From a virus, in the IMG/VR virus record IMGVR_UViG_3300032156_000011, positions 1 to 56,408 of that record: DNA of 56,408 bases. One strand, given 5' to 3'. The stretch's first letter is position 1. Every line of letters starts with the position of its first letter. A program made the translations under genes and the position numbers. The notes below the pieces were generated by a model, which saw only the letters and a program-made list of their open reading frames with translations, had not been told where the DNA came from and did not search any database. Below are positions 1-56,408 of this stretch, piece after piece.

Positions 1-60
1 TAATTTTTCCGTAACGGCACGATATAGAATAGATGCTATAATTGAATCATAGAGAGAAAG
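1..60 (+). promoter_or_regulatory. Right-facing promoter, left-end copy of the 140-bp repeat
   Basis: An AT-rich promoter region with TATAAT at 37-42 and a second A/T-rich box at 23-30. No good -35 box lies 16-18 bp upstream of TATAAT; a GTAACG half-site (11-16) sits there instead, which suggests activator dependence (inference). These 60 bases are identical to 56349-56408 and to 4491-4550. The first gene's ribosome site follows at 110-115. The identity to the right end is best explained by a circular genome whose linear sequence overlaps itself. Confidence 0.6.
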
Positions 61-123
61 AAAACCGACCGGCGAACGAGCGCGAACCCGGACGGAAACA
101 GAAACCGAAAAGGAGATTTGAAA

Positions 124-513
124 ATGAACAAGTGTCAATTTTGCGGAACGGAACTCCAAAACAAGCGCGCAAAGAATTGCGCAGAGTGCAATACGATCAT
201 GGCAGACGCAAACAAGCGCGGCGTCTACGGTTTCGTGATGGAAGCGGTAGCGCAAGCGCGGAAGGACGGATTGACCGGCGACGCGATGCACCAAGCGATG
301 CGGAGCGCGGCGAAGCTCGGCGCGGGGAAACGCGCAGAGTGGTCGGCGGAGTACAAGCGCAATCTGGAAGCAAAGCTTGCGCAAGAGCGAGAGGCGCGGA
401 AAGCGTGGAAAGAGACCGCGCACATGGACGAGGAGGAATTGGACGGTCAAGCGCAGGCGCACCGGACAACACCACGCACCGATATGGACATTGAAGATCA
501 AGCGACCTGGTAA
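124..513 (+). CDS. Small zinc-ribbon protein
   Basis: A 129-aa protein with an N-terminal CQFC...CAEC pair (residues 4-7 and about 18-21) typical of a zinc ribbon, followed by a charged, mostly helical region and an acidic tail. I chose the ATG at 124 because AGGAG lies 8 nt upstream; the TTG two codons earlier is less likely. It is the first gene after the promoter at the left end and is therefore probably expressed early. Function unknown; nucleic-acid or protein binding is plausible. Confidence 0.7.
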   Translation: MNKCQFCGTELQNKRAKNCAECNTIMADANKRGVYGFVMEAVAQARKDGLTGDAMHQAMRSAAKLGAGKRAEWSAEYKRNLEAKLAQEREARKAWKETAHMDEEELDGQAQAHRTTPRTDMDIEDQATW

Positions 514-520
514 GGATCGG

Positions 521-582
521 GAGGGGGCTTGCTCCCCCTCGTTTGCTCCTCTAAAAAAAAGGGGGGGGGGCAAACGAGGGAG
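521..582 (+). promoter_or_regulatory. Leader with two mutually exclusive hairpins (copy A)
   Basis: GAGGGGG/CCCCCTC can pair around a cttgct loop (521-540). Alternatively CCCTCGTTTGC (536-546) pairs with GCAAACGAGGG (570-580). The two stems share bases, so only one can form. The same arrangement, with conserved flanks including ggaagccgaccgcag, recurs at 4826-4882. Each copy sits between a stop codon and the next gene's ribosome site, suggesting a conserved attenuator or translational switch (inference). The A8-G10 run between the arms is low complexity. Confidence 0.55.
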
Positions 583-640
583 TGGAAGCCGACCGCAGCG
601 CAAGTAGGCGGCGGAAAACAAGACCAAAAGGAGAATTGAA

Positions 641-1066
641 ATGGGATTCAGAGAGTATCTTTCGGATAGGGCAGCCGAATACGCTGCTCTTCAACAGAGT
701 TACGCCACCTGGCTCGACGCGGAAGGTGGTCAGCACCCTGGTACGTTCGGGTATGTTTTCAGCGATGCGCTGGGAGCTTTCTGCGCGCATTCGCTGGGTA
801 CGGCGGCCCCGTTCGAGCGGGATGAGAACGGGCATCTGATCCGCTATTCTATCCTGAGAGGTGAGAATCCCCCTTCCCCCGAAGAGTGGCACAGCTTCGG
901 GGACCAGGCGCGTTATTCTGCTGCTTGCGACGCCGCTTTAAGCGGGGATGATGCATCTTTCCGCGATATTTTGGTGGAAGAGGCGGTTGATCGCGCTCGG
1001 TATGACTGGGCGCGATCAGAAGCGGGCCGGGAGTATGCCCGCCTGCAAATCAATGCTGGATGGTAG
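641..1066 (+). CDS. Hypothetical protein
   Basis: A 141-aa acidic soluble protein without a family I recognise. The ATG follows AAAAGGAG at good spacing and lies downstream of the hairpin leader at 521-582. It is rich in aromatic residues and Asp/Glu, with no membrane segment or metal motif. It lies between the zinc-ribbon gene and the ASCH gene in the left-end early operon. Confidence 0.7.
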   Translation: MGFREYLSDRAAEYAALQQSYATWLDAEGGQHPGTFGYVFSDALGAFCAHSLGTAAPFERDENGHLIRYSILRGENPPSPEEWHSFGDQARYSAACDAALSGDDASFRDILVEEAVDRARYDWARSEAGREYARLQINAGW

Positions 1067-1102
1067 GCTTCGGCCTCCCCACCTGTTCCTCGCCGATGGG
1101 TT

Positions 1103-1151
1103 CCCCCACAACCGCTAATAAGCCAAGTGGGGGTCCGGCATCGAAGCCGGA
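1103..1151 (+). promoter_or_regulatory. Intergenic hairpins upstream of the ASCH gene
   Basis: Two adjacent hairpins: CCCCCAC (1103-1109) with GTGGGGG (1127-1133), then TCCGGC-atcgaa-GCCGGA (1134-1151). They lie in the 175-bp gap between 1066 and 1242, which holds nothing else I can identify apart from the ribosome site. No T-run follows, so they are not simple terminators; they may protect RNA or modulate translation. Confidence 0.4.
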
Positions 1152-1241
1152 CGGCGATTTGTACAGCGCGTTGGGCAAGACAGCGAGGACGCGAGGGGGT
1201 GCGAGGCCCTTCAAAGCGGGAAACGTAGGGGGTACAGCGCA

Positions 1242-1679
1242 ATGAGCAACGAGATCAAAGTTTTGACCGTCCGGCAACCCTGGGCCAGCTTGATCATGGC
1301 CGGCGTCAAGAACATCGAGAACCGTTCCCGGCGGACATTGCACCGGGGACCGCTGGTGATTCACGCGGCGGCTGGATACTACCCGGACGCGGAGCAAGCG
1401 GAGCGCGAGTTCTGCGCAAAGATCGGCGCGGCTTTTCCCAAGTCGCTCCTCAGGGGTGGGATAATCGGGGTTGTTGACCTGGTGGGGGTGGTTTGGGAAG
1501 TGGGGGAGCCTGGCAGCAACTTTGAGACGGATGACGCGGCGCTACCCGACCCCCTCGATGGCTCTTGGTTCTTGGGGCCTTACGGGTGGGTGCTGGCGAA
1601 TCCGCGTCCCTGCGAGTTCTACCCCTGCAAAGGGCAACTGGGACTTTGGCGGATTCGTGAGGATTTGATCAAGTTGTGA
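1242..1679 (+). CDS. ASCH-domain protein
   Basis: A 145-aa protein matching the ASCH fold: N-terminal LTVRQPWASLI (residues about 8-18), the G-x-K-N-I-E-N-R strand-turn, a central GIIGVVDL strand, and the C-terminal W..GPYGWVL...P..C.G..GLW pattern. ASCH domains belong to the PUA superfamily, bind RNA or modified nucleotides, and are common in phages; some degrade modified nucleosides or act in RNA processing. The exact substrate cannot be read from sequence. It is the last gene before the terminator at 1762-1790. Confidence 0.85.
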   Translation: MSNEIKVLTVRQPWASLIMAGVKNIENRSRRTLHRGPLVIHAAAGYYPDAEQAEREFCAKIGAAFPKSLLRGGIIGVVDLVGVVWEVGEPGSNFETDDAALPDPLDGSWFLGPYGWVLANPRPCEFYPCKGQLGLWRIREDLIKL

Positions 1680-1761
1680 ATCCCGACTGAGGGATAGCGG
1701 AGTTCGTTTGGGGATAAGGTTTGGGGTAGTACACAGGCTCGTGTACTCCTCACTGGGTATT

Positions 1762-1790
1762 AGCGGTAGGACTGGGCCTACCGCTTTTTC
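1762..1790 (+). terminator. Intrinsic terminator of the left-end early operon
   Basis: A perfect 9-bp stem, AGCGGTAGG (1762-1770) and CCTACCGCT (1777-1785), with a six-base loop and a run of five T's ending at 1789. It closes the rightward operon 124-1679 just before it would run into the leftward lysis operon ending at 1812. On the minus strand no T-run follows, so it should work mainly rightward. Confidence 0.9.
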
Positions 1791-1811
1791 TTGCTCCCCT
1801 TCTTGCACATT

Positions 1812-2114
1812 TCAACCCCCGTACTCTTCAACAAGCGCCCTTGCCGCCAGCACGTTGTCAATGACCGCATGGCCGACGTTAGGTCCCAAGTGCGGGTGTA
1901 TCCTCTCCCAAAACCTGACCTGGCTATCCCGCAGCCGTTCCCCCGGCGCTTTCGTCTCCACAAAGACGGTCACGTTGTTGCGGACGATAATCAGGTCGGT
2001 TATGCCGGCGTGCTGCTTACGCTCTTTGCGGTCGGTGCTCAGGTCAAAGACTTCCCAACCGGCGTCCGTGAAAATGGCCTTGACCTGCGCCTTTAGTTCG
2101 CTCTCAGGTCCCAC
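1812..2114 (-). CDS. VRR-NUC type endonuclease
   Basis: A 100-aa standalone nuclease of the PD-(D/E)XK superfamily, VRR-NUC group. The core reads HAGITDLIIV...VFVETKAPGE, giving the metal-binding Asp (about residue 40) and the E-x-K pair (about 54-56), followed by a Q-x-x-F/W helix. Members cut branched or nicked DNA; phage versions are proposed Holliday-junction or replication-repair nucleases. GTG start directly after the upstream gene's TAG, with GGAGGGG ahead. It is the last gene of the leftward lysis operon, an unusual place for a nuclease. Confidence 0.85.
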   Translation of the reverse strand: MGPESELKAQVKAIFTDAGWEVFDLSTDRKERKQHAGITDLIIVRNNVTVFVETKAPGERLRDSQVRFWERIHPHLGPNVGHAVIDNVLAARALVEEYGG

Positions 2115-2315
2115 CTACCCCTCCCGCGTATTTTCCCGCATCGCTCTCCAAACCATCTCACGGCGACGCGCCTCCGCCGCGCTCTTTTCTTTTTGACAAA
2201 CGGGGCACCAAATATACCCCATGCCGCGACACCCCGCACAGTTGGAGATAGGCGCACCATCGCAACCGGCGCAGGTTATTTTTCCGCTGCCGCCACACGT
2301 TTTGCACGCGCTCAT
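2115..2315 (-). CDS. Small DnaJ-type zinc-knuckle protein
   Basis: A 66-aa protein almost entirely made of CxxC units: CKTCGGSGK, CAGCDG, CAGCRG and CPVC, resembling the CxxCxGxG zinc domain of DnaJ, followed by a basic helical tail. It probably binds two zinc ions. Its stop abuts the GTG of the nuclease gene, so the two are translationally linked. A structural or chaperone-like role is possible; no enzymatic motif is present. Confidence 0.7.
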   Translation of the reverse strand: MSACKTCGGSGKITCAGCDGAPISNCAGCRGMGYIWCPVCQKEKSAAEARRREMVWRAMRENTREG

Positions 2316-2382
2316 TCCCCACCCCTGAAAGGCGCGGCGATCACGACGGTCTGCGCAGCCGCCTCACTGGTCTCGTTTTGAT

Positions 2383-2423
2383 GGGCGCGTGCCCGTTGCT
2401 CTACCACTGAGCTACCCCGGCAT
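2383..2423 (-). other. tRNA-like 5' half (remnant)
   Basis: Read leftward from 2421, the sequence has a GCCGGGG acceptor-like start, TA, and a perfect D-arm GCTC-AGTGGTA-GAGC, just as in bacterial tRNAs. After it, GGGCACGCGCCC can fold but the expected T at position 33, the T-arm and the 3' acceptor strand are not seen. It overlaps the 3' end of the membrane-protein gene 2401-2703. Probably a degenerate or captured tRNA fragment. Confidence 0.45.
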
Positions 2424-2703
2424 GTCGTTTTACCGTCCACCTTTCCAAAGCCTGGTCGAGCAGTGTTCCAACAGCCGCCCCCACCCCCACCCCGGCAAAC
2501 GACAGGAAGGCCGACCCGACCGCCGGGACGCCGTGCGCCGCGTGCGCCTCCACAAATGGCAAAGCCACGAGCACGCCGGTCGCCGACCGGTACAAGGCCG
2601 GGTCTTTCAGATGCGGCTTGACCAGTCTGCAAAATACCTCGTGCGCCAGCAGTCCGGCAGCCGCGCTCAAAGCAATGAGCCATGTTTGACTGATTCGTTT
2701 CAT
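2401..2703 (-). CDS. Small membrane protein, possible holin component
   Basis: A 100-aa hydrophobic protein with likely membrane segments at about residues 7-23, 40-55 and 60-85. The ATG at 2703 overlaps the upstream gene's stop as ATGA, which supports this start over the GTG at 2724. Position after the peptidase and the anchored coiled coil suggests a role in lysis. The last codons run into the tRNA-like sequence 2383-2423, so the natural C-terminus may have been altered. Confidence 0.6.
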   Translation of the reverse strand: MKRISQTWLIALSAAAGLLAHEVFCRLVKPHLKDPALYRSATGVLVALPFVEAHAAHGVPAVGSAFLSFAGVGVGAAVGTLLDQALERWTVKRHAGVAQW

Positions 2704-3047
2704 AGTCCTAGTTGTTGTGCGCACGTCGTTACTTGCCCGGTCTTCGGGTCAATCCCATTGCGGTGCAAAATTGACCGCAATTCCACGATCTCTTGCCGCA
2801 GTTCTCTAACGTCGCTTCCCAGGCGGCTAATCTCTGCACGCAATTCCCCGTTTACGTCCAGGAGCGCCTTCGTTGCCTTGCTCTCGGAATCTCTAATCGC
2901 CGCTTCCGCCCTGCTATCGGCATCTCGCATTGCCGCTTTCGCTTGCAGAATAGCCGCCCTCGCCTGCGCCTTGTAGTATACAGCAGAAGATATTACCCCG
3001 ACGAGGCTACCGAGCGCGACTATCAAGGAAACGGGGTCAATGTTCAC
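2700..3047 (-). CDS. Membrane-anchored coiled-coil protein, spanin-like
   Basis: A 115-aa protein with one N-terminal transmembrane segment (about residues 7-26) and then a long heptad-patterned helix, AKAAMRDADSRAEAAIRDSE onward, to about residue 95. This matches the general plan of an inner-membrane spanin or a phage anchor protein, but no lipobox partner is seen. Sits immediately downstream of the cysteine peptidase with a 4-nt overlap. Confidence 0.55.
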   Translation of the reverse strand: MNIDPVSLIVALGSLVGVISSAVYYKAQARAAILQAKAAMRDADSRAEAAIRDSESKATKALLDVNGELRAEISRLGSDVRELRQEIVELRSILHRNGIDPKTGQVTTCAQQLGL

Positions 3048-3835
3048 GCCGCGCCCCCATCCGCCAACGCGGGCGGCTCAGGGCCAAGCAGGTGAGCGCC
3101 TACCAACTTCCACTGCACGTAACTCTGCCCACCCGCCGCCATGCGCTTGTTTCGGTCGTAAGTGCAACGCAGGCTCGTGATTCCGCCGAAGAGGGGGTCC
3201 ATCACGCGCAAATCATCGTAGGGGCCGCCGGTCGGGTCGGGGACGTACTCAGTAGCCAGCAACCAGTGGTAGGCGCTGCCCAGGGGGATGCAGATGATCA
3301 ATGGGCCGGCGGACAACTCCCGGCGAATCAAGTCCAGGTCGGCGGACGTGTTCCGCCACTCCGGGAATCGGTTACTTCCCGACACCTTGACGAACCGGCA
3401 GTGGAAGGCGTATGCCATCGCGGTCTCACCCCGTTCGCGCAGATATGGCTCTAGGCGCGAGACGAAAGACATAAAATTTCCCCGGAACACTCCGGCGGCG
3501 TTCATGATCGCAACCCATTCCGGCGGCGTCCCGGTGTAGCCGTGATACGCCGCCCATGCCCAGTAATCCATCGCCAGACAACCGTTCAACCCCCACGTCG
3601 CTGCCGTCGTGCTCCCTGGTCCCCGGGTGTAGCGGTCGTTGGCCCAGGGGGAGGGCCAGCCCTGCCGCCCGCCAGGAACCTCCCACCCCCAGTAGGTTGG
3701 ATGGCGTCCCACAGGCACACCCGCCTCCATCCGTGCGGCCTTCTCAGCGGCCAGGGCCAGTTCTTTCGCAACGGCCAATTGCGCGTCCCGTAGGTCGCGC
3801 AGGTTGGCGCTGAGGGGGGCGGTGTCGGTGGTCAT
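3044..3835 (-). CDS. C39-like cysteine peptidase, probable endolysin
   Basis: A 263-aa protein with a papain/C39-like catalytic set: Cys86 in NGCLAMDYW, His190 in SAYHWLLATEY and an Asp in DDLRVMDPL (207-213). An N-terminal helix of about 35 residues precedes the domain. Such C39-like_2 domains in phages occur as peptidoglycan amidases or endopeptidases. Placement directly after a four-helix membrane protein, with ATGA coupling, argues for endolysin. It could alternatively process a host or phage protein. No signal peptide, so release would need a holin. Confidence 0.7.
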   Translation of the reverse strand: MTTDTAPLSANLRDLRDAQLAVAKELALAAEKAARMEAGVPVGRHPTYWGWEVPGGRQGWPSPWANDRYTRGPGSTTAATWGLNGCLAMDYWAWAAYHGYTGTPPEWVAIMNAAGVFRGNFMSFVSRLEPYLRERGETAMAYAFHCRFVKVSGSNRFPEWRNTSADLDLIRRELSAGPLIICIPLGSAYHWLLATEYVPDPTGGPYDDLRVMDPLFGGITSLRCTYDRNKRMAAGGQSYVQWKLVGAHLLGPEPPALADGGAA

Positions 3836-4257
3836 TTAGCGATGATGGTGGGACCGCGCTGCATGACCAGCTTGTACCACGCCGTCCCGCCGAGGTAGAA
3901 AGACGCCGAGGATAACACGTAGGGCCAGTACGATTCGATGACCGGCCAGGCGTTGGGGGGAATGATGGCAATCATGGTTTGGGCCAGGATGGGCAAGCCG
4001 AGGGCGAATAGGGACACGACCAGGTGCTTGTTGTCGCCAGTGAGGGCCTGGAACCATTCCAGGCGCGTGAGGATCGTAGAGATAACGGCGGCGCTGAGGC
4101 CGGAGCCAGCGACGAGCTTCAGCACGTCCAGAAGACCGGCTGGCTGGCCCGCCTCTTTCACCATGAGCGCGGCGACAACGACGACGAGGGCGACGTCGAC
4201 GACGACCTGCAAGACGACGCTGGCAACGCGCTTGAGCCAATACTGAAAATCGGGCAT
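3832..4257 (-). CDS. Four-helix membrane protein, putative holin
   Basis: A 141-aa protein with four hydrophobic segments at about residues 11-33, 41-64, 78-100 and 110-131. It is the first gene of the leftward lysis operon, with GGAGGT six bases before the ATG and a consensus promoter immediately upstream (4286-4314). Holin is the natural assignment from topology and from coupling to the peptidase gene. Four helices is more than most holins have, so a related membrane role cannot be excluded. Confidence 0.6.
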   Translation of the reverse strand: MPDFQYWLKRVASVVLQVVVDVALVVVVAALMVKEAGQPAGLLDVLKLVAGSGLSAAVISTILTRLEWFQALTGDNKHLVVSLFALGLPILAQTMIAIIPPNAWPVIESYWPYVLSSASFYLGGTAWYKLVMQRGPTIIAK

Positions 4258-4285
4258 TTGAAACCTCCATTCGAGAGTTGTCCTA

Positions 4286-4314
4286 ATTGTACTCGAAAAT
4301 CATGGACGTGTCAA
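4286..4314 (-). promoter_or_regulatory. Leftward sigma-70 promoter of the lysis operon
   Basis: On the minus strand: TTGACA (4314-4309), a 17-bp spacer, TACAAT (4291-4286). The transcript would begin about 20 bases before the holin ATG at 4257, leaving room for the GGAGGT site. It is back to back with the rightward repeat promoter at 4424-4563. Near-consensus strength for a lysis operon suggests tight repression or early, constitutive expression with control at another level. Confidence 0.85.
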
Positions 4315-4423
4315 GTCCCAATTCGGCGGTCGGGGTGCTACCTGGCGCAGATCGGCGACCTGGCGCGGGCGTCCTGCTCCCACCCCGCTCCCCGCAATCC
4401 TGGCGCGGAACCTGGCGGCGAGC

Positions 4424-4563
4424 GGTCGAAAGTGACAAAGTTCCCCCAAACATCCGTGCTAAGCTTGTGTTACAGTCCGTAACGCAATTGTAATTTTTCC
4501 GTAACGGCACGATATAGAATAGATGCTATAATTGAATCATAGAGAGAAAGAAAACCGACCGGC
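4424..4563 (+). repeat. 140-bp regulatory repeat with right-facing promoter
   Basis: Identical to 56282-56408 continued into 61-73 across the genome ends. It contains GTTAC-AGTCC-GTAAC (4469-4483), a second TCCGTAACG at 4498-4506 exactly 22 bp after the first (4476-4484), and TATAAT at 4527-4532. No good -35 box is present, so a protein bound to the GTAAC sites may recruit polymerase (inference). It drives the early genes from 4608. The gap 4258-4607 holds only this element, the divergent promoter and a shared GC-rich motif (gatcggcgacctg). Confidence 0.85.
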
Positions 4564-4607
4564 TCAGGAGCAAGAACCCGGACGGAAACCAAAAAAGGAG
4601 AAGGGAA

Positions 4608-4811
4608 ATGAAGGATCAGGAATTGTACCAAGGCTTGGTAGAGTCCCTCCGATCGGATGGGGCCAAGAGAATACGGGTTGTGGGAACGAGGATTGTGGGG
4701 GGGTACGCCTGCCCGGTCGTCCGGGCGACTTTCCCCGCAGGCAGGTTTGAGGCCGTCCAAGAGGATGGCATCGGATACAAAGAATTAAAGTGGGTGGAGG
4801 TGAAAAGGTAA
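4608..4811 (+). CDS. Hypothetical small protein
   Basis: A 67-aa protein with a predicted beta-rich core and a basic C-terminus (KWVEVKR). Strong ribosome site AAAAAAGGAGAAGGGAA precedes the ATG. It is the first gene behind the 4424-4563 promoter, in the same position as the zinc-ribbon gene behind the left-end copy, but the two proteins are not alike. Function unknown. Confidence 0.6.
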   Translation: MKDQELYQGLVESLRSDGAKRIRVVGTRIVGGYACPVVRATFPAGRFEAVQEDGIGYKELKWVEVKR

Positions 4812-4825
4812 GATGGGGAGGGCGG

Positions 4826-4882
4826 GGGGGGGGCTTGCTCCCCCTCGTTTGCCCCCTAGCCGGGGATGGGAGCAAACGAGGG
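4826..4882 (+). promoter_or_regulatory. Leader with two mutually exclusive hairpins (copy B)
   Basis: A G-run followed by cttgct and CCCCC forms one stem; CCCTCGTTTGC (4842-4852) and GCAAACGAGGG (4872-4882) form the competing stem. Arms and loop cttgct are conserved with 521-582 although the spacers between arms differ, which is what base-pairing constraint predicts. The following ggaagccgaccgcag and the AAGGAGAATTGA ribosome site are also shared. Confidence 0.55.
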
Positions 4883-4944
4883 AGCGGAAGCCGACCGCAG
4901 AGCGCAGGCGGTCGGGAAACTTAATCAAAAAGGAGAATTGAGAA

Positions 4945-5163
4945 ATGAGCAACATGGCGGCTGGCGCGGCGCGGGAAGTGAAGGAAAACGGTGGTGGTGA
5001 TGAGGTCCTTGCGCGGTTCGGAGGAGAGTGGTCGGAAGAATTCTCCGCTTACATTTTTCCTGACGGCTCGGCTGGCGCGTTCACTGACTTGCGCAACGGC
5101 GCTCAGGAGCGCACGTCGGCGGGGGAGCCGGTGCTGCACTTTGTCACGGTGAGATTGCGGTAG
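4945..5163 (+). CDS. Hypothetical small protein
   Basis: A 72-aa acidic protein downstream of hairpin copy B, with AAGGAGAATTGAGAA before the ATG. Central sequence alternates aromatic and charged residues (WSEEFSAYIFPDGS); no recognised domain. Function unknown. Confidence 0.55.
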   Translation: MSNMAAGAAREVKENGGGDEVLARFGGEWSEEFSAYIFPDGSAGAFTDLRNGAQERTSAGEPVLHFVTVRLR

Positions 5164-5171
5164 AGGCTCCC

Positions 5172-5220
5172 GCTCCCCCCTCTGCTCCCGATCCCAACGA
5201 TGGGGAGCAGGTGGGGGCGC
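5172..5220 (+). promoter_or_regulatory. Intergenic long hairpin upstream of 5300
   Basis: CTGCTCCC (5182-5189) pairs with GGGAGCAG (5203-5210), and the flanks C-rich 5172-5180 and GGGGGCG 5212-5218 extend the stem imperfectly. This is the third hairpin placed between a stop and the next ribosome site in the early region, but its sequence is not that of copies A and B. No T-run follows. Confidence 0.4.
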
Positions 5221-5299
5221 AGAAAGCAGGCGACCAGCGCACCCGACGGCGCAAACACAACCCCCGTCCGGTCGGGCGGACGGGAAAGGAGTAAGAGCG

Positions 5300-5569
5300 A
5301 TGAAAACCGACAAAGAGGTTCTTGAGCGTTTGGAGGAGCGGATTGCCCGGCTCCTCATGTGCAGCACGGATGAAGACGAGGAGCACGCTTTTGCTCTCGC
5401 GGTAACGTTGTCTGCTTTGCGGCAGGCGATTGCTCAGGAGCGCACGGCGGCGGCGATGGGGCGGATCGCTGACGCGCTTACCTATAAAGTGGGCGACGAT
5501 GAGCGCAGTCAAATAGCTCTCGTTGCCAACCGCATCCTCGTTGCCAGCATGGGAAAAGGCAGGCAGTGA
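5300..5569 (+). CDS. Hypothetical helical protein
   Basis: An 89-aa, mainly alpha-helical protein (LERLEERIARLL; ALRQAIAQERTAAAMGRIAD). Ribosome site GGAAAGGAG is well placed. Its TGA overlaps the next ATG, so it begins a translationally coupled series running to 6002. Function unknown. Confidence 0.6.
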   Translation: MKTDKEVLERLEERIARLLMCSTDEDEEHAFALAVTLSALRQAIAQERTAAAMGRIADALTYKVGDDERSQIALVANRILVASMGKGRQ

Positions 5570-5805
5570 TGGACGCCACAATCCACCTCAACCATTATGA
5601 CGCCATGCTTTCTATTGGAGAAGGTGACGCTTCGCCGCCCCACCCGCCCGCCCCACCCCTCTCTGGTTACGTGTCCGCTTTCTACCACAGGGGCGGACAT
5701 GGTGACGTGCTGATTGCGGAACCACCACCTGGCGAGTACGGCCCGCGCTTCTGGCGCGACCCGATGCGCAGAGTGTGGGTAGAGATCGCGGAGGCGTGGG
5801 GATGA
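5569..5805 (+). CDS. Hypothetical protein
   Basis: A 78-aa protein; ATG at 5569 overlaps the upstream stop (TGATG), preferred to the GTG at 5566. Contains a Pro-rich stretch (PPHPPAPPLSG) between a short N-terminal helix and a W-rich C-terminus. No recognised domain. Confidence 0.5.
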   Translation: MDATIHLNHYDAMLSIGEGDASPPHPPAPPLSGYVSAFYHRGGHGDVLIAEPPPGEYGPRFWRDPMRRVWVEIAEAWG

Positions 5806-6002
5806 AAGAGGTTGAGCAAGTAGCCCGCTACTGGGCAGAGGACGCGGCCAGTGCTGCGCCGGCGGGGGCTAATCGGTACGTGGTCGCCACGGCGATTGCA
5901 CGGATAGCCCGCTTGGTTTTCAGGCTCGCATTTTGCAAGAGCCAGGAGATCGGGCACCGCGCTGCTAATCAGGAAGCCAAGCGGCGCGGGGGACAACTAT
6001 AA
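5802..6002 (+). CDS. Hypothetical helical protein
   Basis: A 66-aa basic, helical protein, start coupled to the upstream stop by ATGA. The middle (VVATAIARIARLVFRLAFC) is amphipathic rather than clearly transmembrane. Function unknown. Confidence 0.5.
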   Translation: MKEVEQVARYWAEDAASAAPAGANRYVVATAIARIARLVFRLAFCKSQEIGHRAANQEAKRRGGQL

Positions 6003-6011
6003 AGGAGAGAC

Positions 6012-6431
6012 ATGCAGAAAATATTTGTAGCTTACTGGGAGTCACAGGCCGAGGTCCGGCGCGTAGTGTCAGAACTGCGCGTCATGTTGGGGGGAAGCCG
6101 GGGAAGTCCGACTTTCACGAAGGGGGTTCGGGGAGCGGAGATCGTCTTTTACGACTCCGATGGCCGCTACCCGACTCTCGACGGCGGGACATTCGCGCAG
6201 AGCGGCGGGGTGAAACTCGCCGTCGGCAGCGATAGCTTTGAGGTCTTGTTCCCCCCGCGCCACGACGCGCACGCTCCGATGTTCCGGCGCGGTCACGTCC
6301 GCCAAGAACTCGACGGCGATGAAGCTGCCGCTTTCCTGGCGCACCTGGTGAGCGGTTTCAAAGCCGCTATGGAAGATGATGCACGGCGGACGTTGGAAGC
6401 CGTAGCGGTACTCGCTGAGGCGACGGCATGA
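6012..6431 (+). CDS. Hypothetical protein
   Basis: A 139-aa protein starting after AAAGGAGAGAC. It has an alpha/beta look with strands (KIFVAYW, AEIVFYDSDG, VKLAVGSDSFEVLF) and a helical C-terminus. No family recognised. Stop overlaps the next ATG (ATGA). Confidence 0.6.
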   Translation: MQKIFVAYWESQAEVRRVVSELRVMLGGSRGSPTFTKGVRGAEIVFYDSDGRYPTLDGGTFAQSGGVKLAVGSDSFEVLFPPRHDAHAPMFRRGHVRQELDGDEAAAFLAHLVSGFKAAMEDDARRTLEAVAVLAEATA

Positions 6432-6787
6432 TCGTCTTGCGCTTTTACCCCTCCCCGCGCTCCTCAGTCGTCTTGGACATGGGGCGGGGGCGGGAAAAGG
6501 AGGTTATATTCCCAACGCTGCAACGGGACTGGGTGTGCGCGGTGCCAGATTGTCACAGCCCGCTGGCCGTTCTCAGAGACCCGGACGGCGTGACCCGCGC
6601 ACACTGTACGAAAGACGCCAACCACCCGGCAGACTTTGTACCGCTGGCTTGGGTGGAGGCGCAAGAGGCCGCGCAGGAAGAGGCGATTGAGGGCCTTCCC
6701 GAAGACTTGCGCAGGCTGGTGAGGGGAGAGGGCAGAAAGTGCGCCCCCAACTTCTCAATATTCAGTTTGGAAAAGGAGCAACTATGA
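6428..6787 (+). CDS. Putative zinc-binding protein
   Basis: A 119-aa protein with CAVPDCHSPL (about residues 37-42) and a later CTKDANH; together these could bind zinc, although only three clear Cys/His ligands are spaced as in a ribbon. Coupled by ATGA to the preceding gene. The C-terminus overlaps the ribosome site and first codon of the next gene. Confidence 0.5.
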   Translation: MIVLRFYPSPRSSVVLDMGRGREKEVIFPTLQRDWVCAVPDCHSPLAVLRDPDGVTRAHCTKDANHPADFVPLAWVEAQEAAQEEAIEGLPEDLRRLVRGEGRKCAPNFSIFSLEKEQL

Positions 6788-8085
6788 GTGACAGAGGAAC
6801 ATTGAAGGGGGTGCGCCCGCGAACCGGCCTACCCCCGTTGGGGACAATCCGGCTCGGTTTGCGCAAGCCGGGGGGAGGGGCGATGGCGACGGAGTACTTT
6901 GTGCTCCGTGACGCCCCGGACGTTGCTGACGCGCTCGGTACGAATACGCCGACAGAGATCGAGGTCGTGTTGCTCGGCAACGGGATTACCGAAAACGTGG
7001 TTTCGTTTTTCCAGGTGTTTGCCGGCGGTGTGGCCGGGAAGCGGGGGTTTCTCATTTGCCAGGGTGACGGCGGCGAGATGGAAACCCTGTACCCCCACAC
7101 CATTAAGGAAAAGGACGGCAAAACCGTCGTCGGCAATGGGGCAGGCGACCAGCGGGTCGCCAACGGTATCGCGCAGGTGGACTTCCGCCTTGTCTCAGGC
7201 GGGGAGACGATTCAGTTTCACCCTGGCGACCGGGTGACGTGCCCCGGAAAGAGCAACATGGGACGGTACTTGCACTGCGCTGCCTGTAGCATGCGAACCT
7301 ACCTGCACGTATACCCGGTGTGCGTCGCCAAGCCTGGCAAGCAGGAGATCGGCGTGTACAAAATCTCTACCGGGTCCTGGTACTCCTGGTCCCAAATCCT
7401 GGCGACTTTGGAGGTCGTCCATGCCAAAGCTGGCAGGGTTTCTGGTATTCGCTACATCATGCGCATTGTCCAGCGCGACCGCCCATACCCCGGAGAGGAC
7501 AAGAAGCGGCACATGACGACAAAGCCCGCTTTTGAGTTGATTCCCCTGGGCATGGACTTTGATCGCCTGCTACAACTGGAGCGTGATGCCGTCTTGCGCG
7601 CCCTGCCTGCCCCGGATGATGACGACACGTTTGACGCCGACCTGGTGGTAGAGGATGAAGAGATCCCGGGTGATGGTGATGCGGAGGGGGTAAAGACGAC
7701 CCCCACCCCCACCCCGCTGGCTTCTCAGCGCCCCTACCTTCCCACGACCATCCTCCAGCAGATGCGCCAGCAGTCCGGCGACTGGGTGCAGGGCGTGCTG
7801 GCGGACTGGTCGGACGCGCGCAAGGGGAACACGGAGCAACGCATACCGCCGCCGCCGGAAGAACTCCAGGCGGTATTCGACTTCCTGGGAGACGACATGG
7901 TGGTCGTCGCGGGCTACCTTTTCGACACCACCCCCGACGGCATGAGCGCCGGGGAGGTCGGTGCGTTGCTCATTTTGATCGAGCAAGAGGAATTGGCGCG
8001 GGCAGAAGTGGCGCAGATCGTTGCGCTGGCGGCGGCTGAGTTGTCCGCGCAGAGTGAGGCCGGCAGAGAGCCGGGGGAGGGGTAG
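6784..8085 (+). CDS. Recombination-directionality-factor-like DNA-binding protein
   Basis: A 433-aa protein. The N-terminal pattern LGTIRLG..K...G...PT.YFVL (residues 18-45), and the layout with a Cys cluster CAACSMRTYLHVYPVC (about 160-175), resemble the gp3/RDF-like family of actinobacterial and related phages, whose members bind DNA; some may act as single-strand-binding or accessory recombination proteins. An acidic, Thr/Pro-rich linker follows at about 280-325. The ATG at 6784 follows AAAAGGAGCAACT; the earlier GTG at 6739 overlaps the previous gene and is unlikely. No integrase is present, so an excision role is doubtful. Confidence 0.5.
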   Translation: MSDRGTLKGVRPRTGLPPLGTIRLGLRKPGGGAMATEYFVLRDAPDVADALGTNTPTEIEVVLLGNGITENVVSFFQVFAGGVAGKRGFLICQGDGGEMETLYPHTIKEKDGKTVVGNGAGDQRVANGIAQVDFRLVSGGETIQFHPGDRVTCPGKSNMGRYLHCAACSMRTYLHVYPVCVAKPGKQEIGVYKISTGSWYSWSQILATLEVVHAKAGRVSGIRYIMRIVQRDRPYPGEDKKRHMTTKPAFELIPLGMDFDRLLQLERDAVLRALPAPDDDDTFDADLVVEDEEIPGDGDAEGVKTTPTPTPLASQRPYLPTTILQQMRQQSGDWVQGVLADWSDARKGNTEQRIPPPPEELQAVFDFLGDDMVVVAGYLFDTTPDGMSAGEVGALLILIEQEELARAEVAQIVALAAAELSAQSEAGREPGEG

Positions 8086-8086
8086 G

Positions 8087-8419
8087 ATGGCAAGGCGTAA
8101 AATGAGGTCATTCGCGGACGCTATGGAGGAGCGGCAGCAGGTCCCGGTCTGGTTGTCAATCGCGCTGTACGACCGAGTGCGGCAGATGGCGGCGGACAAG
8201 GGTGCGACCATCGTTTCACAGTTCCGATGGGCCTTGCTCATGGCTGTCGAGGCCCACGAGGCTGGAAAGGTGCTGGTTATCGCGGACGCGGTGCCTGCCC
8301 CAAGCCCCCACGTCTTTGAAGGTGAGTCGAGAGAAGCCCTCAGCGACGGGGATTGGGCGAAGTTGTTGGACCTGGTAGAGCACAGACAACGCCAACTGCA
8401 AGAGGGGGGTGGGCGGTGA
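8087..8419 (+). CDS. Hypothetical basic protein, possibly DNA-binding
   Basis: A 110-aa protein with a basic N-terminus (MARRKMRSF) and helices reminiscent of ribbon-helix-helix proteins (VPVWLSIALYDRVRQMAADKG). The ATG at 8087 follows GGGAGGGGTAGG directly at the upstream stop. Regulatory role possible but unproven. Confidence 0.5.
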   Translation: MARRKMRSFADAMEERQQVPVWLSIALYDRVRQMAADKGATIVSQFRWALLMAVEAHEAGKVLVIADAVPAPSPHVFEGESREALSDGDWAKLLDLVEHRQRQLQEGGGR

Positions 8420-8640
8420 GTGACCCGCCCATCCTCATACCCGGCCCGCTTCCGGCGATGGGAGAGCAAGTCACCTTCATGACGGCGGAGGGCAAGGAGT
8501 TGACCGGCGAGGTCTACCGGGGCGGCCCGCTGTCGGGGTACGCGGGGGTGCTGGTCGGCGAGGTACGAGAACTGGCGGGAGGGGTGAAGGAATACACGAA
8601 AGCAAAAGAGTACATTTTAAGGGAGGCAAAGAGGAAATGA
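8416..8640 (+). CDS. Hypothetical small beta-rich protein
   Basis: A 74-aa protein using GTG at 8416, which overlaps the preceding TGA (GTGA). Sequence (GEQVTFMTAEGKELTGEVY) suggests a small beta-barrel such as an SH3-like fold. Function unknown. Confidence 0.5.
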   Translation: MSDPPILIPGPLPAMGEQVTFMTAEGKELTGEVYRGGPLSGYAGVLVGEVRELAGGVKEYTKAKEYILREAKRK

Positions 8641-9257
8641 ACGAGCAAGATTTGAAAGACGCCAAGAAGGATTTCCTGGACAAGATCGCTGAGGAAATAT
8701 CCGAGGTCCATTCTATTCAGAGAGGAGAAGAGAACGCATGCGCCTACGCGATGTACGAATCCGCGCACGCTACGTTGCGGCTGGCCCAGGCGACCTTGCT
8801 GGCCGCCGAACCGCAAGTGTGCGTAGGCGGGGAGTGGTCGCCGCCGATTGTCGGGGTGCGCGAGGTTGCCCCCGACAACGGGTGCGCGGCGCGGGTGCGG
8901 GAGTTGCTTGGCGTCCTGGACAATAGGACAGCGAGCAGTGGCATGACGACGGGGGACTTGAAAAACTTTGCCGAGCTAAAGCGCCTCGTTTTAGACATGC
9001 TCGGCAACCCCCTCTACTGGGCCGTCGAGATCGAGACGGCAGGGCGGGCCGCCGAGATCGCCGAAGTGCTGCGCGACTGGGCGCACGTTATTGCCCGCAA
9101 TGAGCATGACAAAGGATTGGCTACAGCGGCGTCCCGCAACCCACAGGTACGCAAGCAGGCGAAAGAACGCATCAGCGAGGCCGAGTTGTACGCCGATTTT
9201 CTCGACCGCATCGTTTCCTACTTCCAGAAAAAGGTCGGCGAGGAGCAGCCCGAGTGA
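8637..9257 (+). CDS. Hypothetical helical protein
   Basis: A 206-aa protein, largely alpha-helical and acidic, coupled by ATGA to its neighbour. No recognised motif. The length and regular helices (AAEIAEVLRDWAHVIARNEH) would fit a nucleic-acid or partner-binding accessory protein, but nothing decides this. Confidence 0.6.
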   Translation: MNEQDLKDAKKDFLDKIAEEISEVHSIQRGEENACAYAMYESAHATLRLAQATLLAAEPQVCVGGEWSPPIVGVREVAPDNGCAARVRELLGVLDNRTASSGMTTGDLKNFAELKRLVLDMLGNPLYWAVEIETAGRAAEIAEVLRDWAHVIARNEHDKGLATAASRNPQVRKQAKERISEAELYADFLDRIVSYFQKKVGEEQPE

Positions 9258-9496
9258 TCCGCCAGCCCCGCCCCGGCCAGCGCGTGCGCCTTCACTACGC
9301 CGTAGCCCGCCAGCACTTCTTTGCACGCTGGCAGGACTGTACCGGCGTGGTCGAGTTCGTGGCGGGGTTTTCGTCGGCGAAAGTTGACGGGCGGCGGGTG
9401 CGGACACCGCGAAACGTCCAAGTCCTGCTTGACGACGGCAGGCGCACGGTATGCCCGCGAGGGAACCTGTACGCGGTAGGCGAGCGGGCGACTTGA
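9254..9496 (+). CDS. Hypothetical basic protein
   Basis: An 80-aa basic protein with GTG start overlapping the previous stop (GTGA). Beta-rich pattern with many Arg residues suggests nucleic-acid binding. Its last codons overlap the -35 box of the promoter at 9493-9520. Confidence 0.5.
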   Translation: MIRQPRPGQRVRLHYAVARQHFFARWQDCTGVVEFVAGFSSAKVDGRRVRTPRNVQVLLDDGRRTVCPRGNLYAVGERAT

Positions 9497-9520
9497 CAGA
9501 ATCCGGGAAACCTGTATAAT
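9493..9520 (+). promoter_or_regulatory. Rightward sigma-70 promoter
   Basis: TTGACA (9493-9498), a 16-bp spacer and TATAAT (9515-9520). It sits at the very end of the gene 9254-9496 and starts a transcript about 215 bases upstream of the next gene, within which the hairpin leader 9527-9740 is found. Confidence 0.85.
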
Positions 9521-9526
9521 ATGAGT

Positions 9527-9740
9527 AGGCGCGGCGGAGTGGCGACCGCCTGAAGGAAGCGCCGAAACCTAGAGCAAGAGCGATACCATGAAAAAGTCAA
9601 AAGTTTGCAATCTCAGTCAAACAGCCCTACTTGTGGACGCTGCCTCGATCCTCTCTAGGAGGGTTCGGGGTCGCTCCCGGCCCTGTCGCTCAGGGTCGAG
9701 TCACGTCCGCAAGTAGGGCTGTTTGCTTTGAAAGGAGTAA
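9527..9740 (+). ncRNA. Structured leader or small RNA with long hairpin
   Basis: The 245-bp gap before 9742 is highly structured. AAACAGCCCTACTTG (9619-9633) pairs perfectly with CAAGTAGGGCTGTTT (9710-9724); the stem extends six more pairs (one G-U) and then CTCGATCCT with AGGGTCGAG. Upstream, GGCGC/GCGCC encloses GGCGG/CCGCC (about 9530-9570). The hairpin is followed by GCTTTG and the AAAGGAG of the next gene, so it could be a cis attenuator, a processed small RNA, or both. A 42-codon frame (9588-9717) runs through it but has a poor ribosome site. Confidence 0.65.
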
Positions 9741-9741
9741 A

Positions 9742-10023
9742 ATGACAATCCAACAGTGGGTAGAAAAGTATCTGGAAGACAACGGCGTTTTTTTCGATGG
9801 TGACCGCGCCGGTATCATGGGTGTGTTGAAAGCGCCCGGATATTTCCCAGACATGGATACCAGATGGGGAGCACGGTTTGAGGGTTACCCCAAGCAACTG
9901 TATGCAGTCTTGTTGCTGTATGTCAGAGATGCTGCGGTGTCCTGGATAGATGCAAACAAGCCGCAAGCATTCTATCGCGCATGTTTTGACGGCAGCTTGA
10001 CCGCGCAGGAAGTGACGCCATGA
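9742..10023 (+). CDS. Hypothetical protein
   Basis: A 93-aa soluble protein; ATG at 9742 after AAAGGAGTAAA. First gene behind the 9493 promoter and its hairpin leader. Aromatic-rich, no recognised domain (TIQQWVEKYLEDNGVFF). Expression is likely controlled by the leader. Confidence 0.6.
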   Translation: MTIQQWVEKYLEDNGVFFDGDRAGIMGVLKAPGYFPDMDTRWGARFEGYPKQLYAVLLLYVRDAAVSWIDANKPQAFYRACFDGSLTAQEVTP

Positions 10024-10435
10024 AAGCACTCGACCTGGTAGAGGCACGCCGCGCAGAGTTGGCCGCACAAGAGGCCGCCGAAAAGGAGCGCAGGCAGCAG
10101 GTAGAGGCCGAGCGGGGGCGCCTCGTCCGGGATGTCTACCAGCCGCAGGTCGTCGCGCTGCTGGTTGGACTTGGCCTGGACGCTGAAGAGATCGCGGCGG
10201 GGGTGTCCCTCACACCCCAGACGTGGTTCAAGGGCACCACACCTTACAGCAATGTGTACCCCTTGCTGTCAATTCCGGGATTCAAACGGATCGGCGTGTC
10301 GCTGCTTTTCCGAATCGGCAGCGGCTTAGAGATGGCCGAGAAAAGTCACCCGTTTTTCATAGCTGAAGCGGACTGGACCGCGAAAAGTTTCGACACCATC
10401 GCCGACGCTCTGTGTTTCGCGCAGGAGGTGAAGCC

Positions 10436-10439
<4 letters not shown>
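10020..10439 (+). CDS. Hypothetical protein with N-terminal coiled coil
   Basis: A 139-aa protein: residues 1-40 form a charged heptad helix (AAQEAAEKERRQQVEAERGR), the rest is globular. ATGA overlap with the previous gene and GTGA overlap with the next. No family recognised. Confidence 0.55.
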
Positions 10440-10950
<511 letters not shown>

Positions 10951-10954
<4 letters not shown>

Positions 10955-11385
10955 CCACCCCCACCACCCCCACCCCCACGACCTGGGGTGACGCGCTTCC
11001 CTGGGCGATTGAGCAACTTGACGCCAAGACCGCGCTGCCAGTGATGGCAAGCCTGTACGTCTCCCCCGCTGAACAACGACTGCTAGACCTGCGCCAACTC
11101 TTGAACTTCACGGAGGGGGCGTTCGGCGATGTCAATGCCGACTTTTACGAGTTGCGCGTTAGTATAGAGAGGATGGCGGGATTTCTGACGGGTGGATACA
11201 CAACGGCGGCGGCTGTCAGCGCATTGCGCGAGAGAATCCGCTTCCAAGTCGCAGACCGCGTGCGCCAGTACGTCGAGAGCGCCGCGTTGCTCGACGGCCT
11301 GCTGGCCGACCACGACTTGGCCGACTTGATTCAGGCCGACGACCTGGCTGGTTTCCAAGCGGCGGTTGCGGAGGTGTTGAAGTGA
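10951..11385 (+). CDS. Hypothetical helical protein
   Basis: A 144-aa protein with a short Thr/Pro N-terminus and then regular amphipathic helices to the end. ATGA and GTGA overlaps tie it to both neighbours. No recognised domain. Confidence 0.55.
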
Positions 11386-11888
11386 CCGCGATGACTTGGG
11401 CGCAGGCGTTCAAGGAAGTACGGGAGCACGTCCTGGGGATCCCGGGACATGCAACGTGTTATCCGCTAGTTGACCTGTTGGCCGCGATTGATATACTGGA
11501 GCGCGAGATTGCCGACAGACAAAAGCGCGGCATACCGCTCCTCTCATTCGAGATGATGGCAGGAACTATCATGCGCCGTAGTAAACGCACTGGTGAGGAA
11601 CGGGGTAAGGTTTACGGTAGGGTGGGTATGGAAGTTGAGTTCGGAGACCCCGCCAGATTCGTTAAAAAATTGTGCGAGTGGGCAGACGACCAGGCGCAAC
11701 CGACGCCGACAAGTAAGCGTGATCGGTACGCTCTCGGCAGGATCGCAGCGGATCGGCTGGCTGAGTACAATGAGGCGCAGGACGCACAACCGACGCCGAC
11801 CTGCCTGCCGACCGGGGGGCGCGAGTGGGACCCGGACGAGCAGGGCGGTGAGCTGTTCGCGTGCAAACCGGGGAGGGTGATCGAATGA
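11382..11888 (+). CDS. Hypothetical protein
   Basis: A 168-aa protein with GTG start in a GTGA overlap. Two QPTPT linkers (about residues 106 and 136) flank a short basic helix (SKRDRYALGRIAADRLAEY). Modular look; no recognised domain. Confidence 0.5.
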   Translation: MTAMTWAQAFKEVREHVLGIPGHATCYPLVDLLAAIDILEREIADRQKRGIPLLSFEMMAGTIMRRSKRTGEERGKVYGRVGMEVEFGDPARFVKKLCEWADDQAQPTPTSKRDRYALGRIAADRLAEYNEAQDAQPTPTCLPTGGREWDPDEQGGELFACKPGRVIE

Positions 11889-12286
11889 GCGATAGACTGG
11901 TTAAAATGTACGACGCGCTGGAAAGTGACCGGGACACAGTGCTGGCAGAGCGCGACGCCCTAGCCGCCCAACTCGCTGAGGAGCGGGGGCGGGCGCGGCT
12001 TGTCGAGAAGATTCTGCGCGCATTGTTGGAGGAGTTACACCGCCTGGACGCTGAAGGACGTGGCGGGTGGACGAACACGGCGAGGGACAATGCACAAATT
12101 GATCTGAGCGCCGTGCGGGAACACCACGGCTTGTACCGCTGCCCGGACGCGGATTCGTGCGTAAGTAAGGATTGCTGGGCATGGAGGAAACACGAGTGGG
12201 AGACAGCGTGTGGCGTTACCAGTGTTGATCGAAAGTGCCTGAAGGTAAACAAGCCATGCGTCCGGGTCCAGGACGGCGAGGAATGA
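11885..12286 (+). CDS. Hypothetical protein with coiled coil and Cys-rich tail
   Basis: A 133-aa protein. Residues about 8-55 form a coiled coil (DRDTVLAERDALAAQLAEER), and the C-terminal 45 residues contain six Cys (YRCPDADSCVSKDCW and later), probably a zinc site. ATG at 11885 is coupled by ATGA. Function unknown. Confidence 0.55.
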   Translation: MSDRLVKMYDALESDRDTVLAERDALAAQLAEERGRARLVEKILRALLEELHRLDAEGRGGWTNTARDNAQIDLSAVREHHGLYRCPDADSCVSKDCWAWRKHEWETACGVTSVDRKCLKVNKPCVRVQDGEE

Positions 12287-12449
12287 CGACGGGCGTACAG
12301 CGCGCGGGTGCAACTCCCGCGGCCCGTTTAGCCGCAAATCTCAGAAGCGGCGAGGTCGGGCGTCCGACCTGCAACTGCTGGCTGGCTACGCTCACGACGG
12401 CGCGGACGCCCGCGCCGCCGTACTTGACACCCTGGGCAACTTGTGGTAG
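12283..12449 (+). pseudogene. Small coding sequence apparently split by a frameshift
   Basis: An ATG coupled to the previous stop opens MTTGVQRAGATPAARLAANL, but a protein-like C-terminus (DLQLLAGYAHDGADARAAVL, then DTLGNLW-stop at 12447-12449) lies in another frame. The frames meet near 12352-12370, a palindrome (GGTCGGGCGTCCGACC). Either the sequence lost a base or the gene is recoded or decayed. It overlaps the promoter at 12424. Confidence 0.35.
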
Positions 12450-12452
12450 AAT
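12424..12452 (+). promoter_or_regulatory. Rightward sigma-70 promoter
   Basis: TTGACA (12424-12429), a 17-bp spacer and TAGAAT (12447-12452). The transcript would begin about 155 bases before the next ATG (12614), again with a hairpin leader as at 9493. It drives the replication genes. Confidence 0.8.
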
Positions 12453-12458
12453 GAGCGT

Positions 12459-12612
12459 GTCGGGGGAGAAATCCCCGGCTGGCCGTCGCGGGCCAAAAGA
12501 TACACGGCAAGGCGCTTTTTCCCTGCGCCGGTAGCCGTAACTGAGTGTGTCCAGTAACCGCGACCGGCAACCGACGTAGGGAAAAGGCGCTTTTGCGTCA
12601 AAGGAGCAAAAC
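12459..12612 (+). ncRNA. Structured leader RNA ahead of replication genes
   Basis: GCGCTTTTTCCCT (12512-12524) pairs with AGGGAAAAGGCGC (12578-12590) with one G-U, and adjacent A/G and T's extend it to about 16 pairs. Inside, GCCGG/CCGGC can nest. Upstream, GGGGGAGAAATCCCC forms a separate hairpin. TTTT follows the right arm, as in a terminator, and AAAGGAG follows a few bases later. The plan (promoter, long hairpin, ribosome site) matches that of 9493-9742. With the split gene it accounts for the whole 12287-12613 gap. Confidence 0.6.
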
Positions 12613-12613
12613 G

Positions 12614-12934
12614 ATGGACACATTGATTGACAAAGACGGATTCATTGCACTAAAACTTCCCCCTTCCCGGAATTGGGAGGAACCTTTTTGGAATGTGGAG
12701 GGGATTTTACCGGAAGGACTAGCCCTTCTTGCGGGTCGGCCAAAAGTTGGCAAGACCTGGCTGGCCTTGCAGATTGCAACGGCGGTTGCAGCGGGCGGGC
12801 TGGTTCTTGACCGGAAGGCAAATCAAGGGCGCGTGCTATACCTTTACTTGGAAGGCAGCGAAAGGCAAGCGCAAGGACGGCTTGCAGCGCAAAGGATGGG
12901 GGGCGGCCCTATACCTGAAGGAGATCAATGGTAA
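12614..12934 (+). CDS. Truncated RecA/AAA_25-like ATPase fragment
   Basis: A 106-aa protein with a Walker A motif, LLAGRPKVGKTWLALQIA (about residues 38-55), preceded by a typical lead-in strand. It resembles the N-terminus of AAA_25/RepA-like DNA-replication ATPases, but the family is normally over 300 aa and the Walker B and arginine-finger regions are missing. It ends at 12934, overlapping the next ATG. It may be a decayed ATPase that still binds nucleotide or nothing at all. Confidence 0.6.
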   Translation: MDTLIDKDGFIALKLPPSRNWEEPFWNVEGILPEGLALLAGRPKVGKTWLALQIATAVAAGGLVLDRKANQGRVLYLYLEGSERQAQGRLAAQRMGGGPIPEGDQW

Positions 12935-13926
12935 AGACAGTCACAGTTTTTGCGGCGCAATCAATAGCCGACGGGGAGCAGCGCGGGGCGACCATCATCA
13001 TAGGAGAGCCGTTCCCCGACGCCAGTACAGCCTGCTACGATGGCCCATTACAACACATGATAGATGCGCAGGCTATCGCGGACGCGCTGTGGGAAAACCT
13101 TCCTGGGGGGACACTCGACCGGCTGGTAGTGGCCCTTATGCAGCGAAAGTTGAGCCTTTACGTGAAGGCTTACCCGGACATGTTCCCTGAAACGGCAGCG
13201 CCACAGGTTGCGCCAGCCGAGCACAAACTGTTGGTTTGTGAGGCCGCGAGCCTTTGCTTGTGGATAAAGGACGGCGGTCGGCCTTGCGGACACGACACCC
13301 CCCATCACCGTACGGAACGTTGTTCGTGGATATGCTCTTATCATGACGGTGTGGGGGATTGCACCCCCTACACCCCGCCAGCCGCCCCCGCTGCGCCCCC
13401 GCCCCCCGCTTCCATTATTTCAGAAAGCAGCGTTGTCGGAGCCTTGTTTGACTTGGTACGGCTATCAAAAGTCGTCTTGTCCGGTCAGGACGTGAAGCCG
13501 GAATTTACGCAGGCTGTCACGCACGCTGACCACGTTCTCGACTTGGTTGGCGACGCACTCAGAGAGGGGGCGATACTTTACCCCGCAACAATTCCCGCTG
13601 CGCCCCCGTCGAGCGAGGTTGCGGCGGCGTTGCGCAATTTGGCGCATGCTGTCAATGCTTATGCCCCGCCTGGTACTGATGTAGCCATCATGGGAGCAAC
13701 GAGAGACGCAATCGCACTGCTAGGCCGCCTCGACGCAGGTGAGACGCCCGAGCCAGACTACCCCGCGCCCCGGTCGGTTGAGGATGCGGCGAGGATGGCG
13801 GAAGCGTTGCGGGATTGGTTCGAGGAAAAAGGGATGGGTAATACTGCCCGCAAAGCAAACGAGCTAGTTGCTCTGACAGAACTGACTCGGACGGAGACGA
13901 TGGCAAAGCAGGAGGCCGCCAAGTGA
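12928..13926 (+). CDS. Hypothetical protein, multi-segment
   Basis: A 332-aa protein after AAGGAGATCA. It has an N-terminal alpha/beta segment, a Cys/His cluster (CGHDTPHHRTERCSW, about 118-136) that may bind zinc, a Pro/Ala linker (about 148-165) and a helical C-terminal part. No family recognised. Directly upstream of the initiator gene, so a replication role is possible from context only. Confidence 0.55.
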   Translation: MVKTVTVFAAQSIADGEQRGATIIIGEPFPDASTACYDGPLQHMIDAQAIADALWENLPGGTLDRLVVALMQRKLSLYVKAYPDMFPETAAPQVAPAEHKLLVCEAASLCLWIKDGGRPCGHDTPHHRTERCSWICSYHDGVGDCTPYTPPAAPAAPPPPASIISESSVVGALFDLVRLSKVVLSGQDVKPEFTQAVTHADHVLDLVGDALREGAILYPATIPAAPPSSEVAAALRNLAHAVNAYAPPGTDVAIMGATRDAIALLGRLDAGETPEPDYPAPRSVEDAARMAEALRDWFEEKGMGNTARKANELVALTELTRTETMAKQEAAK

Positions 13927-14915
13927 CCGCCGAATTGCCGCCGTTCACCCCCTCATTCGATTGGGTGCGGGATGGGTTGGGGGACACGTCCGCCAGGGTC
14001 TACGGCGCAGTGTTCCGGTTCTGCCAAATGCGCGAGGGTGTTTGCCGGGCAGGACTTGACGAGATCGCCCGGCGCGCAGGCGTATGCAGAAGGACGGCCA
14101 AGACCCACCTGGACTTGCTGGTAGACCTGAAGTGCATTGCCGACCAGACCCCCAATCTACGAAACCACCCCCACCGATACACGGTAGCGGGGTGTAAGAG
14201 ATTCACAGTGCAAGAGTTGCACAGTGCAAGGGCTGCATTGCTACAGTGCAAGAGTTGCACCCCCACAGTGCAACAGTTGCCTACTGACAGTGCAACAGTT
14301 GCACTAGAGGATACATACAACCAAGAGACGAGAGAAGAGACCGCGCCCCCCTCCCCTGCCGCCATTGACGATTTTCCATCTGACGAGACGCTGGCCGCGC
14401 TTCTACGGGATACCGAGGAACTTGAAAAGCGCAGACGTGACGCTGAGACCGTCAAGCGGTTCAAGGCAGATTTTCCCCCAGGCACAGTTGGCGACGGTCG
14501 GGGGATGCGTAAGGGAGACCGAACGCCATATCAAGAAGACCTGGAAAACCCCCTCGTTGCCGCCGTTTTCGATGCGCTGGACGGCTTGGACGACGTTCCA
14601 GGGGGGCTTATCACGCATACCGATGATGAACGGCGGGTGTGTTCCGAGAAGATAGTCAGGCGGTTCAGAGCGGTTACGCCTGAGCAGATAACCTGGGGCG
14701 TCCGGTTGTGGGGCGTCACCAACTGGCGCGAGGGGGCAACGACGCTGTACAGTAAGGGCGTTCCTGCTGAGATCGCGAAATCAATAGCCGCAATCGTCGC
14801 GGCTACAGGCAGGGGTGAGGACCCGGAGCAGGTCGTGCAGGCCGCGCAGGAGAGGGCGCGGGGTAAGGCCGGCCCCGCTGAGATACCACTTGCCGACCAA
14901 ATGAGGATGGTATGA
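13923..14915 (+). CDS. Phage replication initiator (lambda O-like organisation)
   Basis: A 330-aa protein. Residues about 20-85 form a winged helix (ARVYGAVFRFCQ...LDEIARRAGVCRRTAKTHLDLL) of the kind found in phage replisome organisers; a flexible centre follows, and the C-terminal part (about 190-330) is helical. The central coding DNA holds five iterons (14205-14303), as the lambda O gene carries its own origin. The next gene, overlapping by ATGA, is a DnaB-type helicase. Together this makes an initiator that loads the helicase the best reading; sequence similarity to O itself is not claimed. Confidence 0.75.
   Translation: MTAELPPFTPSFDWVRDGLGDTSARVYGAVFRFCQMREGVCRAGLDEIARRAGVCRRTAKTHLDLLVDLKCIADQTPNLRNHPHRYTVAGCKRFTVQELHSARAALLQCKSCTPTVQQLPTDSATVALEDTYNQETREETAPPSPAAIDDFPSDETLAALLRDTEELEKRRRDAETVKRFKADFPPGTVGDGRGMRKGDRTPYQEDLENPLVAAVFDALDGLDDVPGGLITHTDDERRVCSEKIVRRFRAVTPEQITWGVRLWGVTNWREGATTLYSKGVPAEIAKSIAAIVAATGRGEDPEQVVQAAQERARGKAGPAEIPLADQMRMV
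14205..14303 (+). repeat. Five iterons, probable replication origin
   Basis: Copies of ACAGTGCAAgAGTTGCA start at 14205, 14221, 14243, 14265 and 14287. The last four are spaced exactly 22 bp, two helical turns. Each is itself a near palindrome, GTGCAA..TTGCAC. They lie inside the initiator gene and are followed by a locally A-rich stretch (about 14304-14340). Arrays of this type are bound by the initiator to open the origin; that step is inferred here from family knowledge. Confidence 0.8.
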
Positions 14916-16225
14916 GCCAGTCAATAGCGCCCCCATCTGATCCGACTTTCGAGGAGCTCGTCATAGCCTCCCTGCTCCTCGACCCGACTGCCATTGCCGC
15001 AACCGCCGACCTGTTGAGCGCGTCAGATTTCTACGTCCACCAGAACGGTGCGGCGTTCCGGGCAATCGTGTCCCTGGACGCCAGCGGGCGCGACGTGGAC
15101 CCGGCTACCGTCCAGGTTACAATGGCAGCGGATGGGGTAGAGGTCGGCATGGATTGGTTGGCGCTATTGCTCGATTCTGTGCCAACCGCCCTGAACGTCC
15201 CGACGTATGCGAGACGGGTTGCTGATTTGGCCTACCGACGCCGGGCTATCGAGGCGATGTCTCAGGCCGTCGCGTTCGCCTATAACGAGAAGGCCGACCA
15301 GGGCCAGGTAGAGGCGGCGGTAGAGGGGGCAATGCGTGCGGCGCGGAACGGTACGTACACGGCGCGGGCAGCCTCGGCGCTGGAATCCGCCAACCTGGTG
15401 ACGGGGGCGGCTGAGGATTGGGCAGCCCACCCGCTGAAGCCTGGGCAGGTGCGGGGGATTTCGACGGGACTGGCCGACCTGGACACCCTGTTGTATGGGT
15501 TGGGAGTTGGATTGCATTTAGTAGCGGCGCAACCATCTGTCGGCAAGACAGCGTTTTGCTTACAGGTAGCCGCGAATGTGGCGACGGCTGGCGGGCGGGT
15601 GGTCTACTTCTCTTCCGAGTCCGGGCATGAGGATATTGCCATGCGCTTGATTTCTGGAAAATGTGGGATATACCTGAAGGACATTCTTAACGGTCTAGAT
15701 CATGAGGACTATCTGCGCTTTCTGGCGGCGGCGACGTGGTTCTCCGAATTAAGGTGGGAGACTATTGAGGGGGCTTTGTCGGCGCGGCAGATCGGGCGAG
15801 AACTGCGCATCCGGGGTGACGTGACGCTGGCCGTCGTGGACAATTTGGAAGTCACCACATCCGCCAGCGGAGGTAACGATAAGGATTATGTTAAACTGCG
15901 CTCGACGGCCTATGCTCTCATGGATGTGGCAAACGAGAATAGGTTGCCGCTTATCCTCACGATGCAGGCGGGGGTTAAGCAGACGGACAGTCGGCCAGAT
16001 CGCAGGCCAACTTTGGCGGACCTGTATGGCTCAGATGGGCCGGCGCAGGCTGCGCACGTCGTCCTGCTTCTACACCGCCCCGACCGCTGGCAGTTTGATC
16101 CCAGTCAGTTAAAACACGAAATTGAGGCGCAGTGCTGGAAAGACAAAATACACCACACTGGTCTTGGGCGCATGTGCGTTTTCCAGTTCTGGAAGCAGGG
16201 CCAGGTACGAGACAGGGCGAAGTAG
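14912..16225 (+). CDS. dnaB: DnaB-type replicative helicase
   Basis: A 437-aa protein with the DnaB N-terminal helical domain (residues about 12-115) and the RecA-like core: Walker A AQPSVGKTAF (205-214), catalytic Glu in YFSSES (about 236), Walker B LAVVDNLEV (306-314) and a downstream sensor region (LADLYGSDGPAQAAHVVLLL). The family unwinds DNA 5' to 3' at the fork as a hexamer. Start overlaps the initiator's stop (ATGA). No primase or polymerase is seen, so host enzymes are probably recruited. Length is a little short for DnaB but normal for phage versions. Confidence 0.9.
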   Translation: MSQSIAPPSDPTFEELVIASLLLDPTAIAATADLLSASDFYVHQNGAAFRAIVSLDASGRDVDPATVQVTMAADGVEVGMDWLALLLDSVPTALNVPTYARRVADLAYRRRAIEAMSQAVAFAYNEKADQGQVEAAVEGAMRAARNGTYTARAASALESANLVTGAAEDWAAHPLKPGQVRGISTGLADLDTLLYGLGVGLHLVAAQPSVGKTAFCLQVAANVATAGGRVVYFSSESGHEDIAMRLISGKCGIYLKDILNGLDHEDYLRFLAAATWFSELRWETIEGALSARQIGRELRIRGDVTLAVVDNLEVTTSASGGNDKDYVKLRSTAYALMDVANENRLPLILTMQAGVKQTDSRPDRRPTLADLYGSDGPAQAAHVVLLLHRPDRWQFDPSQLKHEIEAQCWKDKIHHTGLGRMCVFQFWKQGQVRDRAK

Positions 16226-16261
16226 CCGCATCCGCGACGGTCGTTTCCTGGAGGGGTAAAG

Positions 16262-16471
16262 ATGGCAACTTTTGACGCAGTTAGCAGCGTGGTTGTCTCC
16301 AACGTCTGCAATCGGTGCGGCGGGGAGATAACTATAACCACAAAGGCGGAGTTGAGCAACGGCGTGCTGTACGTCACGCAGTACGTCGAGCCGTGCAAGA
16401 CGTGTCAGCAAAGCGCGGCGTATGCTGGATACCAAGAAGCCTTTGAGGACGGCCAAGAGGGGGAGGGGTAA
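16262..16471 (+). CDS. Small zinc-knuckle protein (paralogue 1)
   Basis: A 69-aa protein with CNRCGG (about 16-21) and CKTC (about 47-50), a likely four-Cys zinc site, and an acidic tail ending EDGQEGEG. The next gene encodes a clear paralogue with the same Cys spacing and the same QEGEG ending, so this is a tandem duplication. Ribosome site GGAGGGGTAAAG. Confidence 0.6.
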   Translation: MATFDAVSSVVVSNVCNRCGGEITITTKAELSNGVLYVTQYVEPCKTCQQSAAYAGYQEAFEDGQEGEG

Positions 16472-16473
16472 AG

Positions 16474-16671
16474 ATGGCAAAGATCGAGACGACCGCCGTT
16501 GCAGAGTTTGAAGCGCAGTGCAACGAGTGCGGCGATACCCTAACCGTCACAGTTGAGGTAAAGCGTTGGGAAACAGTTGTACTCGTAGAGCCTTGCAGGA
16601 CGTGCCTCAGGCACGCCAAACAAGAGGGCTATGACGAGGGCCTTGAGGAAGGCCAAGAGGGGGAGGGGTAG
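16474..16671 (+). CDS. Small zinc-knuckle protein (paralogue 2)
   Basis: A 65-aa paralogue of 16262-16471: CNECGD and CRTC in equivalent positions, the same VEPC-[KR]-TC phrase, and a near-identical acidic tail. Starts three bases after the upstream stop. Function unknown. Confidence 0.6.
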   Translation: MAKIETTAVAEFEAQCNECGDTLTVTVEVKRWETVVLVEPCRTCLRHAKQEGYDEGLEEGQEGEG

Positions 16672-16674
16672 GCG

Positions 16675-17067
16675 ATGGGGCTGCCAACGATAGAACGAGA
16701 CCGCCCGGCTGACGTGGAGGACATGAGCCAGTGCGTCTTTATTGCTAATAAAAAGGTGCGCGTTAACACCTTCCTTGCTCGGCCCGACCCGGTGAAGATT
16801 ACCCGCCGCGTCTACATCTTCTGCGTGGAGTGTGACGACTGGTACCCCGTCGTCGCCTTCCAACGTCTCGATATGGTTTTTCGCCAGGGCGGACGGGTAG
16901 AGGTTGACCTGGGGCCGGCCCCCGGCGACTGGGAATTTCAATGCGCCAACTGTCGGGAGGACATTGGGTACATTCTGGAAAGAGGGTCGCCCGGAACCGA
17001 GACCAAGTTGATTGACGCCATTTTGGACAAAGAGGACAAGTGGACTTTGAGGATACGGAGGGAGTAG
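16675..17067 (+). CDS. Putative zinc-ribbon protein
   Basis: A 130-aa protein with CVECDDWYP (about 44-52) and CANCRED (about 84-90), a widely spaced four-Cys zinc site. Third Cys-pair protein in a row; it may derive from the same ancestor with an insertion. Function unknown. Confidence 0.55.
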   Translation: MGLPTIERDRPADVEDMSQCVFIANKKVRVNTFLARPDPVKITRRVYIFCVECDDWYPVVAFQRLDMVFRQGGRVEVDLGPAPGDWEFQCANCREDIGYILERGSPGTETKLIDAILDKEDKWTLRIRRE

Positions 17068-17072
17068 ACGCA

Positions 17073-17444
17073 ATGGAAGAGTGGCAAGTGAAACTGCAAG
17101 AGGTTGTCAGTCGCCTAAATGCGGCAGCCCGCGCCGCCGGGTACTCGGTAAAGTGCTACAAGCCGACCGGGACCGGGTGCGAGGTTCGGTACACGAATCT
17201 CCTAACGACAATCGAGGAGACGAGCAAGGTGTACCCGAATTTGGGCGCTGCGCTCGACGGCGAGATTGACAGGTTGGAGGAGAAGGCGAAACCGCTCCCA
17301 TTTTGTGCGTTCCCCGCGATGGGGTATTGGGAGATTGACGGCAAGCCTGTGTCTAGCAAAGAGGCGCAAAGCGGGTTGCACCCCCGCGCTATATGGCGGG
17401 AAACAGAGATAGCGAAAGCATACGGCGCTGGCAGTAGCCGGTAG
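17073..17444 (+). CDS. Hypothetical protein
   Basis: A 123-aa protein; ATG at 17073 follows GGAGGGAGTAGACGCA at the upstream stop and is preferred to an upstream start at 17040 that overlaps it. Alpha/beta, no motif. The stop is followed by GCCGC, as at three other junctions nearby (16225, 17680, 17908). Confidence 0.55.
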   Translation: MEEWQVKLQEVVSRLNAAARAAGYSVKCYKPTGTGCEVRYTNLLTTIEETSKVYPNLGAALDGEIDRLEEKAKPLPFCAFPAMGYWEIDGKPVSSKEAQSGLHPRAIWRETEIAKAYGAGSSR

Positions 17445-17464
17445 CCGCACAGAAAAGGAGACAA

Positions 17465-17680
17465 ATGAAAACTGCAACGATAGTCAGAGAGGAAAAGACC
17501 GTGCCGGACGGCCAGAGCGAAATGTGCTGCGGCGGCCACAGAATCCTGCCCGGTGAGACCTACATCCTGTGGACGTTGGACGGGACGGACATTTCATTTG
17601 CGTCCCACTCCCCCGAATCCCCCATCGGCTTGGAATGTGCTGGACGCGCTGTTGAGGAGATATTCGATTGTGTGCGGTAG
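17465..17680 (+). CDS. Hypothetical small Cys-rich protein
   Basis: A 71-aa beta-rich protein with CCGGHRI (about 22-28) and a later GLECAGR; may bind metal. Good ribosome site AAAAGGAGACAA. Function unknown. Confidence 0.5.
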   Translation: MKTATIVREEKTVPDGQSEMCCGGHRILPGETYILWTLDGTDISFASHSPESPIGLECAGRAVEEIFDCVR

Positions 17681-17701
17681 CCGCGAAAGGAGTTGACAAC
17701 G

Positions 17702-17908
17702 ATGCAGATATTCCAAGTAACAGTCTCCGAAGGAGATTGGACGTTCTGCCCAAGTGTTGCCGCCTTGACTGTTGAGGACGCCGTTTCCAGCGCGGTACGA
17801 GAATTTGAGGAGAGGCACGGCCCTCAGAGCAGTGAAATATTCGCCACTTGCGATGGCGTGCGATACTCCGTTTCTCGCCGAGTCGAGTACAAGGTGACGC
17901 GGGTATAG
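17702..17908 (+). CDS. Hypothetical small protein
   Basis: A 68-aa alpha/beta protein (IFQVTVSEGDWTFCP; AVREFEERHG). ATG at 17702 after AAAGGAGTTGACAACG; the same junction sequence GCCGCGAAAGGAGTTGA precedes the next gene too. Function unknown. Confidence 0.5.
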   Translation: MQIFQVTVSEGDWTFCPSVAALTVEDAVSSAVREFEERHGPQSSEIFATCDGVRYSVSRRVEYKVTRV

Positions 17909-17927
17909 CCGCGAAAGGAGTTGATAC

Positions 17928-18176
17928 ATGACAGAGTACGGCGTTACGATAATAGAAGGTGGGGAGAGTGTGGTTGTTAAACGTGCGGCCAATTCGCTAG
18001 AGGCGGCGTGTAAGGGAGTAGAGGCGATAGACAGGAGAAACGCAAAACCCTACTTGGCAATGAATGGCGAAATGGTAGTGGTTGAAGTTTCGTGGGTATC
18101 GCCACAATTGGGAGAACGGGGGCGCAAAACGTACACCATTAAGTGTGATATGCTCCCAACTTACTGGGAATATTGA
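17928..18176 (+). CDS. Hypothetical small protein
   Basis: An 82-aa protein of mixed alpha/beta character, slightly resembling its upstream neighbour in layout (strand, helix with Glu-Ala, strands). The two may be old paralogues. Function unknown. Confidence 0.5.
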   Translation: MTEYGVTIIEGGESVVVKRAANSLEAACKGVEAIDRRNAKPYLAMNGEMVVVEVSWVSPQLGERGRKTYTIKCDMLPTYWEY

Positions 18177-18238
18177 TTCATGGTTTGCATAATAGGAGAA
18201 TATGCGGAGCATGAATTATACAAGACAAAAGGAGAAAA

Positions 18239-18466
18239 ATGAGTTCATTTGGTGAGAACTGCCCGTACTGTGGCAGTGGCGAAGTTACTGCCAGCACAGA
18301 ACCGGACAGCGAGGGGGAGTGCGAGTACCATTGCGATGCTTGCGGGGAATACTTTGTCGCTGAGGCTCATTATGACGCTGAGGAGCCAGACGAGGATTAC
18401 CAAAAGGATCGGGCTGCGGAACGTGAAAGCGACCACTATGCTGTAGCGATGGGATTTGACGAATGA
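18239..18466 (+). CDS. Lar/restriction-alleviation-like zinc ribbon protein
   Basis: A 75-aa protein with CPYCGSG (8-14) and YHCDACGE (about 30-37), the compact zinc ribbon typical of Lar-type phage proteins, and an acidic C-terminus. Lar proteins relieve host type I restriction; the similarity here is limited to the ribbon and its length, so this is a suggestion. Good ribosome site AAAAGGAGAAAA. Confidence 0.5.
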   Translation: MSSFGENCPYCGSGEVTASTEPDSEGECEYHCDACGEYFVAEAHYDAEEPDEDYQKDRAAERESDHYAVAMGFDE

Positions 18467-18666
18467 CCACCCCTCCTGCCTGCCCTATCCGCCATAAAAT
18501 TCGTGTTCAGCTTTACGAGCGCGATGATATGACTGCTATACTGGTAACAGAGATCAGCACGAACACAGGACGCATCTTCTTGACGATTTATGCGCCAAGT
18601 ACTCCTTTTTTCAAAGAGATGTGGCAGATAATAAATTTTGCAGGACGGGTGCGGTGCTTGCAATGA
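18463..18666 (+). CDS. Hypothetical small protein
   Basis: A 67-aa protein coupled by ATGA to its neighbour. The first residues, MTTPPACPI, match the start of the following broken gene (MTTPPTCPI), although the rest differs, suggesting recombination or duplication of the gene start. Confidence 0.45.
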   Translation: MTTPPACPIRHKIRVQLYERDDMTAILVTEISTNTGRIFLTIYAPSTPFFKEMWQIINFAGRVRCLQ

Positions 18667-18816
18667 CCACCCCGCCCACCTGCCCAATCTGCTCCCGCCC
18701 GCGGGGGTGGGGGGGGGTTTTGGGGTGGTCCGGGGGGGGTGTTGGGCGGGGGGGGGGGGGGGGGGGGGGGGGGGTGGTGGTGGTGTGAATACTGCCCGCC
18801 GGGAGGCTTGAGGTGA
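18663..18816 (+). pseudogene. Zinc-ribbon gene interrupted by a 27-G run
   Basis: MTTPPTCPICSRPRG begins at 18663 (ATGA overlap) and runs into a G-rich region that includes 27 consecutive G's (18748-18774). In the present frame it stops at 18786. One base away, the frame reads W-W-W-CEYCPPGGLR and stops at 18814-18816, overlapping the next GTG. The two halves, CPIC and CEYC, would complete a zinc ribbon if the run had 26 or 29 G's. Either a slippage-prone on/off gene or a sequencing error in the homopolymer. Confidence 0.5.
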
Positions 18817-19625
18817 GAGTTTTACGGCCTGCATCGCGGTACTATGGCGGAAAGTGGGTGCTGGCCCCGTTCGTCATTGCGAACCTTCCGCCCCACTATC
18901 TGTACTGTGAGCCGTTGGGTGGGGCGGCGTCCGTGCTGTTGCGCAAGTCCCCGTCGGCGTGCGAGGTCTACAACGACCTGAACAGCGGGGTGGTAAACTT
19001 CTTTCGCGTGCTGCGCGAACGTCCTGACGACCTGGCCCGCGCTGTGCGCCTGACTCCGTACAGCCGCGAGGAGTTCCGCATTTCTCAGGAGCCGACAGAC
19101 GACCCGTTGGAGGCGGCCCGCCGGTTCGCCGTATGGTCTTGGCAGGGACGGGGTAAGGCCGGTGTGATGGACAAGAGCGGATGGCGGTTCATGTCCAGGC
19201 CGACCAGGGGGAGCGTTCCGCCCCGCGATTGGGACATTTCGGAGAATATATTGGCGGTTGCAGAGCGTTTCCGTTACGTCCAGATCGAGAATGATACCGC
19301 GATGCGGGTCATTCCACGATTCGATGGCGTGCAATCGCTCTTTTACGTGGACCCGCCGTACACGCTGGCGGAACGGTCGAAACGGACGCGGGGTTACGCC
19401 AACGACTTCACCGACGCCGACCACAAGGAGCTTGCCGACGTGTTGCACCAGGTAGCCGGGATGGTGGTCTTGAGCGGCTACCCGTCGGCGATGTACGAGA
19501 AGTTGTACAGCGGGTGGAAGATGGTGACGACGGCGGCCAGGGCGGACAGCGGGCGAGAGACTGTCGAGGCGCTTTGGTTGAATCAAGCGGCGGTAGACGG
19601 CCGGCGCGGGATGATGCTGCTGTGA
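18813..19625 (+). CDS. D12-class DNA adenine methyltransferase (Dam-like)
   Basis: A 270-aa alpha-class N6-adenine methyltransferase. Motifs in order: RYYGGK (9-14), the SAM-binding EPLGGAAS (33-40), D-L-N, a target-recognition region at about 75-155, and the catalytic DPPY (180-183) in FYVDPPYTLAE. The family transfers a methyl group from S-adenosylmethionine to adenine in a short site, often GATC. In phages it protects DNA from restriction or marks it for packaging or repair. GTG start. One of three methyltransferases here. Confidence 0.9.
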   Translation: MRVLRPASRYYGGKWVLAPFVIANLPPHYLYCEPLGGAASVLLRKSPSACEVYNDLNSGVVNFFRVLRERPDDLARAVRLTPYSREEFRISQEPTDDPLEAARRFAVWSWQGRGKAGVMDKSGWRFMSRPTRGSVPPRDWDISENILAVAERFRYVQIENDTAMRVIPRFDGVQSLFYVDPPYTLAERSKRTRGYANDFTDADHKELADVLHQVAGMVVLSGYPSAMYEKLYSGWKMVTTAARADSGRETVEALWLNQAAVDGRRGMMLL

Positions 19626-20080
19626 ACAAGCGCCGCTTGTACGCCGTCGCCTTGCTGCTCATTTTGTCGCGCCCCGAGCGCGTGTTGCCCAGCGCGCCGG
19701 CGTGGACGCCCCGCCCGCTGCGCGAGTCGGCGTACACCGGGCCCGGGTACCCGCAGGCGACGCCGACCAATACGCCGACGGCCCCTACGCCGACTCCCAC
19801 CCCCTCCCCCGTCTCTGTGTGCTGGCCTGGGCCGCTGTGCGAGACCGGCGAACGGGCGGACAGCCATTGCACGCGCTCCTGGACGTGCTGGCGGATGGAT
19901 TGCCAGCAGGCGACGGCGCTGGTCACGGTGGACGTGACCAACGGCGGGACCTTGACCGTCACCCGCTTTGCAGTGCTGGCGGGCTGCCCGGTGCTGGCCG
20001 CCGATGTCGTCACGGTGACAGCGGGGCTGGTCAGCGGGCTGGGAGTGAAGGTGCAAAACTTGATAGGGGGTGAACAATGA
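19622..20080 (+). CDS. Secreted protein with Thr/Pro linker
   Basis: A 152-aa protein starting with a signal-peptide-like MNKRRLYAVALLLILS, then a Thr/Pro-rich linker (PTNTPTAPTPTPTPSP, about 41-58), then a Cys-containing domain with six Cys and a beta-rich end. No lipobox Cys at the right place, so probably secreted or anchored by an uncleaved helix. An exported phage early protein might alter the cell surface, for example to exclude superinfection; that is inference. GTG start in a GTGA overlap. Confidence 0.55.
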   Translation: MNKRRLYAVALLLILSRPERVLPSAPAWTPRPLRESAYTGPGYPQATPTNTPTAPTPTPTPSPVSVCWPGPLCETGERADSHCTRSWTCWRMDCQQATALVTVDVTNGGTLTVTRFAVLAGCPVLAADVVTVTAGLVSGLGVKVQNLIGGEQ

Positions 20081-20295
20081 AAAAAGCGCACATTGAAACG
20101 TGGTTCGAGGTTTACGTCAAAAACGATGCTGGAACGTGGTCGGCGGTTATGGATGTACCGGCTGGTCCGCCGTCAAAATTCTCTGCCGATACCGTTGGAA
20201 AGATGGTAGACGATTTGGTGGCGGATGGTCACGAGGTACAGGTTTACCACGTTGCGGTAATGCGAACTGTAGTAAAATTTGGGGATAGGGGGTGA
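20077..20295 (+). CDS. Hypothetical small protein
   Basis: A 72-aa beta-alpha-beta protein coupled by ATGA. The pattern (TWFEVYVKNDAGTWSAV; TVGKMVDDLVADGHEVQVY) resembles a small double-psi or dsRBD-like fold but no family can be named. Confidence 0.5.
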   Translation: MKKAHIETWFEVYVKNDAGTWSAVMDVPAGPPSKFSADTVGKMVDDLVADGHEVQVYHVAVMRTVVKFGDRG

Positions 20296-20298
20296 GTG

Positions 20299-20679
20299 AT
20301 GACGGTAGCAAATGAGGCCATAGATAGAGCACTGCGCCAAATTACAAAGTTGCGGGAGACGTTCCCCGCCAACGACCCGAGCAAATTTGATTACGCCATG
20401 CGCCTCATGGAAATGGAAGTCATGATGCTCGGTTTCGACGTGATAGCCGACGCGATACGCCAGCCGGTGCGTGTGACCATCGTGCAAGAGGATGACGGGG
20501 AGTTGGACTTGCCGAAAGCGGCGGCGCTGGCCCGGCGCGTTGCGGACTTCACCGCCTACCTTGCTGAAAAAATGGCAGGCGACGCGGACGCCGTGCGAGT
20601 GGACGGGTGGGCGCAAAGCGTTGCAGATTCGCTGGCGAACCTGCCGGACTGGGCGGGAAAGATGACAGTGAGGGGGTGA
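20299..20679 (+). CDS. Hypothetical helical protein
   Basis: A 126-aa helical protein starting at ATG 20299 in the junction GGTGAGTGATG. The same junction recurs before 20683 and 21040. No recognised motif. Confidence 0.5.
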   Translation: MTVANEAIDRALRQITKLRETFPANDPSKFDYAMRLMEMEVMMLGFDVIADAIRQPVRVTIVQEDDGELDLPKAAALARRVADFTAYLAEKMAGDADAVRVDGWAQSVADSLANLPDWAGKMTVRG

Positions 20680-20682
20680 GTG

Positions 20683-21036
20683 ATGCAAAGGAAAAAGGTA
20701 TGGCGGTACTACTGCGACTTTTGCGGGCGGGGGATGTGTTCAAAAATAGCAATGAGAAATCATGAGTTTGGTTGCACAATGAACCCCGACCGTGTTTGCA
20801 GCGTCTGCTCTAAAGTTGGTAAGGTTCAAACCACACCCTCCATAATACGAAATGCCTTGAATGATGGTGGTATAGATGCTGCTGAAGAAGCTGCCAACTT
20901 TTGCCCCGTTTGTGTTTTTTCCGCACTGCGTTTTGAGGGTGTGTTGAGGGATTACCCGTACTTTGAATTGAAGCGCCGTTTAGATAGCTTTTTAGATGAG
21001 TGGCGGGACCAAGAGCAAGAAGGATTGGTGTGGTGA
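20683..21036 (+). CDS. Cys/His zinc-finger protein
   Basis: A 117-aa protein with CDFCGRGMCSKIAMRNHEFGC (about residues 11-31; a C2H2-like CxxC...H...C finger) and a second set CSVC...CPVC (about 39-42 and 72-75), so probably two zinc sites. A helical C-terminus follows. Likely nucleic-acid or protein binding; target unknown. Confidence 0.6.
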   Translation: MQRKKVWRYYCDFCGRGMCSKIAMRNHEFGCTMNPDRVCSVCSKVGKVQTTPSIIRNALNDGGIDAAEEAANFCPVCVFSALRFEGVLRDYPYFELKRRLDSFLDEWRDQEQEGLVW

Positions 21037-21039
21037 GTG

Positions 21040-21297
21040 ATGCTTTCGCACCGTGTCGTGTGGGTTAAGATGCGCCGCAAGTCGCGCAAGTTGGCAATCC
21101 GCTACCACCGCGCCATAATCGAAATGTGCGCCCGGAGAGTTGACGCCGCCGCGCACCGCTACCGGGTGGAGGTGTTCTCGGAACCGGACCCGGCGCGGCT
21201 TGAGACGTGTGGACAGGTTGACAACTGCTCGGCGGAAGTGCTGCGAGAGCGGTTGCAGGAGTTGGCGAAGGAGATAAGGGAGTTGAAAAGTGGGTAA
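21040..21297 (+). CDS. Hypothetical basic protein with C-terminal helix
   Basis: An 85-aa protein, N-terminal half strongly basic (KMRRKSRKLAIRYHRA), C-terminal half a Glu/Leu helix. May bind nucleic acid. Overlaps the next gene by 8 nt. Confidence 0.5.
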   Translation: MLSHRVVWVKMRRKSRKLAIRYHRAIIEMCARRVDAAAHRYRVEVFSEPDPARLETCGQVDNCSAEVLRERLQELAKEIRELKSG

Positions 21298-22195
21298 AAT
21301 AAAAAAGTTGTACAAGACGTTCGGCCCACTGCCCCGCGCTTTTCGCGTGCTGTCCTGGGGGATTGGCGTCCAGTCAACCACCCTGGGCGTTATGTCGGCG
21401 CTCGGAATGCTTGAACGGCTGGACGCTATCATCACGGCGGACACGCTTTGGGAGAGACAGGCGACGTATGATGCGCGTGACTTTTACATGCAGTGGTTCG
21501 CCGACCACGATCTTCCGGTTTACATTGTCAGCGCGGGGAGCGTGTTGCAGATGGGGGCGCGTGAGCACGTCCACATTCCTTTCTGGACTGCGAACGGCGG
21601 GCCGCTAACGCGCCAGTGTACAAAACATCATAAAATCATGCCCGTTCGGAGATTGACGCGACAGTTGTTGAAAGAGCGCGACTTAGCTCTTGGTATTAAA
21701 AACCACTTTAGGAAAAGTGCTGTAGAATCATGGGTCGGATTCAGCATGGACGAGTTGCAGCGGGCAAAGGGGAGCGACGTGGCGTACATCTGCCAGCGTT
21801 GGCCTCTCCTTGAGCGCACAATGAGCCGCCAGGACTGCGAGCGGTTGTTAGCCGGCCTGGGCCTCCCCATCCCTGTCAAATCGGCGTGCATCGGTTGCCC
21901 GTACCGGTCTGCGCTTGACTGGGTAGAAATGGCCGAGCAAGCGCCAGACGAATTTGAGCAGGCGTGCAAATTTGACGAGGAGAACCGCCACAATCCGCTA
22001 AAGAGCGCTGGGAGCACGGCGAAAGCACTTTACATTTTCAAGGATGCGAAAGGACACCCCCTCCCGCTGCGCGAGTCTTTTCAAGACGGAACATTACAGC
22101 GGATGGCGGAAAGACAGCGCCGGGCAGCGCGTGACCAACTGGCGCTGTTTGATCTGGCGGATGCAATGTGCGGGGAAGGGGTGTGCATGGTATGA
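21290..22195 (+). CDS. PP-loop (PAPS-reductase-like) enzyme
   Basis: A 301-aa member of the adenine-nucleotide alpha-hydrolase fold. The PP-loop reads SWGIGVQSTT (22-31), a variant of SGGxDS; Cys110 and the CIGCPYRS pair (200-203) probably bind zinc or an iron-sulfur cluster. Phage members of this group are thought to activate substrates with ATP, for example in DNA or tRNA modification. Real PAPS reduction is unlikely. A second, unrelated-looking PP-loop gene (43274-44062) lies in the csf operon. GTG start. Confidence 0.75.
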   Translation: MGKIKKLYKTFGPLPRAFRVLSWGIGVQSTTLGVMSALGMLERLDAIITADTLWERQATYDARDFYMQWFADHDLPVYIVSAGSVLQMGAREHVHIPFWTANGGPLTRQCTKHHKIMPVRRLTRQLLKERDLALGIKNHFRKSAVESWVGFSMDELQRAKGSDVAYICQRWPLLERTMSRQDCERLLAGLGLPIPVKSACIGCPYRSALDWVEMAEQAPDEFEQACKFDEENRHNPLKSAGSTAKALYIFKDAKGHPLPLRESFQDGTLQRMAERQRRAARDQLALFDLADAMCGEGVCMV

Positions 22196-22452
22196 GCGCG
22201 TTTGTCGTCTTTGAGTTCCCCCACTCTCTGGCCGCCGGGCGCGACCCGTCGCCCTACGCCAAAGTAGCCCGCCGGATCGTGGTCGCCGACAACTGTTGCT
22301 TGCTCGACGTGATCAAGAAGCGGCCCGGCGTGGTTCTGCTGGCCGAAACCGACAACTGGCGCGACGTGTGCTGGTTGCTCGGCGGGCTGGTTGCTGAGGA
22401 GCAGGCCGTCGGGCAGGTGGTAGAGAGTCTACAGCAAGGCAAATTGTGGTAA
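22192..22452 (+). CDS. Hypothetical protein
   Basis: An 86-aa alpha/beta protein coupled by ATGA to the PP-loop gene. Strands (FVVFEFP; RIVVADNCCLLDVI; GVVLLAET) alternate with helices. Could be a partner of the upstream enzyme; no domain recognised. Confidence 0.5.
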   Translation: MSAFVVFEFPHSLAAGRDPSPYAKVARRIVVADNCCLLDVIKKRPGVVLLAETDNWRDVCWLLGGLVAEEQAVGQVVESLQQGKLW

Positions 22453-22467
22453 GTTTTGGAGGTTGAC

Positions 22468-22797
22468 ATGCCTAGAAAACACCCGGAAAACCGCATAAAA
22501 TATATCATGCTCATAGAAGGCCACAGGGTGGAATACTCGTACAGCTTGTACACCGTCCTTTCCAGTGATGGTGTGTACGGACACCCGGACAGGCACGGTG
22601 ATCGTGTCGTGTGGCGCTCTGACCGCGATTTCACACCTGCTGGTGGGGTCTATGGCCTGGTGGACGATTTTAACGCCAAGTTGCGGGAAGAGAAGCTCCG
22701 GCGCAAACTCGAAAAGCGGGCAGAAGATAGGAAAAGGAAAGAGGAGGAGCGCATACAGCAAAACGGCGGGTACAGGCAGGGGGTGCTATTTGAGTAG
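22468..22797 (+). CDS. Hypothetical protein with charged C-terminal helix
   Basis: A 109-aa protein; ATG at 22468 follows TTTTGGAGGTTGAC. N-terminal half beta-rich, C-terminal half a Lys/Glu/Arg helix (LREEKLRRKLEKRAEDRKRK). Ends IQQNGGYRQGVLFE, overlapping or abutting the methyltransferase start. Confidence 0.5.
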   Translation: MPRKHPENRIKYIMLIEGHRVEYSYSLYTVLSSDGVYGHPDRHGDRVVWRSDRDFTPAGGVYGLVDDFNAKLREEKLRRKLEKRAEDRKRKEEERIQQNGGYRQGVLFE

Positions 22798-22798
22798 G

Positions 22799-23902
22799 GT
22801 GCGGGTGTACGCAGGCGACGCGCTGGCAGTGATGCGCAGGCTACCCGCCGGGTCATTCGACCTGGTTGCAACCGACCCGCCGTACTGTGGCGTCAAGGAA
22901 GAGAAGTGGGACAACCAGTGGGCCAGCCCCGCCGACTACCTGGCATGGATCGGCGACCTGTGCGCAGAGTGGGCGCGGCTGCTGCGCCCCACCGGGTCGC
23001 TTTACCTTTTCGCGTCTCCTCAGATGGCGGGGCGGGTGGAGTGCAAGGTCGCTGAGACGTTCAACGTCTTGAATAACATCGTTTGGGTGAAAGGGGACGC
23101 CAACGGCGGTGGTTTGTGGGCAAGAGCAGAAAAGGACGCGCTGCGCTCGTTTTTTCCGCGCTCCGAGCGCATCATATTCGCTGAGCACTATGGCGCTGAC
23201 AGTTACGCCGCCGGTGAGTCGGGATACCAGGCCAATTGCGACCAGGCGCGGGGATTCGTATTTGACCCCATCCGCGTGTACCTGCGCTCGGAGTGGGAGC
23301 GGGCGGGGATGAAAGCAGAGGACGCCAACACCGCGTGCGGAACGGCAAGCATGGCTGGACGCCACTATTTCACGCAATCGCAGTGGTGCATGCCGACCAG
23401 GGAGCACTACCAGGCAATGCAGAGGTACGCCAACCGCAACGGCGGTGAGTTCTTGCGCCGGGACTATGAGTACTTGCGCCGGGACTACGAGGACTTGCGC
23501 CGGGACTACGAGGACTTGCGGGAAGAATACGAAAGCCTGCGCCGCCCGTTCACCGTCACCGCCGACGACCAGTACACCGACTGCTGGACGGCGTTCCCGA
23601 CGGTTGCGGCCTACCCCGGAAAACACCCCTGCGAGAAACCCGCCACGCTCATGGAACACATCATCCTCACCAGCACGCTACCCGGTGCCCGGGTCCTGGA
23701 CCCGTTTTGCGGAAGCGGGGCGACCGGGGCGGCCTGCAAGAGGTTGGGGCGCGACGGGGTGTTGGTGGACAACGACCGCCACTGGGTAGAGGTTGCGCGT
23801 GACAGGGTAGCACACGCTGAGGATCGCCAGCTTGAGTTGCCGGGGTTGCAACAGGAACGGCGCTGCAGCAGGAGTTCGGCGGGACAGATGCGCTTGCTGT
23901 AA
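22799..23902 (+). CDS. DNA methyltransferase with coiled-coil repeats
   Basis: A 367-aa beta-class (N4-cytosine or N6-adenine) methyltransferase: catalytic DPPYCGVKEEKW (26-37) comes before the SAM-binding DPFCGSGATG (about 300-309), the order typical of the class. Between them, residues about 218-248 are four near-identical heptad-like units (LRRDYEDLRRDYEDL), encoded by tandem 21-bp repeats at about 23453-23545; similar repeats are known in other phage methyltransferases and may set the distance between or dimerise domains. Start uncertain: GTG 22799 chosen, TTG 22790 possible. Confidence 0.85.
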   Translation: MRVYAGDALAVMRRLPAGSFDLVATDPPYCGVKEEKWDNQWASPADYLAWIGDLCAEWARLLRPTGSLYLFASPQMAGRVECKVAETFNVLNNIVWVKGDANGGGLWARAEKDALRSFFPRSERIIFAEHYGADSYAAGESGYQANCDQARGFVFDPIRVYLRSEWERAGMKAEDANTACGTASMAGRHYFTQSQWCMPTREHYQAMQRYANRNGGEFLRRDYEYLRRDYEDLRRDYEDLREEYESLRRPFTVTADDQYTDCWTAFPTVAAYPGKHPCEKPATLMEHIILTSTLPGARVLDPFCGSGATGAACKRLGRDGVLVDNDRHWVEVARDRVAHAEDRQLELPGLQQERRCSRSSAGQMRLL

Positions 23903-23910
23903 GGAGAACA

Positions 23911-24195
23911 ATGGATTTCAAAATAAACAACAACCAAGTTAGCTCAAGAGGAGAAGGTGCCCACGTTTGGTACACGGCTGAGGTTGTGAAAGGCGTGATC
24001 TACCTACACGTCCACAACCACACAGAAACAGGGGCATGGGCATACCGGTTGGGGATAGGAAGTTCTGGTCATGACCGCTTGATCAAGGCTGAAGTTTCCG
24101 ACAAGATGGTAGTCGGTAGGTGTGCAGTCAAGCGCCTGCGAGAACTCCTAAACGCCGCATTGACTGCGTTGGATGGGGACATAACTTTCGAGTGA
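23911..24195 (+). CDS. Hypothetical protein
   Basis: A 94-aa beta-rich protein after AAGGAGAACA. No recognised family. It lies between the methyltransferase and a Cys-rich protein at the right end of the early region. Confidence 0.5.
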   Translation: MDFKINNNQVSSRGEGAHVWYTAEVVKGVIYLHVHNHTETGAWAYRLGIGSSGHDRLIKAEVSDKMVVGRCAVKRLRELLNAALTALDGDITFE

Positions 24196-24212
24196 AGGGA
24201 GATATTTCAATC

Positions 24213-24596
24213 ATGACGATTAAAACGACGTTTTTCAGCTTGGAAATGGGTACAGTGATGTGCGACGTTTGTGGCGGTGAGGTGGTGCGCGGGGAGTTCG
24301 TTGAGGTTGTCGGTGTTCCTGGCGCGTCCATTACCGCCCATACCGGCGGATGCTGTGAGATAGGTATGGACGTTTTACAGCACTTTACATGGCCCACTGA
24401 TTTTGTTCACATTTCCAGGTGGAAAGACGGTATGGTTGTTGGTTTTGATATGGGTTACGTGCAGCGGGCGTATCCCTACGCGCCGCCGCTACTTCTTGAA
24501 CGCTACTGGAACAACCCAGGGGGCGACCTTTATGAGAACGTCGAGAAGTTTGGCCCCGGCGTCCACCAACCACCTTCCCCCGGACGTCTTCTTTGA
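24213..24596 (+). CDS. Hypothetical Cys-containing protein
   Basis: A 127-aa protein with CDVCGGEVVRGEFV (about 17-30) and HTGGCCEIG (about 43-51), which together could form one zinc site. ATG after GAAGGGAGATATTTCAATC. The last 20 codons overlap another plausible frame (24532-24693). Confidence 0.5.
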   Translation: MTIKTTFFSLEMGTVMCDVCGGEVVRGEFVEVVGVPGASITAHTGGCCEIGMDVLQHFTWPTDFVHISRWKDGMVVGFDMGYVQRAYPYAPPLLLERYWNNPGGDLYENVEKFGPGVHQPPSPGRLL

Positions 24597-24693
24597 TGAT
24601 GGGACACGGCGCGCTGGGGCCTCCGGCGGCGGGTCGTTCACGCTCACGGAGACGTGGGCGTCTCGACCTGCGCATGTAGTCGTACACTTCTGA
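24532..24693 (+). CDS. Possible small overlapping gene
   Basis: A 53-codon frame overlapping the end of 24213-24596, starting at ATG 24532 with a weak GGGGG site. It is the only open frame in the space before the convergent tail gene ends at 24727. Coding status uncertain; the rest of the gap (24694-24726) shows no terminator with a T-run. Confidence 0.25.
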   Translation: MRTSRSLAPASTNHLPPDVFFDDGTRRAGASGGGSFTLTETWASRPAHVVVHF

Positions 24694-24726
24694 CGCGCTT
24701 GGATACCTCTCCCCTACTCCTCTCAA

Positions 24727-25548
24727 TCACGCGAGGTATAATTGCCGCGTCTCATTCCACAATCTGCGAACGTGGTCGTCTACCTGCGCTGTCAGAACTG
24801 CACAGCGTCCCAGGAGCATGCCGATGAAGCCGCTCCATAATTCCGCCGGCCCAGACCGTGTACCGATTGCGAAGAAAGATGTCCCGTTGAACAAAGAAGC
24901 CGGTACTCCAGCTACCAACGAGTCTATGGTCAGATCGTTGTCGGATGGTGAGGCGACGTATATGCGCATCAGCACGCCCGGAACGAATAGACCAAACAGC
25001 ATATACCATTTACCCGTCTGCTCGATGTACGAGGACGCCACTTCCACGTCCCCAACAGCCGTCCCCAAATCGTTGCACCTGAATATAAATGAGCCTGTCG
25101 TCTGCGACCAGCCCAATCCCCAGGATCGCTGATTCCCAGTTGGATTGATCTTAGACACGACCCACCGGGTTGTCGCCAAGACGCTCGCCCAAACCCATCC
25201 GCCGACCAGGAATGAGTTATTCGTAGGCTCCTGCCAGGCAGCGTCTGGGGAGCTAAAATATCTCGTTGTACCGTTGTAAAGAACGCATGGGCCGCCGTTG
25301 AAAGTTGAAGTATAGTTAGAGCAGGTTATGACATTCTCGGTGAGCAAAGAACCGGCGCGGCCGTACAACCAGTTGGAGTTGTCTATCAAGTGACCGAAGC
25401 GTAGATTTCCTCCTCCGCCGGCGTGCGTGGATATGAAGGACTGACACCTTGCGCCGTCGCCGTAGAACTCCCCCCGCGCCACAAAGTCCCCGCGTAGAGA
25501 ATCAACCTCCCTCGTGTTTCTTTCCCGCGCAACGTCTCCGCCGCTCAT
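24727..25548 (-). CDS. Tail-tip protein with LamG/concanavalin-like domain
   Basis: A 273-aa protein starting at ATG 25548, coupled by ATGA to the gene upstream. Residues about 90-270 have the look of a laminin-G/concanavalin-like jelly roll, with repeated G-W and T-G-x-W-Y turns (TGKWYMLFGLF; NNSFLVGGWVWA). As the last gene of the leftward tail operon, a receptor-binding or fibre role is likely. No downstream T-run terminator is visible. Confidence 0.6.
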   Translation of the reverse strand: MSGGDVARERNTREVDSLRGDFVARGEFYGDGARCQSFISTHAGGGGNLRFGHLIDNSNWLYGRAGSLLTENVITCSNYTSTFNGGPCVLYNGTTRYFSSPDAAWQEPTNNSFLVGGWVWASVLATTRWVVSKINPTGNQRSWGLGWSQTTGSFIFRCNDLGTAVGDVEVASSYIEQTGKWYMLFGLFVPGVLMRIYVASPSDNDLTIDSLVAGVPASLFNGTSFFAIGTRSGPAELWSGFIGMLLGRCAVLTAQVDDHVRRLWNETRQLYLA

Positions 25549-26693
25549 TTTCCTCCCTGTTTCGCCACGAGTTGGCGCAACTTCCCGATCCGCTCCCCGT
25601 TCACCGTAAGACCCCAGGGGGCCGCGAATCGGGCCTCTTGGATGAATAGGGCGCGGGGGTCTTCGTACATCTGCGCCAGGGTTTGGGGGATAGGACCCCA
25701 GGCGGTAAAGTCGCGGAAGAATAACCACTTACCCGGGCGCACGTCGCATGGGTCAACTACTCCCCCCGGGGGGCTGAACGTCTCCACAACGTCCCCCGAC
25801 AATGCGCTGTTCTGGTATGAAAAGTAGTTCGGGACTGGGTAAAAGTACGGTTTCCACTCCTCGAATATCCCCCACAGCCAGGGGTTGTCGTTGGCGTCCC
25901 CCTTTTCGGCGTGCAAGTCCAGGATGTCGAGGGCCGTCTGGTACTGGTCCCACAGCCTGGTGGTCAACCATCCGTTTTGCTCGACGTGCGTCCGGTCGGC
26001 TGATAAAATGCGGTTCGGGTCGGCGTCGAGGATCGTGTTGACGTGGGTGGTTAGCGTCACGCTGGAAGCGGACGCCGTGTATAGGTAGACGTAGGCGGAA
26101 GCGAACACCCATCCCCCCACACAGTCCAGGGAAAGGGAAACGTCCCCCCCGCCGGTGGAAAACTCGCGGGTTGACTGTGGGGATCGTTTTTGTGTCAAAA
26201 CTCCCCGCTGAGTACGCAAGGCGTCGGTCCACGTCAATTGCCCGCCACTGTGCCAGAACTCCCAAGACCCGTAGCGATCAATGCTGGCGGCGTCCTGGAT
26301 CAACGGCGTCACCTGCTGCGGACCGCTCACCGGTGGAATGGCGTCCGACTTATAGGCGAACGATACTCCCACCCGGTTTCCCAGTTCGTTTATCGGCCCG
26401 ACCGTGATGGTCTTTCCGCCCACCTGCCCGTTCACCGCCCCCACTATCCCTCGCCAGCAGTCTGACCCGGCGGCGTTTTTCACGATGACCTCCCGCCCCA
26501 GGCCGACGGTGAGCCAGCGGTCTATCTCATCCGGGGTTGCGGCGAGTTGCAGTGTTGCCGTGTCGTACCCCCGGCCAGCCGTAGCAGCGAAATCCAACCC
26601 CGTCACCTTCTCGTTGATCCGCTCGGCGTACCTCCGGCGGTCGGCAGGCCAGTATGGGGGGTCCTTGATCGTCACGCACACGCCGGAGTTCAT
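25545..26693 (-). CDS. Tail-tip/baseplate protein
   Basis: A 382-aa protein whose N-terminus (VTIKDPPYWPADRRRYAERI; GYDTATLQLAATPDEIDRWL) resembles the hub-type tail proteins found after the distal-tail gene in siphophages, with the early beta-domain that binds ring partners. The rest is beta-rich. ATGA-coupled on both sides. Precise baseplate role not decidable. Confidence 0.6.
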   Translation of the reverse strand: MNSGVCVTIKDPPYWPADRRRYAERINEKVTGLDFAATAGRGYDTATLQLAATPDEIDRWLTVGLGREVIVKNAAGSDCWRGIVGAVNGQVGGKTITVGPINELGNRVGVSFAYKSDAIPPVSGPQQVTPLIQDAASIDRYGSWEFWHSGGQLTWTDALRTQRGVLTQKRSPQSTREFSTGGGDVSLSLDCVGGWVFASAYVYLYTASASSVTLTTHVNTILDADPNRILSADRTHVEQNGWLTTRLWDQYQTALDILDLHAEKGDANDNPWLWGIFEEWKPYFYPVPNYFSYQNSALSGDVVETFSPPGGVVDPCDVRPGKWLFFRDFTAWGPIPQTLAQMYEDPRALFIQEARFAAPWGLTVNGERIGKLRQLVAKQGGK

Positions 26694-29600
26694 CTGTTCC
26701 CCCTCATGCTAAAGTATCTAGGATTGATCTGCCCGGTCACAGAGAACAGCCCCCAGGGGACAGACCTCCAGTTCGGGCAGATGATGGTGTAGGCGTCCGC
26801 GGTGTCCCAGTCGTTTTCCGCCCCGCCGGATAGCGTTCCGGTGATGGTCGTCGCCGTCACGCCGGTTATCACGGCGGAAGACCCGTCGGTCTGGTTCCAG
26901 ATGGTCTGCCCGACCTTGACGTTGGACGTTAGGAACGAGGCCGCTGAGTCTGTGAGTGTGGCCGCGTTGTTGGCCCCCGTGTGCGTCCCCGTCACCTCTC
27001 CGCGCATCGCCAGGACGTGGACGCTCTGGTCGGCGTTTGGCTCCAGGGAGATGGGGGCGGAACACACCGGGTTGTAGATGGACCTGGCGAAATTCGACCC
27101 CGATGCCCGGACGAACGCACGGACTTCGTGCATCGGATCGGTTACAGAGTCCAGGTCGAAATTATAACCGTTCTCGACTACCGATTCGTCACGGAACGCC
27201 ACATCCTCAACGTCGGCGAAACACCAGTCTACCGGGAACAGTCCCAGGTCGTACAGGTATACGGTTTTCGCTGCAACCGACGACCACACCTGGATTACCA
27301 CCTGCGTCTGGTCGGCGATGTCGGCGTTCGTGAACAATTCAGATGCGGGTATGGCTGCCTGCTGGAAGTCCAAGACCTGCCAGGGGTTCAGGTTTGGGAA
27401 CTGGCTGAACCGGGAGACGGTTTCGATCCCCCCGCTGCCCGTCCGAATCAATACCCGAACCAAGACCTCCCCCTGCACCGATGTCCGGTTGACCTGCTGC
27501 GCCCGCACGATGCAGCGGTGCTTTCCGTAATAGTTGACGGCGAACGATGGGCCGATGGTGAACGTGCAGACGTCCTGCCACTGCGATACGCCCGTCGTCG
27601 TGTGCGTCATGCGCCGACCGGAGGGGGCCTCCATGTCGTCGGTGAATACCGTCCCCACGCCAGCGGTTGCTGAAACTCCTGTGGGGTTCTGCTCGTCGGC
27701 GCAGTTTAGGAGAGAGACGAAAGAGGACCCCACCCCATCCTCCCCAATCGGCTTGACGGCCACGAGGAAGCGGCTGGCCCACCCGTCCGGCTCGGCCCCG
27801 CGCGGACCGTCCGCGTCACCCCGGCAGTTGAATACCAGGCGGGCCAGGGCTTGGAAGTCACCCGGAACCTGGTCTGCCGCTACGTGGAAGTGGTTCCAGT
27901 TCGCCGTGTACAGGGCGCGGTTTCCTTGCTGTGGGCTGGACGTTGCGGTCGCCCCGGTTATCGCCGTGATGCGCCAGCGAACCCAAAAAGCAGAAACGTC
28001 CGGGGCTGTACCTCCAAACAGAGTGAGCAGGTTCGCCACGCCAAAGTTGGTAGGTGTGCGCCACGACACGGGGTTCACGCCGGCAACCTGGAAACTCCCC
28101 GTCCCGTCGTATGTCGCCAGGGTAGCCCAGGCCGCCCCCGTCCAGTATTCCTTGACGATTGTCCAACTCGTGGCGGTCATTGCCCGCGTCAGGTCGAATA
28201 CCACGTTGTCTATTGGCCCGCTCGGTATGACAGGGGTGCTCATTCCGTAATAGGAGATGTCCCCTACCGCCGGGGTGGTTGGGTAGATGTTGTACGGGGT
28301 AGCCCCATTCGGCGGACGCGCCGTCCAGGTAACGGGAGCCGCGTCGAAAGTGTAGGCGTGCGTCCCGTTCGCCTCACACTGATTGTTGGCGACGAACACC
28401 TCGTCAAGGCAAGTCGCCGAGCGCCCCAGGTCTATGCTATCCCCGGAAAGCAACGTGATGATGTTCCCGACCTCCCCGGCGTATGGCTTCCCCAGGAGCG
28501 GGAAGTAGACGGCTGAGGCCAGGCCGGTTAAGGTCAGTTGTTGCGTCGGGCTTCTCCCCGTCCCGTCGTATGATATGACGGTAGCATATCCTGCCGCCGC
28601 TGCCCCAACCCCAACGCACAGAATCGAGTCCCCCAGGTATCCAGTGATCCCGTCAATGCGGTGGTTTATCTGTGGCCCGACGAATCCCCAGTTTATCCCG
28701 TCGCTCGATCTCAGGATGTTAGCCGTCAAGTTTAGAGCGTTCGTCTCGTGTAGAAACATGTAATCGTCGTTTTGGTACAACGAGGATATGAACGCGCCGA
28801 GTGTCGCAGACGTGTAAACGGCCTGCCACGCTGTCCCGTTCGTGCTGCGGAATATAGAGACCAAGTTTCCGGCGCTCGCGTTTCCACCTGTGGCAAGCAG
28901 CGCCGAACCATCACGTAACGCGAAGACGCTCCCGACGCCAGCGCCAACAGAACCTATTGCCAGGACAGGGGCAGCCCCCCAAGTGGCCCCACCATCAGTG
29001 CTTTTGAAAACTCCTGTCAATCCGGCCTGAGTACCAATCCCATACAGGTCTGTACCGAATGCGGTTATCGAGAATAGGGTAGAGGATACGAACGCCAACG
29101 ATTGGGCGGGGAGCCAGTTTGAGTTGTCCGCGCTGCGGTATACCCCCGCCGTCGTGTGGGCATACACGAAACCGCCGACCTCGCAAAAAGAGTACACCGT
29201 CCCGGCAGGTGGGGCAGCAGATGCAGTCCAAACCGCCCCGCCTGTAGACGTGCGCCACACCTGCGCCGTCTCTCCTGCCAGCATCACGCCGCCGGACGTG
29301 AGGAACATGGCATTGACGTTACCGACAGGCTGCGCCGTGTTCAGGGTCCAGCGGCCCTCGAAAAACCATCCCTCCTGCATCGCGCTAAGTTTGGAGCACT
29401 GCCCTACCCCAGGGTGGTTTCCAAAACAGAACGGCTTGCGCTCGATCTCCAACGGCCACTCCGGGAACGCTGCGCTGCACAGCTTCGTCCAGAAGGTGTC
29501 CGTTCCGTGCGGGTTTCCATCAGTCGTTGCCCGGTAGTTGACCACCTGCATAAAGCGCGGGTTATCCTCCCCTACTGCCTGGTCCTCGATCCACACCAGC

Positions 29601-29905
29601 CCCTTGTTCAGTGCCTTAAGCAGCAGGCGGCGAATGTTCTGCGTGTCGCGGATCAAGTCGTTGGGGGTTTCGTTGTGGACGGTGAGCAGGAACGTATCCG
29701 AGACGTTGCCGAATTTGTACGACACCAGGCTGCGACCATGCGACAGGGGCGAGTCGGCGTACACCCCGCCGTCTTTAGGCTCTGTCACCGCCGGCGTCCA
29801 GGACTGGCAGTAGAACCCGCTGAGAGAGTTCAACAAGTTAACGGTCGTCACGCCGTCGGTGATTATTAGGGTCTGGAATGGCCCCTGTCCTGTGTAAAAC
29901 ATCAT
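26690..29905 (-). CDS. Large tail protein with BNR propeller
   Basis: A 1071-aa tail protein. The N-terminal ~170 residues resemble a distal-tail-type domain (LLNSLSGFYC...YKFGNVSDTFLLTVHNETPND). Residues about 195-450 contain Asp-box/BNR-like units (VFKSTDGGATW, IFRSTNGTAW, ILRSSDGINW), that is a beta-propeller. Further beta-domains follow; near the C-terminus lies a module (VKVGQTIWNQTDGSSAVITG...DTADAYTI) also present in the connector gene 36780-37460. Placed directly after the tape measure. BNR propellers often bind glycans, so cell-surface contact is plausible. Confidence 0.75.
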   Translation of the reverse strand: MMFYTGQGPFQTLIITDGVTTVNLLNSLSGFYCQSWTPAVTEPKDGGVYADSPLSHGRSLVSYKFGNVSDTFLLTVHNETPNDLIRDTQNIRRLLLKALNKGLVWIEDQAVGEDNPRFMQVVNYRATTDGNPHGTDTFWTKLCSAAFPEWPLEIERKPFCFGNHPGVGQCSKLSAMQEGWFFEGRWTLNTAQPVGNVNAMFLTSGGVMLAGETAQVWRTSTGGAVWTASAAPPAGTVYSFCEVGGFVYAHTTAGVYRSADNSNWLPAQSLAFVSSTLFSITAFGTDLYGIGTQAGLTGVFKSTDGGATWGAAPVLAIGSVGAGVGSVFALRDGSALLATGGNASAGNLVSIFRSTNGTAWQAVYTSATLGAFISSLYQNDDYMFLHETNALNLTANILRSSDGINWGFVGPQINHRIDGITGYLGDSILCVGVGAAAAGYATVISYDGTGRSPTQQLTLTGLASAVYFPLLGKPYAGEVGNIITLLSGDSIDLGRSATCLDEVFVANNQCEANGTHAYTFDAAPVTWTARPPNGATPYNIYPTTPAVGDISYYGMSTPVIPSGPIDNVVFDLTRAMTATSWTIVKEYWTGAAWATLATYDGTGSFQVAGVNPVSWRTPTNFGVANLLTLFGGTAPDVSAFWVRWRITAITGATATSSPQQGNRALYTANWNHFHVAADQVPGDFQALARLVFNCRGDADGPRGAEPDGWASRFLVAVKPIGEDGVGSSFVSLLNCADEQNPTGVSATAGVGTVFTDDMEAPSGRRMTHTTTGVSQWQDVCTFTIGPSFAVNYYGKHRCIVRAQQVNRTSVQGEVLVRVLIRTGSGGIETVSRFSQFPNLNPWQVLDFQQAAIPASELFTNADIADQTQVVIQVWSSVAAKTVYLYDLGLFPVDWCFADVEDVAFRDESVVENGYNFDLDSVTDPMHEVRAFVRASGSNFARSIYNPVCSAPISLEPNADQSVHVLAMRGEVTGTHTGANNAATLTDSAASFLTSNVKVGQTIWNQTDGSSAVITGVTATTITGTLSGGAENDWDTADAYTIICPNWRSVPWGLFSVTGQINPRYFSMRGNR

Positions 29906-32880
29906 CCCCTCCTAAGTTCCCGGCGCACGGCGTCTACAGCCTCTTGGTTGCGCCTTGCCAGATCAGCGTTTCCGTAGATGTAGGTAGGCCCCATGTTCAA
30001 AACTACCGACCGGCTGTTGTTCGGGCTGTTTGTCACGTAACTACCCCCACCGCTGGCCCCGCCTGAGTACGGCATGGGCTGCATCTGCGAGATGGCCGAG
30101 TTGAACGCGGGCATGCGCATCGCCGACAGTTCGGACATTGCCCTCCCGATCCCGGTCAGACCACGCTCGAGTGGCGACGGGCTGTTGCCAAGAAACGGCA
30201 GCAGGGCGGAAATGTCAAGACTTTCAACAAGTTCGGCGAACGTATTCATTGCCACGGTGATGCCGTCCAAAATCCTTCCTACTCGCTCAAGTCCGGTAGC
30301 CAGAGGATTTATTGCCCGATCTATGAAGTACAGGAACGAGGGAACGAACTCTGTCATGACGATCTTTCCGAACGTCTGCATCACGGTGGTCAATCCCTGC
30401 AATCCTGGCAGTAGCATCGTCTGTATTACAACGGAGATTGCCTCCATCGTCCTGTTGATGAACACGAGTTCAACTCTTCCGAGAGATTGCAGGAATGGCA
30501 ACACGTCGTTCTTTACCACCTGCCCCAGGCGTGTAAGGTGCGGGCCAAATACCGTCCGTATCTGGTTTGACAGGAATGACATGCTCCCCGGTATCTCCAC
30601 GCGAATCATCCGCGAGAAGTTCGAGAACACCTGGTTGATCGTTTCCAACCACTCTCTAAAGAAACGAATCGTCGTGTCCTTGAACTCCGAGAACTTTATA
30701 ACCAGGCCGTCCAGCGCCGGGCCGATGGTGTTGTTCCATGCGTCCGTCAGCGGTTGGAAGATGTAGGCCAACCTCTCCATGAGCATGGCCTTCGCCGAGT
30801 CTACCGCTTCGCTGATTCGCGTCGAGATGTCCCACGTTCCCGGCGTTATCCCGGTCATGGCGTCCGTCAAATCCTGTACGGCAGAGGCCATGCTCTTGGC
30901 ACCGGCGGCGGCCTTATCGCTGTCAGTCTTCGTGTCCTGTGACTCTTTCGACAACTCAATCAACTGCGCAATCAGCTTGTCTTGCAGGGAGATTCTATCC
31001 TTGAGCACTTCCAACCCGTCTTTGGCGGCCTGCGCCTCTTTGTCCGCTGATTCTGCGGCGGTCTCTTGGGCGTTGATCTGCGCAAGTTTCGCGTTTAGTT
31101 GGGCCTGCGGAGCGCCAGCCCGCAGCATGTCGTTGTACTCCTCGGTGAGGGTGGTGACGCGGCGGCGAGCGGCTGCGGAGCGGAGTTCGGCGTTCCTCAC
31201 CCTGTCCTCGGACTTGGCGAGTTGCTCCTGAAGCCGTCCCAGGCGTGCGATCTCAGCGCCGAACGCGCCGGCGGCCCGCGTGATGTTCGCGTACACGTCT
31301 CCGCTTATCCCCCCGCCCCCGGAAATGCTGGCGGCGATCTGTTTGGAGATAGAGGCAAAGTCTGTACCGCTCAAGACCTGCTTGAGCGGCCCTTGAATCT
31401 TTTCGAGCAAGGAAAAGTCTCCCTCGGTGAACCCTTTCAGCACGGAGGCCAGCCATGCCGTCCCCCACTTGTCAAGGTCCGGGGCTACCTTCGGGGGAGA
31501 ACCGGGAGCAAGCCAAAAAGTGAGCACTGAGCCGATGGCGTTCATGGCCGCTACCAGGACCGTCGAGGTCGCCGAGACGATACCCTCGGCCAGGTTCGCC
31601 ACGATCTCGAAACCAAAGCGCAGCATCTCTGCCGACGTGTTGCTCATTTCACCGATTACGCCGGCGCGAAAGTTGCCGATGAAACTGGACAGGTAATCAA
31701 GCGCGGACGAAAACCCATCCGCAACGAGGGACGCCCCCGCGCCGATGTTGACCAGGATCGGGTACAGCGCCCCGCCCTCCGAGACCACTTCGGTAATAGA
31801 GTCCACGAATCGCATGACTGCGGTGATGACGGTAGCCCAGGCGGGCATGAGGGATTGCATGAGCGCGGCCTGCAACTCTGGAATAACGCGCTCAGTGAGG
31901 GAGCGCAGGGCTTTGGTTGGGGAGTGCATAGCCGCGTCGTACAGGTCGAGTAGAACCGCCCCGCGCTCCAGGACGGAATTGTACACGGCCTGCACTGATT
32001 CGTTCTCTGTCAGTTGGTCGGCGCTCTTTCCAAGAGTGGCGGCGTACAACTCCTCGGCGCGGGTAGTGTCAACCATGAGGCCCAAAGTGCGCAAGGTTCG
32101 GGTGTTGCGGGTCGTGATGCCGTAGATCAAATCCTCCATCGCCTCAGAGGAGCCCATGCCACCACCTTTTAGGATGGACGACCCCTGAGCGATGCGCACC
32201 AATTCTGTTGACCTGGACAAGTCCAACTGGTTACGGGTCATTTGCGCGACCGACTTGGCAGCTACGTCGTAACGGATACCCATGTCGTTTATGTTATCGA
32301 TGGCTTGCGTGATCTCCTCACGAGATAGGCCCATCGAGCGCCCGACCGCCAGCGCGGACAACTCCATCTCCTGAAACGTCCCGGCCATGTGCGCGCCCTG
32401 GACGAGGAAATTTCCAACAGCGTACGCGCCCTGGACGAGGAAATTTACAACAGCCTTAGCCGCCTGAGCTACAGCGGAGGCGATCTCTTTCATCGCGTCC
32501 CACAGGCTCTTCGCGGCGATCACTGCAACACCTATCCCAATAACAAGACCAGTAACAAGACCAGCTGGGCCTCCCAGGGCAGAGACGAGAGTACCAGCCG
32601 CCCCCGCTGCGCCAATCAACGGTCCTATCAATAGTCCGGCAGCCTTCCCAAAATTGGCAGTTGAGGACGCGGCCTGCGGCATGACCTTCCCTAGACCTGC
32701 GGCGGCCTGCGCAACGCTCTTGGTATACGCTTGGATAGCCCCCAGGTCTCCACCCGGCTTTCCAAGTTTCGTCAAGGTTCCGTAATACTGCTGCTCGGCG
32801 CGTTTTAGTTCTCTTACGAACTTGTCCACGCCAGCAGCTATTACCTCGACCCCTACTTTCTCAAATCCGGTTGCGCCCAT
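29902..32880 (-). CDS. Tape measure protein
   Basis: A 992-aa, mainly helical protein with an N-terminal TMP-like start (KVGVEVIAAGVDKFVRELKR), glycine/alanine-rich hydrophobic segments at about 80-160, coiled coils at about 540-640 and helical repeats to the end. It follows the tail chaperone frames, as in other siphophages. Its length sets tail length; at roughly 0.15 nm per residue a tail of about 150 nm would be expected. An 11-residue duplication (NFLVQGA..) occurs near residues 148-163, from a local DNA repeat at 32389-32450. Confidence 0.9.
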   Translation of the reverse strand: MGATGFEKVGVEVIAAGVDKFVRELKRAEQQYYGTLTKLGKPGGDLGAIQAYTKSVAQAAAGLGKVMPQAASSTANFGKAAGLLIGPLIGAAGAAGTLVSALGGPAGLVTGLVIGIGVAVIAAKSLWDAMKEIASAVAQAAKAVVNFLVQGAYAVGNFLVQGAHMAGTFQEMELSALAVGRSMGLSREEITQAIDNINDMGIRYDVAAKSVAQMTRNQLDLSRSTELVRIAQGSSILKGGGMGSSEAMEDLIYGITTRNTRTLRTLGLMVDTTRAEELYAATLGKSADQLTENESVQAVYNSVLERGAVLLDLYDAAMHSPTKALRSLTERVIPELQAALMQSLMPAWATVITAVMRFVDSITEVVSEGGALYPILVNIGAGASLVADGFSSALDYLSSFIGNFRAGVIGEMSNTSAEMLRFGFEIVANLAEGIVSATSTVLVAAMNAIGSVLTFWLAPGSPPKVAPDLDKWGTAWLASVLKGFTEGDFSLLEKIQGPLKQVLSGTDFASISKQIAASISGGGGISGDVYANITRAAGAFGAEIARLGRLQEQLAKSEDRVRNAELRSAAARRRVTTLTEEYNDMLRAGAPQAQLNAKLAQINAQETAAESADKEAQAAKDGLEVLKDRISLQDKLIAQLIELSKESQDTKTDSDKAAAGAKSMASAVQDLTDAMTGITPGTWDISTRISEAVDSAKAMLMERLAYIFQPLTDAWNNTIGPALDGLVIKFSEFKDTTIRFFREWLETINQVFSNFSRMIRVEIPGSMSFLSNQIRTVFGPHLTRLGQVVKNDVLPFLQSLGRVELVFINRTMEAISVVIQTMLLPGLQGLTTVMQTFGKIVMTEFVPSFLYFIDRAINPLATGLERVGRILDGITVAMNTFAELVESLDISALLPFLGNSPSPLERGLTGIGRAMSELSAMRMPAFNSAISQMQPMPYSGGASGGGSYVTNSPNNSRSVVLNMGPTYIYGNADLARRNQEAVDAVRRELRRG

Positions 32881-32883
32881 TCT

Positions 32884-33435
32884 CTATCGCGGCTCCTCTA
32901 CCCGCACACGTTCGTACAGCAGCCTGGTACGTTCCCCCTCGTCCAGAGAGTCCCACTCCTGGCGGGTCGCTTCGATTCGGCGCAGGGCCAGCATCTCGTA
33001 CTTGTCCCATGGGGGCAACCGTTCCCAATCGGCTACGGTCATGCGTCTCTCTTCGCGCATCCTGGCTATCGCCAGCGATTCGCTACCCCACCAGTCAAGC
33101 TCCTTGCGTCTCCTCTTCGCCAGCAGTCCCCGGACCTCCCGAACTGTCAGTCCGTCTGGCGCGCCCCATACTGGCGCGAAATGAGTCCTCCACGATGGAC
33201 AACACCTCCGGGTCTTGTCCGCTTGCGCGGCGAATCCTTGCCAGTATGGAAACGGTGTCCAATAACCCATTAGCGCCGCTTCCAAATATGTACCCGGTGG
33301 CGAATAAAATCTTGCGCTCTTTATCATCCCCCGGAACCAATCCGCCAAATCTCTCGATCTCAGCGGCCCACTTTTCAAGCAGAGAATCGTCAACCACTCG
33401 TATACCTTCGGTGACGACGATCTCGACAGTCGCAT
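32884..33435 (-). CDS. Tail assembly chaperone, C-terminal (T) frame
   Basis: A frame overlapping the end of the chaperone gene 33095-33811. Its part beyond 33180 (LTVREVRGLLAKRRRKELDW to KYEMLALRRIEATRQEWDSL) is protein-like and helical, while its upstream part is probably the other gene's shadow. In many siphophages this frame is expressed as a G-T fusion by programmed frameshifting; here the shift needed is +1 (or -2) rather than the usual -1. No independent ribosome site was found at a convincing start. Confidence 0.6.
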   Translation of the reverse strand: MRLSRSSSPKVYEWLTILCLKSGPLRSRDLADWFRGMIKSARFYSPPGTYLEAALMGYWTPFPYWQGFAAQADKTRRCCPSWRTHFAPVWGAPDGLTVREVRGLLAKRRRKELDWWGSESLAIARMREERRMTVADWERLPPWDKYEMLALRRIEATRQEWDSLDEGERTRLLYERVRVEEPR

Positions 33436-33811
33436 CGTTTGACTTTATGCTAAATCTCTTCTCAGCCTCTTCTTTTTCGCGGACGTACTCTTTCCACGCC
33501 TTTTTGTCTTCTGCTGGTGTATCTTTCCGACCCACCCACTCCTGGTCTATGTCCTGCTTGATGGACACCCCGCCAGCGCCGTGTATGATTCTATTTGGTA
33601 TGGGTGGAAACCCCCCATCCATTTCCATTCTCGATCTGATGGCTGAGGATACAGCCTCTAGTTTACCCTGGATCGGTAGACATTCGACCTCTACGCCCGT
33701 CGTCGTTGTATAGTAGATTGGCCCGGAAAGTTCGGCTATTCTTTTACTCAGGTCGTTCCCCAGGGCGTGCTGTGAACCGTCCTTTCGTCTCGTCGATCGT
33801 TTCTTTGTCAT
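33095..33811 (-). CDS. Tail assembly chaperone (G-like)
   Basis: A 238-aa protein after GGGAGGGATAGGA, between the tail-tube gene and the tape measure, the position of lambda G. N-terminus basic, middle helical with many acidic residues (WKEYVREKEEAEKRFSI), C-terminus (about 190-238) helical. Chaperones of this family coat the tape measure during tail assembly. The end overlaps the 32884-33435 frame, supporting a frameshifted longer product. Confidence 0.65.
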   Translation of the reverse strand: MTKKRSTRRKDGSQHALGNDLSKRIAELSGPIYYTTTTGVEVECLPIQGKLEAVSSAIRSRMEMDGGFPPIPNRIIHGAGGVSIKQDIDQEWVGRKDTPAEDKKAWKEYVREKEEAEKRFSIKSNDATVEIVVTEGIRVVDDSLLEKWAAEIERFGGLVPGDDKERKILFATGYIFGSGANGLLDTVSILARIRRASGQDPEVLSIVEDSFRASMGRARRTDSSGGPGTAGEEETQGA

Positions 33812-33833
33812 TCCTATCCCTCCCTAGGATAAA

Positions 33834-33881
33834 GCCAACCCGATCCAAGCTGATGGAGGGTTCAGCAGGGACCGGGTTGGC
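33834..33881 (-). terminator. Partial terminator after the tail-tube gene
   Basis: On the minus strand GCCAACCCGGTCC (33881-33869) pairs with GGATCGGGTTGGC (33846-33834), 13 pairs with one G-U, followed by TTTAT. It lies between the tail-tube gene and the chaperone gene, where a leaky terminator would make the tube protein more abundant than the genes behind it. Confidence 0.7.
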
Positions 33882-33919
33882 GGTCTTGAAAAGTAATCGG
33901 CCCTCCCCCGATTGGTCTC

Positions 33920-35503
33920 TTACGACACGCCGCCGACGGGAAGCCCTTCCTCAATGAATACGAGGGACGTTGCGTCGGAAACCTCGCCGGCGGTGAAAAA
34001 GTGGTTGTAATTGTCGCACGGAAGGACAGCCACGCCGCCGGTGTAGTTGAAGACGGTCACGGCGTTGTTGGGGTCAAAGTACGTCTCCCAGTCCCACCCG
34101 CCGTTTACCGTGCGGAAGGTGACGACCAGGCGGGCCGTCCCGGTGTTCACAGCGCCACAGATGTAGCCGCAAAACTCGTCGGTGAACTTGATGTCGCCCA
34201 GGTTTTCGATTGTCCCGCCGGGAAAGTTGAGCGCGGCGTACAGTCGGGGCAGGTAGTCAACCCAGTTGCGCCCGCCGTCTGTCGTCCTGAACAGTTGGGC
34301 GATAGACGTGTTGGTGTCCTGTCCACACAGCCACACCTTGAACTGGGTGTGGACGCTCGCGCCGTTGTAGATCGAATCTGCCGTCCCGGGGGCCGTCGGG
34401 GAGTTGTTCCAGTGATCCCCGCCGTCCACGGTGTAGACCAGCAGTTGCAGGCCTCCCCCGGCCCAACCGTGATTCTCGTCCACAAAGTCAATGCAGCGGA
34501 TCGGCTCTCCGGCGGGGGAAGCGACGACGGTTTGCTGAACCCAGGTCGCCGCCGCGTCCACGGACTTGTAGATGCCGCCGGCGTTCGTTCCGAGCCACAT
34601 GCGGTTGTGCTTGGGGGCAAACAGCGCGTTGCCCCAACTGACGAACTCGCCGTCTGGGGTAGGAAGGTCAACCAGGTGCCACGTCACCGCCCCGTCGTCT
34701 GTGTACCCGACCTCGGCGGGGTTCCCGGCATCGGTCGTCCCTCGCGCAACGAGAACGCGGGACTGGCGGTTTCCCGTCAAGAAACACTCGACGGCGCTGG
34801 CTGCCTCGGTGACTGCGAACGGCAGGGCGGCACCGACGGTCCAAGTCTTACCAGCATCGTGGCTGAACCAGACGTTCGCCTTGATCGCAACGTCCCCGTC
34901 CGTCACAGCCACCAGGTCGTTGCAGGCCAGCACTTGCGGCCCGCACGCGCTGGCGCACTGGGAGACGCCGCACGAGGCGATGTCGCGCAGCGGCTTGGCC
35001 TCCGTCAATCCGTGCGTAGTGATGATCAGCGGCCAGTAGCGGGGGGCATTCGGCTCGGCCTTCAGGTCGAACGACTGCATGGAGTCGGTAGCCCCGTCAC
35101 CCTCAGCGACGGCACGTTTCATGAAATTGGTCGTCTTGGCGGCGGTGATGAACGGGTATTTCAACACCTGCCCACGGACGTAGGCGGAGAAGATGTCCGC
35201 AGGGCTTCCGCACACGTCGTGCGCGTAAAAGATGAACGGGCAGCGGTTCGCCAAAAACCGCTCCAGCCACGTCTGGTTCTGCTGCAATCGCGGCTCGATG
35301 GTGACGGTAGCGGCGGAGGGAGCTCCCTGCGTTCGGTGCCCGGACACGTAACGGTCATTCTCGTCCAGGCACATTGGCCCGGATACATCCCCTGGCGTCT
35401 CCCCGATCTCACCGACGTTGGCGCACAGGAGGGGGTAGGTCGGATCTCCTGGGGCAGATTGTACGAACACGGCCCCGTTCTTGTCTGTCAAAAAGTTTGG
35501 CAT
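33920..35503 (-). CDS. Major tail tube protein with embedded beta-propeller
   Basis: A 527-aa protein in the tail-tube position (between connector genes and chaperones, strong ribosome site AAAGGAGCAGAGAA, terminator behind). The first ~170 residues could be the tube domain (TVTIEPRLQQNQTWLERFLA). From about 205 on there are at least six BNR/Ycf48-like blades with S/T-x-D-x-G-x-x-W signatures (FSHDAGKTW, YTVDGGDHW, FRTTDGGRNW). Tube proteins are usually 150-250 aa, so the propeller is likely displayed on the tail surface and may bind host glycans (inference). Confidence 0.65.
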   Translation of the reverse strand: MPNFLTDKNGAVFVQSAPGDPTYPLLCANVGEIGETPGDVSGPMCLDENDRYVSGHRTQGAPSAATVTIEPRLQQNQTWLERFLANRCPFIFYAHDVCGSPADIFSAYVRGQVLKYPFITAAKTTNFMKRAVAEGDGATDSMQSFDLKAEPNAPRYWPLIITTHGLTEAKPLRDIASCGVSQCASACGPQVLACNDLVAVTDGDVAIKANVWFSHDAGKTWTVGAALPFAVTEAASAVECFLTGNRQSRVLVARGTTDAGNPAEVGYTDDGAVTWHLVDLPTPDGEFVSWGNALFAPKHNRMWLGTNAGGIYKSVDAAATWVQQTVVASPAGEPIRCIDFVDENHGWAGGGLQLLVYTVDGGDHWNNSPTAPGTADSIYNGASVHTQFKVWLCGQDTNTSIAQLFRTTDGGRNWVDYLPRLYAALNFPGGTIENLGDIKFTDEFCGYICGAVNTGTARLVVTFRTVNGGWDWETYFDPNNAVTVFNYTGGVAVLPCDNYNHFFTAGEVSDATSLVFIEEGLPVGGVS

Positions 35504-35517
35504 TTCTCTGCTCCTTT

Positions 35518-35952
35518 CTACTTTCTCGATTCGTATTCACGGGCAGCCTGGTGAATCGTCCCGGCGTTCGGGACGTTGGCGGCCTCGTTGATTGCAACCA
35601 TCACGCGGGAACAATTGCGGCTAACGTCGCCCGATTCCCAGATACCCCGCGTGCGCAGCGCCTTTGCCAAGGGGACGACCATGCTGTCCTGAACGCGCCC
35701 GGCGAGCGCAGATTCCCAGTTCACCCCTACCGGCGCACCGGCTTCCAGGATGTCGGCGGGGCACGAGTCGCCGACCACAGCATCGCGGGGAACGTAGGCG
35801 CGGTGTGCGTCGTCCGCCGTGCGCCACTCCACGAGGGCGCTTTGCCCCTGTGCCCGTATCACCTTCACAGGAATGGAGACAGGCGCACGCTTTGCGCGGG
35901 CCGGCGTAGGGCCGGCGGCGTCTTTTTCGTTTTCGTCTTTTTCGTCTGTCAC
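35518..35952 (-). CDS. Neck/tail-completion region protein
   Basis: A 144-aa protein: acidic/basic N-terminus with an Ala/Pro linker, then a small beta-barrel-like part (VSIPVKVIRAQGQSALVEWR). It sits where a tail-terminator gene is usually found, but I see no sequence resemblance to gpU-type proteins, so only the location supports this. Confidence 0.5.
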   Translation of the reverse strand: MTDEKDENEKDAAGPTPARAKRAPVSIPVKVIRAQGQSALVEWRTADDAHRAYVPRDAVVGDSCPADILEAGAPVGVNWESALAGRVQDSMVVPLAKALRTRGIWESGDVSRNCSRVMVAINEAANVPNAGTIHQAAREYESRK

Positions 35953-36482
35953 TTCGCTTTCCTCTTTCCGCGAGCAATCGCGTTTTTCATTTCGCGGGCG
36001 AACCAGGTTTTAGACCACCTGGCTATGGCGGGTATGAAAGGGCGGGCCTTTATGCCTTTGATGTTTTCTTTCTTGATTCGCTTCACGAAAACCATAGGCC
36101 CGCTGGACGTTCCTGGACCCTTGTAACCAGGTCCCCGTACAGTGGTGTGTGGCTTGTAATTGGCGGGGAATGCCAGCACCCCGCCCGGCTTCTTTGGAAC
36201 GATGTCCTTTTTAGGTGGCTTCGTTCCCTCAGTTACCCAAATCCAGTATTTTTTGTTGGGACCTACTGCCCACACCCGGACGGTTATCCCCTCTTTGGTT
36301 ACGAACTTTGCCGCCTTAAATTCTGGTGGGTGGTCCCACGGCGCGACGATGTTTTGATGGTACTTTAGCACACGCGGCTTGACCACATCGTCAATCGTCT
36401 TCTTTACCTCGTCGGCTATCAGCGTCCACTTGGGATGCCCACTGGTGGCCTTCCGTATCGGCCTGAACAGAACGTTCGGCAT
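35949..36482 (-). CDS. HK97 gp10-like tail-completion protein
   Basis: A 177-aa basic protein; ATG at 36482 after GGGAGGAAA. The sequence has the helical N-terminus (EVKKTIDDVVKPRVLKYHQN), the WVTEGTKPP turn and the basic C-terminus (RPFIPAIARWSKTWFAREMK) of the gp10-like family that caps or completes the tail end. ATGA overlap with the next gene. Confidence 0.65.
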   Translation of the reverse strand: MPNVLFRPIRKATSGHPKWTLIADEVKKTIDDVVKPRVLKYHQNIVAPWDHPPEFKAAKFVTKEGITVRVWAVGPNKKYWIWVTEGTKPPKKDIVPKKPGGVLAFPANYKPHTTVRGPGYKGPGTSSGPMVFVKRIKKENIKGIKARPFIPAIARWSKTWFAREMKNAIARGKRKAK

Positions 36483-36780
36483 TTTCCTCCCTGAACGATT
36501 CTCTCGGCAGTCCGGGAACGTCGCGCACGTCGAAAAGTTGGCGACGGCCTGCCCGCACTTCGTAATGGCAGCACGAGGCCGACCCCACCCCCTGGTAGTC
36601 AGCCAGGGCGACAAGCAGCTTGAACCCGACCTCGCCCGGGAACTTGTCCCCGGACTTGCGCGTCCAGGCCAGCGAGAGGGGGAGACCTCCCCCACCACTA
36701 CCGCCGCCGCCTCAGCCCCAGGGGGACAACCAGCGCGGCCTGCACAACTCGTGCGCCGATTGAACCGCGTCGAAATCCAT
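36391..36780 (-). pseudogene. Head-closure-position gene with an in-frame TGA
   Basis: From ATG 36780, which overlaps the connector's stop (TGATG), a 130-codon frame runs to 36391 with one TGA at codon 23 (36714-36712). After it the frame stays protein-like (SLAWTRKSGDKFPGEVGFKL; then VRDVPGLPRESFREENAE) and ends inside the gp10-like gene. A protein of about 110-130 aa is expected here for head closure. The break could be a sequencing error, a true mutation, or readthrough; no in-frame ATG with a ribosome site follows. Confidence 0.5.
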
Positions 36781-37460
36781 CACGGCGTCCTGGACCTCCG
36801 CCACGCATTTTCCCGTATCCTCCCCTCGGAGAACTCGTTGTAGTTGACCTCAGCAACGTCCAGGACCGGGTAGTCGCGCCCGGTTGCTCCCTGACAGACG
36901 GTCAACTCCAACTTGCGCAGCTTTTCAAGTTCGCCGCTGGCAAACTCGTTGTATGACGCCCGCACTTCGTCTGACAGGTCCACACCGATGCAGGTGCAGT
37001 TGTAGAACGCTCCCGCCAGGAATACGGCGATCTGACCCAGGAACGCCAGAGCGTCGGCGCTCTTTGGGCAGTTCAACTGATTCGAGGCGGCGAGGGCGGC
37101 GGATACCTTCGTTGACGTAAAGTTTAGGTATCCTTCGATGGTGGACCGCTGCTGCGCCGTCAGCGCAACGGCCCGGTAGTCGTCACCGGTGTCCCACAGG
37201 TTGTCCGTCCCGCCGATGAGCGAGGCCGTCAGCGTGTTGTAGGTCACGGCGGTTATCGTTCCCTGGCTGTTGTCGGTCAGGTTGTAGACGACCTGACCGA
37301 CGTTTGGAACGAACCCCATCTTCTGGAACTGCGCTCCGTTGTCAAGCAAGACGGTATCTCCGTTCCCGCCAGCGTGCTTTCCGGTCAGGACGGAAGCCGC
37401 ACAGAAGAACTGTGCCCACTCCCACGCTTCGGCATACCTGGTGGTCATGTTAAAGTCCAT
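36780..37460 (-). CDS. Head-tail connector protein with inserted module
   Basis: A 226-aa protein. Residues 1-20 and about 95-226 are helical (TAQQRSTIEGYLNFTSTKVS; LSDEVRASYNEFASGELEKL), as in head-tail adaptor proteins. Residues about 28-95 form a beta module (PNVGQVVYNLTDNSQGTIT..DTGDDYRAV) that is clearly related to one in the tail protein 26690-29905. Insertion of a decoration-like module into a connector is unusual. No strong ribosome site at ATG 37460; ATG 37448 is possible. Confidence 0.55.
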   Translation of the reverse strand: MDFNMTTRYAEAWEWAQFFCAASVLTGKHAGGNGDTVLLDNGAQFQKMGFVPNVGQVVYNLTDNSQGTITAVTYNTLTASLIGGTDNLWDTGDDYRAVALTAQQRSTIEGYLNFTSTKVSAALAASNQLNCPKSADALAFLGQIAVFLAGAFYNCTCIGVDLSDEVRASYNEFASGELEKLRKLELTVCQGATGRDYPVLDVAEVNYNEFSEGRIRENAWRRSRTP

Positions 37461-37498
37461 CGGCGGGGTGGGTTGGAAGTCCCCACCCCGCTATCAGG

Positions 37499-37645
37499 TC
37501 ACTTTCCAACGATCCTCTCGACAGCCGCGAACACGGCGGCGGAGAACGCCTTGTCTTGCCGCGTCTCTTCGTCTTGCTCGTTGACAATCTGGCGCAGCTC
37601 AACGAGCGTTTTGGCGGTTTTCAATTGCTCGATCTTCTCTTCCAC
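37499..37645 (-). CDS. Small helical protein in the head module
   Basis: A 48-aa protein beginning at GTG 37645 after GGGAGGTAAGAA. Fully helical and charged (EEKIEQLKTAKTLVELRQIV; NEQDEETRQDKAFSAAVFAA). Fits the space between the beta-helix gene and the connector gene exactly, with good ribosome site, so I regard it as real. Function unknown. Confidence 0.6.
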   Translation of the reverse strand: MEEKIEQLKTAKTLVELRQIVNEQDEETRQDKAFSAAVFAAVERIVGK

Positions 37646-37657
37646 TTCTTACCTCCC

Positions 37658-38626
37658 TTATGCCGGCGGCAAGATGGTCAGGCCATTGTCGCCGACCTCG
37701 GCCTCGGCAACGTCCGTGGCATAGTTCCCAGACCACACGTCGGCAGCACCACCAGCGTACCCGCCGACGATGGAATAGTCGCCTGGTAGATAGTTCCCGA
37801 CGACGAGATTGTCGTCCCCCGGGTTTCCGCCGACCGTCGTGTTGAGCACTTGCGTCATGCTGTAGGCGTAACCGGTCGGCTGGAACACGTTGCCGGAGAT
37901 CACCGACCCGTTGCAGGGGAAGATGGCCCCGTTGTCCGAATCCCAAAAGACGTTGCCGACGACGTGATTGCGGGAGGGGATAGCGAGGGGGGTGTCGTCG
38001 GCAAACAGCGGGATGGCCCCGCCGGGCGCGGCATTGTGGAACAGTTGGAAGACGTTGTTGACGATCCACACGTCGTAAGCGCCGTGCGACAGGATGCCGT
38101 ACAGCCCGACGGTCAAGCCGTCGAACAGGTTGTTCTGGATCACCGTGCGGATGGCGATGTCGTTTCCGGAGCCGTCCGTGTGGTGAATCTCGATGCAGGC
38201 GGAGGCGGATGGGCCGTAGAAGCGGAAACCCTCCACGCGCCAGCCGACGGCGTTCAGGCTCAGGCACGGCTCGTCCGCCGCCGCGCTTTCCCAGGCAGGG
38301 GAGTACGGGCCGTTCCCGCACCCCTGGATGGTCACGTAGGACCCGGTGTCGGGATAGTCGGGAGTGACCACGCTCTCCACGATGGGGGACAGGACCTTGA
38401 TCACGTCATAGTTTTGCAGGTTTGGATTGTCCACCGCCGCTTGCAGCGTGCGGAACGGACAGATAAAGTCCAGCCCGTCGCTCTGGTCGGTCGCTGCGGG
38501 GTTGGACGGGTCCACGTAAAAGATCCGCCCCCGCCCCCAAATCATCTGCGGTGACGCCCCCGTCCCCGGAACCCCCAGGACGATGGGGCGGCCCGCTTGC
38601 AATCCTTGCTGAATCTGCGGAAACAT
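37658..38626 (-). CDS. Right-handed beta-helix protein
   Basis: A 322-aa protein with the pectate-lyase-like beta-helix pattern of short strands and Asn-rich turns (VIQNNLFDGLTVGLYGIL; IVNNVFQLFH; HVVGNVFWDSDNGAIFPCNG). Such folds are usual in tail spikes, but this gene lies in the head module between capsid and connectors, with a ribosome site (GGAGGAAAGC) at its ATG. It may be a capsid-surface decoration or a neck-attached spike. No polysaccharide-lyase catalytic residues can be assigned. Confidence 0.65.
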   Translation of the reverse strand: MFPQIQQGLQAGRPIVLGVPGTGASPQMIWGRGRIFYVDPSNPAATDQSDGLDFICPFRTLQAAVDNPNLQNYDVIKVLSPIVESVVTPDYPDTGSYVTIQGCGNGPYSPAWESAAADEPCLSLNAVGWRVEGFRFYGPSASACIEIHHTDGSGNDIAIRTVIQNNLFDGLTVGLYGILSHGAYDVWIVNNVFQLFHNAAPGGAIPLFADDTPLAIPSRNHVVGNVFWDSDNGAIFPCNGSVISGNVFQPTGYAYSMTQVLNTTVGGNPGDDNLVVGNYLPGDYSIVGGYAGGAADVWSGNYATDVAEAEVGDNGLTILPPA

Positions 38627-38635
38627 GCTTTCCTC

Positions 38636-38929
38636 CTATGCCCGCATAATCGTGCGCTGGCGGGCAGGCGTCTGGCGCTTGGACACGACGGTCGGCTTGG
38701 TGCTCAAGGCGGCGAGAAACGCCCGCGCCTTTTGCTCCTCAGCGAGGGGCCACAGGTGGGGGTCTTGCTTGCGCTCGGCGATGATCTGCTCGGCGATCTC
38801 TTTGGTCATGCCCCCGTAGCCCAGGCTCAGGAGGGCCTGGTGCGGCTCGCTGCCCACCCCGCCCCCGAACGCCGCCAGCGTCGCGCCGGTCATTCGCTCA
38901 ACATTCGATTGGTGTGTAATAGTCTTCAC
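38636..38929 (-). CDS. Small head-module protein
   Basis: A 97-aa protein; GTG at 38929 follows AGGAGGATACC and is preferred to the upstream frame extension. Helical middle (GGMTKEIAEQIIAERKQDPH), basic C-terminus (VSKRQTPARQRTIMRA). Directly behind the capsid gene; function unknown. Confidence 0.6.
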   Translation of the reverse strand: MKTITHQSNVERMTGATLAAFGGGVGSEPHQALLSLGYGGMTKEIAEQIIAERKQDPHLWPLAEEQKARAFLAALSTKPTVVSKRQTPARQRTIMRA

Positions 38930-38940
38930 GGTATCCTCCT

Positions 38941-40068
38941 CTACGCAGTCGTGCCGCTGCTGTAATAGATGCCCAGGGGATTCGTCACCCCCACCAGGGC
39001 GGGGTCGTCCCACGCGCCAACAATGTCCTCTACGTGGAACACGATGTCGCCGGTGCGCGAGTCGCCCATCGTGAAAGCGTCCGGGGCCGTTCCGCTCATG
39101 ATGCGGATGGTCGGCTGGTCCATGTAGACGACCGGCCCTGTCCACCCCTGCATGCCGACGACCGTGACGGTGTTGCAGCTCTCCGGCCCGGCGAACAGGT
39201 ACCAGGGGACGTTCGGGTTGGTGTAGGTGATGTAGGGGTCGATGTGGACGTTGGACTGGGGGAGGAAGGTCGCCATCGTGTTACCGTTCTGACCGCCGTA
39301 CTGAATCAGGTTTGAGAGGATTTCACTGGCCTGGATTTGCAGGATCGGCGGAATGACCAGGTGCAAACTGCGGAACGACAGCGGGCGGCCCTGCGGGTCT
39401 ACACGGCTCTGCATGGCCCCGACAGCGATGGTCAAGTTTGCCAGCGTCAAGCGGCCAGTGCCAGAAAACACCGGGGCGAGACCGACCAGGGTCGCTTGGG
39501 TGATGGGGTTGTCGTAAAGCGCCGACACCCACTCGTCTTTCCACCACAGCGCGGCCTGCGCCAATTCGACCGGGAATCGCATGAACTGCCCCAGGTCGTC
39601 GTTCTGGAACACCTGCCATGAAAAGTCGAATTGCCGGGAAAACTCCCCGACGCCGTACTCGATCATGTCCTCGTGGACCTCACCCGCCTCAGCGCCCTGC
39701 TTCTCGCCACGCGGGAGAAGCCCACCGGGGCGGCTCATGCGGAACCGCTGCACCTGGCGAAAGTCGGGCGCGGTGTCGGGGGTGGTGTACGCCCGCCACG
39801 TCCCGCCCAGGATTTGATACTGCTCCAGGAACATCCGCGAGATGGGGGCCTGGAAGTAGTCGAAAAAGTGGGCGGTGGTCATGGTTTCCGCCAACCGCGC
39901 CGGCCCCATCCGCGTCCCATCGCGCTCGATCTCGAGCAGCAGGCCCAGGTGTGTGTCCAACTCGGCGTCCGAGCGGGCGGGGGAGTTCACTTCTTTCCGG
40001 TCGGATTCTGACAGTCCGCGAAACTGCTTGTCCGCGTACTGTTGAATGAACTGTAAAATGTGTTGCAT
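38941..40068 (-). CDS. Major capsid protein
   Basis: A 375-aa protein in the capsid position (after protease/scaffold and decoration genes). Helical N-terminal arm (ILQFIQQYADKQFRGLSESD), then mixed alpha/beta with the spine-helix region around AELDTHLGLLLEIE and C-terminal beta-domain (VPWYLFAGPESCNTVTVVGM). Similar in plan to HK97-fold capsid proteins of the kind encoded behind Mu-gpI-like proteases. Family match by sequence is not strong; position and size carry the call. Confidence 0.8.
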   Translation of the reverse strand: MQHILQFIQQYADKQFRGLSESDRKEVNSPARSDAELDTHLGLLLEIERDGTRMGPARLAETMTTAHFFDYFQAPISRMFLEQYQILGGTWRAYTTPDTAPDFRQVQRFRMSRPGGLLPRGEKQGAEAGEVHEDMIEYGVGEFSRQFDFSWQVFQNDDLGQFMRFPVELAQAALWWKDEWVSALYDNPITQATLVGLAPVFSGTGRLTLANLTIAVGAMQSRVDPQGRPLSFRSLHLVIPPILQIQASEILSNLIQYGGQNGNTMATFLPQSNVHIDPYITYTNPNVPWYLFAGPESCNTVTVVGMQGWTGPVVYMDQPTIRIMSGTAPDAFTMGDSRTGDIVFHVEDIVGAWDDPALVGVTNPLGIYYSSGTTA

Positions 40069-40101
40069 TTCTCTCTGTCTCCTTTCTCTGTGTGGGGTGG
40101 T

Positions 40102-40611
40102 CTACGTCCCGCCGGCCCCACGCTGGATGATGACGCAGCGGACGGTGACGCCTTCCCTGGTGTTGCCCTTCGGGAAGGTGTCCCCCGCGTCGTTTGACCG
40201 GCCAACGTGACCGAACCGGGGGTTCGGGTCGCCGGCGCTGTTGTCGGCGGACAGGCTCAGGTGGCAGTCGTCGGGCATTGTCGCGCTGTCGTCGTAGTAG
40301 ACGGTATCGCCGACGTTGATCTCTCCCCATGTGTCCTCCGAACTCTGAGCGTAGGTCAGGACGTTGCGGACGTTGTGGCGATGCAGTTGGCCGGGATCGG
40401 CGTCCAGGATGATGCACGGAACGTCGCCGATGGTTAGCAGCGCCAGGATCGTCCCGGTGAGTTCCTCACCCCCCAGAACGTCGTCCAAGACCTTCGCTGC
40501 GTTTGATGGGATGACGGACGTTGAGTTTTCGAGACGATCAATCGGGATCGTCAGGTGGATCGGGTCCCCCTCGCTGGAGACCTGGTAATCGAGATGATAG
40601 GTGTCAAGCAT
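40102..40611 (-). CDS. Head decoration-like protein
   Basis: A 169-aa beta-rich protein after GGGAGGAAAGAC, between protease/scaffold and capsid, where decoration or DUF2190-like proteins are usual. Tail end (PRFGHVGRSNDAGDTFPKGN; VTVRCVIIQRG) resembles small capsid-stabilising barrels. Start at ATG 40611 is preferred; an upstream frame extension lies in the duplicated end of the protease gene. Confidence 0.55.
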   Translation of the reverse strand: MLDTYHLDYQVSSEGDPIHLTIPIDRLENSTSVIPSNAAKVLDDVLGGEELTGTILALLTIGDVPCIILDADPGQLHRHNVRNVLTYAQSSEDTWGEINVGDTVYYDDSATMPDDCHLSLSADNSAGDPNPRFGHVGRSNDAGDTFPKGNTREGVTVRCVIIQRGAGGT

Positions 40612-40622
40612 GTCTTTCCTCC

Positions 40623-42392
40623 CTAAAGTTTTTTTTCTACTAGCGGGCAGGTTTGAAACCGTGCCCCGCCAGCACACGACCGCTGCGGTCGTTTGCCTCT
40701 TGGAGAGAGACCACCGTTTGGTTGTTTGAAACCGTGCTCCGCCAGCACACGACCTGAGCGGTCGTTTGCCTCTTGGAGAGATACCGTCGTTTGGTTCTGC
40801 GCGGTGAAACCTCCGCTCGGGTTTCCACTGCCGGTTTCACGCACCGCCCTTTCCGTCTCTCCCCTGATAGCCTCCCGCAGGTCGGCCTCGTCTGTGTACT
40901 GCCCGGATACCAGCCGGGTAACAGACTTGGGCGGCAGGGCCGTTTCAGCCAGTATTTCCAGGACGGCCTCTTGCCCCATCGCTACGGGCGGCGTTACCTC
41001 TGCAACTTGCTCCTCTGTTTCTACCTCCCCATCCCCACTCGCTGATTCGGCCAGGGATAGAACCTTCCCCCCCGCGCCGGCGGCGGATACGAAGTCAACG
41101 CGAGCGCCTGGCAAGATTTTCTCCACCAGGTCGTAGCTCTCTCCGCCCACCTGCCCCTTGCGCACGTTGCCGTTGCCGTAGATGGAAACCTCCATCGTGT
41201 TGAGTTGATTGGCGGCAGCCCGGCAGCGCGTCTTTTCTGCCAAGTTGGGGTCGTAGATGGTGGCTAAACCACGAAGCTCTTTTGTAGCCTCGTCCCACCA
41301 GTCCCGCGTGATGACGCCGACCTTCGTTCCTTCTCCGAGCGCGTTCGGGTCGTGGTCGGTAAGGAACATAGGAGCGCCGGTGAACGCGCCAGCGGATGCG
41401 GATAGCCCTGCGGGGGTATAGTACCTCCGGTCGCGCTTGTTTCCTGGGCCAGCCCGCACGATGGTCATTTCGACGGAAACGGGTGATCGCGGCCCGGTCA
41501 TTTCGATGGCGGCCTCTGCCAGGTCTGCAATGGCGGTAACGTCAACCACAGCGTCAACGAGACCGGACAGTTGGGCGTCCTCAGAGAACGCGGCCTCTGT
41601 CGTTTCGCTCTCTGATGTGGTGGGTTGGGCAGGTTCTTCCGCTCCCTCCGTCTGCCCAACTCCGAGGACTTTGTAGGTTCGCACAACGCGCTCCCACTCG
41701 CTGCGGTCAGAGAACTCGAAACCGCTGTCTGGCGTCTCCTCGTAGCCCACCCGGTACATCACGTCGCCGGGGTATTCGACCACGACAAGGGAAGAACCCA
41801 TGTCCGGGTCCTCGTTGAAAATGCTCATGGGGCACAGGTAAGAAACAGACCTGCCGGTCTGGTCGTACTGGGTCGGGAACTCTTCATTGAACGCCCGCTC
41901 CACTCGGCGGCAATAGTCCTGCAGGGACCCGTCGAACTCTGCCAACCCAGCGCTCTCAGCAACCGGCCAATCCATCTCCTCCTCAGCGTACAGCCGCTTG
42001 AGCGCCGCAATCGCCTGACGCTTGTTTGGGCCGGCGTACTTTTTCCCCCGGAACCCCTGCGGGCTGAGTAGGGCGGCGTGCGCCGCTCCCATCAGTTGGT
42101 GGTCGGGCTTCCCGTTCTTCTTTACCTGCAAGTGCCAGGTCGAGGCCGCCTGCGGCTCCTCCACGACCAGGAAGTCGGACGCCGGATACCGTACCCCGCC
42201 AATGGTCTTGTACTTTTGGGCCTCGGCGACGGGGGCGTCGGCCAACGTCGGCAGCGCGGCTTCCATTGCCAGGAAAAAGCTGCGGGCGCGCTGGGGGGTG
42301 ATCTCTGGGGTGGCGCTCTCAGACGACAGCGCAAGGCCGGTCTCGACGGCGGCCTGCGCCAGTTCTCGCAAACTCGTAAATTGTGGCAGCAT
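40623..42392 (-). CDS. Prohead protease fused to scaffold
   Basis: A 589-aa protein starting at ATG 42392 after AGAGGAGAGCGAT. N-terminal part (1-300) includes a lysine-rich module (HLQVKKNGKPDHQLMGAAHA; AGPNKRQAIAALKRLYAEEE). Residues about 305-460 look like a Mu gpI/T4 gp21-like protease: EMTIVRAGPGN, a His in LTDHDPNALGEG (about 343) and a Ser in NTMEVSIYGNG (about 404). The remaining acidic part is scaffold-like (EVETEEQVAEVTPPV). The C-terminus is altered by a 73-bp tandem duplication (40651-40796) that shifts the frame; with a single copy it would end HGFKPAR. Confidence 0.75.
   Translation of the reverse strand: MLPQFTSLRELAQAAVETGLALSSESATPEITPQRARSFFLAMEAALPTLADAPVAEAQKYKTIGGVRYPASDFLVVEEPQAASTWHLQVKKNGKPDHQLMGAAHAALLSPQGFRGKKYAGPNKRQAIAALKRLYAEEEMDWPVAESAGLAEFDGSLQDYCRRVERAFNEEFPTQYDQTGRSVSYLCPMSIFNEDPDMGSSLVVVEYPGDVMYRVGYEETPDSGFEFSDRSEWERVVRTYKVLGVGQTEGAEEPAQPTTSESETTEAAFSEDAQLSGLVDAVVDVTAIADLAEAAIEMTGPRSPVSVEMTIVRAGPGNKRDRRYYTPAGLSASAGAFTGAPMFLTDHDPNALGEGTKVGVITRDWWDEATKELRGLATIYDPNLAEKTRCRAAANQLNTMEVSIYGNGNVRKGQVGGESYDLVEKILPGARVDFVSAAGAGGKVLSLAESASGDGEVETEEQVAEVTPPVAMGQEAVLEILAETALPPKSVTRLVSGQYTDEADLREAIRGETERAVRETGSGNPSGGFTAQNQTTVSLQEANDRSGRVLAEHGFKQPNGGLSPRGKRPQRSCAGGARFQTCPLVEKKL
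40651..40796 (-). repeat. 73-bp tandem duplication at the scaffold C-terminus
   Basis: Two copies, 40651-40723 and 40724-40796, differ at about ten positions. The unit encodes QTTVSLQEANDRSGRVLAEH. Because 73 is not a multiple of three, the second copy is read in another frame and adds an unrelated tail (PNGGLSPRGKRPQRSCAGGA). Both copies keep the same codons in their native frame, and the second would end in HGFKPAR-stop, showing the frame was once used. Confidence 0.85.
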
Positions 42393-42420
42393 ATCGCTCT
42401 CCTCTGCGCACCTGCGCAAA

Positions 42421-42471
42421 TAAAAAGCCGCCAGCATCGCCCCGGATTGCTCCTGAGCGATACTGGCGGCT
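42421..42471 (-). terminator. Terminator/attenuator between csf3 and protease
   Basis: On the minus strand AGCCGCCAGTATCGC (42471-42457) pairs with GCGATGCTGGCGGCT (42440-42426), nine plus five pairs around one mismatch, then TTTTTATTT. It would end the csf operon. It also lies about 28 nt downstream of the start predicted for the promoter 42506-42534, so transcripts for the head genes must read through it. Confidence 0.85.
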
Positions 42472-42505
42472 AGGTTTCCCTTTTCCCGCGCTATTCGTTT
42501 GTATG

Positions 42506-42534
42506 ATTATAGCAGAAGTCAATCAAAAAGTCAA
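42506..42534 (-). promoter_or_regulatory. Leftward sigma-70 promoter for head genes
   Basis: Minus strand: TTGACT (42534-42529), 17-bp spacer, TATAAT (42511-42506). It overlaps the last codon and stop of csf3. The transcript begins near 42499 and meets the terminator hairpin 42471-42426 at once, so an antitermination or attenuation step is expected (inference). The 138-bp gap 42393-42530 holds only these elements and the ribosome site. Confidence 0.85.
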
Positions 42535-43277
42535 GAGGCAAAATCTAGGTCGTATGTGTCACCTCTATTGAATGGCGAGACGAATGTACCCACCCTCCAA
42601 CCGAGCATGAATAGAGACGGCTTCCAGTACGGAGGCGTCCACCCACACAGCGAGGGCGCGCTCGGCCATAGCAGTTCTGTGGCGGCCGGCATGGGGCGAA
42701 GCAACTTGGATTCGCTCTGCCAAATCTCCTCATCGGTGTACGCGGTGCTATCCACTGTAACGCCACGCACGCGGGCCAGGCGCAGCTTGCCAATGTGCGT
42801 GAAGTTGGCGAGAAACGATTGCACCAGTTCCTTGTTACCGATGCAGCGGGCCTCATAGGTGTTGCACACCCGCGTCGGGGTCGGCATGCGCCGTTCCATC
42901 CAGGGACCGTTCCGAGTCGTCAAGTTCGCCTTGTTGTGCATGCTTCCGTCCGAGTTGCGCTTGTGGCGGATATAGGTATCCTCGACGTTCGGGCCAACCG
43001 GGTATAGAATTGAGGCGGCCCACAATGGGAAACCCGCCTCACTGCGCCACAGCATCTTTAGCGGCAACGGTATCCAGTACCCCTTCTCGCAATCAGGAAT
43101 CAAGTGGCCCTCCGTCGCTCTCTCCACCAGAGCGCGGGCCAGCAGGCCGTCAAAGTGAATCTGGTCGTAACTGACCATGTGGCTATTCGGCGCGAGATTG
43201 AACGTCACGCGCAACGGCTCGTAAGCGGCCTGCGCGAACGGCACGGTGTACTGGTCAAGTTCCGGCAAGTGGTTCAT
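42531..43277 (-). CDS. csf3: Csf3 (Cas5-like) of a type IV CRISPR-Cas effector
   Basis: A 248-aa protein. Recognisable Csf3 features: N-terminal PLRVTFNLAPNSHMVSYDQI leading into HFDGLLARAL (41-50), matching the P-I-H-x-D-x-L-L-A signature, then the PLWAAS strand, and a C-terminal GP...MPTPTRV...ARCIGNKELVQSF region with IGKLRLARVRG (162-172), the glycine-rich loop that holds the crRNA 5' handle in Cas5 folds. Type IV Csf3 caps the Csf2 backbone of the RNA-guided complex. Coupled to the cysH-like gene by ATGA. Last csf gene before the terminator. Confidence 0.8.
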   Translation of the reverse strand: MNHLPELDQYTVPFAQAAYEPLRVTFNLAPNSHMVSYDQIHFDGLLARALVERATEGHLIPDCEKGYWIPLPLKMLWRSEAGFPLWAASILYPVGPNVEDTYIRHKRNSDGSMHNKANLTTRNGPWMERRMPTPTRVCNTYEARCIGNKELVQSFLANFTHIGKLRLARVRGVTVDSTAYTDEEIWQSESKLLRPMPAATELLWPSAPSLCGWTPPYWKPSLFMLGWRVGTFVSPFNRGDTYDLDFAS

Positions 43278-44062
43278 ATCATCCTCCGTATTTTTGGAAA
43301 GTCAATCGCCAGCGCATCGAACTTATCTGGAGCGATTTGCTTCAGGAAGGAGAACCGACCCAAGTTTGATGCGCTCTCGCCCAAGAGCATCGAGACTCGC
43401 CACTGCTTTCGCGGTATCCCAAGTTTTGCGTAAGTATCGTACACCGCATTGTACTGCAAGTTGCGTGATGCAATGTAGGCCCAAATGTCATAATCGTCCC
43501 ACCTGGAAATAGGGGTGAAGTGGTAATGCGTCTCCCCTTCTACGAATTGATACTTTATCGGGTAGAACTGTCCGTTCACGAGACTGGACATTCTGCGCCC
43601 GGCGCTCTCCCCCGCCCGCAACCCCATCGTAACCGTGTCCAGATTGAACATCCTCACGAAACGGTAACTTGGCTCCCCCACCATGAAGGCGAAAAAGTCA
43701 ACCGTGTCGTCTACCACTTCTGCCGCGTGTCCCCAATACCCGAATTTGCGGCACAGATCGGCAAGCGTCTGTTCCGATTCTAGTACCGTCACGGTTGGAT
43801 AGTGGTCGCGCAAGAGTTGGGCGTTCTGGTCGTACTCGGTCTCGCTTCCGCTAGAGAAGTATGCGGCGGGCACGTCCGGGAATATCCGCCGCACCAGGTC
43901 GAGCGTAACCGTGCTATCCTTCCCCGTGCTGAACGATACGCCGACCAGATGCTCTGCTACCACCTGAGCTATCAAGTCAATGGCGCGATCCACCTTCCGC
44001 TTGAACGCGGGAAGGCGGCTGTATGCCAGGTCGCCTATCGTCACAGCGCGAGTTTCGGTCAC
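43274..44062 (-). CDS. cysH: CysH-like PP-loop protein of the type IV-B locus
   Basis: A 262-aa PAPS-reductase-family protein with PP-loop SFSTGKDST (43-51), the strand AAYFSSGSETEYD (66-78), and conserved GLRAGESAGRR (about 147-157; the LRxxES motif). The reductase's catalytic C-terminal Cys motif (ECGLH) is absent, so sulfate reduction is unlikely; ATP-PPi hydrolysis or adenylation is more probable. cysH-like genes are the known companion of type IV-B CRISPR-Cas loci; what they do there is not established. GTG start; ATGA overlap with csf3. Confidence 0.85.
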   Translation of the reverse strand: MTETRAVTIGDLAYSRLPAFKRKVDRAIDLIAQVVAEHLVGVSFSTGKDSTVTLDLVRRIFPDVPAAYFSSGSETEYDQNAQLLRDHYPTVTVLESEQTLADLCRKFGYWGHAAEVVDDTVDFFAFMVGEPSYRFVRMFNLDTVTMGLRAGESAGRRMSSLVNGQFYPIKYQFVEGETHYHFTPISRWDDYDIWAYIASRNLQYNAVYDTYAKLGIPRKQWRVSMLLGESASNLGRFSFLKQIAPDKFDALAIDFPKIRRMI

Positions 44063-44119
44063 TTGCCTTGATCCCTCGACCCACCCCCACCAGAGGACGG
44101 GCCAACTGGCTTTTGCTGG

Positions 44120-44347
44120 CTACACATAAGGACACCCCCTTTCCCCGGACAGATGGAACGTGTAGAGCCTGCCCGCATCATCCTCCCACAATAGTAATTG
44201 AAAGTCCTCCAACGCGGGCAGGCGACGCATGACTGTGCTGCGCGGACAATCTAGCAGTTGCGCGATAGCAGCGGGTATAACACCGGGATTCAATTCCACA
44301 GCGTTATAGATTCTCTCAGCCTCCTCCACGTCTACCATCCGGCACAT
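44120..44347 (-). CDS. Small winged-helix protein (paralogue 2)
   Basis: A 75-aa protein: helix, NPGVIPAAIAQLLDCPRSTV (helix-turn-helix), recognition helix MRRLPALEDF, then the wing LLLWEDDAGRLYTF. Clear paralogue of 44332-44577, which it overlaps by 16 nt. Lies between csf2 and cysH. Could regulate the operon or be a small subunit of the complex; type IV-B loci usually have a Cas11-like gene and none else is seen. Confidence 0.6.
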   Translation of the reverse strand: MCRMVDVEEAERIYNAVELNPGVIPAAIAQLLDCPRSTVMRRLPALEDFQLLLWEDDAGRLYTFHLSGERGCPYV

Positions 44348-44577
44348 GTTCCCCCTACTCTCACGAATTGGTAGAGCCTATCATGATCGTCTTCGTACAG
44401 AAGCATGCCGTATTTCTCCAACGTTGGCAACAACTTCTGGGCGCTACCCCTGCATCTGAATCCGGCCAACCTACCCGCCGCAGCAGGGATTACCCCCGGA
44501 TTGCTGGCAACCGCTTCGTACAACGCCAGGCAACGGCGGTACTTTTCGTCACGAGTAAGCCCACCCCGATGCGGCAT
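44332..44577 (-). CDS. Small winged-helix protein (paralogue 1)
   Basis: An 81-aa protein sharing NPGVIPAA, a recognition helix (AQKLLPTLEKYGM) and the wing LLYEDDHDRLYQF with its neighbour. ATG at 44577, two bases upstream of the csf2 stop region, so translation is coupled. DNA-binding is likely from the fold; the site is unknown. Confidence 0.6.
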   Translation of the reverse strand: MPHRGGLTRDEKYRRCLALYEAVASNPGVIPAAAGRLAGFRCRGSAQKLLPTLEKYGMLLYEDDHDRLYQFVRVGGTCAGW

Positions 44578-44578
44578 G

Positions 44579-45988
44579 CTACTTGATCACAACCGACCCG
44601 CTGCAAAGCGTGCCGTCCATGATTCCGGCAAGCAAGCGGTCTTTGTTCTCGGACAGGTACGCCTCATAGTCATCTATCCCCATGCATCGTGGGAAATCAG
44701 TTAGCATGTGAATCTGTACGTGCCCCTGTCCCCGCGCCGACTGCCCGCCGACTACCCCGCCATTGTCGGCATAGTAGGCCAGCGCAGCCCCTAGCGCCCC
44801 CCGCGTCAGGGGGGTGGTGTAGGGCGTCATGGTCAACTCGACATACACTTGCGACCCCTTGACCAGGGTTTCGTAATTGTAAATCATCTGGCCCTGACCG
44901 TCCGGCGTCGCCATCCGCGTCCGGGTCACTGTGTCCAGCATGTCGAAAACGCTGGTCTGAGCCTGCGCCGTCTCGCGCAGCGAGTCCGGCAGCGCATCGG
45001 CATTCTCTGCGCACACGATCCAAGCGGACACCTTGAGCCTGCTTTCCCCCAGGTCAAAGAGTGACGTTGTTCCGCCAAGCAAGTCCAGGGACGGGTAGGA
45101 TACGCGAATCTCGCCCGCCAATCTGAACGCACCAGCAGGTTCCTTTGCCCCTTCAGCAATGTTTCCGCCATTGTAAAAAATGCCGTCCATTCCCACGGCC
45201 AGCGGCCCCTCGCCCCGCGCCTTCGGATCGATACCGAGCGCATTGCACAAGTGAAGCCAGGACGGTTCACGTACCAACTGGTGACGGATGCTGTTGACGC
45301 TGATCGTGGGTACTTTTAGCACGATCTGGTCTTGCGGTACAGGGAACTGGTCGCCAGTGAAGTGGGCCACGACCGTATTTTGCTCTGCCCATTCCCCGCC
45401 CCTGCCAGACTTTTCCATGTACTCGAATGATTGCTCTTTGTTGGTGGTGTGCCACAATCTCGCCAGGGTAGTAATGTCGCGGGTGTTGGATACCATGACA
45501 GCGAGCATTTGGTACTGTGCGCTCGGCGGCAGCGTCCAGAACATGGCAATCTGCGCGTCGAATTGGGATGGGTGAATACCTAGTTTCAGGTCATTCGTCA
45601 CGATCGACCAGAAAGCGTGCAAGGTGTGGCAGCGAGCGGCAGCGGTTTGGACGCGGTTTTCCAGCATCCGGTATCGTTCCATGCCGCTGAAAAGGCCCTC
45701 CCCGTCTTTCGAGTTGTAAATGTCCACGAGCAGGCGAATGTATGCGGCGGCCAGCCATTCCGGGACGCTCAAGCGACTGAGCAGGTCGGCCACACTTTCG
45801 GGCATTAGGTTCTGCTGGCAGAGCGCGTCAACCAGGTGGGTGTAGACAGGCGTATCGGTCGCTTTGCGGGTGACGAACTGCTTTTGACGATTGAACGTCA
45901 ACACGTTGGACTTTTTACCAGTCGCCGGGTCGTGGTGACTGATACCCTCCAACGCTGTAAGAACCAATCCAAAACTTTGACTTTGCAT
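44579..45988 (-). CDS. csf2: Csf2 (Cas7) backbone of a type IV CRISPR-Cas effector
   Basis: A 469-aa protein starting at ATG 45988 after GGGGGAATAAGTACG. Csf2 features: N-terminal FGLVLTALEGISHHD (6-20), VPTISVNSIRHQLV (226-239; the P-x-I-x-x-N-S-I-R element), an FYNGGNIAEGA loop (271-281), SYPSLDLLGGTTSL (297-310) and the C-terminal GGVVGGQSARGQGHVQI (410-426). Cas7 units polymerise along the crRNA. Csf2 is normally about 330-350 aa; here residues about 45-225 are an extra, mainly helical insertion (MLENRVQTAAARCHTLHAFW; AQYQMLAVMVSNTRDITTLA), possibly a fused small subunit. Confidence 0.85.
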   Translation of the reverse strand: MQSQSFGLVLTALEGISHHDPATGKKSNVLTFNRQKQFVTRKATDTPVYTHLVDALCQQNLMPESVADLLSRLSVPEWLAAAYIRLLVDIYNSKDGEGLFSGMERYRMLENRVQTAAARCHTLHAFWSIVTNDLKLGIHPSQFDAQIAMFWTLPPSAQYQMLAVMVSNTRDITTLARLWHTTNKEQSFEYMEKSGRGGEWAEQNTVVAHFTGDQFPVPQDQIVLKVPTISVNSIRHQLVREPSWLHLCNALGIDPKARGEGPLAVGMDGIFYNGGNIAEGAKEPAGAFRLAGEIRVSYPSLDLLGGTTSLFDLGESRLKVSAWIVCAENADALPDSLRETAQAQTSVFDMLDTVTRTRMATPDGQGQMIYNYETLVKGSQVYVELTMTPYTTPLTRGALGAALAYYADNGGVVGGQSARGQGHVQIHMLTDFPRCMGIDDYEAYLSENKDRLLAGIMDGTLCSGSVVIK

Positions 45989-45993
45989 CGTAC

Positions 45994-46719
45994 TTATTCC
46001 CCCTTCTTTTGAGCTATGAGAACTGACACCGCGAACTCTGGTGTCGGTCGCAACGCCGTGAGACGTTGCTCGAAATCCATCGCCGTCCGAGGATTGGCGG
46101 AAAAGTTCTTGTAGTCGGACAGCAGGCCGTCCGTGATTGCCCACTTGTTGAATCCTGCCGTATAAATCTCCTCAACTAGATCAAGCACGGAAACGAACAT
46201 AGGCCAGTTGACGGACAGGTTGCGCGAGACGTGGCGCTTTGCGTCTAGCAGGTAAACCGGCGTGTTTCCCCCAAGCGACCCGATTGCGGCACGCGGCCAA
46301 ACCTTCTTCTTGAAATCATCTGTCACGATGCAGACGCACCGCTGGCCCTGGCGTTCCGGCCACACTTGGCGAACCAGGTCACGCCAACAAGGACGCTCCC
46401 CATCTGTGGCGGCGCTATCTGCGCTGATTAGGGGATGGTAGTGCGTCCCATCCTCGAATATCAAGCGGCTGCCCATGTTCCAGCTTCCCTTGAACGCAGC
46501 GGCGGCGGGCAGGCTGATGTAGGGGAAAGTCATACCGTGAAGCAAGTCCAGGTATTCCCCCGTCGAGGCGGGAATGACCTTATCCCAGGGAATGCCCTCC
46601 GTAATGTGCTCCCCGGTTATTGCGCAAGTGGTATCCAGTTCCCGCCAGACGTGTTTTTCCAGTTCTGGCGGCAATTCCAAACCCATCCCGCGAACCAAGA
46701 AATCTGCAACTGTCGTCAT
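45994..46719 (-). CDS. csf1: Csf1 (Cas8-like) of a type IV CRISPR-Cas effector
   Basis: A 241-aa protein of the length and layout of Csf1, directly upstream of csf2 with a 5-nt gap, the usual gene order. It carries CAITGEHITEGIPWDKVIP (32-50), resembling the Csf1 zinc-finger strand, and further Cys at 111, 128 and 130, so a zinc site is possible but the classic CxxC pairs are incomplete. The C-terminal half is mixed alpha/beta (VYLLDAKRHVSRNLSVNWPM; FVSVLDLVEEIYTAGFNKWA). In type IV systems Csf1 replaces the Cas8 large subunit. GGAGGGTAGGGAT precedes the ATG. Confidence 0.8.
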   Translation of the reverse strand: MTTVADFLVRGMGLELPPELEKHVWRELDTTCAITGEHITEGIPWDKVIPASTGEYLDLLHGMTFPYISLPAAAAFKGSWNMGSRLIFEDGTHYHPLISADSAATDGERPCWRDLVRQVWPERQGQRCVCIVTDDFKKKVWPRAAIGSLGGNTPVYLLDAKRHVSRNLSVNWPMFVSVLDLVEEIYTAGFNKWAITDGLLSDYKNFSANPRTAMDFEQRLTALRPTPEFAVSVLIAQKKGE

Positions 46720-46723
46720 ATCC

Positions 46724-46948
46724 CTACCCTCCGTAGATTGACGGCCTTCCGAGTGACCACTGGCGATGCTGCTCCCGTATCCAGGCAGTGGTCGGCTTTC
46801 CCCCGTCTATGCCGTACCCAAGGTATGCCTCGATCTGCGCCACGCGGGACAGAAGCCACTCGCGCTCCTGCTCCCGCTCGGCGACGATGCTTGGCCAAAT
46901 GTCCTCCGACGCGATGGTGTTACTGGTCTTGGCGGTCAAGTCCCCCAC
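46724..46948 (-). CDS. Small helical protein upstream of csf1
   Basis: A 74-aa protein with one long helix (SIVAEREQEREWLLSRVAQI) and a short W-rich end. GTG start inside the preceding gene's end; stop four bases before csf1's ATG. It is co-transcribed with csf1. Could be a further component or an unrelated late gene. Confidence 0.5.
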   Translation of the reverse strand: MGDLTAKTSNTIASEDIWPSIVAEREQEREWLLSRVAQIEAYLGYGIDGGKPTTAWIREQHRQWSLGRPSIYGG

Positions 46949-47480
46949 TCCCCAAACTATCAGCGTATGCGGATGTAGCGTCTGCGATGTTCTCTATGAT
47001 GGGAAGGTTTGCAGCGTCCAGTATCTTACGCGCTTCGCAGTGGGCGTCCTTCACAACTCTGCCGATCTCCTTGACGCGGTACACGAGCGGGCCGTTCCCA
47101 TCCTCTCGGCGGGATAGCTCGAATCGTATGACCTCGCCGCTGTCGTAGGTGTACCGTGCTGGCGGGCAATCTTTAACTGACGACACAACCAGTACCCCGC
47201 CCATTACCCCACCAACACGATGTTTGCTATCAAACACGCGCACCCACTCCTCACCTTGCAGCGAGTCAATGTGCAGCAGCCCTCTCCCTGTGCGCTTCGC
47301 AACGTCACGGGCACCGCCGGCACCGTCGGCGGGCTGGCCGATGTAGAAAACTGAGTTTTCTTCATCACATTCTAGCGACGTAACACTGTCCAGGTCAACC
47401 AATTCAACCAATTCATGCCACGCCACAACTGTCCCGCGCCCCTCCAGGGGGTCGTTTACATTTACCTTGTCAGATAGCAT
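46920..47480 (-). CDS. Hypothetical protein
   Basis: A 186-aa protein after GGGGAGGGGGTGACG. Beta-rich first half (GRGTVVAWHELVELVDLDSV; NSVFYIGQPADGAGGARDVA), helical end with KEIGRVVKDAHCEARKILDA. No family recognised. Between the small membrane-protein gene and the csf operon. Confidence 0.55.
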   Translation of the reverse strand: MLSDKVNVNDPLEGRGTVVAWHELVELVDLDSVTSLECDEENSVFYIGQPADGAGGARDVAKRTGRGLLHIDSLQGEEWVRVFDSKHRVGGVMGGVLVVSSVKDCPPARYTYDSGEVIRFELSRREDGNGPLVYRVKEIGRVVKDAHCEARKILDAANLPIIENIADATSAYADSLGSGGLDRQDQ

Positions 47481-47482
47481 CG

Positions 47483-47719
47483 TCACCCCCTCCCCGCCAT
47501 AACTGCAAACACGACGGACAGAGCGCCGACCACTACCAGGAACGCGACGGCGGCGACCACGTTCTCGACGGACCCGACAGCGAGACAGACGCCGACCGCC
47601 AGCATCGCAATCCACGCGGAGAGCGCGGCGACTGCGCTGCCCTTTTCCCACCAGCGCCCGGAGACGTAGAACGCCGCCGGAGCGTGTGGTTGCTTCCTAT
47701 CCTGATTTTGCTGTTGCAT
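47483..47719 (-). CDS. Small two-helix membrane protein
   Basis: A 78-aa protein; ATG at 47719 after GGAGGGAAAG. Polar N-terminus (30 residues), then two membrane segments (about 32-52 and 56-76). Function unknown; possibly lysis-related or a membrane anchor. Confidence 0.6.
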   Translation of the reverse strand: MQQQNQDRKQPHAPAAFYVSGRWWEKGSAVAALSAWIAMLAVGVCLAVGSVENVVAAVAFLVVVGALSVVFAVMAGRG

Positions 47720-47904
47720 CTTTCCCTCCAAAGTTGCAATGTGCGCTGACGCGCCATTACTACCGCCCAAAGCCTCGCGGCTGGTTGGTAGTCTCGATTT
47801 TCCCTTGCCCATTCCAAAGTAGCTTTGGAGAGCAACTCAATCGCCTGCGATAGTTCCCCCGCCGCTTTATCAAGGAGTCCAGAAAACTCGTCTAAATTTT
47901 CCAC
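47533..47904 (-). CDS. Hypothetical protein overlapping the membrane gene
   Basis: A 123-codon frame whose first ~65 residues are protein-like and helical (FSGLLDKAAGELSQAIELLS; KATLEWARENRDYQPAARLW), while the rest (Arg/Ser-rich) looks like the shadow of 47483-47719, which it overlaps by 187 nt. The gene may originally have stopped earlier; a frameshift near 47715 is possible. Confidence 0.4.
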   Translation of the reverse strand: MENLDEFSGLLDKAAGELSQAIELLSKATLEWARENRDYQPAARLWAVVMARQRTLQLWRERCNSKIRIGSNHTLRRRSTSPGAGGKRAAQSPRSPRGLRCWRSASVSLSGPSRTWSPPSRSW

Positions 47905-47930
47905 CTTGCCCCTCCCCTACCTCAACATGT

Positions 47931-48083
47931 TCATCCTCCCCCGCGCCACGTTCTGATAGCAAGCGCGAGAAGATACGCCGCCGCCGCCACGTATGGGGCG
48001 AGTCCCAGTAATGCCCACAGTGATACGCCAACCTCAACGGTCTGTGATGGCGTAGGTGGTCTAGGTTTTGGAAGTTTTGTCAT
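47931..48083 (-). CDS. Small single-pass membrane protein
   Basis: A 50-aa protein with a Pro-rich N-terminus (LPKPRPPTPSQT) and one membrane helix (WALLGLAPYVAAAAYLLALA). ATG 48083 lies 11 bases after the upstream stop; no clear ribosome site, and a GTG at 48128 is an alternative. Function unknown. Confidence 0.4.
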   Translation of the reverse strand: MTKLPKPRPPTPSQTVEVGVSLWALLGLAPYVAAAAYLLALAIRTWRGGG

Positions 48084-48094
48084 TTTATACCATT

Positions 48095-48241
48095 TTACAC
48101 GTCGCGTTTGGTATGCCGCTTTAACCACTCAAAAACATTGCATGCGGTAGGAGATATCACTTCCAACCACAGTCTCGACAATAGATCAATAGGAACGCTG
48201 ATTTTCATTATCGTAATCTCTATCAAAGTGAACATATCCAT
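48095..48241 (-). CDS. Small hydrophobic protein
   Basis: A 48-aa protein beginning at ATG 48241, immediately after GAGGTGGAAA at the minor-head gene's stop. Moderately hydrophobic helix (IMKISVPIDLLSRLWLEVI) and basic end (KRHTKRDV). Base composition is richer in A/T than the neighbours. Function unknown. Confidence 0.5.
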   Translation of the reverse strand: MDMFTLIEITIMKISVPIDLLSRLWLEVISPTACNVFEWLKRHTKRDV

Positions 48242-48249
48242 TTTCCACC

Positions 48250-48984
48250 TCATCTGAGCAGGCTCGTCGGGAACCGACCCGGCGTGACGCGCTCGTCTGT
48301 CTCGACTATCCCGCACTTGCAGCCCCGCTTGCAATCCAGGCTGTGGGACTTGGGCCAGCACTTGTACCGCGCCCACGTCGAGAAGCGGTACACTTTCCCG
48401 TCCAGGCCGATGCAAGAGCGGCAGTGCTCCTTTGCCCCGCCGAGTTGCCACTGCCCTTTCTTGTCGGCGCAGGCCATGCGTTCTGCCTTCCCGACCGTGA
48501 TCTGGTATTCGTCGCCCCACATTTCCGTGCGGCGGGACAGGTCGCCAAGTTTACCACCTTTGGCCTTGCTACCGTTGACCAGGAAGTCAATGTACCCGCC
48601 GACGTACTGGTACTGGGTAAAGATGGCGTCGCTCAGGGCAAGTTTCTCCTCCGTCGTGTACTCCCTGCTACCTATCCCGCACCTGGCAGCACCCTCAGCC
48701 CAGGCAGCGGTGAGGCCGCGCTGGATGGTATTCTGCAATTGGAAGACGCCCTCTTGGTATGCGGATGCGTCGTCGCCGTACACCCCCAACCAGATGCCAC
48801 GTGCAAGGGCGCGGATCGCCGACCTGTAGTTACCCTCCCCACTACCCGCCGGCATTCTCACCCCCATCAAGCGGAGTACCCGCTGCCAGATGCCACGTGC
48901 AAGGGCGCGGATCGCCGACCTGTAGTTACCCTCCCCCCTACCCGCCGGCATTCTCACCCCCGTCGAGCGGCGTACCTGCTGCAT
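48250..48984 (-). CDS. Minor head (Mu gpF/SPP1 gp7-like) protein
   Basis: A 244-aa protein next to the portal, overlapping it by 47 nt. C-terminal region has Cys/His-rich signature HCRSCIGLDGKVYRFSTW (about 186-203) and KCWPKSHSLDCKRGCKC (about 207-223), as in the minor capsid proteins of the Mu-F group. The N-terminus is a tandem duplication of 32 residues (GEGNYRSAIRALARGIW twice), caused by the 96-bp DNA repeat 48790-48981. Probably helps portal/procapsid assembly. Confidence 0.6.
   Translation of the reverse strand: MQQVRRSTGVRMPAGRGEGNYRSAIRALARGIWQRVLRLMGVRMPAGSGEGNYRSAIRALARGIWLGVYGDDASAYQEGVFQLQNTIQRGLTAAWAEGAARCGIGSREYTTEEKLALSDAIFTQYQYVGGYIDFLVNGSKAKGGKLGDLSRRTEMWGDEYQITVGKAERMACADKKGQWQLGGAKEHCRSCIGLDGKVYRFSTWARYKCWPKSHSLDCKRGCKCGIVETDERVTPGRFPTSLLR
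48790..48981 (-). repeat. 96-bp tandem duplication
   Basis: Copies at about 48790-48885 and 48886-48981 are nearly identical over 75 bases. In frame (96 = 32 codons), so it lengthens the minor head protein's N-terminus, and its upstream copy also overlaps the portal's last codons. A recent duplication, or an assembly repeat. Confidence 0.8.
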
Positions 48985-50875
48985 AGGAAGCGCCCTCGCT
49001 GATTGCCCAAGACATAGACTCTACTGGATCAGCCCCCATCATCACATCTTCTATCAATCTATCAGCTATTCTCTTTACAACACCGGCATATATACCCGCT
49101 GTTTTTTGCTCTGGCGTACTTGCTTCCTCATCACAAAAGATGCCCGCGTAGAACCTGCCTATGCGCTCTGCTACCTCTCGATCATGGGATAGCTCCTCAG
49201 CGCCCACCCCCTCCCCCTGGTCCCCCATCCCGCCCCCGTCCCCCCGCACCCCCTCGTCCGGCAGGCGCACCCCCAGGGCGGCCACCAGGATGCGCGTCAA
49301 CTCCTTGACGACAGCCTGCGCAGTCGGCATGCTCATGACGCCCCTCGTTGCGGCGTCCGCCACTGCCGTTATCGCCCCCTCGATTTCCTCTACAGAAACG
49401 TCGGTCGGGCTTTCCATCGTCGTGGTGATGGCGTAGGTGGAGAACTTGCGCACCATCCCGCCATTGTCCGGGTACTCCTCAGCCATTCGCAAGACGATCT
49501 CCACCATGTCCCGGAACACGCCCGTCCAGAATGTTTGATACCTCACCATCGTTTCTGCCCAGGGGCGCATAGTGACCTCGGCGACTGACCTGTTCTGAAC
49601 CATGTCCGGCCTTCCCTGCATGAAAATGGGTAGCTTCGAGGCCATGCTGATCATGGCGGCCACAAGCATGGTGTTGTCGCGGGCGTCACTGGCGGCGCTT
49701 CCGAGCGGCATGCGGTCAACCTCGACTGCCTTGTTGTGGACGTAAGAGGAGCCAACAGATGGGGCGGGGTTTCTCTCGAAAGCGGAAGCGGCTGTGGCGA
49801 TGGTTGATTCCAACCGTTGGCGGACGGCGCTTACCTCCCGGCTACCCCCGTCCACTGTCACCCGGTCCAGGTATGTCGCCACGGCGCGGGCGAGCGTCAA
49901 CTGGTCGGCTACCGTATCGTTCATGGCGCGCATCCAGCGGTACGCCCTGCGGAACATCGGCCAGCCACGACCGCGAATCTTTTGTGGAGCTACCAACTGG
50001 GCCAGCACCCGGGTCTTTTTGTCGGCTGCGATGATTCCCAGGGCGGCCTCCCTGATAACGGCGTTCGGTGACGCGCTGTTTACTGCGGCCTCGGCCAGGT
50101 ATGCCTCACGACCCGTACGTCCTCGCCACTCCCTGACGTTTACGGATGACCCGCTCGGTAACTCTCGCACCGCTGCCTCTATCTGCTCCCTGGTCGCCCG
50201 CCAATCTGCGTAGAACACGCTGCCCAGGCCATCCCCAGTCGAGACCTCGTACAGGATCGGTGTACCCGCCGGGTCCTCCTTGTCGTAGATGACCCGCTTG
50301 ATCTCCGTCGTCTCGACTACCCGAGTTGTCACGTCTCCATTGATCGTAGATACGAAATGGAGGAACAAGAACTCTCCATCCCGCAACGCTTGATCTGACC
50401 GTTCTGGTAGAGCGTCGTCGGACAGGACGGCAGCGTTGCGCCGGGCCGTGAAAAAGTCGTCCCACACCGGCTGCGCGGCGGGGTCTTTCGTCTTGATCTG
50501 TACCTGCTGGCCCAGGCCGTAGGCGCTCCACATTGCGACGGCGTTCTCGGCCTGGCCGTCCGTCTCGTACATGAGACGGCTTTCGTCAACCACCCGTCGG
50601 CGCTGGTCCTCCGTTTGCTCGAAACTTCCAAAGCCCATGCCGCCAATCAAGACGCGCTTGTCGGACAGGCGATACACCAGGTCGAACAGCCGGTCCCCGC
50701 CCATCGTCTCTGCCAGACGCCGGACGAGTTGCTCTGGCGGCATGGTGTACGGGCCTTCCCGGTATGCCTCCTGCAGCAGGGCCGTCATTCTGTCCATCTG
50801 CGCGATGCGCCCCCGGAACAACGTCCGGGCAGCCAGTCCGCCGATTGCTTCTTGAACTGTGCTCACAATGCCCAT
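48938..50875 (-). CDS. Portal protein
   Basis: A 645-aa protein; ATG at 50875 after GTGAGGAACCT. Size, the all-helical crown and the position downstream of the large terminase fit a portal. Recognisable stretches: MSAYGLGQQVQIKTKDPAAQ-like N-terminal wing, ERSDQALRDGEFLFLHFVST strand pairs, and the long stem helix region with RPDMVQNRSVAEVTMRPWAE (about 440-460). Forms the dodecameric DNA channel at the capsid vertex. The acidic Gly-rich tail (EGVRGDGGGMGDQGEG) is variable. Confidence 0.8.
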   Translation of the reverse strand: MGIVSTVQEAIGGLAARTLFRGRIAQMDRMTALLQEAYREGPYTMPPEQLVRRLAETMGGDRLFDLVYRLSDKRVLIGGMGFGSFEQTEDQRRRVVDESRLMYETDGQAENAVAMWSAYGLGQQVQIKTKDPAAQPVWDDFFTARRNAAVLSDDALPERSDQALRDGEFLFLHFVSTINGDVTTRVVETTEIKRVIYDKEDPAGTPILYEVSTGDGLGSVFYADWRATREQIEAAVRELPSGSSVNVREWRGRTGREAYLAEAAVNSASPNAVIREAALGIIAADKKTRVLAQLVAPQKIRGRGWPMFRRAYRWMRAMNDTVADQLTLARAVATYLDRVTVDGGSREVSAVRQRLESTIATAASAFERNPAPSVGSSYVHNKAVEVDRMPLGSAASDARDNTMLVAAMISMASKLPIFMQGRPDMVQNRSVAEVTMRPWAETMVRYQTFWTGVFRDMVEIVLRMAEEYPDNGGMVRKFSTYAITTTMESPTDVSVEEIEGAITAVADAATRGVMSMPTAQAVVKELTRILVAALGVRLPDEGVRGDGGGMGDQGEGVGAEELSHDREVAERIGRFYAGIFCDEEASTPEQKTAGIYAGVVKRIADRLIEDVMMGADPVESMSWAISEGASYAAGTPLDGGENAGG

Positions 50876-51231
50876 AGGTTCCTCACTTTTCCAACGATTG
50901 CGCGTATGGTTGGCATGGGGCTGTAAACATTGAACGACAGCATCCACTTACGCGGCCTTATTCCCAGGCGGTCAAGAATATCTGACCCCCACCATCTCGA
51001 CGTGATGGTCTTGTTTACCTGCCGCCTCTTGATATTGTCCATTATGTGTAGCTCAATGCTCCACCCTTGACAATATAAGTCCACATAGTACCACACATCA
51101 CGGCGGAGTGTCTCTTTTAATTCCGCAACCCGGACAACCTGTCTCCCCCTTCCATCGCTATACGCAAAGCATGAATACCAGCGCCCGGGTTTAAGAACCT
51201 TTCCAAAGAATGTTACATGATCAATTTTCAT
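50863..51231 (-). CDS. Hypothetical protein between terminase and portal
   Basis: A 122-aa protein beginning right behind the terminase stop (TGAGGTAAAATG). Beta-rich with many aromatic residues (WYSCFAYSDGRGRQVVRVAE; WYYVDLYCQGWSIELHIMDN). More A/T-rich than its neighbours. Function unknown. Confidence 0.55.
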   Translation of the reverse strand: MKIDHVTFFGKVLKPGRWYSCFAYSDGRGRQVVRVAELKETLRRDVWYYVDLYCQGWSIELHIMDNIKRRQVNKTITSRWWGSDILDRLGIRPRKWMLSFNVYSPMPTIRAIVGKVRNLWAL

Positions 51232-51232
51232 T

Positions 51233-52597
51233 TTACCTCACCCTGTATGGATCGTGCCTCAGTACGAACGTCTCGTCCTGGCTCCCCAACAGCCACGAGC
51301 AGGCATACCGTAGCGCGGATAGCAGGTGGTACGCCGCATCGTTATCGATCTCCTCCGTCGGTTGGCCGTTCCTGTACTTGCGGCTGTAGCTCCCGATCTC
51401 GCTCAGTAAGCCAACGCAGTTGTCGTGAATGACGAGCGCGTCATCGTGCAGCAATTGAATCACTTTGTCTATCTGTGACCATATCGCAGAAACGGGCGGC
51501 TGCGTCAACGGGACACCCGCCCCCTCGTAATCCGTCCGCAACTGGTTCTCGCTCGGAGCTCCGCCAATCCAGCGGACGACGGCCTCCCCCTCGCTGAGTT
51601 TCAAAATCTTCTGTGCGTGCTCCGGGGTCGTCACGCCAAACGGTTCGCAGTATTCGCGGTAGACGTGCAACGTCAGGTTCTTTGGATCGCAAGCCAGCCA
51701 CAAGGCGGCCACCCTCGCACCCGCCGGGTCCATCCCGAAAACCCGCCACCAGGTGTTCGGCGGCGTGAAGTGCTTGACCGTGTGCCTGACCGGATCGAAA
51801 CACTCGTAAATGATTCCCTCGGCGGCGGCCCACAAGCCGTCCAACCACCTGGACCGCCGCGCACCCGTCAACGATTGCAGGGGGGCGAGACGGGAAGCGC
51901 CGGCGGCGGTTAGCTCCCCCGTCACCTGGTCGTAAATCTCCGGGTTGTCCCGGTGCGTGCTGTTGAGCAGCGTGAGCGGTCCGTCCGGGTTCGTCGCCGA
52001 CATCGCCCGCTGCTTGATCCAGTGCATGGGGTGGGAGGGATTGCAGTCGCCGATGCACTGGGGATTGGGGATTGCCCCGGCCCTTCCCGTCGTTGTGGAG
52101 GATAGGGCCTCCCAATCTGCGAGTAGGGCCTCCTCGGCCTGGTTGACGTACACCAGGTCGTGCTCTGAGGAAAGAACCTTGCTCGACTTGTCCAGGCCGG
52201 TCAACCAAATGCGTGAGCCGTTGGGGTAGTCTATCCACTCTGGTTTGTCCTGTCCGCCGCGAAAGTGCAAGATCGGCAGCGCCCTGGAAGGTATGAGGAC
52301 GCGGTTGACGAACGACGTGTAGACAGTCGAGTACAAGTCCGTCTGTTGCTTGCGGGCCATGACGATGCTGGCGCGGGGGTACTTGAGCGCGGACAGGTGC
52401 AGTTTCCACAGCAAGGAGACGGTTTTTCCGGTGTCGCGGGGGCCGGAAAGAATCATCTCGTGGTCGTGGTTGTATACCGCATCTCGGCACGCTCCGTATG
52501 GCGTGTAGATTGCCGCCCCCGCCCCATTCCCGTCGGCCTGGACCACCCGGTAGACAGATGGGGCCTGCGTTCGCTTGCTACTGCTGCGAGGCGTCAT
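51233..52597 (-). CDS. terL: Terminase large subunit
   Basis: A 454-aa packaging motor. Walker A GPRDTGKT (52-59); the Walker B region is LVYVNQAEEAL (about 148-158) with the catalytic Glu pair; motif III near PQCIGDCNPSH. The C-terminal RNase H-like nuclease starts at FGMDPAGAR (about 276) with its first Asp, and later acids follow (HDNCVGLLSEIG; DNDAAYHLLSALRY). It pumps DNA into the procapsid and cuts it. ATG after GGAGGTAGGCATGC. Type III/PBSX-like in look. Confidence 0.9.
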   Translation of the reverse strand: MTPRSSSKRTQAPSVYRVVQADGNGAGAAIYTPYGACRDAVYNHDHEMILSGPRDTGKTVSLLWKLHLSALKYPRASIVMARKQQTDLYSTVYTSFVNRVLIPSRALPILHFRGGQDKPEWIDYPNGSRIWLTGLDKSSKVLSSEHDLVYVNQAEEALLADWEALSSTTTGRAGAIPNPQCIGDCNPSHPMHWIKQRAMSATNPDGPLTLLNSTHRDNPEIYDQVTGELTAAGASRLAPLQSLTGARRSRWLDGLWAAAEGIIYECFDPVRHTVKHFTPPNTWWRVFGMDPAGARVAALWLACDPKNLTLHVYREYCEPFGVTTPEHAQKILKLSEGEAVVRWIGGAPSENQLRTDYEGAGVPLTQPPVSAIWSQIDKVIQLLHDDALVIHDNCVGLLSEIGSYSRKYRNGQPTEEIDNDAAYHLLSALRYACSWLLGSQDETFVLRHDPYRVR

Positions 52598-52603
52598 GCA
52601 TGC

Positions 52604-52783
52604 CTACCTCCAAATCCCCAGTCGCTTCGCCAACTTGCTGGCGTAGTGGTACAATAAAGATGGGAGGGCAACTGAGATGTATACTATGCCTATCAGTTCC
52701 CGTCGCCCATCATCATGCACGATAAAAATTTTCCCGTTTCGGGGATTATACTCCATCGTCAAGGATAGTCCCGCTCGTGCCAC
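52604..52783 (-). CDS. Small protein with membrane-like segment
   Basis: A 59-aa protein from GTG 52783 after AGGAGATAAGCGAAC to TAG 52606-52604. Beta-hairpin start (YNPRNGKIFIVHDDGRRELI) and a hydrophobic segment (GIVYISVALPSLLYHYAS). Fills the 190-bp space between the terminase and its upstream neighbour. Function unknown. Confidence 0.55.
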   Translation of the reverse strand: MARAGLSLTMEYNPRNGKIFIVHDDGRRELIGIVYISVALPSLLYHYASKLAKRLGIWR

Positions 52784-52789
52784 GTTCGC

Positions 52790-53164
52790 TTATCTCCTCT
52801 CCCTCAGACACTTTGCCAATTGGTAACGCGCCTCGATCATGGCCTCCTCTATGCGCACCATGATGCCCCTCTCAATCGCCGCTACCGTCCTACTGGTATG
52901 AAGTCTCCACGATGTTTCGCTGAAATTTCTCATGATCTTATTCGCCTGTGATCGTGTAATAAATCCAAGCGTCGTGAGCGCGGCGGCGTCGTCACCCGGG
53001 AAAACCGCTGTCTTTTCCTTCCACCCGTGGCCGAGCATAACCCGCATGAATGTGCGCCGATAATGGTCATAGTAGGGATTACCCACCTGCCAATCAGCGC
53101 GGCTAGATGGAAGACCAGTCGGCCATCTTTCAAACGGGCCTTGACTGATAAGAGTCTCGTGCAT
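52790..53164 (-). CDS. Hypothetical protein
   Basis: A 124-aa protein with ATG 53164 after GGGAGGGGTAGGC. Helical C-terminal half (SRTVAAIERGIMVRIEEAMI); middle with NPYYDHYRRTFMRVMLGHGW. The start at 53164 is preferred to a longer frame because of the ribosome site. Function unknown. Confidence 0.55.
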   Translation of the reverse strand: MHETLISQGPFERWPTGLPSSRADWQVGNPYYDHYRRTFMRVMLGHGWKEKTAVFPGDDAAALTTLGFITRSQANKIMRNFSETSWRLHTSRTVAAIERGIMVRIEEAMIEARYQLAKCLRERR

Positions 53165-53186
53165 GCCTACCCCTCCCCACTTGGTA

Positions 53187-53483
53187 TCATCTAACCCACC
53201 CCGCTTCAATGAGTGGCGTTGGAAAGTGTGCCGCTTCCTCCCAGTATTCCCGTTGCGGCACAAGACCCGCATTGCGCAAAAGTGGCATATTTTGCGCCCG
53301 CCAGTCCCGACGGTTGCGCCTATCGCGCAAACCTCCTACACCACAAATCCGAATGCGCTTGCGGTATGGTCTCGCAGTCCTTGACACCACTACACCTTCC
53401 GCGCTTCCCGTATCGCCAAATACCACTACAAGATATGGCTTACCCTCACACGGCATAGCCTTCCTACTCCTCTGTCGTGTCAT
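53187..53483 (-). CDS. Hypothetical basic protein
   Basis: A 98-aa Arg-rich protein coupled by ATGA to its upstream gene. The other strand is open over much of it, so coding evidence rests on coupling, the GAGGTGGGGG site and position. Function unknown. Confidence 0.4.
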   Translation of the reverse strand: MTRQRSRKAMPCEGKPYLVVVFGDTGSAEGVVVSRTARPYRKRIRICGVGGLRDRRNRRDWRAQNMPLLRNAGLVPQREYWEEAAHFPTPLIEAGWVR

Positions 53484-53797
53484 TGATCTACCCCCACCTC
53501 TGCCCGTACATACCCATGCTGCTCTACCATTTCCTCAGCGTATTTCCTGATGCTCCGCGCTGAGTGCTTAGCAACTACCTCCACCCCTTCATTATCAAGG
53601 TGTCTGGTCGTACAATCGTGGTTAACGATGAATTCACCTTCGTTAGGTTTGTAGAAACCTGTGGGCCATTCGACGTAAATACCGCAACTATTCGTACCAT
53701 AGTCGAATGGGCCTATAAGTTCCCACAGGAGAGTTAAAAAGTCAATCTCCTGTTGTGTTAGTGCCCTACCGTCCACAAAGATTATTTTAGATGACAA
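53480..53797 (-). CDS. Hypothetical protein
   Basis: A 105-aa alpha/beta protein (MSSKIIFVDGRALTQQEIDF; TGFYKPNEGEFIVNHDCTTR) using TTG at 53797 after GGAAGGTAGG. Composition is more A/T-rich than adjacent genes. No family recognised. Confidence 0.5.
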   Translation of the reverse strand: MSSKIIFVDGRALTQQEIDFLTLLWELIGPFDYGTNSCGIYVEWPTGFYKPNEGEFIVNHDCTTRHLDNEGVEVVAKHSARSIRKYAEEMVEQHGYVRAEVGVDQ

Positions 53798-53803
53798 TTT
53801 CGC

Positions 53804-54292
53804 CTACCTTCCCGCCAGCGCCTTCGCCATCGTATCCCCATCCCCCGCCCGCACGTTCGCCGCGATGGATTCTACCACCACAGCGGGGTCGGCGTCCTGA
53901 CTGAAACCAGCGGCCCGTTCCAGTGCGTCAATCCGCACCCCGCCGTCCTCCCCCTGGTCGAGGGCCATGCGCCACAGGTGACGGACGGATTCTTCACCAT
54001 GCCGGGAAAGGGCCTCCGGCAACTGGAAGCGGGGAACGTCCTTGCGCCCCTGGGCGGCCCGGACCAGGTAGTCGTAAACCTCCGGGCAGGTGAACCCACA
54101 CAGCGCACGCAATGCCACGCTGCGGACGTTCAGGTCGGTGTCAGATTCCAACACGGCGTAGACGTGGGGCAGGGCTTCCGGGTCGTTGGTGTCTTTCAGC
54201 GCCCACAACGCCCGCTGCCGGTCCTCTGATTTTTCAGCCTTCAGCCCGTCGAGAAGCGGATGCAGGTCGTCTCTCTCGGTTGTTCTCTCCAT
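53804..54292 (-). CDS. HEAT-repeat protein
   Basis: A 162-aa protein of paired helices in HEAT/ARM style: EDRQRALWALKDTNDPEALP, NVRSVALRALCGFTCPEVYD, GGVRIDALERAAGFSQDADP. ATG 54292 after AAGGAGAAACCG. HEAT repeats mediate protein-protein contact; in this position between the terminase genes it may be a packaging accessory. Role not decidable. Confidence 0.65.
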   Translation of the reverse strand: MERTTERDDLHPLLDGLKAEKSEDRQRALWALKDTNDPEALPHVYAVLESDTDLNVRSVALRALCGFTCPEVYDYLVRAAQGRKDVPRFQLPEALSRHGEESVRHLWRMALDQGEDGGVRIDALERAAGFSQDADPAVVVESIAANVRAGDGDTMAKALAGR

Positions 54293-54476
54293 CGGTTTCT
54301 CCTTCAAAGTTTCTAAGCTCGCATAAATCGCACATTATGCCAAAGCCCTCTCCATGACCGCAAGTAAATGTATCATATAGAACATAATTGCATATCTGAC
54401 GCGCCTCCCTACTATGATTCCCACGCATAGTTTCAATACCAGTCATTATATCGGAAATGCTCAAACCAGTGCTCAT
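54234..54476 (-). CDS. Small Cys-rich protein
   Basis: An 80-aa protein beginning at ATG 54476, nine bases after the upstream stop. Contains CNYVLYDTFTCGHGEGFGIM-CDLC (about 30-53), a likely zinc site. The last 20 codons overlap the start of the HEAT gene. Function unknown. Confidence 0.45.
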   Translation of the reverse strand: MSTGLSISDIMTGIETMRGNHSREARQICNYVLYDTFTCGHGEGFGIMCDLCELRNFEGETDGENNRERRPASASRRAEG

Positions 54477-54485
54477 TCTCAAACC

Positions 54486-54845
54486 TCATATTTTAGTCGG
54501 GTCAATCCCGATGATGACGGTTACTGGAGGCTGTTGCCCTTCTCCAATGTCTAGTTTTCCAAAGGCCCGCTCGATCAACAGGTAATCCCGCTTGGGGTCT
54601 TTCAGCCAGCGGCGCAAGACCATTTCCATGTTCGTCGCCTTGTGCTTAGACCCATCCGCCACCGTGATGATGATGGGATTGCCCTGCCAGTCTACCGCAA
54701 TCTCGTGTAGGATGGAAACGGACAGGCTGCGCAACTCGTCGGCGGTCTTTGGCCGACCGTTGCGATTGATACGCGGGTCGCCTTTCTGGAATTGCCCCTT
54801 GCGCTTTATCTTTGTACTGTTTTCGACTGTATTACTGTCTTCCAT
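54486..54845 (-). CDS. Probable terminase small subunit (DUF5681-like)
   Basis: A 119-aa protein with the DUF5681 start FQKGDPRINRNGRPKTADEL (about 19-38), the F-x-K-G-D/Q-x-x-N-x-x-G-R-P signature that marks small DNA-binding proteins next to phage terminases, then a helical part (NMEMVLRRWLKDPKRDYLLI). It lies five genes upstream of terL. Expected to recognise the packaging site. Abuts the ParB-methyltransferase stop. Confidence 0.65.
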   Translation of the reverse strand: MEDSNTVENSTKIKRKGQFQKGDPRINRNGRPKTADELRSLSVSILHEIAVDWQGNPIIITVADGSKHKATNMEMVLRRWLKDPKRDYLLIERAFGKLDIGEGQQPPVTVIIGIDPTKI

Positions 54846-54846
54846 T

Positions 54847-56133
54847 TCAATCCTCAGCGCCTACCCGCTCAATCTCCAAGTCCGGGAAGGCCGTCGCCAT
54901 GCGCTCTAGCGTGACGGCGCAGTATTTCGGCAAGAGTTCTATGCCCAGTCCGCGCCGATTGTTCTTGTGCGCTGCAACGATGGTTGTGCCGCTTCCCAGG
55001 AATGGGTCGGCTATGGCGTCCCCATCATCTGAATAGTCGAGGATGATGCGGGAAAGCAACTCGACCGGTTTTTGAGTTGGCGCGTACCGCTCCCCCTCTT
55101 TACCAATCAAGCCATTGTAAACGACGGTGTACTTTTTAACCGAATGTCGCCCCGCCACGTTTGTCCAGGCCAACTCGCAATCCCCGAACGTTGGCATGGT
55201 GTTCTCTTTGTCCCACACAATCCAGTGTCCGCCAACAGGAATCAAGTCGGTGAAAAAGTTGCCCCCGAATATGATGGCTGTTTCTGCGCTTGCCAATAAG
55301 ATATCAAATGTCTGTTTCTCAGGGCGCTTACCGTCCCACGAATCCTTGTACTGGCGTCGGGGTATTTGTTTCCCACTTCCGCCAAAACCATCCGCCCCGC
55401 CGAATCCCTTGTCGCGCCCCACCCCATAGGGGGGATCGGCTACACATAAGGACGCCTTCCCCACGCCGGCCACACCGAGCAACCGCGCCCAGGTCTCTTG
55501 CTCCCTGCAATCTCCACAAATAATGACGTGCTCCCCGATGCGCCACAGGTCGCCGACCTCCACGCGCCACTTCTCTTGCAACTCCTCAGCGCGGTCAACA
55601 GGCGCATCGTCACCCGCGCCCGTCTCGCTCCCATCATCATCCTGCTCCTCAGCGGTCAGCATTGCGCCCAAGTTCGCCGCGTCGTTATTCCACGCGGTCA
55701 ACTGCTCGGCGTCCAGCCCCCACTCCTGCAACTGCGCAGCGTCCCACCCGGCCAGGGCGTCCCAGTCCCAAAACCCGGCGTCGGTGTTGGCAACGATGTT
55801 TGCCCGCTGGCAGGTGTCCGCGTCCCATCGCACCTGGCGGTAGGGGATGCTCCCGCCAGGCCAGGTAATGAAGCCGACCCGGACGGTCCCTTGAGCATCG
55901 GGGGCGTGCTCCTCGTCAATGAACTCCACGCGCACCCCGCGCTTGCCGATAGCCCGCATGTGTTGGTTGCCGCTGATAATCTGGTCAGAGTTCAGATCGT
56001 GAACAACTCCGCCCAGTTCGCCCAAGTCGGCCAGGGAGGAGCGCAGAGCGTCGAGTCGCTTCTTGGAAATACGGCGCGGGTTTTCGGCGAACGGAACGCC
56101 GACAGCGAACGGGGAAGGTGGTACTGTACTCAT
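54847..56133 (-). CDS. ParB-domain DNA methyltransferase
   Basis: A 428-aa fusion. Residues 1-115 are a ParB-N-like domain (KKRLDALRSSLADLGELGGV; the catalytic-type GNQHMR, 55-60). After an acidic linker (about 160-185) comes a beta-class methyltransferase: DPPYG (233-237), a target region, and SAM-binding DPFLGSGTT (376-384). ParB-methyltransferase fusions are common at the start of phage packaging modules. I chose ATG 56133, the first codon after the promoter; it leaves no room for a ribosome site. A longer frame to 56307 would span the promoter. Confidence 0.85.
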   Translation of the reverse strand: MSTVPPSPFAVGVPFAENPRRISKKRLDALRSSLADLGELGGVVHDLNSDQIISGNQHMRAIGKRGVRVEFIDEEHAPDAQGTVRVGFITWPGGSIPYRQVRWDADTCQRANIVANTDAGFWDWDALAGWDAAQLQEWGLDAEQLTAWNNDAANLGAMLTAEEQDDDGSETGAGDDAPVDRAEELQEKWRVEVGDLWRIGEHVIICGDCREQETWARLLGVAGVGKASLCVADPPYGVGRDKGFGGADGFGGSGKQIPRRQYKDSWDGKRPEKQTFDILLASAETAIIFGGNFFTDLIPVGGHWIVWDKENTMPTFGDCELAWTNVAGRHSVKKYTVVYNGLIGKEGERYAPTQKPVELLSRIILDYSDDGDAIADPFLGSGTTIVAAHKNNRRGLGIELLPKYCAVTLERMATAFPDLEIERVGAED

Positions 56134-56140
56134 GATTCGT

Positions 56141-56169
56141 ATTATATCAGAAAACACGGTGAGAGTCAA
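56141..56169 (-). promoter_or_regulatory. Leftward sigma-70 promoter of the late operon
   Basis: Minus strand: TTGACT (56169-56164), 17-bp spacer, TATAAT (56146-56141). The ATG of the methyltransferase gene begins seven bases after the -10 box, so the mRNA should be leaderless or nearly so. It is back to back with the rightward repeat promoter at 56282-56408. The gap 56134-56281 holds this promoter and a GC-rich stretch with repeated ggcgacctg. Confidence 0.85.
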
Positions 56170-56281
56170 GAAGCAATTTCCGGCGCGTGCTGGCGACCGG
56201 GGGTACCTGGCAGGCTGTCCCAGGTCGGCGACCTGGCGCAGATCGGCGACCTGCTGGCGGACGCGAAACGCAGCGCAATCG

Positions 56282-56408
56282 GGTCGAAAGTGACAAAGTT
56301 CCCCCAAACATCCGTGCTAAGCTTGTGTTACAGTCCGTAACGCAATTGTAATTTTTCCGTAACGGCACGATATAGAATAGATGCTATAATTGAATCATAG
56401 AGAGAAAG
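56282..56408 (+). repeat. Right-end copy of the 140-bp regulatory repeat
   Basis: Identical to 4424-4550, and continues identically into 61-73 of the window's left end. Includes GTTAC-AGTCC-GTAAC (56327-56341), the second GTAAC at 56359-56363, and TATAAT at 56385-56390. On a circle this is the promoter for genes 124-1679. The last 60 bases duplicate 1-60. Confidence 0.85.

What the first reader, a model, noticed from the sequence alone, without database searches (positions are those of the whole stretch)
14205..14303. Iteron origin inside the initiator gene
Five 17-bp palindromic iterons, four at exact 22-bp spacing, in the middle of a winged-helix initiator gene followed by DnaB. The lambda O/P arrangement is known, but the repeats and protein here look unrelated, so this would be an independent case of the same logic.
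Basis: partly seen in the sequence, partly recalled or inferred. Interest (0 to 1): 0.75.

Follow-up and report, generated by a model that had tools for sequence, protein, structure and literature searches.

The report
Phage origin inside its initiator gene
A phage carries five short palindromic DNA repeats inside the gene for the protein that very likely binds them to start copying the genome; the arrangement is real, but it belongs to a widespread class that also includes lambda-like phages and some staphylococcal plasmids, not to a separate invention.

Summary
The array is real. Five copies of a 17-bp repeat (core GTGCAASAGTTGCAC) lie at 14206-14304, spaced 16, 22, 22 and 22 bp, only inside the gene at 13923-14915. 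They fall in all three reading frames and exceed dinucleotide and synonymous-codon nulls, so selection acts on the DNA.

Best reading: a replication origin. The product's winged helix binds the iterons, a disordered iteron-coded linker tethers a helical C-terminal domain, and the phage DnaB encoded next is loaded. A relative (L015) gives a natural swap test: its C-terminal domain is 84% identical, but helix domain and iterons were replaced together by another HTH domain and another 21/22-bp array.

'Independent of lambda' is not supported. The same iterons (mode 22-23 bp) lie directly behind an HTH_36-like domain in 44 non-redundant initiators; 18 of 54 initiators picked by protein alone carry in-gene arrays, mostly of other sequences. 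Lambda O shares PHROG families with this set, and plasmid pPR9 is a published HTH_36-plus-origin cassette swap.

Verdict: a new member of a known kind. The survey, an AT-rich 3' flank and a recognition-helix signature add modest novelty. Binding and initiation were not tested.

The parts
13923..14915 (+). Initiator gene, 330 aa, GTG start. N-terminal winged helix, disordered linker, helical C-terminal domain. Overlaps the upstream gene and DnaB by 4 bp each.
   Evidence: HMM built without this protein hits it at i-E 2.5e-7
13959..14192 (+). Codons 13-90: winged-helix DNA-binding domain (pLDDT about 90-96 over most of it), HTH_36-like; recognition helix around CRRTAKTH
14206..14222 (+). Iteron 1 CAGTGCAAGAGTTGCAC
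14222..14238 (+). Iteron 2 CAGTGCAAGGGCTGCAT (degenerate)
14244..14260 (+). Iteron 3 CAGTGCAAGAGTTGCAC
14266..14282 (+). Iteron 4 CAGTGCAACAGTTGCCT
14288..14304 (+). Iteron 5 CAGTGCAACAGTTGCAC (most symmetric)
14305..14329 (+). Candidate unwinding stretch directly 3' of the array: 60% AT versus 40% for the gene. The next 25 bp are only 28% AT.
   Evidence: class-wide AT enrichment on this side only
14202..14378 (+). Iteron-coded linker, codons about 94-152, mostly low pLDDT (predicted disordered)
14433..14873 (+). C-terminal domain, codons 171-317, 84% identical to the L015 initiator; proposed helicase-recruiting domain (inference)
13946..14434 (+). Segment not shared with L015 between two conserved blocks (13910-13945, 97%; 14435-14858, 87%): the exchanged HTH-plus-iteron cassette
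14912..16225 (+). DnaB-type replicative helicase, 437 aa (DnaB and DnaB_C domains)
   Evidence: E 2e-30, 1.8e-18; phrog_19 6.4e-52

Best explanation
The repeats are the phage's replication origin, embedded in its own initiator gene. Dimers of the N-terminal winged helix bind each GTGCAAnnnTTGCAC dyad; sites about two helical turns apart place successive dimers on one face of the DNA. The complex probably opens the AT-richer stretch just 3' of the array. The flexible iteron-coded linker lets the C-terminal helical domain recruit the phage DnaB made from the next, overlapping gene. DNA-binding domain and iterons form one cassette that recombination exchanges as a unit. Shown here: the array, its DNA-level nature, the (predicted) domain layout, the cassette exchange and the class-wide association. 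Inferred: binding, melting, helicase contact and that replication starts here.
For: Array confined to this gene and in three reading frames. Close relative L015 keeps the C-terminal domain (84%) but has another HTH N-terminus together with another in-gene array, AACCCATGCACA at 22/21 bp. Pattern-only scan of viral contigs: in 38 of 112 loci the iteron pair lies inside an ORF that matches the HTH model, versus 5 such matches among 4739 other ORFs in the same loci. Protein-only survey: 18 of 54 HTH-model loci have arrays of 3 or more copies, all 3' of the HTH, versus 0 of 310 codon shuffles. In 44 initiators with this iteron core, the array starts a median 6.7 aa after the HTH, spacing mode is 22-23 bp, 29 of 44 use 2-3 frames, and AT rises 15 then 9 points in the 50 bp 3' of the array, against 3 and 1 points 5' of it. 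DnaB lies downstream. The winged helix matches pSK41-type Rep structures at Z 8-9, tied with other winged helices. Lambda has 4 in-gene iterons at 20/24/23 bp.
Against: No binding or replication data. GC skew shows no turn at 14.2 kb. The window's own AT-rich stretch is short (60% over 25 bp, then 28%). GTGCAAnnnTTGCAC pairs also occur as 30-33-bp-spaced, promoter-overlapping sites that are not in initiators, so the motif alone does not prove an origin. Pfam HTH_36 scores 16 bits, below its cut-off of 25. Only one close relative was found.
Confidence: 0.86

Rival explanations
1. The array is an operator: the HTH protein or another regulator binds it to control the early operon, and replication starts elsewhere.
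For: The same dyad occurs as intergenic, promoter-overlapping pairs spaced 30-33 bp, mostly in Lachnospiraceae, so some regulators probably bind it.
Against: Here it lies deep in a coding region, at 22-bp phasing, in the HTH-DnaB module; in the class it sits directly behind the HTH and is followed by AT-rich DNA; the HTH and array are exchanged together in L015.
Confidence: 0.06
2. It is an origin, but an independent invention of the lambda O/P logic by an unrelated protein and repeat. This rival concerns descent, not function, so it is compatible with the best explanation.
For: No Pfam Phage_rep_O match, different iteron sequence, and DnaB rather than a P-type loader downstream. An HMM of the class did not report lambda O.
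Against: Lambda O and HTH_36-like initiators hit the same PHROG families: 678 on the lambda N-terminus at 1.7e-35, 345, and 391 on its C-terminus. Layout, dyad iterons, spacing and 3' AT-rich side agree.
Confidence: 0.12
3. The sites bind the initiator but serve copy control, incompatibility or partition rather than initiation.
For: Plasmid iterons often do both (general knowledge).
Against: The in-gene sites of the RepA_N and HTH_36 plasmid initiators described in PMC5703833 are origins; no partition gene was recognised in the replication module.
Confidence: 0.05
4. Coding coincidence or peptide repeat.
For: The protein sequence alone yields about one motif-like match per recoding.
Against: Five copies in three frames; maximum 4 in 1000 recodings.
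Confidence: 0.01

Closest known systems
Lambda O / ori-lambda
   Same: Dyad iterons inside the initiator gene directly after the DNA-binding domain, spacing 20-24 bp, AT-rich region on the right, each iteron bound by two O proteins (PMC6022878). Specificity hybrids with phi80 and 82 are cited there (Furth and Yates 1978).
   Different: Iteron sequence differs; the N-terminus is PF04492 in lambda, not detected here; lambda has loader P, here a phage DnaB.
Staphylococcal plasmid pPR9 Rep (HTH_36 N-terminus on a pSK41 RepA_N C-terminus)
   Same: An about 500-bp HTH_36 domain plus in-gene origin was exchanged onto a conserved C-terminal domain; functional mini-replicon (PMC5703833). The L015/window exchange is the same kind of event at about 490 bp.
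   Different: Plasmid, different C-terminal domain; its repeats could not be compared because the record is not held.
RepA_N initiators (pSK41 Rep)
   Same: Winged-helix N-terminus, Rep boxes centrally in rep, dispensable linker (PMC5703833); VIA-align Z 8-9 to 4pql, 4pt7, 5kbj and 4pta.
   Different: No PF06970 match; C-terminus not compared here.
SPP1 gp38 / oriL
   Same: Origin direct repeats and a DUE with oriL inside gene 38; phage DnaB-type helicase gp40 (PMC6316719).
   Different: Separate loader gp39 and a second origin oriR; sequence not held here.
TP901-1 Rep
   Same: HTH_36-like N-terminus at 24.5 bits, just under the cut-off.
   Different: DnaB_2-type C-terminus; its origin was not examined here.

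Membership tests
HTH_36-like phage initiators with in-gene iterons | N-terminal HTH of this family | tested here: met
   HMM built without the window protein hits residues 34-104 at i-E 2.5e-7, Z=1000; PHROG 270 E 4e-4
HTH_36-like phage initiators with in-gene iterons | Pfam PF13730 over its curated cut-off | tested here: inconclusive
   16 bits versus 25; L015 at 23 and TP901-1 at 24.5 also fall short, so the cut-off is strict for this class
HTH_36-like phage initiators with in-gene iterons | Phased iteron array directly 3' of the HTH codons | tested here: met
HTH_36-like phage initiators with in-gene iterons | Protein binds its iterons and starts replication | not testable with these tools
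   needs biochemistry
Lambda O (PF04492) | Phage_rep_O domain | tested here: not met
   no PF04492 hit for the window protein while lambda O scores 5.7e-36
Lambda O (PF04492) | In-gene dyad iterons with AT-rich right flank | tested here: met
   the window's AT-rich stretch is short
Lambda O (PF04492) | Helicase loader P encoded downstream | tested here: not met
   DnaB follows instead; the relative L015 has a DnaC-like AAA protein
RepA_N (PF06970) | RepA_N domain | tested here: not met
   no sequence match
RepA_N (PF06970) | RepA_N-like winged-helix fold | tested here: inconclusive
   Z 8-9, tied with many winged helices
DnaB replicative helicase (next gene) | DnaB N and DnaB_C domains over cut-off | tested here: met

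The most novel reading that the evidence does not exclude
HTH_36-like initiators form a phylum-spanning family of self-contained 'DNA-binding domain plus in-gene iterons' cassettes of about 0.5-0.7 kb that recombine onto different helicase-recruiting C-termini, and origin specificity can be read from the recognition helix (Ser36 and Arg38 with non-Arg42 for GTGCAAnnnTTGCAC). The window and L015 would be one natural swap.
Probability: 0.45. Interest if true: 0.6.

Novelty: new member of a known kind. Interest (0 to 1): 0.4.

Why it matters
It gives a ready set of about 120 HTH_36-like domains, dozens of them with recognisable in-gene arrays, in which initiator-origin specificity can be predicted and tested, and a natural cassette swap between two close phages. 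That would allow origins to be located in uncultured phages from sequence alone. The single locus by itself is ordinary phage biology.

Tried and rejected
GC skew as origin evidence: follows gene orientation. Phage reference collection: no tblastn match to the initiator. Distant search for the C-terminal domain with the two-row alignment: only L015 again. Of the ten strict-pattern hits only some are initiators (L009 clearly); several lie between genes or in apparently unrelated sequence and L005 is a protein repeat. Foldseek against PDB gave no significant hit, only generic winged helices. Tree-based independent-pairs test of the recognition-helix residues: only 4 supported pairs, no power; the matched-identity comparison is therefore suggestive only, and the two groups were collected differently (mostly iteron-picked versus mostly protein-picked). 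Codon-shuffle survey: loci L205-L222 came from genomes already chosen by iteron, and L241 duplicates L212, so they were left out of the 18/54 count. SPP1 and pPR9 records were not held.

Full report
Observation. The repeats are present as described: five copies of CAGTGCAASAGTTGCAC at 14206, 14222, 14244, 14266 and 14288. Spacing is 16, 22, 22, 22. Three copies match the consensus exactly, copy 4 has two mismatches and copy 2 three. The core GTGCAANNNTTGCAC is a dyad; copy 5 is symmetric at 14/14 positions and copy 2 only at 8/14. No other copy occurs in the 56.4-kb virus record. Dinucleotide shuffles give 0.19 matches versus 7, none of 100 reaching 7. Recoding the gene synonymously 1000 times gives a mean of 1.1 and a maximum of 4 matches versus 5 observed. 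The copies fall in phases 1, 2, 0, 1, 2, so the repeat is kept at DNA level, not as a peptide.

The gene. The ORF at 13923-14915 overlaps its upstream neighbour and DnaB (14912-16225) by 4 bp each. DnaB is clear. The initiator has only weak library matches: PF13730 HTH_36 at 16 bits, below the cut-off, and PHROG 270 'replication initiation protein'. An HMM made from other phages' initiators, without this protein, hits residues 34-104 at 2.5e-7. The predicted structure has a confident winged helix (13-90), a low-confidence linker (about 107-152) that contains much of the iteron-coded part, and a helical C-terminal part. Structural second look: Rep structures of staphylococcal RepA_N plasmids are among the best at Z 8-9, but tied with many winged helices.

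Natural swap. The only close relative found, in contig IMGVR_UViG_3300033485_000032 (L015), shares residues 171-317 at 84% identity. DNA homology breaks off at 13945 and resumes at 14435; the replaced part holds the winged helix, iterons and linker. In L015 that part encodes another HTH_36-like domain and carries another in-gene array, AACCCATGCACA at 22 and 21 bp. The helicase gene also differs: L015 has a DnaC-like AAA protein next and no DnaB in its 45-kb record. HTH domain and repeats changing together is the strongest evidence here that they are lock and key. Conserved blocks on both sides of such a cassette fit ordinary phage mosaicism.

Generality. In 38 of the 112 newly fetched loci the pair lies in an ORF matching the HTH model, against 5 HTH matches among 4739 other ORFs there. 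The model was trained on some of these same loci, so a Pfam scan is the independent check: of 35 proteins (32 array-bearing ORFs chosen from that scan plus the three query proteins) HTH_36 was matched at E <= 0.1 by 27. In bacterial and archaeal genomes a stricter pattern gave 76 loci; 11 were in HTH-model ORFs, several with 22-23-bp arrays, while most others were 29-34-bp-spaced pairs, often intergenic and overlapping promoter-like sequence, so the dyad is probably also used by regulators. Over 44 non-redundant initiators with this core, the array begins a median 6.7 residues after the HTH, spacing peaks at 22-23 bp, 29 arrays use two or three frames, and AT content is 15 and 9 points above the gene's mean in the first and second 25 bp after the array, against 3 and 1 points before it. 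In the window the first 25 bp are 60% AT, the next 28%, so a DUE is plausible but short.

Protein-only survey. Initiators taken from genomes by PHROG similarity, without the motif, were tested for any in-gene array. After leaving out loci from genomes chosen by iteron and one duplicate, 18 of 54 have at least three copies of a 15-mer (13/15) within 150 bp, always 3' of the HTH, versus none of 310 codon shuffles over the whole set of 62. Most of these arrays have other sequences. In-gene arrays behind the HTH are therefore common in this family, and iteron sequence varies.

Recognition helix. Comparing initiators with and without the GTGCAAnnnTTGCAC array, profile position 42 differs beyond all columns (corrected), and position 38 is Arg in 86% versus 42%. 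At matched background identity, Ser36 and Arg38 are shared far more among iteron-sharing pairs than mixed pairs, while most other columns show little difference. The window keeps Arg38 but has Cys at 36. A tree-based paired test had only 4 usable pairs and the groups were gathered differently, so this is a lead.

Comparison with the known. Lambda O carries four annotated iterons inside O at 20/24/23-bp spacing, with an AT-rich region on the right and two O proteins per iteron (PMC6022878). Lambda O and the HTH_36-like initiators match the same PHROG families (678, 345, 391), so common descent is more likely than independent invention, though the window protein has no PF04492 match and the class HMM did not report lambda O. 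SPP1 oriL lies in gene 38 (PMC6316719). In pSK41-type plasmids the Rep boxes lie centrally in rep, and pPR9 replaced about 500 bp of N-terminal domain and origin by an HTH_36 module (PMC5703833). The idea and even the cassette exchange are thus published; this is a new member.

Limits. Binding, melting, DnaB contact and initiation are inferred. GC skew changes with gene orientation near 24.5 kb and says nothing about 14.2 kb. Read data were not available.

Noticed in passing
L162, L163, L143, L148, L182, L189 (genome loci): Pairs of GTGCAAnnnTTGCAC spaced 30-33 bp that overlap TTGACA/TATACT-like promoters, often with a further GTGCAA half-site at the start codon (GGAGGTGCAAATATG): looks like the operator of an unidentified regulator in Lachnospiraceae and relatives.
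   Followed up: partly
L021, L030, L034, L043, L044, L046, L047, L049, L057, L079 (viral contigs): A compact two- or three-copy element of the same dyad at exactly 21-bp spacing, at or near the start of ORFs that do not look like initiators; function unknown.
   Followed up: no
L181, L195, L197, L204: Tandem arrays of GGTGCAATGCTTGCACC-like units at 26-, 32- or about 40-bp periods in one Nostocaceae MAG (MO_167.B47).
   Followed up: no
window 12545-12934: A 129-aa ORF matching AAA_25/DnaB_C over part of the domain, upstream of the replication module; looks like the remnant of a second helicase-type ATPase.
   Followed up: partly
L015:6437-7285: In the relative the DnaB gene is replaced by a DnaC-like AAA protein behind a nearly identical initiator C-terminal domain, so that domain may work with either helicase arrangement.
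   Followed up: partly
window 10412-10954: Alanine-rich simple-repeat stretch (GCN codons) within a 180-aa ORF.
   Followed up: no
window 6739-8085, 18813-19625, 22565-23902, 54847-56307: Recombination directionality factor-like protein (Gp3-like) and three DNA methyltransferases, the last with a ParB-like N-terminal part.
   Followed up: no
window 21290-22195: Phosphoadenosine phosphosulfate reductase-like protein (phrog_424) in the early gene region.
   Followed up: no
L187:3264-4292: A Thermomicrobiales (Chloroflexota) 342-aa ORF with dyads of the same core at about 21-22-bp spacing and only a marginal HTH match: a possible distant member of the class.
   Followed up: partly
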